From an uncultured archaeon (lineage in GTDB: Archaea; Thermoplasmatota; E2; DHVEG-1), in NCBI GenBank assembly GCA_902384685.1, contig CABMCU010000093.1, positions 1 to 38,202 on the forward strand: a DNA stretch of 38,202 nucleotides, read 5' to 3'. The translations under genes were made by a program, and so were the position numbers. This document shows, piece by piece, positions 1-38,202 of this stretch; position 1 is the stretch's first letter, and each line of letters begins with the position of its first letter. The notes beneath the pieces are model-generated. The model was not told where the DNA came from and searched no databases. It saw nothing but the letters and a program-made list of their open reading frames with translations.

Positions 1-342
1 AACCAGAATTGCACCATCCATAATCGCAGCGCCGGAAAGCATAGTTGCCATCAGCGTCTCATGACCAGGTTCATCAACAAACGATACCACCCGAAGCAAT
101 TCGGTTTTCCCTTTACAATTAGGACAAATTTTTTGCGTAGAATAACACGCAGGATCATCACACGTTGAACACTTATAAAATGCGGTATCCGCGTACCCAA
201 GGCGGATCGAAATACCTCGTTTCAACTCCTCGGAATGCTCATCGGTCCATTTACCAGTTAACCGTTGGGTGAGCGTAGTTTTCCCATGATCAACATGTCC
301 GATCATTCCGATATTGACTTCAGGAGGTTTCGAAAAACTCAT
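1..342 (-). CDS. eif2g: Translation initiation factor aIF2 subunit gamma (N-terminal part, runs off the window)
   Basis: Reverse-strand translation reads [32 protein letters not shown]...[26 protein letters not shown]...[30 protein letters not shown]-loop GHVDHGKT, zinc ribbon and DEPGHE, typical of aIF2-gamma. Confidence 0.93.
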
Positions 343-779
343 TATTGTTCCTCTTTCGTCTCCTTGGATGATGCTACTTCCTTCGTTTCTGTTTTTCCTT
401 CAGCTTTTATAATTTCATCAATCGGTTTTGCGCCAGGTTTCATGACCTTCATGTTTACCTGGACGATCTCCTGGTTTATTGTGTTTCCTCGAACTGATTT
501 CTTCTTCCGTTTCCCCCGTTCCTTAGGTTTATAACCAAGACCTTTACTCAGTAGTAATCGTCTTCGAGTAGAACCAGGTATATCGTGTCTCATCGGAAAT
601 CCATCTTTATCCGTTCCACCAGTGATTTGTAGTTTATATCCTGGAAGTGAGACGAAGATACCGTCAACTTCATCGTTGATTTTTTTACCAATCAACGAGT
701 TAGCATGATGACCACTTACAGTAATATTGTACGATTTTCCAGATTCTACATCGTTTACAACCACTTTGAATTCTACCAT
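342..779 (-). CDS. rps6e: 30S ribosomal protein S6e
   Basis: 145 aa; [16 protein letters not shown]...[63 protein letters not shown] is characteristic of S6e. Confidence 0.96.
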
Positions 780-1014
780 GGTTCTTTCTCCTTATAATTC
801 TTCTTTTTTCAGAGTAATCTTATAACGTAGATTTACAAGAAGTGGAATGGCGAGTATTTTATAAATCTTCTCCTTAACAGGGAATCACTATCTAGTTCTA
901 CGATTTTTCACAGAGTTTCTACCCTGTTTTTCATTATCTTTAAACACTCAAAAAGAATTTAAGGAATAAGATCATTCCAGTTCGAACTTTAATCATGGAT
1001 TAAAACGTGAGAGA

Positions 1015-1623
1015 ATGTACACTTTGACAAAAATAACTGATACAATTCGAGTGCCTCCAGAGCGATTTGGTGAAGATTTAAATGAGGCGATACGAGATAT
1101 CGTTCAAAAAACGTTTGAAGGGACAATCCGCCGGAGTCATGGGTTAATGGTAATTGTTGATAACATCACGCCCTTAGGCGACGGTATTGTAATTCATGGT
1201 GATGGTGGAATGTATCAGAAAGTGGAATTCGAAGCACTCACCTTCAATCCAATATTACAAGAAATCGTCGATGGTATTGTCTGTGAAATTGTTGAGTTCG
1301 GTGCATTTTGCCATATTGGTCCTCTTGATGCCCTATTGCATATGAGTCAGATTATGAATGATTACGTCGATGTCGACACAGAAAGCGGACGTATTCAGGG
1401 GAAAGAAACAAAACGGGTACTCAAAGTTGGTGACCCGCTTCGAGCACGTATTGTCGCTGTAAGTTTAAACGAGTTGTCTGCGCGGGAAAGTAAGATAGGC
1501 CTTACTATGCGGCAGCCTGCACTTGGCACCCATGAATGGTTGACCGAACCAAAAGATGAAAAACAGGAAAAAAAACGAGAAGAACGAAAAGAAAAACGGG
1601 ATGATCGGAGAGGTCGGAAATGA
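1015..1623 (+). CDS. rpo7: DNA-directed RNA polymerase subunit Rpo7 (E')
   Basis: 202 aa; MYTLTKITDTIRVPPERFGEDL... followed by an S1 domain (EIVDGIVCEIVEFGAFCHIGPLDALLHMSQI). Confidence 0.95.
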   Translation: MYTLTKITDTIRVPPERFGEDLNEAIRDIVQKTFEGTIRRSHGLMVIVDNITPLGDGIVIHGDGGMYQKVEFEALTFNPILQEIVDGIVCEIVEFGAFCHIGPLDALLHMSQIMNDYVDVDTESGRIQGKETKRVLKVGDPLRARIVAVSLNELSARESKIGLTMRQPALGTHEWLTEPKDEKQEKKREERKEKRDDRRGRK

Positions 1624-1805
1624 AGAACTTAAAAGCTTGTAAAAATTGTCATCTCTTGACGGAGAAGGATCGTTGTCCGAATTGTTCCGAGCAGACCGTT
1701 AATCGATGGCGTGGGTACGTGATAGTACGTGACCCTGAGCATTCTCAGGTTGCAAAGAAGATGAATATCCTAAAACCTGGTAAGTATGCATTGAAGGTTA
1801 GTTAA
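1620..1805 (+). CDS. spt4: Transcription elongation factor Spt4 (RNA polymerase E'' subunit)
   Basis: 61 aa with CKNCHLL..CPNC zinc ribbon and W.G.V.V.DP..S; 4-nt overlap with rpo7. Confidence 0.93.
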   Translation: MKNLKACKNCHLLTEKDRCPNCSEQTVNRWRGYVIVRDPEHSQVAKKMNILKPGKYALKVS

Positions 1806-1807
1806 GA

Positions 1808-2308
1808 ATGTATGTGTTACCTGATGATTTGAAAGACACATTGAAAGGGTATATCGGGGATCTCGTAGACGAGGCTGAACTTTTAAAACTCCTTAAAAAA
1901 GAAAAATACATTGTTTCTGTAGGAGATAAGGTGACATACACCTTACTCAAACACGGTATTACTCCTACTCTTTGTATTATTGATTATAAACTAGAGCGGA
2001 AACCATACCCGATGGAAATAAAAACATTTATTCAAAAATTTAGTACGACTCGTCTTCAGATAAAAAATCCTCCTGGAACTATTACTGATGAATTGTGGGA
2101 TGCGATTAAAACCGTTTTTAAAAACCTAAAAAACAGCCCTGTTTGTATCGAGGTGGACGGGGAAGAAGACCTTGCTTCCTTGGCCGCAATCTACCTTGCT
2201 CCGGGAGGCGTAACAGTAATATATGGATTGCCGAATAAGGGGGTCGTAGTCGTGAAAGCAACAGCAACAAATAAACAGAAAGTAAAAGAAGTATTAGATA
2301 GAATGTGA
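1808..2308 (+). CDS. GTP-dependent dephospho-CoA kinase (DUF359 family)
   Basis: 166 aa; VSVGDKVTYTLLKHGITPTLCIIDYKLERKP, VEVDGEEDLA and VIYGLPNKGVVVV motifs; position after spt4 matches common archaeal synteny. Confidence 0.88.
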   Translation: MYVLPDDLKDTLKGYIGDLVDEAELLKLLKKEKYIVSVGDKVTYTLLKHGITPTLCIIDYKLERKPYPMEIKTFIQKFSTTRLQIKNPPGTITDELWDAIKTVFKNLKNSPVCIEVDGEEDLASLAAIYLAPGGVTVIYGLPNKGVVVVKATATNKQKVKEVLDRM

Positions 2309-2314
2309 TGTACT

Positions 2315-2725
2315 ATGGAAATTGAGATTCAATCAAAAACCGATAACATCTTGCTTGGAAGAACAGACGTGCATTTTATTATTCTTCATGAGGGTGAAGG
2401 TAGTCCAAAACGAGATCTGGTGAGAAGCGAGCTGGCTGAGAAACTGAACGCAAAGAAAGAAACTATCATGGTTGATTTTATGCGATCTTCTTTTGGTGCT
2501 CGTAAAACAGTCGGTTATGCAAAAATTTACAAATCTATTGAAGATGCGAAAGCAGGTGAAGCAGATCCTATTTTGAAGCGTAATGGTTTGGGGACGAAGA
2601 AGAAGCCAAAGAAGGAAACAGCCAAAGAAGGCGACGAGAAGAAAGAAGTACCAAAGGAAAAACCTCAGAAACCAGAGCCGAAAGCACAACCGGCGGAAAA
2701 ACCTGCAGAGACGAAGAAGGAATAA
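2315..2725 (+). CDS. rps24e: 30S ribosomal protein S24e
   Basis: 136 aa; MEIEIQSKTDNILLGRTDVHFIILHEGEGSPKRDLVRSELAEKLNAKKETIMVDFMRSSFGARKTVGYAKIY, then a charged K/E/P tail. Confidence 0.94.
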   Translation: MEIEIQSKTDNILLGRTDVHFIILHEGEGSPKRDLVRSELAEKLNAKKETIMVDFMRSSFGARKTVGYAKIYKSIEDAKAGEADPILKRNGLGTKKKPKKETAKEGDEKKEVPKEKPQKPEPKAQPAEKPAETKKE

Positions 2726-2728
2726 AAC

Positions 2729-2893
2729 ATGATGAAACGAGAAGTGTTTAAGGTCGAAGGTGGCAAGATTGTACGGCAACGGAAAAGCTGTCCAAAATGC
2801 GGTGATGGCGTGTTCCTCGCAAACCATAAGGATAGATTAAGTTGCGGGAAATGTGGGTACACCGAATTCATAGCAAAGAAACCAGACGCCTAA
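2729..2893 (+). CDS. rps27ae: 30S ribosomal protein S27ae (54 aa; below the ORF-track length cutoff)
   Basis: Translated by hand: [59 protein letters not shown]...CGKCGYTE zinc ribbon; directly follows S24e. Confidence 0.94.
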
Positions 2894-3469
2894 ATAATCT
2901 GATTAATTAACATCTTATATTACAAATTTTTTCATTGATCGTGGTAAATCAAATTTTATACCTATTAATATCTTATCAAACAAGTGAGATTTGGAAAAAT
3001 AATTATATCAGATATGATACTATATATGAAAGTTTGAATAATCGTAAAAAAACATCAATAATATAAATTACATCGATTATTAACATTAACGTAGGGATTG
3101 TAGCTCGTATGGATAGAATAGTATCGGATACGATTTGATAAATTGCTATAAGTAAAAATTTAAGACATACTCTATAGTTTTACCAAGTTTAATTTTGGTT
3201 TGATTGGTATTTCTATCAGATAATCAATATTCAAAAAACATATAATGCGATTATTGTTGAACCAATCGTTCTTCATCAAATAATAACCTGATTACATCTA
3301 AATCTCAAGTGAAATCCTTGACAAAATTTCGCATATGAATCTTATAATTTTTCAAAAAATATAAACAAGATTCACCATAGGAAATTTTTTCTTTATTTTA
3401 TTATTAAAGAAAAAGACAATTAAGGTAAGCAAAACCTAATAATTCTCATAGTGATTAGCCGAACACGTT

Positions 3470-3543
3470 GGGCCTGTAGTGTAGCTTGGATATCACAGAG
3501 GCCTCCGGAGCCTCTAACTCGGGTTCAAATCCCGACAGGTCCG
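3470..3543 (+). tRNA. tRNA-Arg (anticodon CCG)
   Basis: Cloverleaf folded by hand: acceptor GGGCCTG/CAGGTCC, anticodon arm GAGGC-CTCCGGA-GCCTC (anticodon CCG), T arm TCGGG-TTCAAAT-CCCGA, discriminator G; no encoded CCA. Confidence 0.95.
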
Positions 3544-3744
3544 TTAATTTCAATAATATCTTCTGAAAAAAAGAATTGAATAGCGAGAATTTATTTCTTC
3601 TCCTCCTTACTTTTCTTGGAAAATTTATACAACAGTATACGAAAGGAATAATTTTTTCCCTTTATTTTCTATTAACGAATCCGTAACTTTATATCTCATA
3701 TATTGATGTAGGGTCATTCTTCAACGAAATTTCAAGTGCAGTGA

Positions 3745-4806
3745 GTGATTATGGGAGAAGCTGAGAAGATTCAAAAGAGTTCTTTTTACGTCTCCCTCTC
3801 AAAAGATGGAGTCACCACAAAGCTTGAAAGCGATAACGTCTCAGAAATTATCGGTCTCTTTAAAGAAGATTCGTTGGAATGGATGGATTTTACTGTTGAC
3901 AATATTAATGAGGATAGTTTTGTTATTGCAACTTCTCTGAAATTTAGTTTACAGCTTGTAGCTAGTGTTCTTTCAGATCGATATTCATCTTATGAGGATT
4001 TAGACACGGAATTAGGTTTAATGCTACCCGCAGTACGTGTAGATCAATTTGACGTAAAGGTCTTACCTCTACTTATTTTTATTAGAAAAAATTTGCTTCT
4101 TACAATTCATCCAAAGGCAGTAGTTCGATTACAAAAAATTTACCGATATGCCGAAGTTTTCATGAAGAAAATCCGTCAAGATCTCCCTTGGAATGATAAA
4201 CTCACTATTCTGTTGACTCGAATCATTGACGAGAACAACCAGAAGAATTTCAATGGTCTGCGAATGATTGAAGAAGAAGGCGATGAACTTGGAAAATATA
4301 TGGTACAACCGACTGCGCCACGGACTCAAATCGGTAATGACATTTATAAAATGAAACATGCTCTTATCACCTATCTCAACACACTCTGGGCTTCCTGGGA
4401 TGTGATTAACTCTTTACGATATGGAGATGCAGAGACAATAACGGATAATCAGAAACTACTGCAACATGTCGGAATTTTAGGAGATGACATCAATAGACAG
4501 ATCGCCCTCAGCGAACATATGAGTGAGGTACTCGCATCAGGTCTTGAGGTACTTCAAACAATTTATAACAATCAGTTGCAGATGTTAAATAATCGTCTTG
4601 CGTTTTTAGCAACCTGGCTTGCAGTTCTTGGTACTGCAGTGCTAGTACCAAACACCCTTGCAACCGTGTTTGGTATGCCAGGATTTGCATTCTTGGACTG
4701 GAAAATCTCTGTGGCGTTAATATTATTGTCGACATTTCTATCTGGTTATCTTATGTACGCTGTAATGAAGAAGAAAAATTGGATACCACCAAAACTTGAA
4801 GGCTAA
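3745..4806 (+). CDS. CorA-like divalent-cation transporter family protein
   Basis: 353 aa; long helical cytoplasmic domain, YNNQLQMLNNRLAFLATWLAVLGTAVLVPNTLATVFGMP then a second C-terminal TM: CorA architecture with a GMP variant of the GMN motif. Start is GTG 3745 or ATG 3751. Confidence 0.8.
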   Translation: MIMGEAEKIQKSSFYVSLSKDGVTTKLESDNVSEIIGLFKEDSLEWMDFTVDNINEDSFVIATSLKFSLQLVASVLSDRYSSYEDLDTELGLMLPAVRVDQFDVKVLPLLIFIRKNLLLTIHPKAVVRLQKIYRYAEVFMKKIRQDLPWNDKLTILLTRIIDENNQKNFNGLRMIEEEGDELGKYMVQPTAPRTQIGNDIYKMKHALITYLNTLWASWDVINSLRYGDAETITDNQKLLQHVGILGDDINRQIALSEHMSEVLASGLEVLQTIYNNQLQMLNNRLAFLATWLAVLGTAVLVPNTLATVFGMPGFAFLDWKISVALILLSTFLSGYLMYAVMKKKNWIPPKLEG

Positions 4807-4838
4807 AAAAATAAATACGAGATGTGATTCCAAGATCA

Positions 4839-5306
4839 TTAAAAAATCTTTGGTATCATTCTCCAAGGGACTTTTTTCATATATTCTTTGTAGAGTTCAC
4901 CATACTGTTTTATTAACAGTTTTTCTTCATCGATGATACTCCAAATCATTATTGGTATTGCGATAATAGCGATTATGAGTGCGAACACGGAATAGAAAAA
5001 CAACGCAAGACCAAATCCGACGATGAGTAGGGATGTGTAATGAGGATGTCTGATGTATTGAAAAATTCCGCGAGTGACGAGTTGTCCTTTATAAGTTTTA
5101 TGCCAGAAAATCTCCCATTTAAAATAGACAAAAGTACCAAGAAGAAAAATGGTAAATCCTAGTATAATCGTTATTAATTTAGGTAATGGAATTTCCCAAA
5201 CACCATAACATGCGGTAAGTGGCCCAATGAGAATAATAAGAAGCAATGGTGCATAGTGTACAATGAACAATGCTCGTAGTTCTTTGGGTGGCTTGTAATG
5301 GAACAT
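4839..5306 (-). CDS. Isoprenylcysteine carboxyl methyltransferase (ICMT)/PEMT-family membrane methyltransferase
   Basis: 155 aa, multi-TM; TRGIFQYIRHPHYTSLLIVGFG...DEEKLLIKQYGELYKEYMKKVPWRMIP matches the ICMT-like signature. Confidence 0.85.
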   Translation of the reverse strand: MFHYKPPKELRALFIVHYAPLLLIILIGPLTACYGVWEIPLPKLITIILGFTIFLLGTFVYFKWEIFWHKTYKGQLVTRGIFQYIRHPHYTSLLIVGFGLALFFYSVFALIIAIIAIPIMIWSIIDEEKLLIKQYGELYKEYMKKVPWRMIPKIF

Positions 5307-5311
5307 AGTTG

Positions 5312-6070
5312 TTATATGATTTGTATACCGCCTTTGCCAATCTCGATATTTTGTGGTTTGAGCGTATGCTTGGTGCTTCGCATTTTCATAACGGCAAGCT
5401 TCCGCCGATCCATGGTCGGATCAAGGCTGAGAATGATGACGCCGTCTGCAAGGAACTCTGATAGCCCGTCGCGGGAGTAATTTGTAGAACCAGATGGAAG
5501 TTCTGAGGTAACAACTGCTGTACACTTTGATGTTTCTAATGCGTTCATGATATAATGGAGATGTAATCGTCGAACTGGAAAATTACCAGTCGATATTTCA
5601 TCGTGATCTATGCTGTCGGTCTCGCTGGCGAATTCCGGATTATTAATGTAGATAGGCATTTCAGAAAGGGGGGTAATAGAATCAAGAACGACGCGATCAT
5701 AATTTCCAGAAAGAATTTCGTTGACCATTGCTTCATAGATAAGTTTTTTATTAATATTAAGGAATAGGAATTTTACTTGTCCACTCTCGATTGCTGGTTG
5801 AAAATTGATACCCAGTTCTTGTGCTTGGAGTAAGAGTCCTTCGATTTTTTTATCGAGTGTAAGGTAGAGGCATTTTTTTCCTTCTTGAATTCCCATGGCG
5901 ATAAATTGATAACAGAAGATAGATTTTCCGCTGCCTGGTGGACCTGAAATTAGTGTGATGCTTTCTCTTGGGATTCCACCTGATAATAGTTCATCAAGTC
6001 CTTTAATACCTGTTTTGATTCGTTCTATTTTTCTCACTGTAACTTTATCATCGGTTTGGATGAGTGCCAT
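5312..6070 (-). CDS. KaiC/RAD55-type RecA-superfamily ATPase (copy A)
   Basis: 252 aa; GIKGLDELLSGGIPRESITLISGPPGSGKS (Walker A), DRVVLDSITPL (Walker B), DRRKLAVMKMRSTKH C-terminal motif. Confidence 0.9.
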   Translation of the reverse strand: MALIQTDDKVTVRKIERIKTGIKGLDELLSGGIPRESITLISGPPGSGKSIFCYQFIAMGIQEGKKCLYLTLDKKIEGLLLQAQELGINFQPAIESGQVKFLFLNINKKLIYEAMVNEILSGNYDRVVLDSITPLSEMPIYINNPEFASETDSIDHDEISTGNFPVRRLHLHYIMNALETSKCTAVVTSELPSGSTNYSRDGLSEFLADGVIILSLDPTMDRRKLAVMKMRSTKHTLKPQNIEIGKGGIQII

Positions 6071-6181
6071 AATCCATCCTCAAAACTGTATAGATGTGCG
6101 TATATAATTATTTTCTCCTCTCTTTTCTCCAGTATGATTATTATTGGCATGGTTTTTAGATACTATATTAATATTTATGAA

Positions 6182-6195
6182 AATGTTTATATATT
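6182..6195 (+). promoter_or_regulatory. Putative TATA/promoter element of small gene A (AATGTTTATATATT)
   Basis: Exact 14-nt match to 7538-7551; 57 nt upstream of ATG 6239, versus 53 nt for the other copy. Confidence 0.45.
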
Positions 6196-6238
6196 TATAA
6201 ATTAAAATATACTATACAGATGAATGAGACTGATAAGC

Positions 6239-6466
6239 ATGAACACAAAGGACATTAAAATCTGGATTTGGGTGCAACACGATAGAATACTCAAAGCCAT
6301 CTCAAATAAAGAAGCAGGCACCCTGACCATCTACGATGATTGCGATAATATCATCCTGCGACGAACTGGACTATCAAAACAACAAATCAAAACCATTGAT
6401 CTCATTTTTGCGACCTACAACCTTAAAGGAATTAGGGACCATAAAGAACCATTCACCTACTTGTGA
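6239..6466 (+). CDS. Small conserved protein, paralog of 7591-7845 (KaiC-neighbour family)
   Basis: 75 aa from ATG 6239 (ORF track starts at 6224); MNTKDIKIWIWVQHDRILKAISNKEAG...IILRRTGLSKQQIKTIDLIF aligns with 7591-7845 with one 1-residue gap. Confidence 0.75.
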   Translation: MNTKDIKIWIWVQHDRILKAISNKEAGTLTIYDDCDNIILRRTGLSKQQIKTIDLIFATYNLKGIRDHKEPFTYL

Positions 6467-7263
6467 TTAGAAAGCATCATCTGCCGCTCTGGGTACACTT
6501 TTATCCCTTGAGAGGTTATTTCTAAAGAAAACACTTTTTTCTGATGGTTCGAATATCGCATCTTCAAAACTTCAATTGCGTTCTCCCGTCGATCACCTAA
6601 TTGAATATTATATAATACAAGAATTCCATCTGCCAAAAACTCCTCGATGCCAGTATCACTAAACCGAGTTGGAATCTGTTCGGTCTCGGTAATCAGAAAT
6701 GATGTCGCACCAGTTTCTTCAAAGAAATTGAACAGTTGTTGCAAATATACCCGGTAGTTCTTCTCTTTGCTAATCGATGCAGAGATAACAGCGGTCAGCG
6801 AATCAACCACAATTATTTCAGGATTAAAATCCTTTGGGATAATCAACGGTTTAATCTTATACGATAACTCTGTTGCTGATCCAGACCCACTCACCGAACC
6901 AAATTTCATTCGTAAAATATCAAGTGGATTAATCTTCTGAATAAGTAACTGTCCAGAATCAACATATTTTTTTGCATCCCAACCAAACACATCCATACTA
7001 CGTTCGATCTTTTCGATACTCTCCTCGAAACTCACATACATGCAATGCTTCCCTTGAGTTACAAGATTATAACAGATCTGTCTGCAAAACGTGCTTTTCC
7101 CTGTCCCAGTCCCGCCCGCGACTAATACTGAGTTTCGCTTTGGAATACCACCTTCTGCAAATAACTTATCAAACCCAGGGATTTGGGTTTTCATTATCTG
7201 TTCTTCTTCTTTTTTCTTATTAGGATTGACATCAGCCATAGGAAAATCGCTCTCGTTTTTCAC
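6457..7263 (-). CDS. KaiC/RAD55-type RecA-superfamily ATPase (copy B)
   Basis: 268 aa; IPGFDKLFAEGGIPKRNSVLVAGGTGTGKST, CMYVSFEESIEKI (catalytic EE retained), EIIVVDSLTAV, DRRENAIEVLKMRYSNH. Confidence 0.9.
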   Translation of the reverse strand: MKNESDFPMADVNPNKKKEEEQIMKTQIPGFDKLFAEGGIPKRNSVLVAGGTGTGKSTFCRQICYNLVTQGKHCMYVSFEESIEKIERSMDVFGWDAKKYVDSGQLLIQKINPLDILRMKFGSVSGSGSATELSYKIKPLIIPKDFNPEIIVVDSLTAVISASISKEKNYRVYLQQLFNFFEETGATSFLITETEQIPTRFSDTGIEEFLADGILVLYNIQLGDRRENAIEVLKMRYSNHQKKVFSLEITSQGIKVYPERQMMLSNHK

Positions 7264-7537
7264 TCTTTAATCTGAAATCCTTAAACTCTTTATTTTCTAG
7301 AGAAGTGATCCTTGACTTATTTGAACATAGATATTGATAAGTATATTTATAATTAATACTACGCTAATTTTTCCATGGGTCACTTTCTATCCCGTTCCAT
7401 CTCTTTAACGACTACTGTGTCCATTTCTCTTATTTATATTATATAAAAGCACGTTGGTAAACTATCAGAATGAAAAAATCACTTCCTTTGATTGAGATCT
7501 TTCATCATTTTCCTCTTTTTTTTCCTGTTTTTGTCGC

Positions 7538-7551
7538 AATGTTTATATATT
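7538..7551 (+). promoter_or_regulatory. Putative TATA/promoter element of small gene B (AATGTTTATATATT)
   Basis: Identical 14-mer to 6182-6195; 53 nt upstream of ATG 7591. Confidence 0.45.
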
Positions 7552-7590
7552 GTTAAATTAATAAAATAATATATTAAAAAAGGAATTGTT

Positions 7591-7845
7591 ATGACAAGTG
7601 AACATATCTGGACTTGGCTGCAAACAAAAGGAAAAATCTTCAAGGTTATATCAGATCCAGAGCGAGGCATTATCGAAGTCATCAATGAAAAAGGAGAAAT
7701 ATTCATCCGAAAAACAAACCTGAGCAAACGACAAGTTGAAACAGTTGAAAAAAACTTTTTAAATCATATCGCAAAAAGATTAAATGGACGAGAATCTTTA
7801 ACATCATCTAAGAAACAAGACCTATTCGACCCTATGATTTCCTAA
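7591..7845 (+). CDS. Small conserved protein, paralog of 6239-6466
   Basis: 84 aa; HIWTWLQTKGKIFKVISDPERGIIEVINEKGEIFIRKTNLSKRQVETVEKNF; about 19 of 50 aligned positions identical to the 6239 gene by manual alignment. Confidence 0.78.
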   Translation: MTSEHIWTWLQTKGKIFKVISDPERGIIEVINEKGEIFIRKTNLSKRQVETVEKNFLNHIAKRLNGRESLTSSKKQDLFDPMIS

Positions 7846-7956
7846 AAAAAACATGTTCACCCGTTTCTATCTTTTATTTTATACTACTTTAAAAAATATA
7901 GATGTTTTATCTTAAATGAACTTCTCTTTTTTTTATAAAGTATTTGATAGAATACA

Positions 7957-10185
7957 TTATCGTGAATAATGCTGCTTGAGAAATTCAAACAAACGTTCCA
8001 TCAACGAGATTCTTGGAATGAACAGCATCTTCACGGGTAAAGGATCTGACCAATCACTTTCACTTCGATGTTCATCCCTTGCTTTTACTTGAATCTTATA
8101 ATTTCCCCGCTTTGACCAATTATTCACAACCGTAACTTGTTCACCGGAAGCATATGGCCCGAGCCAGGCACTGAATGTTCCGTCCCCGAAACTCCATTTA
8201 TAATAGAGTATATCACCATCTGAATCAGTTGTTGAGGCGTTGAAAGTGTAACTATGTCCAACCCTCCCTATTCTTATTCCGGACGGTACTAATGGTTTCT
8301 CTGGCGATGTATTATTCCGTGTAATAAGCGTAAGTGATGGGTCGCCGAATAAGTTCATTTCATAATAACACCATCGCATACATACGCCGTTTATTTTTTT
8401 CAGATTTTCTTCTTTTGAATCTTGATTTGCTTTTCCAATAGATGTGATATTTTCTCCAAATACAGCGTCCCAAAAGAATCTGTTGAAGTATTGTGACGGG
8501 CCATTTGTACTCCCTGGGGTCCCCCATCCATAGCGAGCACACATGATTACTGCAAATGCTGCATGGTTAGTTTTTACCGTGAAGTATTCAGCCATGCAAT
8601 CACCATCATCAAATGCACCTGCATAGCATCCCTGTGAATAAACAAATGGAAGAACTGTGTTTGAAAGTTCCTGAATATCGCTCGGTACCATCCTCATAGT
8701 ATAAGTGGTGCTTGAGTGCCCAAGATGATCGATGAAACGTACGCCATTGTTGATACGACTAATAATTTCAGCGGTTGACCAGCCTGTATTCCATGGATGG
8801 TTCAGATCGAATCCTGACCAGTTGTGGTCATATAACCTGTCGAACGTATATGCATCAAGCGGCATTCCAACTGTGGTGTAATGATTCGCATTTGATCCAT
8901 TGACCAGTTCATCCATATAGTCGTCTCCAAATGTAACCTTGTTGTCTGGTGGCCCCCAAAGATATTCTCCAACCATTAATGCACTGCCACTTGAATACCC
9001 GCCTGTATTCATATATGAAATCGTCTTTTGCACGAAATTATTTGTCTCAATGATATCACTAACAGGTGCTCTTCCAACATATACCTCAGCAACTAGGTCG
9101 ACATCACCACCATTATCCCCATCATGGCGTTCACCCCATTTGTCATTATTATTATAATTGAAGGTTCCATCAAGACAGCCATAGTAAAGATCCGATGGCA
9201 TAGTATCATTATCTTGCCCAGCTTGTGCCCATAACATTTTTGCTGGAATAACATCAGAATCACCACCAATGAGCACATAATTGATTCCATTATTGATATA
9301 CTCATTTCGAATGAAATCCCGAATGGTTTCTGGGGTTACCTGTCCAAATAATAAAGAAACATTGGTAAGTGTTTTAATTTCAGTTTTAAGTCCTTGTGTT
9401 TCATGAGCTTCTTTGAGGGGTACAAATCCTTCTTTCAGAGCATCGGTCGTCAGGATTAACAGATCATAGCCTGAATTACTACGAGAGGCAAAAGAAGTAA
9501 TTCTATATGATAATAAAGAATCAAGAAAATCAACTTTCTTTACAACTTCGCTCCTGTCTTTTTCAAGACTTCTGTACAGGTGGTTTACTGAACCTGATTG
9601 TATGGTTTTTACAACTATAGTTAATTCATCAAAGTAAGAAAGTTGTCCAGAAAATGGTTGATATTGCACTGGATATAGCAGAAGAACAAGTAGAGTATAA
9701 CCTCGGAAGCTATAGGTGCCAATTGTTGAAAACAAAGTGCCTGGAAACGCATTATCGGAAGAGTAAATTGCTGGATCTGTAGTTCCTTTCGCGGAAGTCG
9801 TTGTAAGTTCAGAGAGTGCTACAGGTTGTTCAACAGGAGCTACGGTATATCCTGATCCTAACTGGATTTTAGTCCCTGGTTGTATTGTAATGTCGGTGAC
9901 TGTTGTCCCTTGTGGAAGCAATAGTGAGACGCCATATGCTGGAAGATTTGGTTCACCAATATTCCATACGCCTTGGGCATCTGGCATGATTACTTCATCG
10001 TAAAATTGATTGTTTATAACTATCTGATTAATCTGCGGTGTAGTAAATGTAACAATTTTCGTAACATAGTCATTTTCATTGCTGTTCTGACCCGCAACTA
10101 ATGCAGAGCTAGTTGTTAACAGTAAAACAATTGTGATAAAACCAACCTTCCAACATGTATTATTTTTTTTGAATGTGTTCCTCAT
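7957..10185 (-). CDS. Secreted C25-family (gingipain-like) cysteine peptidase with C-terminal PKD-like domain
   Basis: 742 aa; N-terminal signal-like hydrophobic segment; YDLLILTTDALKEGFVPLKEAHETQGLKTEI, NYVLIGGDSDVIP, catalytic-type HLGHSST and YSQGCYAGAFDD, PSLTLITR; PKD-like DSDGDILYYKWSFGDGT. Confidence 0.9.
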   Translation of the reverse strand: MRNTFKKNNTCWKVGFITIVLLLTTSSALVAGQNSNENDYVTKIVTFTTPQINQIVINNQFYDEVIMPDAQGVWNIGEPNLPAYGVSLLLPQGTTVTDITIQPGTKIQLGSGYTVAPVEQPVALSELTTTSAKGTTDPAIYSSDNAFPGTLFSTIGTYSFRGYTLLVLLLYPVQYQPFSGQLSYFDELTIVVKTIQSGSVNHLYRSLEKDRSEVVKKVDFLDSLLSYRITSFASRSNSGYDLLILTTDALKEGFVPLKEAHETQGLKTEIKTLTNVSLLFGQVTPETIRDFIRNEYINNGINYVLIGGDSDVIPAKMLWAQAGQDNDTMPSDLYYGCLDGTFNYNNNDKWGERHDGDNGGDVDLVAEVYVGRAPVSDIIETNNFVQKTISYMNTGGYSSGSALMVGEYLWGPPDNKVTFGDDYMDELVNGSNANHYTTVGMPLDAYTFDRLYDHNWSGFDLNHPWNTGWSTAEIISRINNGVRFIDHLGHSSTTYTMRMVPSDIQELSNTVLPFVYSQGCYAGAFDDGDCMAEYFTVKTNHAAFAVIMCARYGWGTPGSTNGPSQYFNRFFWDAVFGENITSIGKANQDSKEENLKKINGVCMRWCYYEMNLFGDPSLTLITRNNTSPEKPLVPSGIRIGRVGHSYTFNASTTDSDGDILYYKWSFGDGTFSAWLGPYASGEQVTVVNNWSKRGNYKIQVKARDEHRSESDWSDPLPVKMLFIPRISLMERLFEFLKQHYSR

Positions 10186-10359
10186 ATTAGATCCCTTAAT
10201 AAACGATTAACAATTGTTAGTATAAATACTTAGTTTTAATTGATATATGAGTTTTGTAACTATATAAATATATTGATAAAATTCCATAACACTCACGAAA
10301 AAAATCATACATTGAAATAACAAAACCTTTTAACACCATGGCAATTCCCACATTATATC

Positions 10360-12084
10360 ATGTATCCTCTTGACCAATGTAAAAAAGAAATCACTGCAGA
10401 ACTTCAAAAGGTTGTTACAAAATACCATTATAACGAAGAGATCCGACTAGAGATACCTCCAGAGGACATGGGTGACTTTGCATTTCCGTGTTTTTCCCTT
10501 GCACCCCTTTTTAAAAAATCACCAATTGAGATAGCAAAAGAGATTGCGGCAAAAATCTCAAAAAACAAATGGATCAAAACAGTTGAAGTAAAAGGGGGAT
10601 ATATCAACTTCTTTATAAATACCACCAGTCTTACCACTCCGACAATCCAATCAATTTTAGATAAGAAAGACACATACGGTTATTTAAAAAAAAAGAAGAA
10701 AAAGGTCATTATTGAACATACATCCGCAAATCCAAATGGTCCGCTGCATGTAGGACGAGCACGAAACCCAATTATCGGCGATACCCTTGTACGTATTTTC
10801 AAGGCAGCTGGTTATGCTGTTGAATCACAATTCTATCTTGACGACATAGGGAAACAAGTTGCAATTCTCGCCTGGGGTGTTAACAACATTAGACACGAAT
10901 GCATTCCGATATCTGAAAATAAAAAAGCGGATCATCAATACGTTGGATTTTATCAAATAGCTAATGAACGCATGAACTCAGATGAAACCGTTGCTCAGAA
11001 TATTAGTGACATTGTTAAAAAATTAGAACACGGTGATTATAAAACCATTGAGATGATTCATGCATCCTATGCACCAGTCTTAGATGGCATAAAACAAAGC
11101 CTTTTACGGATCAACATTAACATTGATACGTATATTCCTGAATCAACATTTATGTATGATAAGAGCGTCGAAAGAATCATCAAAAAACTGAAACAAACAC
11201 TTTATTGTCATGAACAAGACGATGCTTTCTATTTAGATATGGAATCGTTTGGTATCCAAGGCAGAAATACCAAATTTTTCTTTTTACGAAACGATGGTAC
11301 TACCCTATATGCGACCAGGGATATAGCGTATCATCAATGGAAAGCAGAACACGCGGATATACTAGTGAATGTTCTTGGTGAAGACCATAAACTAGAATCA
11401 AAACAGGTAAGAATCGCCCTCGAACTTTTGCAGACTAAGATTCTCCCGCAGGTCGTGTTCTATGCGTTCGTCTCGCTCCCCGGTGGCAAAATGTCTACAC
11501 GACGAGGGCGCGTCGTATATCTTGATGACCTTATTGATGAGTGCATTGAAAGAGCGTATGAAGAAGTTAAAAAAAGAAGAACCAATGAACTGACTGACTC
11601 TCAAATGAGAAAAATCGCAGAGATAGTTGGTATTGGATCTTTAAGATACAATATTATAAAAGTCCAACCAGAAAAAGACATCATGTTTAAATGGGAAGAT
11701 GCGTTAAATTTTGAAGGAAACGCAGTACCTTTTATTCAATATGCTCATGCCCGCGCCTGTAGTATTCTTGGAAAAACAAAAACGGAAAAACACGAGTTTG
11801 AAGCCGCTGTTCTTACTCATGCTTCGGAAATCGCACTCATCAAACAACTTGCACGATTTCCGCTCATTATTGATGATGCGTGCAATAACTTCAAACCGCA
11901 TACAATCGCAAACTATCTCTACGAAACAGCTTCTGCATTTAATCAGTTTTACCGGGATTGCCCTGTGCTCTCTGATGAGAATAAAGAGCTTCGCTCCTCA
12001 CGACTCACACTTGTAGATGCAACAAGAATTGTTCTCCATAATGCTCTTGATCTTTTAGGAATTACTTCTCCCGAGGAGATGTAA
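10360..12084 (+). CDS. argS: Arginyl-tRNA synthetase
   Basis: 574 aa; EHTSANPNGPLHVGRARNPIIGDTLVRIFKAAGY (HIGH motif) and GGKMSTRRGRVVYLDDL (KMSKS variant). Confidence 0.96.
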   Translation: MYPLDQCKKEITAELQKVVTKYHYNEEIRLEIPPEDMGDFAFPCFSLAPLFKKSPIEIAKEIAAKISKNKWIKTVEVKGGYINFFINTTSLTTPTIQSILDKKDTYGYLKKKKKKVIIEHTSANPNGPLHVGRARNPIIGDTLVRIFKAAGYAVESQFYLDDIGKQVAILAWGVNNIRHECIPISENKKADHQYVGFYQIANERMNSDETVAQNISDIVKKLEHGDYKTIEMIHASYAPVLDGIKQSLLRININIDTYIPESTFMYDKSVERIIKKLKQTLYCHEQDDAFYLDMESFGIQGRNTKFFFLRNDGTTLYATRDIAYHQWKAEHADILVNVLGEDHKLESKQVRIALELLQTKILPQVVFYAFVSLPGGKMSTRRGRVVYLDDLIDECIERAYEEVKKRRTNELTDSQMRKIAEIVGIGSLRYNIIKVQPEKDIMFKWEDALNFEGNAVPFIQYAHARACSILGKTKTEKHEFEAAVLTHASEIALIKQLARFPLIIDDACNNFKPHTIANYLYETASAFNQFYRDCPVLSDENKELRSSRLTLVDATRIVLHNALDLLGITSPEEM

Positions 12085-12879
12085 ATGGACTACAAGATCA
12101 TCAACTGCGATTCCGTCGTTAAAAAAATAACTAAGAAAGACTCGCTTTTCCATGGGAATTACTGCGCTGATCCGTATCAAAATTGCGAATTTGGATGTCA
12201 CTACTGTGATTCTTCTTTTGAGAAAACAATCTATGTAAAAGCAAATGTTGTAGACATCCTAAAAAAAGAGCTAGAGCAAATTAAGAACGGTATAATTATC
12301 ATCGGATCTGTTCATGACCCATACCAAAATATAGAGAAAAAATATAAACTTACAAGAACTATTCTTGAAATCCTGAAAGAATTTTATTTTCCTTGTCACA
12401 TTCTTACAAAATCGCCTTTAATTTTGAGAGATATCGATCTTCTTTCTCAAATTGAATGCATGGTAACTGTGAGTATATCGTCTCTAGATGATCAGGTTGT
12501 ACATATCTTTGAGCCAGAAGTCCCATCACCTACTGATCGCCTTCAAACAGTCCAATCCCTTCGTACACAAGGAATTACTGCAGGAGTAGCATTGATTCCA
12601 ATGATGCCGTTTATCGTTGAATCAGAGCTCGAATCAATCGTCAAAGCAGCACATAGCGTCGATGCACAGTATCTATTGCATAAACATTTAGAGCTAAAAG
12701 GAGACCAGGAACAACATTTTAGGAATTTAATAATGGCACATTATCCGAATCTCCTCCCAAAATACGATGCGTTGTATGATAATGATTTTAATCCTCGAAA
12801 AGAATATATTCAAGAATTGAACAATATTCTATCAAGATACTGTAAAAAATTTAAAATATCTGATAAAATTACAATATAA
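12085..12879 (+). CDS. Radical SAM protein (spore photoproduct lyase-like)
   Basis: 264 aa; CEFGCHYCDSSF (CxxxCxxC), VHDPYQNIEKKYKLTRTILEIL, HILTKSPLILRDIDLL; ATG immediately follows the argS stop. Confidence 0.85.
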   Translation: MDYKIINCDSVVKKITKKDSLFHGNYCADPYQNCEFGCHYCDSSFEKTIYVKANVVDILKKELEQIKNGIIIIGSVHDPYQNIEKKYKLTRTILEILKEFYFPCHILTKSPLILRDIDLLSQIECMVTVSISSLDDQVVHIFEPEVPSPTDRLQTVQSLRTQGITAGVALIPMMPFIVESELESIVKAAHSVDAQYLLHKHLELKGDQEQHFRNLIMAHYPNLLPKYDALYDNDFNPRKEYIQELNNILSRYCKKFKISDKITI

Positions 12880-12905
12880 TACTGAAAAAAAATTTGTGTG
12901 ACTTA

Positions 12906-13418
12906 TTATTTTTTCTTTTTTTGCTTTAACATCCGATCAATGAGTATTTTTTTACCGGATTTTGTAACGTAATCCTCTCTCTTAACCGGTTTTTTACGAT
13001 TTAATATTTCATCGATTTTACTCTCATCGGCTTGAAAAAATATTCTTTCGTTATTTTCTTTATTCTTTATACGTGATGACCCTACGTCTGGTGTTTCTTC
13101 AATAGCAATGTCATCTTCTGCAGGAGGGAATCGTATTTCAGAATAATGGTGTGAATTATCCATGGTAATATCCTCAGAAGGAATTACAGTGGTTTGTGAT
13201 TTTTCTATAACATTATCCGGAAATTTAACACCTCCAATTAATTCAAATACTTCAGCGATAAAATCTATTTCATCACAAGTTGGACACCAAAAAATAGTAT
13301 CGTTTTCGATTGAAAAATTAGGTGCATTTTTATCAAATTGAACGCTCAATAGTAGTTTTTTTGATTCCAAATCCTTTTGTATTTGCAATGAAATAAAGAT
13401 ATTCTCGTTTTTCTTCAT
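12906..13418 (-). CDS. Hypothetical protein, lysine-rich C-terminus
   Basis: 170 aa ORF with a single CPTCDE motif and basic C-terminus (KKKK); divergent from the response regulator; no family recognised. Confidence 0.6.
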   Translation of the reverse strand: MKKNENIFISLQIQKDLESKKLLLSVQFDKNAPNFSIENDTIFWCPTCDEIDFIAEVFELIGGVKFPDNVIEKSQTTVIPSEDITMDNSHHYSEIRFPPAEDDIAIEETPDVGSSRIKNKENNERIFFQADESKIDEILNRKKPVKREDYVTKSGKKILIDRMLKQKKKK

Positions 13419-13453
13419 GGTGCTCCCATTAGGATAGATAGAAAATAATATCC

Positions 13454-13512
13454 TTTATACGAATTTATAGTTTTCTTTTTCTTATAACTATTGTAATTAT
13501 AATTCGTATAAA
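13454..13512. promoter_or_regulatory. Divergent promoter region with perfect 12-bp inverted TATA-containing repeats
   Basis: TTTATACGAATT (13454-13465) and its exact reverse complement AATTCGTATAAA (13501-13512) between divergent genes at 13418(-) and 13593(+). Confidence 0.5.
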
Positions 13513-13592
13513 AGATGAATTATCATAAACGTTTAAACGATATCTTCTTATAGTCAAACCAGACTTACGAACGTGGATGAGGAGACTATAAC

Positions 13593-13955
13593 ATGAAAAA
13601 AATCATGGTCGTGGATAACGAACCTGATATTGTTGACCTGACAAGGACGGTACTAGAACTTGGTGGCTACGCGGTTATACCTTCGTACAGTGGTGAAGAA
13701 GCGCTACGAAAACTTGAGAGAGAAAAAGTCGATTTAGTTCTCCTTGATATTATGATGCCTGGAATGAGCGGCTGGGATGTCTTTAATAGGATTAAAAAGA
13801 AAAACAAAGATATCAAAATTGCATTTATGAGTGTCTTAGATATTTCTGACAAACGGAAACAAGTCTTGATTGACGAGGGATTAGCGGATTATATCATGAA
13901 ACCGTTTGATAAGGAAACACTCTTACAGCGGGTTGATAAATTATTAAAAAATTAA
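13593..13955 (+). CDS. Single-domain response regulator (CheY-like receiver)
   Basis: 120 aa; MKKIMVVDNEPDIVDLTRTVLEL...VDLVLLDIMMPGMSGWDVF...FMSV...YIMKPFDKETLL. Confidence 0.95.
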   Translation: MKKIMVVDNEPDIVDLTRTVLELGGYAVIPSYSGEEALRKLEREKVDLVLLDIMMPGMSGWDVFNRIKKKNKDIKIAFMSVLDISDKRKQVLIDEGLADYIMKPFDKETLLQRVDKLLKN

Positions 13956-14040
13956 TAATCCCCTTAGAATTACACCTTTGATATGGGATGGAAACACAAG
14001 GATGCACTAACACATTGAAGATATCACTAGGAATAAAATC

Positions 14041-16440
14041 ATGCAAAAGGAACCAGAAATCGTAAAGATTTTGCGAAAAGAAGAACTATTAAGAAATTTA
14101 CAGATGAAATCATCAGCTACCTGTGAAAACGTTCAGATAACTGAGGATGCTTCGATAGATGCGTTATTGGTGGTTTCAAAAGATATTGCAGAAAATAAAA
14201 AAGCAGAACAATTGTTGGTGGAAAACGAAAAAAAATACCGAACCATATTTGAATTCTTCCCTCAAACGATATTACTCATCGATAAAAACGGTATAATTTT
14301 AGACGTAAACGAACAAATTAGGGAATGGTTAGGTTACAAACCAGATGAGATACTTGAGATGAATCTTTTTAGCGTACCATTTTTCAACCAAAAATCAAAA
14401 AAAATTATAAAAAAGAATTTTTTAAATAAATTATTGAATAAGACGATTCCTGCATTTGAAATTGAAGTCCTTACTAAAAGCGGTGAAAAACGAGTAGGCA
14501 TCGTTTATACAACATCCTTAAGAAATGAAGAGAAAGAAATCATCGCTGATTTTATGGTAATCTCCGATATAACAGAATTAAAACATAAGGAGGAGGCGAT
14601 ACGAATCAAAGACCATGCAATAACCTCCTCAATCAATGCAATTATACTTGCTGATCTTAAAGGAAATATTACCTACGTGAACAAATCTTTTCTCCGCATA
14701 TGGGGGTATGCTAAAGATAAAGATGTGCTTGGAAAATCGATGGCGCAGTTCTGGAAAATGCAGGGTAAATATTTTGAAGTCATGGATGTACTCATGATTA
14801 CTGGAGAGTGGATTGGAGAACTTACTGGTATTCGGAAAGATCACTCTACGTTTCAAGTGCAACTTTCTGCTAATATGATTAGAGATAAATCAACTAAACC
14901 GATTTGTATAATGGGCTGTTTTGTTGATATCACAAAATATAAAAAAACTGTAAAAACACCAAGTGAAAGTGAAAAAAAATTCCAAGATATTCTAGAAAAA
15001 TCTTTTAACATGATTTATCAGTTGAATATAAAGAAAAAAACATGTGATTTTGTCAGTCGTTCTTCGCTAAAAATCCTTGGATATACTTCTCAGGAAATGA
15101 TGTCTTTTACTTTAAAACAGATAGAAGATTTAATTCATCCTGATGATAGAAACCAATGGAATCAACATTTAAAGACGATAATAGACTATCAAAACAAAAA
15201 AGATGCTATTCAAACAATCGAGTATCGTTTCAGACACAAAGTATTTGGGTATCGGTGGATAAGTGATACCTGCTCTGCGATCTTTGATGAAAAAAATGAA
15301 CCAATGGCTATTGTTGGAACTATAAAAGATATCACAGAACGGAAAAAAATCTGGAATGAACTCATTAAATCAGAAGAGAAATATCGTATCCTTGCGGAAA
15401 CATCTGCTGATGGTGTATTTACGACAGATTCACTAGGTCGCCTAACCTATGTTAATCCCTCATTTGAAAAATTGTGCGGACGACAGAAAAGTCAGATTCT
15501 TGCGACACCTTTACGAAATTATCTACATGAAGATTCAATTTATTTTTTCCAACAGATTTTTATTGATGCTCGAAAAAAGAATGAAAAAATTGAGAATATC
15601 GAATTAGAGCTTGTTGCTGGTGACGGTCGTATCACACCAATTGAAACAAACATTGCACCGTTGAAGAAGGACGCTGAGTTTGGTGGTATTGTTTGTACAG
15701 TTCGCGATATCACACAACGAAAAGAAATCGAAAACGAATTAAAGAAAAATGAGCGTTTAAAAACAGAGTTTATGAATATTGCAGCTCATGAACTTCGGTC
15801 TCCAGTCACACCAATTAAAGGATATCTGGACCTTATTATTCATGAGAATGAGAGCAATGAGAAGATTAAAAATTGGGCAAAAATTAGTCTACGAAACGCT
15901 GAGCGACTCTTAAAACTTATAAATGATATCCTAGATGTTTCACGTCTTGATAGTGATACGATGCGATTTAATATGGAGAAAATTAACCCTATCGAACTCC
16001 TTAATGAAATCGTTGAAGATATGAGGCTTGTGATAATAAATAAAAAACTTGAATTCCGCGTAAACATTCCGGAACAACTCCCATATATTATTGGTGATAA
16101 AAATCGTTTATCCCAAGTGTTTAAAAATCTTATTGGCAATTCCCTTAAATTCACTGATTCAGGCTTTATTGCTTTAGAAGTTGAAAAGAAAGACAATCAC
16201 CTTCTCATAGCTGTTGGGGACACAGGCATTGGAATTTCAAATGATGAGTTAAAGAAGATTTTCACAAAATTCTATCAGGCGTACACAGGTGAAGATCGCA
16301 ACAATGAGGGAACGGGATTAGGGCTTTTTATTTCAAAGGAAATAGTGAAAAAACATAATGGAATAATCTGGGCGGAAAGTAAAATTGGAAAAGGAAGTCG
16401 ATTTGTGATTCAACTTCCATATATTCATGAAAACCGATAG
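14041..16440 (+). CDS. PAS-domain sensor histidine kinase (about four PAS domains, HisKA, HATPase_c)
   Basis: 799 aa; four YR(T/I)..E-type PAS starts; AAHELRSPVTPIKGYLDL (H box), NLIGNSLKFTDSG, VGDTGIGIS, GTGLGLFISK. No N-terminal TM segments apparent. Confidence 0.95.
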   Translation: MQKEPEIVKILRKEELLRNLQMKSSATCENVQITEDASIDALLVVSKDIAENKKAEQLLVENEKKYRTIFEFFPQTILLIDKNGIILDVNEQIREWLGYKPDEILEMNLFSVPFFNQKSKKIIKKNFLNKLLNKTIPAFEIEVLTKSGEKRVGIVYTTSLRNEEKEIIADFMVISDITELKHKEEAIRIKDHAITSSINAIILADLKGNITYVNKSFLRIWGYAKDKDVLGKSMAQFWKMQGKYFEVMDVLMITGEWIGELTGIRKDHSTFQVQLSANMIRDKSTKPICIMGCFVDITKYKKTVKTPSESEKKFQDILEKSFNMIYQLNIKKKTCDFVSRSSLKILGYTSQEMMSFTLKQIEDLIHPDDRNQWNQHLKTIIDYQNKKDAIQTIEYRFRHKVFGYRWISDTCSAIFDEKNEPMAIVGTIKDITERKKIWNELIKSEEKYRILAETSADGVFTTDSLGRLTYVNPSFEKLCGRQKSQILATPLRNYLHEDSIYFFQQIFIDARKKNEKIENIELELVAGDGRITPIETNIAPLKKDAEFGGIVCTVRDITQRKEIENELKKNERLKTEFMNIAAHELRSPVTPIKGYLDLIIHENESNEKIKNWAKISLRNAERLLKLINDILDVSRLDSDTMRFNMEKINPIELLNEIVEDMRLVIINKKLEFRVNIPEQLPYIIGDKNRLSQVFKNLIGNSLKFTDSGFIALEVEKKDNHLLIAVGDTGIGISNDELKKIFTKFYQAYTGEDRNNEGTGLGLFISKEIVKKHNGIIWAESKIGKGSRFVIQLPYIHENR

Positions 16441-16446
16441 GTATTT

Positions 16447-17805
16447 TTAGCGTTCCCAGGTTGTTCGTTTGTCAAGATACGTTGTCCAAAACAATCGTAG
16501 ATTCTCAGTAAGAAGATCATTATGATCTATAATCATAAACCCTTTGAGAATCATAAGGTCAATATGTTTTCCTAGACTGAGATGTTTTATCTGATCTTCT
16601 AAAAGATTTTGTATATTAATGTAATCTCGTTCTATTTCTACATATAATCGTTTATTTTTTTCAAATGGTTTTTTTCTTGTTCTCGGGTTATCAGACCATT
16701 TTTGTATGAATTCATCTGTATTTTTTTTTAATATAACTGGCGGTCCCGCATGCAGAATAGTTTTCGATAGAGTTATTGTCTTTGGGTGAAGAACAATATA
16801 CACATTTGTCTTCTCAACAGAAAATGTGGCATCAATAATCGTGAATTCATATTGCTCGCAGAGCTCTCGAATTGATCGTACAGCTTTTCGAATTTGCGGG
16901 TAGAGGTTTTCAGAAATAATTTCTGGTTTCTGTAGTTTTACACCGACGAAGACTTTCGTTCCAATTACTTTCTTTATTTTTTCTAGCGACCAGGGTTTGA
17001 GTTTGTTGGGAAAGAAAAATGTAAGACGCGGTTTCTTTGTATATTCCTTACATGCATTAATAAACAGCTCAAATTTATCTTTTGAAAGAGCAGAAGCGAC
17101 GTTTCTTTCAGAGTCTACTGGGTCGATGAAGGTTAACGGTGTTTCAAAAAGAGGAAACGTTCCTTTTTCAAGTGCGAGTGTTTCTCCATGGCGCCAGTAT
17201 TGTGCATTCTCAACCAGTTGTTGAAACGTTTTATATCTAATAATCATAATTTCACAGAGGTATCCGGAGAACCCTTCGATTTCTGCTTCTGCGCCGTAGC
17301 AACTAATGCCTTTTAAAAATTGTTTGAAGATTCTTACTTCTTTTTTTTGTGATTCTTTCAGATATTTATTCACATATTTTGTGTGCAATGGCGTGCGATC
17401 GACTGCCGAAAGTTTCTGCGATGCGAACTCTATTTTATAGCAAGGGACAAGTTCAGTTTTATAACTCTGAAACACACCTCGGACATATGGATGTTCAGCG
17501 AAGCATTCTTCTTGTTGTTCAAGAATTGCTCGTCCGATCGTAAGGGCTTTTTCTTGCAGTATTTCTCGCGATACTGTGGTGGGAAAGATAAGGAAAAGGT
17601 CGATATCGATCGAGGTTCGTATATAGGTATCTTTTGCGATGGAGCCAACCAGTTCAATTGTAATCGGTATCTTAGTTTTTTTTATTTCTTTGATGACTTG
17701 TTCTTTAAGTGTTTCGATGACGCGCTTTATCTGTTTTTTTTCTGTTGCAGTTGGTGTAATTTTTTTAACCACTTTGGTTTCAATCATTTCTGAACCAGGG
17801 ATCAT
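16447..17805 (-). CDS. cca: CCA-adding tRNA nucleotidyltransferase (archaeal class I)
   Basis: 452 aa; ELVGSIAKDTYIRTSIDIDLFLIFP nucleotidyltransferase signature; EIEGFSGYLCEIMIIRYKTF; overall architecture of archaeal CCA enzyme. Confidence 0.93.
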   Translation of the reverse strand: MIPGSEMIETKVVKKITPTATEKKQIKRVIETLKEQVIKEIKKTKIPITIELVGSIAKDTYIRTSIDIDLFLIFPTTVSREILQEKALTIGRAILEQQEECFAEHPYVRGVFQSYKTELVPCYKIEFASQKLSAVDRTPLHTKYVNKYLKESQKKEVRIFKQFLKGISCYGAEAEIEGFSGYLCEIMIIRYKTFQQLVENAQYWRHGETLALEKGTFPLFETPLTFIDPVDSERNVASALSKDKFELFINACKEYTKKPRLTFFFPNKLKPWSLEKIKKVIGTKVFVGVKLQKPEIISENLYPQIRKAVRSIRELCEQYEFTIIDATFSVEKTNVYIVLHPKTITLSKTILHAGPPVILKKNTDEFIQKWSDNPRTRKKPFEKNKRLYVEIERDYINIQNLLEDQIKHLSLGKHIDLMILKGFMIIDHNDLLTENLRLFWTTYLDKRTTWER

Positions 17806-18552
17806 TCATGTCTCCTTTATGAATCGTTTGATAAGGTAGAATACCGCGAATGCAAGCAGTATTCCACCGATTACATCGGTTATCCAGTGGATAGCTAAAT
17901 AGATAACCGAGCAGATCACACATATGGCGCAGAAGTAAGCAAGGTAGATGAATCTTTTGTTGTTGGTAAGAGAAACGGTTTTTGCTACGAGTAACGTCAT
18001 AGCAACGTGGAGTGAAGGAAAACAATTATTGTTCGTTGTAGTGGCATAGAAGAACTGTTCAACACCAGGGATAACTGTGTTTAGTGCTGAACCGGATCCA
18101 TAATAAATATAGACGTTTGTGATCGGAAGAAACAAATAAAAAGGTAATGCAATCGCGTAGATACTCACCAGAGAATATGCAAATGTTTTCATTGCTTTTC
18201 TCTCATCAGCAATCAGGAAATAGAGTACAGAAAACCAAAGCGTAAATGGGTATAGAACAATGTAGATGAAGACAAAAAAATACAAGAACACCGGTGTCCA
18301 ATGTTGTGAAAACCAGTAGACGACCCCGTCTTCGATTATTTGGATGTTGTGCGTGAAGTTGCGACCGATGAGATTTGTTGTGGTCTGATCGATGATATTT
18401 ATTTCGAGAAGGTGAACAGCGACAATCACAATAATAATAAAAAGATATATGTAGTGATATGAGAAGATTTGTTTGTAATTGGACCATGATGTTTTCCAGA
18501 TTTTCTTAGGAACGAGAAATAATATTCCAATAAAAAACAGGAGGAGATTCAT
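17806..18552 (-). CDS. PAP2-superfamily membrane phosphatase
   Basis: 248 aa multi-TM; NCFPSLHVAM...IYLAIHWITDVIGGILLA are PAP2 signature motifs. Confidence 0.87.
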   Translation of the reverse strand: MNLLLFFIGILFLVPKKIWKTSWSNYKQIFSYHYIYLFIIIVIVAVHLLEINIIDQTTTNLIGRNFTHNIQIIEDGVVYWFSQHWTPVFLYFFVFIYIVLYPFTLWFSVLYFLIADERKAMKTFAYSLVSIYAIALPFYLFLPITNVYIYYGSGSALNTVIPGVEQFFYATTTNNNCFPSLHVAMTLLVAKTVSLTNNKRFIYLAYFCAICVICSVIYLAIHWITDVIGGILLAFAVFYLIKRFIKET

Positions 18553-18597
18553 TACCCCTATGACAACAAACCAATAGTCTATGGTTTCACCGCCATC

Positions 18598-19152
18598 TTA
18601 TAATAGAACTTCCCTGATGGTTGTGTAGATTGGTCCTTTGGGAGTGAGCTCACTTTTTTTAAGTGTAATTAATTGTACATTTTGCGTAGTGAATTCTACT
18701 GTTTTGTAGTTTCCTATCACTTTGAGGAGTTGGTCTTTATTCCTTGCTGTTTTTACGCGGCCTACTGTTAAATGAGGAGAAAACCCTCTGTTTTCTTTTT
18801 TAAATCCGAGTGGTTCAAGTTTTTCATCAATGGCACGTACAATGGTTTCAATGTTGCCTTCATCCGTGATTCCAATCCATATTACTTTCAAATAATTTTG
18901 ATTGGGGAATACACCGGTTCCTTTGAGTACGATAGGAAATGGTTTTACCGCAAGCACCGATTCTTTTATACTCTGCTCGATGGCATCGATATGATTTTCA
19001 TCGGTGTCTCCGAGGAATTTTACCGTGATGTGGATGTTTCCTGGTTCAACAAGTTTCACATCTGCACCTGTTTTTGTTATCTCTTTTTCAAACGTTATTA
19101 TTTGTGGAGTAGCTTTAATATCGATTGCAATGAACCCTCGAAAGGTTGACAT
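18598..19152 (-). CDS. thpR: RNA 2',3'-cyclic phosphodiesterase
   Basis: 184 aa; two HxTx motifs: NIHITVKFLGD and FSPHLTVGRVK. Confidence 0.92.
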   Translation of the reverse strand: MSTFRGFIAIDIKATPQIITFEKEITKTGADVKLVEPGNIHITVKFLGDTDENHIDAIEQSIKESVLAVKPFPIVLKGTGVFPNQNYLKVIWIGITDEGNIETIVRAIDEKLEPLGFKKENRGFSPHLTVGRVKTARNKDQLLKVIGNYKTVEFTTQNVQLITLKKSELTPKGPIYTTIREVLL

Positions 19153-19238
19153 ACTATCCTCCGGTTGTTATCAACAAATCATTTACCTCTTTAAAACAGT
19201 ATTTCACCTTGAAAAGTGTGAAGCCGATGTTCTTTTTT

Positions 19239-20072
19239 TTATTGTTCCAGTTCAATAGCATATGTGTTCTGTGGATTTTCTATATGGATCATATGAGCTT
19301 GATGTTCTGACATGATGTTCTCTGCAAGTAGGTTTTTTGTAAGCTTAGGGACTGTTTTTGGCCCTAGCACCGCTCCAGGCCGTCGGAGGTCATCGATATA
19401 ATCCGTTTCCATTAAAAATCGTACACCTTTATGTAAAGCTTCAACAATATTCTTTTTACTTGCAAGAACAGATGGCATCAGACCAAAATTTTCATCATGT
19501 GTAATAAATGGAGGTGAAAAATGTTTCACTATTTTTTCTGGATTTAAACCAACTTTTTTACCAATATCAACAAGTTCTTTGCATTGAATAGGTGTCGTAC
19601 TTTCTGTGTGCAAGACAACGGGTACCCCAACATCTTTTGCTTTCTGCATACCATAAAAAAGAATATTATTTGAATCCTGAAAAATTTGTTGATCGACAGG
19701 AAAATGCGGCCGGCCAATTTCACCGATAGCGATACATTTTCGCTCTTCGCATAAAGCTGCAGCTTCTTCTATACCTTTTCTCATAATAGTGATTGCTGTC
19801 TCTCTTCCGAATTTTTCTTGTAAAGGGAGAATATCAACAGGATATGGACCGACAACAGTAAACACACCGATTCCTACAACATCACGTATTTCCTCTGCCA
19901 TTTGCAGCGTTTCTTGATAACAAGCTTTATAACTTTTCTCTTTCATCACAAGAACTGGCATTGGATATTGACAGAGAATAAAATGGGTTCCACCAGCATT
20001 TTGAAACTCTCGTACCGCATCAAGAAACCTCCCGTCTCTCCGAAGATGCAGATGATTATCAAACAAGATCAC
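19239..20072 (-). CDS. TatD-family metal-dependent hydrolase
   Basis: 277 aa; FDNHLHLRRDG, AIGEIGRPHFPV, PVVLHTES, FLMETDYIDD metal-binding motifs. Confidence 0.85.
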   Translation of the reverse strand: MILFDNHLHLRRDGRFLDAVREFQNAGGTHFILCQYPMPVLVMKEKSYKACYQETLQMAEEIRDVVGIGVFTVVGPYPVDILPLQEKFGRETAITIMRKGIEEAAALCEERKCIAIGEIGRPHFPVDQQIFQDSNNILFYGMQKAKDVGVPVVLHTESTTPIQCKELVDIGKKVGLNPEKIVKHFSPPFITHDENFGLMPSVLASKKNIVEALHKGVRFLMETDYIDDLRRPGAVLGPKTVPKLTKNLLAENIMSEHQAHMIHIENPQNTYAIELEQ

Positions 20073-20135
20073 GTATCATACCTCAAAAAGATAATAAAAA
20101 AGAATGATATAAAAAGATAGAGTATGAAGCCTGAT

Positions 20136-20645
20136 CTATACTTCTGTTTCAGCTTCATTTTGAACGTTTTTCTTACCCGAGACTATCTCAAGAACATCGC
20201 GTGCGAGAACCCAGCCAATATATCCCATGAAGAATGTGAAGAAGCCTATAATGCTGTAAATGACGATATTTTTTAATAACTCTGTTCCTTCTTGAATCAT
20301 TACAATGACCATACCAGCAATAAGATAGATAAAGATCAATAACAAGATCCAGTGTAATGCATTCATGGTAAAATGAAGTTTCTTAAAAGGTCGTATCTTA
20401 ATTGGCCCCTTTCTCCCGGATTTTTTTCCACTTGTTCCTGTGGTTCGAGTTACTTCTTCGACTCGGCATTGAATTGTTGGTGAATGGAGAGGTTTAAGTT
20501 TGTTTTCTATCGTCTTTTGTTTTTTAATGTTCTGTTTTACTCGGCGTCTTATATGAAACGTTGTCATGGGAAGCACCCGTAATGGTGCTTTTCTTGTTTT
20601 GAGATTCCGAGAAAGTCTTTTGTTGCTTATTTTTCTTATTGACAC
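20136..20645 (-). CDS. Hypothetical membrane protein (basic N-terminus, two TM segments)
   Basis: 169 aa; strongly basic first about 90 aa, then LHWILLLIFIYLIAGMVIVMI and NIVIYSIIGFFTFFMGYIGWVLA. Confidence 0.6.
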   Translation of the reverse strand: MSIRKISNKRLSRNLKTRKAPLRVLPMTTFHIRRRVKQNIKKQKTIENKLKPLHSPTIQCRVEEVTRTTGTSGKKSGRKGPIKIRPFKKLHFTMNALHWILLLIFIYLIAGMVIVMIQEGTELLKNIVIYSIIGFFTFFMGYIGWVLARDVLEIVSGKKNVQNEAETEV

Positions 20646-20812
20646 CTTTTTTCCTCCTAATGAAGTTTTTTATTGAGTGATCCCAAAAAAAGCAACTGCT
20701 GAGGACTATAAAAGCCTGTTTTGCAGCTACCTATGCAATTTACAGGGCAACTCATTATCCCTTCGCTATGCAGCTCTTTATGCAGCTACATGCTTAACAA
20801 AGTATCCCATCA

Positions 20813-22006
20813 TTAAATATCTGCGATGATGCTGATGATATCTCCGTCTTTTAGCGGGTGGTCTGCACCGATGACACGATGTGCACGTGCATCGATTCCC
20901 CTGATAAAATGGTCCCCCAGATCAGTATGAACTTTATAGGCGAGATCTTTTGCAGTTGATCCTCGTGGTATTAAATGTGCATCAGGTAGCACCCGTCCTT
21001 CTTTGTCGGTGAGATGATGTTCGTCTTCAACTGGGTACACGACGATGAGGTCGAGCATTCGTACTGCTTCGTCTATACATCGCTGTACACCAGTTGAACC
21101 ATACTTTGCGAGCACATGTGTTCTGATATATTCCAATGCTCTGAGTTGTTTTTCGGTGATTTCTTCTTTTTTTAGGAGCGTAAAATCGTTGCTACCTGGT
21201 GTATAAGCAATTATTCCTTTTTCTACCGCGTTACTGAGTGCAAGTTCACTTTCTGCGCTGGTCGGAATAACTATGTATTTTGTCAGTTCGTTTCTTTTTG
21301 CCATGAGGTTCTCTGGTGCTTTGTCGCATTTGTTAAATGCAATAATGATCGGTTTGCTAATCGTGCGTACAATGTCTGTGAGTTTGAAAATCTCCTCGTC
21401 TCTCCAATGAGCTGGTTTGACTGACTCAAGATTGATTTTCCGTATAGCTCCTGTGATATGTTCTTCCTTTATTCCTAGTCCTGTGAGCTGTTCTGCAAGC
21501 ATTTTTTCTATTTTTTTTCCCTCTAATTCACATTTTCGTGCAATAATCTCCCAGCTTTTTTTGATAATGCCGAAGAGCCAATAGTTGATTTCTTTTTCTA
21601 GGAAGACAACGTCCGAGAGGGGGTCATGAGTACCTATATCACAGGGATTTCCTTCAGCGTCGGTACTTCCAGATGCATCTACGATATGGATAAGTGCGTG
21701 TGCTTGCCGTAAATCATCAAGGAACTTGTTTCCTAAGCCTTTTCCTTTATGGGCATCAGGGACTAGTCCTGCAACATCGATTGCTTCGATTGGTACGAAT
21801 CGTATCCCGTTGAGACATCGCGAGTTATGAGGCGTACATGTTACATTAGTGTCTCGACAAGGGCATGGTTTGCGGATGTACATGACCCCACGATTTGCTT
21901 CGATCGTGGTGAAAGGGTAATCAGCAACCTCCGCATGGGCTTTGGTTGCAGCGTTGAAAAAGGTAGATTTTCCGACATTTGGTTTTCCAACAATACCGAG
22001 TTGCAT
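20813..22006 (-). CDS. ychF: YchF/OBG-family GTPase with C-terminal TGS domain
   Basis: 397 aa; MQLGIVGKPNVGKSTFFNAAT, DVAGLVPDAHKGKGLGNKFLDDLRQAHALIHIVD; Cys-rich CPCRDTNVTCTPHNSRC insertion; C-terminal TGS-like region. Confidence 0.94.
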   Translation of the reverse strand: MQLGIVGKPNVGKSTFFNAATKAHAEVADYPFTTIEANRGVMYIRKPCPCRDTNVTCTPHNSRCLNGIRFVPIEAIDVAGLVPDAHKGKGLGNKFLDDLRQAHALIHIVDASGSTDAEGNPCDIGTHDPLSDVVFLEKEINYWLFGIIKKSWEIIARKCELEGKKIEKMLAEQLTGLGIKEEHITGAIRKINLESVKPAHWRDEEIFKLTDIVRTISKPIIIAFNKCDKAPENLMAKRNELTKYIVIPTSAESELALSNAVEKGIIAYTPGSNDFTLLKKEEITEKQLRALEYIRTHVLAKYGSTGVQRCIDEAVRMLDLIVVYPVEDEHHLTDKEGRVLPDAHLIPRGSTAKDLAYKVHTDLGDHFIRGIDARAHRVIGADHPLKDGDIISIIADI

Positions 22007-22011
22007 TTCTT

Positions 22012-22935
22012 CTACTCCAACATTTCTTTAACTTCATCCACAACATCGACATCGTTTTCAAAGCGTTTAACCTTTTCAGTGGCTTGTTCCTTTAAAACAT
22101 CTTGAAATGAGATCCCTTTCCTACCGAGAAGGGTTCCCTGTACTGATGCTGTTTTTGAAAGAAAAATCTCTTCCCCGCTAACGTCTCCGAAAATCTCAAC
22201 TAGTTCAGTGATATTGACGATGCCTATAGAAGTAATGTTTCCATGAATTTTTACATTTTTTCCAATATAAACGTTTCCAGTCGCCTTCAATGTGCCAAAG
22301 ATTTCTGATTTCTCATCAACAGAGATATTTCCTTTAATATCATAGTTACCAAGTAGTTTGCATTCTTTGCCGATTTGAAGACTTCCTTCTATTTTTGAAC
22401 TTGATACGCTGATAATAGAATTATTGGGTAGAAATAGAAATGATTCCGAAATAGGTATTGTTCCTCCATCGTTTTGTTCAAGTTCTTCGAGTATGCGTTC
22501 GATTTCTTCACTTTGCCCCATTTTCAACAACTGCATGAGATATACAAAAATATATATAACAACTGGGATAGGATTCCGTATATTAATCCACCCTTTCGCT
22601 TCAAACCCTTTCTCAATTTCGACACTATCACCTACATCCAAGTCTCCTTTGAGTGATAAAGTCCCTTTAATTTTTGTTTTTTCACCTAAATAAACATTTC
22701 CTTCACTCTGAATATCTCCACCAATTGTTGAAAAAATATCGACACGCACATCGGTTGATGACTTAAGATTTCCATCAATAATTGCATGTTCCCCAACAAA
22801 GATGCGGCCATCGGTATTCACTCCAAATCGAAGGAGTGATCGGTCGCCAATTACTACATCTCCTTTAGTTGTAATTACCTGTTCTTCAAAATTGGTTTTA
22901 TCTGGAATAACTAATGTTTTTCTATCAAAAGTCAT
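22012..22935 (-). CDS. Bactofilin-like polymer-forming protein with two repeat domains
   Basis: 307 aa; short G-x-(V/I)-x-x-x-x beta-solenoid repeats (VVIGDRSLLRFGVNTDGRIFVGEHAIIDGNLKSS...; SSKIEGSLQIGKECKLLGNYDIKGNISVDEKSEIFGTLKATGNVYIG), split by the hydrophobic segment IPVVIYIFVYLMQLL. Confidence 0.8.
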   Translation of the reverse strand: MTFDRKTLVIPDKTNFEEQVITTKGDVVIGDRSLLRFGVNTDGRIFVGEHAIIDGNLKSSTDVRVDIFSTIGGDIQSEGNVYLGEKTKIKGTLSLKGDLDVGDSVEIEKGFEAKGWINIRNPIPVVIYIFVYLMQLLKMGQSEEIERILEELEQNDGGTIPISESFLFLPNNSIISVSSSKIEGSLQIGKECKLLGNYDIKGNISVDEKSEIFGTLKATGNVYIGKNVKIHGNITSIGIVNITELVEIFGDVSGEEIFLSKTASVQGTLLGRKGISFQDVLKEQATEKVKRFENDVDVVDEVKEMLE

Positions 22936-23083
22936 TATTAAAGCGGTATTAACTGACAGATTATAAAGTCAACGGCGTTTCATTTATCCGGGAAGAAAAA
23001 AATTGATATATGTAATGTGTATATGTCGATGAAACTGCAACGAGTTTGATTCATTATCACTACGTAAGTAGGGAGTTTTCAAC

Positions 23084-25111
23084 ATGACCAAAAAACAGGC
23101 AGATGAGCAACTAGAAGAAAATAAACAAGGTAAAGAAGAATTACCTCCTATTGATAAATGGATCCAGGATATTAATTTCAAAACAACTGAGGAAATCAAA
23201 GTCCCTGAAAGCCTATTGGATCAGGTTATCGGACAAGATCAGTCCGTTGCTATTGTCAAGAAAGCTGCTGAACAGAAACGGCATGTGATGTTAATCGGTG
23301 ACCCTGGAACGGGGAAGTCTATGGTTGCTCGTGCCATGACTGAATTTTTACCAAAAGGAGAACTTGAAGATATTATCGTCTATCCAAATAACGAGGATAC
23401 TAATACTCCAACAATCCGTGTGGTTCCTGCAGGAAAGGCAAAGGAAATTATAAAGATGCAGAGAGAGGAAGCGAAACGAAAAGTGGAACAACAAAACAGT
23501 ATGATTCTTGGTATTGTTTTATTAGTTGTGACGTTATCTCTAATCGGGGCGATGGTCACAGGTCATTTTGAATACGCGATTTTTGGTGTGATCGCAGCAG
23601 TTATGATATATTTAATTGTCGCAAGAGGAGGTTTTTCTCAGAGACGGGAATTGAATATGATTCCAAAGCTCCTTGTATCTCATGAAAAAGGTGATGTCCC
23701 TCCGTTTATTGATGCCACTGCTGCACATTCTGGTGCGTTACTTGGTGATGTACGTCATGACCCCTTTCAATCTGCTGGATTGGACACCCCGCCGCATCAA
23801 CTCGTAGAAGCTGGTGCGATTCATCGGGCACATAAAGGAGTGTTATATATTGATGAGATTAACACATTAAGTTTACCCTCACAACAGCATTTATTAACCG
23901 CAATTCAAGAGAAAAAATTTCAGATTACAGGACAATCTGAACGGAGTTTTGGTGCAATGGTCAAAACAGAACCAGCGCCATGTGATTTTGTTCTGGTTTC
24001 TGCAGGGAATCTTGATGCGTTAAATGGAATGCATCCTGCGTTACGATCTCGTATTCGAGGATATGGATATGAATGCTACCTCAATAGCGTGATGGATGAT
24101 ACTAATGAGAATCGGGAGAAACTGATCCGGTTTGTTGCTCAAGAAGTAAAGAAAGATGGGAAGATTTGTCATTTCGATAAGGCAGCGGTCGCTGAAGTTA
24201 TTCATGAGGCACAGCGACGAGCAGGGCGGAAAGGGAAACTGTCATTACGATTACGAGAACTTGGTGGTTTAATTCGTGTCGCTGGAGATATTGCATACGA
24301 GCGAGGAGATAAAATTATCACGCAGAACCATGTAATTGAAGCAAAACGTATCGCTCGATCGTTAGAACAACAAGTAGCAGATCGGGCATTGGAATCACAG
24401 AAGAGCTATCGTTCCTTTAGAACTTTAGGTGAAGAAGTCGGTGTCGTGAATGGTCTTGCTGTACATTCTGCTGATCCTTCAATGAGTGAATTTTCTGGCT
24501 TGGTCTTACCGATTGTCGCGGAGGTAACCCCTGCAGGATCACAATCAGAGGGTAAAGTGATTGCAACCGGAAGACTTGGAGAAATCGCGAAAGAAGCAGT
24601 ACAAAATATCTCTGCGATTATAAAAAAATATATGGGGAGAGATATTTCCAAACATGACATACATATTCAGTTTATCGGTACATATGAAGGTGTTGAGGGA
24701 GACTCTGCGAGTATTTCTCTGATTACAGCAGTAATATCCGCAATGGAGAATGTTCCAGTGCGACAGGATGTTGCGATGACTGGTTCAATTAGCATCCGTG
24801 GTACAGTGCTTCCGATTGGTGGTGTAACCGCAAAAATTGAGGCAGCTGCTGAAGCGGGAATAAAGACAGTACTAATTCCCAAAGCAAATCTGAATGATGT
24901 GCTCATTGAGGATAAATATAAAACATTAATTGAAATCATTCCGGTAGAGACATTAACCGATGTCCTAAAAACAGCATTAGTTGGTGAAGGAAAAGAGGAG
25001 TTATTGCGGAAATTAAAGGAGATGCGGCCTCCGAAAATCATTGGTAAAGTGGAGCTGGAATCAGAACGGAAGATACAAACCCCACTTAAATCTGAAGAAG
25101 GAAAAAATTAA
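23084..25111 (+). CDS. lonB: Archaeal ATP-dependent Lon protease (membrane-anchored LonB type)
   Basis: 675 aa; [11 protein letters not shown] pair [36 protein letters not shown] inside the AAA domain, [18 protein letters not shown], catalytic [50 protein letters not shown]. Confidence 0.96.
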
Positions 25112-25179
25112 AAAAAGCAAATTATTTATTAAAGCAAAAGAAAAAGTAAAAATCTTCCTTCACGGTTCGTTGATTTGAT

Positions 25180-25680
25180 ATGAAAGCTTTATTTATCGGG
25201 CGTTTTCAACCTTTCCATCTGGGGCATTTATTGTTATTACAACGACTAAGTAAACAATATGATGAGATCATCATCGGTATCGGTTCTTCGCAATACCAAA
25301 ATACCTATGATAATCCGTTTTCTGAAGTGGAACGAAAACAGATGATCACGCAATCATTAGATGCTGTCGGAATTCATCAATATCGAATTGTTACAATTCC
25401 TGATATTCATGATCCACCTCGATGGGTTGATCACGTCTGTTCCCTTGTCTCAGATTTTGATGTTATCATTACGAATAATCCATTTACCAGGAAATTGTTT
25501 TCCGAAAAAGGGTATGTGGCGAAGAGAACAGCATTTTTTGATCGGAAGCGATACTCTGGAAAGGAGATACGCAGACGAATAATTCACGATGAACCATGGG
25601 GCGAATTAGTTCCCGAAGTCGTTTTTAAAATTATCACCAATATCGATGGCGTTAAGCGAGTAAAAAATATGCCGCATTAA
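25180..25680 (+). CDS. Nicotinamide-nucleotide adenylyltransferase
   Basis: 166 aa; ALFIGRFQPFHLGHLLLLQRL...IGIGSSQ...NPFSEVERKQMI...YSGKEIRRRI. Confidence 0.93.
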   Translation: MKALFIGRFQPFHLGHLLLLQRLSKQYDEIIIGIGSSQYQNTYDNPFSEVERKQMITQSLDAVGIHQYRIVTIPDIHDPPRWVDHVCSLVSDFDVIITNNPFTRKLFSEKGYVAKRTAFFDRKRYSGKEIRRRIIHDEPWGELVPEVVFKIITNIDGVKRVKNMPH

Positions 25681-25753
25681 TTTTATTTGAAATAATTTTT
25701 TTGATAACAACTGTAAAGATATATTTATATAAAAAAAGAAACACCGTATCTTT

Positions 25754-26668
25754 ATGACTAGTGTAGGTGAGGTTTTAATTCATAAAATTCGTATTTATCT
25801 TACACTTCTCAGACCGTTTACCCTCTTAGCTCCCCTCATTGTCTCGAGTAGTATCATGATTGCGAGTCTTGTGAAATCTGGAACTACCGATATTTCTTTT
25901 ATCTCCCTAATTTGGACTATTCTATCTGCAAGCTTTTGTTTCGCATTACTGAACGGCGCCTCCAATGTATTAAATCAGGCAACTGATTGGAAAGAAGACG
26001 CTTTATCGAAACCATATCGTCCAATTCCAAGAGGGATCATTACTCCTAAGGAAGCCTATAAAGTCTCCTTTTTCTTGTATTTAGTCGCGCTTCTTCTCTC
26101 CCTCACTATAAATATTCTCTTCAGTTTCTTTATTTTTCTCATCGCGTTTTTCTCTATTACGTATTCACTACCACCACGCATAAAAAAATTCCTTTTTCTT
26201 AATCAACTATGGGTCGCCCTCCCACGAGGTTTCTTTGGTATTGTTGGTTCGTGGAGTGTTTTTGGAACTCCATTTGAACCACTTCCATTAGCTATAGGTT
26301 GCGTTGCTGCTCTGTTTCTTTTTGGAGGAACTGCAACAAAAGATATTTTAGATGCGGAAGCAGATCAAACTGTCGGAACTAAAACCATGGTAAATTTCTT
26401 TGGAGTGAAAACAACCGCATTATTCTCCCTTGTTTTCATGACCGGTGCGTTTGGTTTGATTATTCCGCTGGTGTATTTTCATATCATTCACTTTACTCTT
26501 CTTCCCCTTATGTTTCTTAGTATTTTAAGTGTTTTCATTGGACGATTGATGCTTCATAAACATAAAAATACAAAATGTGAAAACACATCAGCCTGGACGT
26601 TGATGTATGCAACTTATTTTATCTTTGCACTCAGTTTTTCGGTGATAACAATTTCTTTTTCTGCATAA
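25754..26668 (+). CDS. UbiA-family prenyltransferase (copy 1)
   Basis: 304 aa multi-TM; NQATDWKEDALSKPYRPIPRG (NxxxDxxxD) and DILDAEADQTVGTKT (DxxxD). Confidence 0.92.
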   Translation: MTSVGEVLIHKIRIYLTLLRPFTLLAPLIVSSSIMIASLVKSGTTDISFISLIWTILSASFCFALLNGASNVLNQATDWKEDALSKPYRPIPRGIITPKEAYKVSFFLYLVALLLSLTINILFSFFIFLIAFFSITYSLPPRIKKFLFLNQLWVALPRGFFGIVGSWSVFGTPFEPLPLAIGCVAALFLFGGTATKDILDAEADQTVGTKTMVNFFGVKTTALFSLVFMTGAFGLIIPLVYFHIIHFTLLPLMFLSILSVFIGRLMLHKHKNTKCENTSAWTLMYATYFIFALSFSVITISFSA

Positions 26669-29600
26669 CCTTAAATCTAATATCTAAGAATAAGGCTATG
26701 ACTGCAACAATTACGGCAATAAAAATAAAATAAAACCCTGTACTAAATCCCCAGCTTGACTGTATCATTACTTCTTCTGAATCAAATGAAAACGTAAGTA
26801 CACCTTCGCCTTGAACAGCACCAATGCTTGTTTCTGTTAATTTTGTTGTCACATAATAAAATGATGACAGTAAGATACATAGAAGAACGACTCCGATGAT
26901 GCTGAATAGCAATGCATATTGTTTTTTCTTTGTTCTTTTCAACAGGATCGCAAAGCTCAGGCATATACATATAAGCGATATAAGTGGAACTATTGCTCCG
27001 AGAAACATAAGAACCGTATCAGGTATTTCCGCGATTTCAAACGAGGTATCTCCATGATATTTTATTGTTTTAATCACTACTCCAGGATTTACATACATTG
27101 TCGTGGTTCTTTCTGCTGGTGGTACTGCACTTGAACCAATAAACATCCACCAGGGCTGGAAAAGCGATAGGATAATAAAAAGGATTGCAAGAGATTTTAA
27201 CAGAGAAGAAAGAGAGAATTTTTTTAACAATGTCATTACAACTAAAAATCCAAATAAAATATAAAAAAACAAAGAAAGAACCACAGGAAATAAGGAATTA
27301 ACTGTTGTTAAAAATGTGAGATGTTTATCATTGGTCAACTCCACTTGTTTTTCACCGATAAGTTCGTTTTTTATATAAGCATTAATTGTATATTGTGCTG
27401 GGGGAAGGGATATTATTTTTTCATATGTTTTTTCAACGGTTTGATTTTCACGAGAAATTAAAAATTCTACATTATTATCCGTAAGAGGATTTCCTTTCGA
27501 ATCAAATAAATCAATTGTGAGATCAAAAACAGCTGAAAATTTCATATGAATGTTATTGCCGACATCAGGAACTGTTATATGAATATCGTCCATAAAATCC
27601 CCGTAACTAATTTGGAGATTGTAATCCCCTCGAAGGATACCTTCGAATGAGAATATTCCTTTGCCGTTTTCCAGGGGAGTTAATTGAATAGTCCTGTCAT
27701 CTTTAGATGTTACGAGTAAGGGCGTAATTTCAACACCTGGTGGTAAATTAAAAGAATCGGTTACGATTACACTAAAATTATAGAGTTCAAGATCGACTTC
27801 TTCATTTAATTTTTTTAACGTTTTTGGTAGTTTCTTATTATAAACAATAATATCTTTATACTCTGCTCGCAGTGTATAAGAATCGCTCATATTATAGGGA
27901 GCTTTAACAATTAATTCCCCATTTTTTTGTGTAATATTTTCATCATAGATTATTCCATCTTTATTCGTCAGCCAGCCATGTATTCCTGATATTCCATGTC
28001 TATATTGATCAAGAAATGTGAATTTTATTGTTCGTTCCCAAGTACAAAATACAGTCACCTTTGTATTCTTATTTAAATGAAGAATTGTTGACCCAGTGAA
28101 AATCTTCGTAGTATTTTCTCTTTTTAAATATACTTTAATAAGATAATCACCTTCTAAAACATTTGAAAACGTTTTTTTTGCTCTTGTGAGTAATGATCGA
28201 TTTGCCGCTCCTTCAATAATTAAATGTCCTTCTTGATAAAATTCGATCCACATTACTGGAAAAGCACCGTTAGTTCGATTGGACAACCATGGGTAGGAAA
28301 AATGTGTACCTCCAAATCGGGCGATGATTGTTACATTATACCGTTTTTGTTCTCTTTCAAATGGAATATTACCAGAGCGCAGACGCGATTTTATTAATGT
28401 TTGATATATGTGTGATTCTGTTTGAACAGCACTATATCCTCCGGTTTCTGAGGCAAAGACTTCTGCATCAAACTGAACAATTAGATCCGATGGTATAGTT
28501 AGATCATGACTGTACCCTGTTTTGTATGAATGTCTCCCAAAATTAATTGAAACGTAATCTACTTCAGTTCCAAGGAAATTAACAATTTCTCTTTCTGCGA
28601 CTTTTAATTGAATTCCATCACGTTCATCAGTTCCTGATGTAACGATTCCTTTGTTGGAAGCAAAAAGAACAGCGTTTGCTTTTCCTACTCTCCCTTCTCC
28701 GTAACAAAACCATGCTTCAGCTCCTAAGCTAGCGTCATTTTTATACGGAATGATCCATTCGCGATCTTTTGTGGCAGGATTCTGATTTAATTGGTATTGT
28801 TCGATTTTACCCGCCTCATCGTAGAAATTCAGAAACGGGTAGATTTTTCCAAAGTTTAGAGATTCAACTGTAGCACTCTGTGATTTTATTGAGATGAGCG
28901 AACCAAATCGTCCATCTATATTATCAATTCCTTGCACAGTTACATCTTTCAACATCTCATGTTTGACGTTAACATTTATTCGTTTTTCATCAAGTGGATT
29001 GTAATAATATCTATAAATTGCAGTCGTCTGAATATCTTTCATTTTTGATTCACTAATAATACCAAATTCTATCATTAGGTTTCCATCAAGAAAGATTTTT
29101 TTATTCATAAAAACCTGATCGGATGCACTTTCATCCTTTTCATTACTTCCATAATAATATGAAAATGCAAATGATACGATCTGATCTGAGTTAAGGAAAT
29201 CAAATTTTTTGCTATCTTTATTTTGTTTTACGACCACTTGAGTACAGGATCTATCTAAAAGTTGTCCTTTTTGTCCCACGGCATAGATGCAGTAACCATC
29301 TTCCTTGATTCCATAGAATTCTGCTTGTGCCGATATGCCGGGTAATGGAGACGAAGAATAGTTTGCATCTTCAATGCTTACATGATCCTTATAGTTTGGT
29401 TCTGGTGTTTCACCATCAGTATAATAAATGAAATATCTCTCTGATCCATCTGCAAAAGATGGGATAAGGAATACGACGTTACATTCATTGATATAGGTTG
29501 TCTCTCCTGGACTTTTTATGATATCATAGATTTGTGACTCAAGATCATACCATTCTTCTTTGTACCAGCAACCAATTCGTATGGAGGTTTTATTTTCATT

Positions 29601-29828
29601 TTCAGTCCAACATGGCTTTTCGAAGGTGATAAGAAGATCTATTGGTTGATAATGGACTGTACTGTTGTTTGTGGAAATTGGTAGTTGCAATTCTTGTCGA
29701 TATGCTAAATTTGACCATTCTGGGTTCCAAAATGGAGATCCATCTCCCTGAGTGGACTCTGGTATACTTATTGCTGGGAAGATGAATAGAAGAAGTATAC
29801 TAACTATTATGATTTTTGACCCTTGCAT
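26631..29828 (-). CDS. Large secreted/surface membrane protein (DUF2341-like N-terminus, beta-sandwich ectodomain, C-terminal TM bundle)
   Basis: 1065 aa; N-terminal signal-like segment; FWNPEWSNLAYRQELQLPI...YFIYYTDGE resembles DUF2341; four or more C-terminal TM segments; 38-bp convergent overlap with UbiA copy 1. Confidence 0.72.
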   Translation of the reverse strand: MQGSKIIIVSILLLFIFPAISIPESTQGDGSPFWNPEWSNLAYRQELQLPISTNNSTVHYQPIDLLITFEKPCWTENENKTSIRIGCWYKEEWYDLESQIYDIIKSPGETTYINECNVVFLIPSFADGSERYFIYYTDGETPEPNYKDHVSIEDANYSSSPLPGISAQAEFYGIKEDGYCIYAVGQKGQLLDRSCTQVVVKQNKDSKKFDFLNSDQIVSFAFSYYYGSNEKDESASDQVFMNKKIFLDGNLMIEFGIISESKMKDIQTTAIYRYYYNPLDEKRINVNVKHEMLKDVTVQGIDNIDGRFGSLISIKSQSATVESLNFGKIYPFLNFYDEAGKIEQYQLNQNPATKDREWIIPYKNDASLGAEAWFCYGEGRVGKANAVLFASNKGIVTSGTDERDGIQLKVAEREIVNFLGTEVDYVSINFGRHSYKTGYSHDLTIPSDLIVQFDAEVFASETGGYSAVQTESHIYQTLIKSRLRSGNIPFEREQKRYNVTIIARFGGTHFSYPWLSNRTNGAFPVMWIEFYQEGHLIIEGAANRSLLTRAKKTFSNVLEGDYLIKVYLKRENTTKIFTGSTILHLNKNTKVTVFCTWERTIKFTFLDQYRHGISGIHGWLTNKDGIIYDENITQKNGELIVKAPYNMSDSYTLRAEYKDIIVYNKKLPKTLKKLNEEVDLELYNFSVIVTDSFNLPPGVEITPLLVTSKDDRTIQLTPLENGKGIFSFEGILRGDYNLQISYGDFMDDIHITVPDVGNNIHMKFSAVFDLTIDLFDSKGNPLTDNNVEFLISRENQTVEKTYEKIISLPPAQYTINAYIKNELIGEKQVELTNDKHLTFLTTVNSLFPVVLSLFFYILFGFLVVMTLLKKFSLSSLLKSLAILFIILSLFQPWWMFIGSSAVPPAERTTTMYVNPGVVIKTIKYHGDTSFEIAEIPDTVLMFLGAIVPLISLICICLSFAILLKRTKKKQYALLFSIIGVVLLCILLSSFYYVTTKLTETSIGAVQGEGVLTFSFDSEEVMIQSSWGFSTGFYFIFIAVIVAVIALFLDIRFKVMQKKKLLSPKN

Positions 29829-29971
29829 AGGTTTCCTTCTTTATATTTATACGTATTAATATAAAAGAGTTGTTTTCTTAATATAAGAATCTTTTTAATT
29901 GAGAGATATAACCTATAACTTGTGTTTCTCCTGATTTTAAATAAAAATTACAGAAATCCTCTATTTTCGCT

Positions 29972-30937
29972 TTAAATTGGTTGGATAAAATTTAATTGTC
30001 CAAGTTCCCCTAAAATAATCAGTGCGGTAAAACTAATTGCATAAAAGAGATACGTCACATACATCAATGACCAACCTTGTACATTTTCTAGGGTTTCACT
30101 TTGTTGTTGTTTAAGCATTAAATAAAAAATGAAGAAACTTGGTATGATGAATATTGTTAAGGGTAAAAAATACGAGTTAATTATTTGATAATGGATCAGA
30201 ACAGGAATCATTGTGAAAGGACAGATAAGAAAAGGAAGTGATATGAATGCTGCTTTTCTAATGCCAAAGGTATTGATAAGGGTTCGTGTCCCGGTTTTTC
30301 GATCTGCTTCACAATCAACAATATCTTTTGTAGTCATTGCTCCTATGAAAAATACAAGTGCAATTAAACCAATGGTTAGAGGAACTATGTCGAACGGATT
30401 ACCAAATACACTCCAGGAGGCAAGTATAGCTAATAATCCCCGAGGAACAGCAATCCAAACTTGGTTTACAAAGAGGAATCGCTTCATCCGTGGTGGAAGG
30501 GAATAGACGACAGTAAACAACATGATTAGAAAAACAAAAACACCAAACCATATGTTAATTGTAACTGCACGAAGCAAACCGAAGAGGTAAAAAATATAAG
30601 CGATACTTTGTGCTTCATCACGCTCTACAACTCCTCGGGGAATCGGACGGTACGGTTTTGATATTTTATCAGATTCTACATCAGTTGCCTGGTTTAACGC
30701 GTTTGATGCTCCATTAAGAAATGCTAAAGTCAGACTTGCTTGACCAATAATGATCCACCAATTTGGGAATTCAATAAACTTGTTATTGTAGACAAGACTT
30801 GCAAACATAATAAACATAGAGACAAAAAAGGGTGCGAGTAAAGTAAATGGTCTGAGTAAATCAAGATATCCTCTGAATTTTTTAGAAAGGAATCTACTTT
30901 TTATATATGGCTCTTTCATGGTTAATTTTGCAGACAT
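29972..30937 (-). CDS. UbiA-family prenyltransferase (copy 2, close paralog of 25754-26668)
   Basis: 321 aa; LRPFTLLAPFFVS, NQATDVESDKISKPYRPIPRG, YSLPPRMKRFLFVNQVWIAVPRG, DIVDCEADRKTGTRT. Confidence 0.92.
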   Translation of the reverse strand: MSAKLTMKEPYIKSRFLSKKFRGYLDLLRPFTLLAPFFVSMFIMFASLVYNNKFIEFPNWWIIIGQASLTLAFLNGASNALNQATDVESDKISKPYRPIPRGVVERDEAQSIAYIFYLFGLLRAVTINIWFGVFVFLIMLFTVVYSLPPRMKRFLFVNQVWIAVPRGLLAILASWSVFGNPFDIVPLTIGLIALVFFIGAMTTKDIVDCEADRKTGTRTLINTFGIRKAAFISLPFLICPFTMIPVLIHYQIINSYFLPLTIFIIPSFFIFYLMLKQQQSETLENVQGWSLMYVTYLFYAISFTALIILGELGQLNFIQPI

Positions 30938-31082
30938 TTTGAAACCCGGAATTCAGATTTTTCGTTGTTGTGAATAGAAATAGATTTTATATTAATTGTT
31001 CTACAGGTCTAATGTAATAATTTTTATATTTATCAATATCAATATCTTTTTTATTAAAATAAAAGAATAAATTTTTTAAAAA

Positions 31083-32486
31083 TCAGTCGGAGCGAATAAA
31101 TGTTTCTTGAAGAATTCGTGCTGAATTAATCGCACAATTTATTCCGATACCTGGTGCTTTCACACAGTCACCAATAATAAACAGGTTTTTTACTGGTGTC
31201 TCTATCTCTGGTTTTGCGTTGTCAATTGTTTTTGCAACACCATCTAAATGCCAAACGGCGGGATAGATAGCCCAGCGAAGCTGATACTGATAATTTGGTA
31301 CTAACCGTTCGAGGTTTTTATCTAAAACCATTTTGAGTTTATTCAGTGTTTTTTTATCTTGTGCTTCTTTCGGTGTACAGATGATATATGATTGAACGAG
31401 TTGATGTGAAGGTGGTGATAATCCTGTATTCTCTACGGCGGACATAAAATCAATCATACCAACTGCATCATTTCCATCGACACCAATATCTCTTTCAATA
31501 AAATGGAACGTTTTTCCTAGTAATTGTGTGTCAACATCTTTTAAGGAATAGTATGCACAAAGACTACCTGTTCCTTGAAGAGATTTCATCATTTTTACAT
31601 ATTCTTTTGGAAAGTGTTTCTCGTCCGCAATAGAGAAAAGATTCTGTACTAATAATGTTGAGACAATCATATCAAATCTATATTCTTTGTTTTCAACTAT
31701 AACTCCAATTGCTTTTGTTTCATCAATGAGAATTTTTTGTACAGATTTTCCTGTCTGAATTATTCCACCACGGCTTATGATAGCCTTAGCTAGTTTCTGA
31801 TGTATCTCCCCAAGGCCGTTTTTTGGGTATCCGACTGGTTTTGAACCTTTTAAAAGGATTCGTTGTGCACGGAACATTTCACCGGTCGATATACGATCAA
31901 GATTATTTACGGTGGAAATGGAACGAGAAAAAATCTCAAGGACTAGTTTCATTTTTCCTTGTCCATATTGTTCTATTGTTTTTGTCATTGAGATATCATC
32001 AAGTCGTCTCATTGTTTTTTCACTTGCGAAAAGAAGTCGTAGGATGTTAGGAAGAATTTTGAGTTTATCCGCACGCGTGAGGAATGGGAAATCATATCCG
32101 TTTTCTTTAATAAATCCTACACTTGATTCGAGCACCTCGATATGATCGTCAAGGGTTGCAAGAACACTATTCAGATTGGACATGACACCACCACCAATGG
32201 CATGATACCCAAGATCTAACCTGTAACCTTGCAACATCTTATTATTAAAAATCGTTGTTAGATCAGGTTCTGAGTAGGGGATGTTCATTTGAAATCGTGA
32301 AAGTAACTTCAGGTACTGATCAATTGTGTACGATGATGCATCAAAAGAGAGTGCTCGTCCCCCGATTAGAGATTCTTTTTCGAAAATTGTGACATTATAT
32401 CCTTGTTCGGTAAGCAAAGCTCCTGCGATGAGTCCGCTAATACCAGCTCCGATAATGCATATTTCTGAATGGTTTTTATTGTCCAT
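31083..32486 (-). CDS. FAD-dependent oxidoreductase, phytoene desaturase (CrtI)-like
   Basis: 467 aa; EICIIGAGISGLIAGALLTEQGYNVTIFEKESLIGGRA dinucleotide-binding site; C-terminal NLFIIGDCVKAPGIGINCAINSARI. Confidence 0.87.
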   Translation of the reverse strand: MDNKNHSEICIIGAGISGLIAGALLTEQGYNVTIFEKESLIGGRALSFDASSYTIDQYLKLLSRFQMNIPYSEPDLTTIFNNKMLQGYRLDLGYHAIGGGVMSNLNSVLATLDDHIEVLESSVGFIKENGYDFPFLTRADKLKILPNILRLLFASEKTMRRLDDISMTKTIEQYGQGKMKLVLEIFSRSISTVNNLDRISTGEMFRAQRILLKGSKPVGYPKNGLGEIHQKLAKAIISRGGIIQTGKSVQKILIDETKAIGVIVENKEYRFDMIVSTLLVQNLFSIADEKHFPKEYVKMMKSLQGTGSLCAYYSLKDVDTQLLGKTFHFIERDIGVDGNDAVGMIDFMSAVENTGLSPPSHQLVQSYIICTPKEAQDKKTLNKLKMVLDKNLERLVPNYQYQLRWAIYPAVWHLDGVAKTIDNAKPEIETPVKNLFIIGDCVKAPGIGINCAINSARILQETFIRSD

Positions 32487-32673
32487 CTATATCCGTGACC
32501 TGAAGAATTTTTTTTCTAATTATAGGTATGGAAATTATATACATTTGATTAAGAAAATAATCAGAATAACTGAGGTAATAATCGCTAAGGATTTGCAACA
32601 ATCTTGCCTGTACAGTAATTTTATTCATCTACGAGGAGGAAAAAGATGTTGCTATTTGAGTTTTTCTAGTATG

Positions 32674-33684
32674 TTACATTGTTTTTGGCTGTAAGAGCGT
32701 TCCATGCAGGATAAGATTTGAGACAATAAAACCAAGGCCTGGGAAAAACATTAGAAGACCCGCCCATGGATTAAGACTCATTAACATAATTGGTACAATA
32801 GTAAAATTGATAATATAGTGACTACCAATAAATTTTCGTGCTCGGGTCCGTTCAAAGTGTTCCATAGTCAATAATTTATGGGATAGGAAAAGCATCAAGA
32901 TTCCAACAAGGATTATAGAACCCCACTGAATATATTGAAAGAGCGATAGTGTACGAATATCCCAAATTATTATAAACGGCAAGAAAACAATTATTAAATC
33001 TGCAAGTTGAATGCTGTACGCGAGTACTTTGAAACTTGATGAGACATGAAGTTTCCCTTCGTTCATCCGTACTCCCATCTTGATAGCAAGTGTTCGTGCT
33101 CCTCTGTAAAAGTCGTTTTCGATATCTTTCATCCCTCCTGCAATCATTTGCATAAACAGAACTTGAATTGCTCCAAGGGCACAAACGATCCAGGTGAGAG
33201 GTGTCAGCGAATTGAGTGCATCAGTAGTCGTACTAGCTCCATATACAATTAAAAAGAATACACCGATGGCAACAAAGAAATCGCTGAAAGGGAATTTCTT
33301 GCTTACAAAATCATATAAAACAATAAAAAATGCGGATATTACAAGCATAATAAGTGGGAAGAAACGTTGCGTTGTTACCGCCAGATAAAATGCGATAAAA
33401 AATGCAATAGCCATAGAACTAAATGCAAATATCCGTGCATTCTTAAGTGAGATTGTCCCACTAATCAATGGTCGATCACTAATCTCCTTTGATGATTTAT
33501 CAATATTGTAATCAATGATATCATTGAAAACAAAACCGAATGTATGTCCCAAAAATCCAATAAGGAACAGGAGAATCAGGATGATAATATCGTATTGTTG
33601 CATCGCGATAGCGCCCATCACCGGTGATATTCCTGTCAGAACCGCATTGAATGATCGTGCAAGTTTCAGATATTCTCGTATCAT
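32674..33684 (-). CDS. UbiA-family prenyltransferase (copy 3, divergent)
   Basis: 336 aa multi-TM; FNDIIDYNIDKSSKEISDRPLISG and MKDIENDFYRGARTLAIKMG. Confidence 0.88.
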   Translation of the reverse strand: MIREYLKLARSFNAVLTGISPVMGAIAMQQYDIIILILLFLIGFLGHTFGFVFNDIIDYNIDKSSKEISDRPLISGTISLKNARIFAFSSMAIAFFIAFYLAVTTQRFFPLIMLVISAFFIVLYDFVSKKFPFSDFFVAIGVFFLIVYGASTTTDALNSLTPLTWIVCALGAIQVLFMQMIAGGMKDIENDFYRGARTLAIKMGVRMNEGKLHVSSSFKVLAYSIQLADLIIVFLPFIIIWDIRTLSLFQYIQWGSIILVGILMLFLSHKLLTMEHFERTRARKFIGSHYIINFTIVPIMLMSLNPWAGLLMFFPGLGFIVSNLILHGTLLQPKTM

Positions 33685-33928
33685 ATTGGAATCGTAGAAA
33701 CGAAAACAGCATAAAAATCCATCGATATTATCTATTATTATCGAATTTTTAGTAACTCTGCTTTATGGAGATCATCGATTTAATGTGTTTGAGAATTCCT
33801 AGTTATCGAACTGGTACATTTCATATTGTATCTCCAATAATTCAAAATCAGAAAAATTTTAATGTGGTGGATATCCATTGAATAGTGTTACAAATCTTTA
33901 AGAATTAGCTAATCTTTCTTTTTTCTTA

Positions 33929-34567
33929 ATGATAATAACGAAACAAAAAAACTTTGATGAGATCCTTCAAATTCTGGGGAATGGACCTATTTTTCTTATT
34001 GGGTGTAGTGAATGTGCAACTCTTTGTCATACGGGTGGAGAAGATGAAATTCTAGCGATGAAAGAAGCTTTAGAAAAAAGAAAAATACCTGTTTCTGGGT
34101 ATGTTGTATTAGATCCTGCTTGTCATCTACAGAATAATAAACGTATGCTGAAAGAACATGCGAAGGAACTTGAAAATATAAATAAAATCCTTGTTCTCTC
34201 TTGTGGGAATGGCGTGCAGACAATAGCAAAACTCTTTACTGAAAAAGAGGTTCTTACTGGAACTGATACGCTTTTCTTAGGTGAAATTTCCCATGTGAAT
34301 GAATTTGATAGACAGTGTGTATTATGTGGTGAGTGTTTGTTGGATCTTTTTGGAGGAATGTGTCCTGTTTCACGTTGTCCAAAATCTATGTTAAATGGTC
34401 CATGTGGTGGAGCTTCTGGTGGAAAATGTGAGATTAATTCGGAGTTAGAATGTGTTTGGGATCGTATCTATCAAGAATTAAAAAAACGGGGAAACTTGCA
34501 GGTCTTATCAGTGATTCAGAAACCAAAGGATTGGTCAAAAGCAGGAGCGGTGAAGAGGAGAATCTAA
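33929..34567 (+). CDS. metV: Methylenetetrahydrofolate reductase C-terminal domain protein (MetV-like)
   Basis: 212 aa; GCSECATLCHTGGEDE, LSCGNGVQTIA, CVLCGECLLDLFGGMCPVSRCPKSMLNGPCGG (MTHFR_C zinc-site family). Confidence 0.87.
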   Translation: MIITKQKNFDEILQILGNGPIFLIGCSECATLCHTGGEDEILAMKEALEKRKIPVSGYVVLDPACHLQNNKRMLKEHAKELENINKILVLSCGNGVQTIAKLFTEKEVLTGTDTLFLGEISHVNEFDRQCVLCGECLLDLFGGMCPVSRCPKSMLNGPCGGASGGKCEINSELECVWDRIYQELKKRGNLQVLSVIQKPKDWSKAGAVKRRI

Positions 34568-34568
34568 C

Positions 34569-35483
34569 ATGAACTATCGGAGTAACCTAGAGAAATGTCT
34601 CTCAGAAAGACAGTTTGCAATTACTGCTGAAATCGGACCGCCGAAAGGTTCTGATGCAAAAAAAATACGCGACAAAGCTGAATTTCTGAGAGGCTCTGCA
34701 GATGCTTTTAATATTACGGATAATCAGACTGCTGTTGTACGGATGTCAAGTTTCGCTGGATGCGTGATTATTCTCCAGATGAATATGGAACCAATCATGC
34801 AGTTGACCTGTCGTGATAGAAATCGAATTGGTCTGCAGAGCGATGGGTTAGGTGCTGCTGCACTCGGTATTCGGAACATACATTGTATTACTGGTGATCA
34901 TCAGTCTTTTGGAAATCATCCTGCTGCAAAAGGAGTTTTTGATATTGATTCGATACAGCTTCTTCAAATTATAAAAAATATGCAAGATGCAGGTATTTTT
35001 CAGAGTGGCGATCCTTTGCTAGCTGGACGACCAAGTGTGTATCTTGGAGCTGCAGCAAATCCATATGCAGATCCTTTTAAGGCACAGGTTGATCGTCTCT
35101 GGAAGAAAATTGATGCTGGGGCTGAGTTTATCCAGACGCAAAGTGTGTATAATATCGAGAAATTTTCGAGATGGATGGATGATGTACGATCACAAGGACT
35201 TGATAGGAGAGTTCATATCCTTGCTGGTATCACTCCATTGAAATCCGTAAAAATGGCGGAACGCATGAAATTTCATGTTCCGGGTACTGATGTTCCTGAT
35301 TCGGTGTATCAGAGAATGATACATGCTTCAGACCCTACAAAAGAAGGATATACAATTGCATTGGAAACTATTCGTGAACTAAAAACTCTTTCTGGGATTC
35401 ATGGTATTCATATCACTGCTTTGTTCTGGGAAGAGATTATTCCTGATCTTGTAAAAAATGCAGGGTTGACTGCACGAATTTAA
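34569..35483 (+). CDS. metF: Methylenetetrahydrofolate reductase (MetF-like)
   Basis: 304 aa; ITAEIGPPKGSDAKKIRDKAEFLRGSADAFNITDNQTAVVRMSS, QLTCRDRNRIGLQSD, ITGDHQ, GAEFIQTQSVYNIEKF; adjacent to metV. Confidence 0.9.
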   Translation: MNYRSNLEKCLSERQFAITAEIGPPKGSDAKKIRDKAEFLRGSADAFNITDNQTAVVRMSSFAGCVIILQMNMEPIMQLTCRDRNRIGLQSDGLGAAALGIRNIHCITGDHQSFGNHPAAKGVFDIDSIQLLQIIKNMQDAGIFQSGDPLLAGRPSVYLGAAANPYADPFKAQVDRLWKKIDAGAEFIQTQSVYNIEKFSRWMDDVRSQGLDRRVHILAGITPLKSVKMAERMKFHVPGTDVPDSVYQRMIHASDPTKEGYTIALETIRELKTLSGIHGIHITALFWEEIIPDLVKNAGLTARI

Positions 35484-35699
35484 TGTACGAGAATATATTT
35501 TCTTTTAATTCCGTGAAATAAGATTATTTTATTTTCAGTTATTTTCATATTATTTTCCCCTCAATAGTCTTTTAGAACGTAGTCACGATTTAAATGTGTT
35601 GGGCATCAGAATCGAAAAAAATAAGAACTACATTGTACACGAGGCATTTGATTTCTTGACTACTTCAGCTCTGATAAAAAGCACAGAACTAGAATCAAA

Positions 35700-35737
35700 A
35701 AATACCGGTAATTTTCTTCCTATAAATTCCGGTATTT
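35700..35737. other. Hairpin-forming inverted repeat (14 bp with one bulged T, 9-nt loop)
   Basis: AAATACCGG-T-AATTT / TCTTCCTAT / AAATT-CCGGTATTT. Confidence 0.6.
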
Positions 35738-35857
35738 CATGTACCCAGAACTCGGCGAGCTGAGCTCGACAGACTCGGGGGAGATCCAAGACCCTTTTCT
35801 GAGCGTGGCTCAACCTATGAATGCGTTCAGATTAATCCAAACACGTCCTGATTCCCA

Positions 35858-36118
35858 TTATTTTATTTCACTACGTGGGAAAGCAAGCTTTCTCTTCGCT
35901 TGATGCCAATAGATCCCATATATGAACAGTGCAACAAGTACAGCAACGAAGGTTACTCGGTAGTTATCGGAGCGGATTAGGTTGTATTGCCAGCCCTTCC
36001 AGCAAAACGGGAACAACAGTTTTATGCCCCCGTGCGTGTGGACCAGAGAGAAGTCGAGGATGAAATGGGTGGTGACGCCGATATCAAGAGTGGTTTTGCA
36101 ATAATTTAGTAAAAGTTT
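35858..36118 (-). pseudogene. 5'-truncated relic of a DUF457/YdjM-type membrane-bound metal-dependent hydrolase
   Basis: Open minus frame without a start: KLLLNYCKTTLDIGVTTHFILDFSLVHTHGGIKLLFPFCWKGWQYNLIRSDNYRVTFVAVLVALFIYGIYWHQAKRKLAFPRSEIK*. THFILD...HGGIKLLFPF plus a terminal TM helix resemble the C-terminal half of the family; an in-frame TAG lies just upstream. Confidence 0.55.
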
Positions 36119-36287
36119 CTAGTGTCCTCAGAACTTGGGAAAAAATCGTTTTGTAGCTGAAAGGGGTTGGAGTATTAATACTGCATCTCGGGTGGGGCGT
36201 CGGGAAAGTCAATTAACACTTTGTTGAAAAGATATTAATAGGAACCAATGATTCCGGTGAAAGAAAATAATTTGGAGGTTACGCGAT

Positions 36288-37250
36288 TTGGCACAAAAAC
36301 GGATGAAAAAAATTTTGGTCACCGGCTCAGTAGGACAGATTGGTTCGGAACTTACAATGCTACTTCGAAAAAAATTTGGAAACGATAACGTACTTGCAAC
36401 TGGGCGAAAAACCAAACCAAGCGAAATGCTTCTTAATTCTGGTCCCTTTGAGTTCATTGACATCTGTAAAAGAGAAACCATTGAGAAAGTCGTAAAAGAG
36501 TATGATATCGACACGATTTATAACATGGCTGCGATTCTGTCCGCGGTTGGAGAAGAAAAACCTCTGTTATGTTGGGATGTCAATATTAATGGATTGTATA
36601 ATTGTTTAGAGGTAGCACGGGAACATAGTATGGTCCGAGTATTTGTTCCTAGTTCTATTGCTGTTTTTGGTCCAGAAACACCTCGAGATAACACACCACA
36701 GGAAACCATCCTACGACCAAAAACAATGTATGGTGTAACAAAAGTATCAGGAGAACTGCTTGGTGATTATTACGTGCAACGATTTAATCTGGATGTCCGA
36801 GGAGTTCGGTATCCTGGTATTATCAGTAATGAAACTCTTCCTGGGGGTGGAACCACAGATTATGCTGTGGAAATCTTCTACGAAGCCATTAAGCAAAAGA
36901 AATACACCTGTTTTTTACGAGCAGATACTGTCCTTCCTATGATGTATATGCCTGATTGTTTGAAAGGAACTATTGATTTGATGGATGCTGATGTAACGAA
37001 ATTGAAACATCACTGTGACTTCAATCTGGCGTCTATGAGTTTTTCTGCTGAGGAGCTTGCTAATGAAATCACAAAACATATCCCCGAATTCACCTGTGAT
37101 TACAAGCCTGATTTCCGTCAGATGATAGCTGATTCCTGGCCTCGCTCCATCGATGATAGTGCTGCACGTAAAGAATGGAATTGGAAACCAAAGTACAAGC
37201 TTGCAGAATTGACTAATGATATGTTGCAAAAACTTATTAAACGTTACTAA
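36288..37250 (+). CDS. NAD-dependent epimerase/dehydratase (SDR), L-threonine 3-dehydrogenase-like
   Basis: 320 aa; KKILVTGSVGQIGSELTMLLRKKFG, YGVTKVSGELLGDYY, GVRYPGIISNETLPGGGTTDYAVEI. Start is TTG 36288 or ATG 36303. Confidence 0.88.
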   Translation: MAQKRMKKILVTGSVGQIGSELTMLLRKKFGNDNVLATGRKTKPSEMLLNSGPFEFIDICKRETIEKVVKEYDIDTIYNMAAILSAVGEEKPLLCWDVNINGLYNCLEVAREHSMVRVFVPSSIAVFGPETPRDNTPQETILRPKTMYGVTKVSGELLGDYYVQRFNLDVRGVRYPGIISNETLPGGGTTDYAVEIFYEAIKQKKYTCFLRADTVLPMMYMPDCLKGTIDLMDADVTKLKHHCDFNLASMSFSAEELANEITKHIPEFTCDYKPDFRQMIADSWPRSIDDSAARKEWNWKPKYKLAELTNDMLQKLIKRY

Positions 37251-37284
37251 GAATGAAACCTTTTCATATCTTAATCTTATAGTT

Positions 37285-37358
37285 GCGACTGGGAATACTG
37301 CGTGGTCTGAAGCGATAGTGTAAGACCCGCAAATGAAAAGTCGCCTCTCCTTTTTTCT
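37285..37358 (+). ncRNA. Candidate structured small RNA ending in a T-tract
   Basis: Outer stem GCGACT/AGTCGC (37285-37290/37339-37344); inner stem TGCG-t-GGTCT/AGACC-CGCA (37299-37308/37323-37331); followed by CTCTCCTTTTTTC. Confidence 0.45.
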
Positions 37359-37382
37359 CCAGTCAAATCATATTTGTTTTTT

Positions 37383-37424
37383 GTCGCACGCGGCAGGTTT
37401 TTACCTGCCCTTTAAAGGTGCGAC
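37383..37424. repeat. Nested subterminal palindrome, probable left-end hairpin of the IS200/IS605-type element
   Basis: GTCGCAC...GTGCGAC enclosing GGCAGGT-TTTT-ACCTGCC and CTTTAAAG; 17 bp upstream of the tnpA ATG. Confidence 0.6.
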
Positions 37425-37440
37425 AGGAGACCAATAAAGT

Positions 37441-37884
37441 ATGAATTTTGTATGTAGCGGTAGCTCTAAAAAGATTGCGAGTGACACTCGTAATAACTGG
37501 GTGACGATGATGTTTCCCACCCATAATAGATACCGAAATTTTCGAAAACAAAGCCACATCGACACCTGCACTCAAGCGTTTCGGGGCCTGGAACGCTTTG
37601 GTTTTGAGTTCGGCGAATTCGGCTTCGCTGAAAACCATGTTCATTTCCAAGTCAACATTCCCAAGCGGTATTCCATCCAAAATGCTGAGATCCTGCTCAA
37701 GTCCTATACCTCAAGAAAGATGTTTGAGACGCACCCTGGATTTCGAAAGCGCTACCCACGTGGTGGATTCTGGAGTGGATACGAACACTATGAATCCACT
37801 GGTCTGACCAATCTCGAAGAATCATCGACCTACCTACGAGATCAGCAGCAACATCACAACGTGACGGTAATTGATGACCGATAA
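37441..37884 (+). CDS. tnpA: IS200/IS605-family transposase TnpA (Y1 HUH)
   Basis: 147 aa; FGFAENHVHFQVNIPKRYSIQNAEILLKSYTSRKMFETHPGFRKRYPRGGFWSGYEHYESTG (HxH motif), C-terminal TYLRDQ (Y-x3-Q). Confidence 0.88.
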   Translation: MNFVCSGSSKKIASDTRNNWVTMMFPTHNRYRNFRKQSHIDTCTQAFRGLERFGFEFGEFGFAENHVHFQVNIPKRYSIQNAEILLKSYTSRKMFETHPGFRKRYPRGGFWSGYEHYESTGLTNLEESSTYLRDQQQHHNVTVIDDR

Positions 37885-37894
37885 CAACACCTGA

Positions 37895-37948
37895 CCGCCG
37901 AGTGAGATACGGCAACGCCCGATAGGGCTTGCCGAGGAACGAAGGCGG
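37895..37948. other. Structured stem/internal-loop region downstream of tnpA
   Basis: CCGCC...GGCGG enclosing GGCAA-C-GCCC-GATA-GGGC-TTGCC with internal-loop strands GAGTGAGATAC and GAGGAACGAA. Confidence 0.5.
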
Positions 37949-37958
37949 AATGGGATTA

Positions 37959-37975
37959 TAAGGGCGGAGCCCTTA
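37959..37975. repeat. 7-bp hairpin TAAGGGC-GGA-GCCCTTA
   Basis: Perfect inverted repeat with 3-nt loop, 75 bp downstream of the tnpA stop. Confidence 0.55.
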
Positions 37976-38191
37976 ATGACATGAAAATATTTCTTCTAAC
38001 CCTAAGTCAATACCTGATGGAATTGACAAAGGGAATAGGGCAGCCCGTATGAAATATGGTCCCAGAGATGAGACTGTGCCCTTAATTGGGTGCCCTCAAT
38101 AACGACTAGTCAATATGTGCCATTGAGCACGAATAGGTACCTGTCGTTTATGCCCTAAGATACGCAAGAACAAGGAGGTGAAATCCCTATT

Positions 38192-38202
38192 ATGCGTACA
38201 CT
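38192..38202 (+). CDS. Possible start of a downstream ORF, truncated by the window end; TnpB is the positional guess
   Basis: ATGCGTACACT preceded by the Shine-Dalgarno-like AAGGAGGTG at 38172-38180; only M-R-T is visible, so identity is inference from position after tnpA. Confidence 0.3.

What the first reader, a model, noticed from the sequence alone, without database searches (positions are those of the whole stretch)
5312..7845. Duplicated divergent module: KaiC-like ATPase plus small paralogous partner, present twice in tandem
Directly visible: two RAD55/KaiC-type ATPase genes on the minus strand (5312-6070, 6457-7263), each with a divergently transcribed small gene just upstream (6239-6466, 7591-7845). 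The small proteins are paralogs (IWxWxQ...I.K.IS..E.G......I..R.TxLSK.Q..T...F; about 19/50 identical by eye). The order ATPase(-)/small(+)/ATPase(-)/small(+) is what tandem duplication of a two-gene unit gives. I recognise no named domain in the small protein, so it may be a KaiC partner or regulator that has not been described.
Basis: partly seen in the sequence, partly recalled or inferred. Interest (0 to 1): 0.72.

Follow-up and report, generated by a model that had tools for sequence, protein, structure and literature searches.

The report
Order-specific small protein beside archaeal KaiC genes
An uncultured archaeon carries two copies of an undescribed ~80-residue protein next to two KaiC-type ATPase genes; the neat 'duplicated pair' look comes partly from a deletion, but the small protein is a real family of one archaeal order and a plausible regulator of a conserved KaiC/pilin-like gene cassette.

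Summary
In detail: two KaiC-type ATPase genes (K1, K2) and two paralogous small genes (SP1, SP2) lie where stated. The tandem-duplication reading fails. In 30 related loci the order is K1–SP1–K2, usually with a methyltransferase gene before and a pilin-like gene (c2) after; the one small gene is divergent from K1 and convergent with K2. K1 and K2 are separate ortholog lines. SP2 belongs upstream of an operon c6–c2–K2. In this window c2 and c6 were deleted: 7264–7590 still holds the last ~14 codons of c2 and the first codons and promoter of c6. SP is a genuine family without a Pfam, NCBIfam or PDB relative, confined to one Thermoplasmatota order (48 of 52 genomes; none of 28 others in the class). 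It is mostly basic, predicted ββββα, with a conserved disordered C-terminal tail. A third paralogue sits head-to-head with a UspA gene, without KaiC. K2 and c2 have paralogues inside a type IV pilus locus of the same genome. Best reading: a lineage-specific small regulator of a KaiC/pilin-like signalling cassette; transcriptional control of the divergent operons is slightly favoured over direct KaiC binding. Both are untested. The kind is known; the protein family appears undescribed.

The parts
4839..5306 (-). c3: membrane methyltransferase of the PEMT/ICMT type, 5 bp downstream of K1, probably co-transcribed with it
   Evidence: PF04191 E 2.4e-11; conserved next to K1 in nearly all SP1 loci
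5312..6070 (-). K1: KaiC-type ATPase with Walker A GPPGSGKS; conserved LDKK where K2 has the KaiC-like FEE motif
   Evidence: PF06745 158.5 bits; conservation over 29 orthologs; own clade
6071..6238 (.). Divergent intergenic region: K1 TATA-like box 6101-6113 (-), SP1 BRE/TATA box 6181-6193 (+), and an inverted repeat 6164-6193 found clearly only in this genus
   Evidence: Alignments and motif scans
6239..6466 (+). SP1: 75-aa basic small protein, predicted bbbba fold with conserved C-terminal tail EPFTYL; divergent from K1, convergent and 10 bp overlapping with K2
6457..7263 (-). K2: KaiC-type ATPase with intact Walker A and FEE motif
   Evidence: PF06745 188.2 bits; conservation over 33 orthologs
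7264..7590 (.). Deletion scar: 7297-7338(-) is the last ~14 codons of c2 (INIYVQISQGSLL*); about 7362-7400(-) is the start of c6 (KEMERDRK); 7440-7449 is the former c6 promoter; 7537-7549(+) is the SP2 TATA box
   Evidence: BLASTN to intact relatives, 81% over 255 nt (E 9e-64) and 80% over 76 nt (E 8e-14); translation; promoter alignment
7591..7845 (+). SP2: 84-aa paralogue, same predicted fold, C-terminal tail FDPMIS; ancestrally divergent from the c6-c2-K2 operon

Best explanation
SP1 and SP2 belong to an order-specific family of small basic proteins that act as local regulators of the gene groups they face head-to-head. SP1 faces the K1-methyltransferase operon and SP2 faces the operon that ended in K2 (c6, c2, K2 in relatives; only K2 here after a deletion). 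The cassette is a KaiC-type signalling module related to type IV filament accessories: K2 with the pilin-like membrane protein c2, plus K1, a KaiC with an altered catalytic site. Proposed mechanism: the SP sheet face, carrying conserved W-x-W and basic residues, contacts nucleic acid or the basal transcription machinery at the divergent promoters, while the conserved disordered C-terminal tail docks a protein, possibly a KaiC, so that KaiC state can feed back on expression. Shown: the family, its linkage, its geometry and the deletion. Predicted: the fold. Inferred: DNA binding, tail docking and feedback.
For: Three paralogue groups at three kinds of locus are almost all head-to-head with a different operon: SP1 with K1 (30 loci), SP2 with c6-c2-K2 (11) or directly K2 (2), SP3 with UspA (8). 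The SP1 block keeps its order while its outer flanks differ. Most SPs have pI 9-10. W9, W11, Q49 and E54 are nearly invariant and K19 invariant, as is nearly F72 of the tail. SP1 and SP2 models share four strands plus a helix with disordered tails. SP2, and SP1 in family f2, are followed on the same strand by receiver-domain genes (L042, L044-L048, L081, L107) or, for three SP2 loci, by RHH-like genes. Paralogues of K2 and c2 lie in a locus with a FlaI/TadA-type ATPase, T2SSF and Pilin_N proteins. Literature: KaiC ATPases as predicted regulators of archaeal type IV pili, sometimes with a predicted second component (PMC4858521); KaiC as archaeal signalling hub (cited in PMC5847659).
Against: No known DNA-binding fold or family is matched. 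The inverted repeat at the SP1 promoter is clear only in this genus, marginal against shuffles in the window itself (3/60), and absent in other genera. A conserved C-terminal tail suits a protein-protein partner just as well. High pI alone is weak evidence. No expression or binding data exist.
Confidence: 0.42

Rival explanations
1. SP is a direct protein partner of KaiC-like ATPases, a functional analogue of KaiB: its C-terminal tail or sheet face binds the K1 or K2 ring and changes ATPase or phosphorylation state.
For: SP1 is fixed between two KaiC genes in 30 loci across many genera; the tail PFx[FY]L is conserved and disordered; two genomes whose SP1/SP3-type protein lacks the tail (G036; SP3 of G022) also have no K1/K2 ortholog found.
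Against: SP3 keeps the same tail with no KaiC gene nearby; G040 has SP1 without K1 at the locus; G012 has K2 with no SP found. The tail/KaiC correlation rests on two incomplete genomes (59% and 79%).
Confidence: 0.3
2. SP is an abundant small nucleic-acid-binding or chromatin-like protein whose position beside KaiC genes is inherited synteny without functional meaning.
For: Mostly basic, small, with a consensus BRE/TATA promoter conserved across genera; present in nearly all genomes of the order.
Against: The block K1-SP1-K2 persists while its flanks change; paralogues repeat the head-to-head geometry at other loci.
Confidence: 0.18
3. Tandem duplication of an ATPase plus small-gene unit.
For: Gene order in the window alone.
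Against: Intact relatives have c2 and c6 between K2 and SP2; the window keeps a scar of both; K1 and K2 form separate ortholog groups present in most genomes; many genomes have K1-SP1-K2 without any SP2.
Confidence: 0.03

Closest known systems
Archaeal KaiC-family ATPases linked to type IV pili or archaellum (arCOG01171/01174/01175; FlaH/ArlH), PMC4858521
   Same: Single-domain KaiC ATPases next to a pilin-like gene; K2 and c2 have paralogues inside a full type IV filament locus in the same genome
   Different: The window locus has no secretion ATPase or TadC; the ArlH model score of K2 is 69.7 bits, below its cut-off of 215
KaiC plus a predicted second component in archaea (DEATH-like arCOG03758, or KaiB-like thioredoxin-fold proteins), PMC4858521
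   Same: Small gene adjacent to a KaiC-like ATPase gene, proposed regulator
   Different: SP is predicted four strands plus helix, not alpha-helical, and matches no KaiB-like Pfam model; it is divergent rather than co-transcribed
CirA/CsmR of Haloferax volcanii, PMC13286277
   Same: A KaiC-like protein acting together with a separate transcription regulator encoded near it by the archaellum genes
   Different: CsmR has an Lrp/AsnC-like DNA-binding region; SP has no recognised DNA-binding fold

Membership tests
KaiC/RecA superfamily (PF06745) | Score above the Pfam gathering cut-off and Walker A motif | tested here: met
   K1 158.5 and K2 188.2 bits against 26.6; GPPGSGKS and GGTGTGKS
KaiC/RecA superfamily (PF06745) | Paired acidic catalytic residues after Walker A (FEE motif) | tested here: inconclusive
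   K2 SFEE conserved; K1 conserved LDKK instead, over 29 orthologs; assignment of these residues as catalytic is from general knowledge
Archaellum protein ArlH/FlaH | Score above NCBIfam NF052589 cut-off | tested here: not met
   K2 69.7, K1 52.3 bits against 215
KaiB-like partner | Thioredoxin-like KaiB fold or Pfam match | tested here: not met
   No KaiB-like Pfam match; models are four strands then a helix
KaiC partner in general | Physical binding to a KaiC-like ATPase | not testable with these tools
   No complex prediction available; only linkage seen
Known archaeal DNA-binding regulator families (RHH, wHTH, others in Pfam) | Match to a family profile or solved fold | tested here: not met
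   No significant Pfam match among 51 members (best weak E 0.0067, to an unrelated family); Foldseek PDB best E 0.39; PDB sequences E >= 0.6
Tandem duplicated two-gene module | Adjacent copies arising by duplication, with no genes lost from between them | tested here: not met
Archaeal type IV pilus locus | Secretion ATPase, TadC-like protein and pilins in the locus | tested here: not met
   Not noticed around the cassette in the loci mapped (most outer neighbours were not scanned); found at the paralogous locus G000:C58

The most novel reading that the evidence does not exclude
SP is a new class of KaiC output element: a small beta-sheet nucleic-acid-binding regulator whose C-terminal tail is read by a KaiC-like ATPase, giving archaea a direct KaiC-to-promoter switch, with paralogues rewired to other operons (surface-protein/pilin-like and UspA).
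Probability: 0.15. Interest if true: 0.75.

Novelty: new member of a known kind. Interest (0 to 1): 0.42.

Why it matters
KaiC-like ATPases are proposed signalling hubs of archaea, but their outputs are mostly unknown. This family gives a compact, conserved candidate output or partner with three paralogue contexts, testable with purified proteins. It also shows how a deletion can imitate tandem duplication when one genome is read alone.

Tried and rejected
Tandem duplication: rejected by deletion scar and ortholog pattern. Known-family assignment: Pfam, NCBIfam, PHROGs, PDB sequence, PDB and viral fold searches gave nothing convincing (best viral fold E 0.0067, poorly superposed). Phage origin: no tblastn match in 50,697 phage records. 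An order-wide operator palindrome at the SP1 promoter: only clear in this genus. HbYX-like proteasome docking for the tail: considered, the third-last residue does not fit, not pursued. The SP hit in G012 (E 2.7e-4) is a chance frame, not a pseudogene. The K tree included one wrong-strand row (L003_own) and divergent paralogues on very long branches; the K1/K2 separation was judged from the remaining rows and from the order-wide searches. One Pfam query (protein 1) was in the wrong frame and is ignored; the right ORF was scanned. A frame-free Pfam scan of L086 read one strand frame only and says little.

Full report
What is there. The four ORFs are at the stated positions. SP1 and SP2 are paralogues (35% over 54 aa, E 5e-12). 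K1 and K2 are KaiC-type ATPases, 30% identical. Directly downstream of K1, 5 bp away, is a PEMT/ICMT-type membrane methyltransferase gene (c3).

The small protein is a real family. A search of 59 relatives found it in most of the order (40 genomes at a loose threshold). A profile of 51 members (A1) found it in 49 genomes of the class at E<=0.001; one of these (G012) proved to be a chance frame, leaving 48 of the 52 order genomes and none of 28 others. In 390 genomes of the phylum only one further marginal hit appeared (E 7.8e-4). Named records of close relatives are Thermoplasmatota metagenome assemblies. No Pfam, NCBIfam, PHROG or PDB family matches it significantly. AlphaFold2 gives four antiparallel strands and a helix for SP1 (pLDDT 83, pTM 0.70) and for SP2 (pLDDT 75.5, pTM 0.57), both with a disordered C-terminal tail. 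Foldseek finds no convincing solved relative (best E 0.39) or viral one. One lysine is invariant, two tryptophans in strand 1 nearly so, and the tail is conserved: EPFx[FY]L in SP1 and SP3, FDPM[IV]x in SP2. Most members have pI 9-10.

The neighbourhood. Maps of about 49 loci show a conserved block: c3(-), K1(-), SP1(+), K2(-), c2(-). SP1 is divergent from K1 and convergent with K2 in all 30 loci of the main family where both neighbours are visible. The flanks differ (ribosomal genes, CorA and others on the left; c6 or aconitase/LeuC-LeuD-like genes on the right), so this is more than passive synteny. c2 is a membrane-anchored, pilin-like protein weakly similar to DUF7289; c6 is a secreted beta-helix/PKD protein. 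SP2 lies beyond c6, divergent from the operon c6-c2-K2, in a subset of genera. A third paralogue, SP3, lies head-to-head with a UspA-type gene near dnaK, grpE and thermosome genes and convergent with a CBS-domain gene in most cases, with no KaiC at the locus (names of these neighbours are read from their sequences, not profile-tested).

Why it is not a tandem duplication. In the window c2 and c6 are missing and the genome has only distant c2 paralogues (35% or less). The 327-bp gap 7264-7590 aligns in two parts to intact relatives: 7264-7338 to the K2-c2 spacer and c2 3' end (80% over 76 nt), and 7337-7590 to the c6 5' end and promoter region (81% over 255 nt). Its minus strand still reads INIYVQISQGSLL*, the c2 C-terminus, and KEMERDRK, the c6 start. 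So a deletion joined c6's start to c2's end and placed K2 next to SP2. G004 also lacks c2 and c6 there; since the window's nearest relatives (G001, G008) keep them, that loss looks independent (inference). K1 and K2 form separate ortholog groups in nearly all genomes of the order.

What the ATPases may do. K2 keeps KaiC-like SFEE; K1 has a conserved LDKK there in 29 orthologs, so K1 may bind ATP but hydrolyse it poorly (inference). Paralogues of K2 and c2 lie close together inside a type IV filament locus of the same genome (G000:C58): FlaI/TadA-type ATPase, T2SSF protein, two Pilin_N proteins, DUF7289 protein, KaiC. This agrees with published association of archaeal KaiC ATPases with type IV pili and their proposed role as regulators or signalling hubs (PMC4858521; PMC5847659). 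The mBio 2017 paper that proposed the hub idea is not held here and was not read.

Mechanism. Two readings stand. (A) SP is a local regulator of the divergent operon. For: three paralogue groups share the head-to-head position with different targets; most are basic; receiver-domain or RHH-like genes follow SP2 and the f2 SP1 at several loci. Against: no DNA-binding family; the promoter palindrome is not conserved beyond the genus. (B) SP is a KaiC partner. For: fixed place between two KaiC genes, conserved tail, and tail absence in two genomes without K1/K2 orthologs. Against: SP3 context, SP1 without K1 at the locus in G040, K2 without SP in G012. I favour A slightly (0.42 against 0.30); they are not exclusive.

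Novelty. The kind, a KaiC-like ATPase with a small accessory gene, is known. The protein family appears undescribed in the libraries searched. Interest is moderate.

Noticed in passing
L073, L075, L078, L080, L082, L088 (upstream of SP3): A conserved micro-ORF of about 39 aa (e.g. MLMIVGQISSPEEANEIEYITKNFVVANRIKELARILKH) lies just upstream of SP3 on the same strand, between SP3 and the UspA gene.
   Followed up: no
G000:C26:34267-35031 (L100:6267-7031): A K1 paralogue in the window's own genome is split by one in-frame TAA; homologues in other genomes of the order are intact. Pseudogene or assembly error.
   Followed up: no
L048:4731-5437 (G005): K1 is broken into two overlapping frames in this one genome, as by a frameshift.
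   Followed up: no
window:7957-10185 (-): Secreted gingipain-type C25 peptidase with propeptide and PKD domains; a second C25-like protease lies next to the K1 paralogue (L100:2882-5032).
   Followed up: no
L105:1-5500 (G012): In G012, K2 sits in a cluster of receiver-domain and histidine kinase genes and a small KaiC-like gene, with no SP: a different signalling context for the same ATPase.
   Followed up: partly
L081:4903-5205 and L107:209-511 (family f2): A 100-aa receiver-like protein gene follows SP1 on the same strand, between SP1 and K2; seen only in this family.
   Followed up: partly
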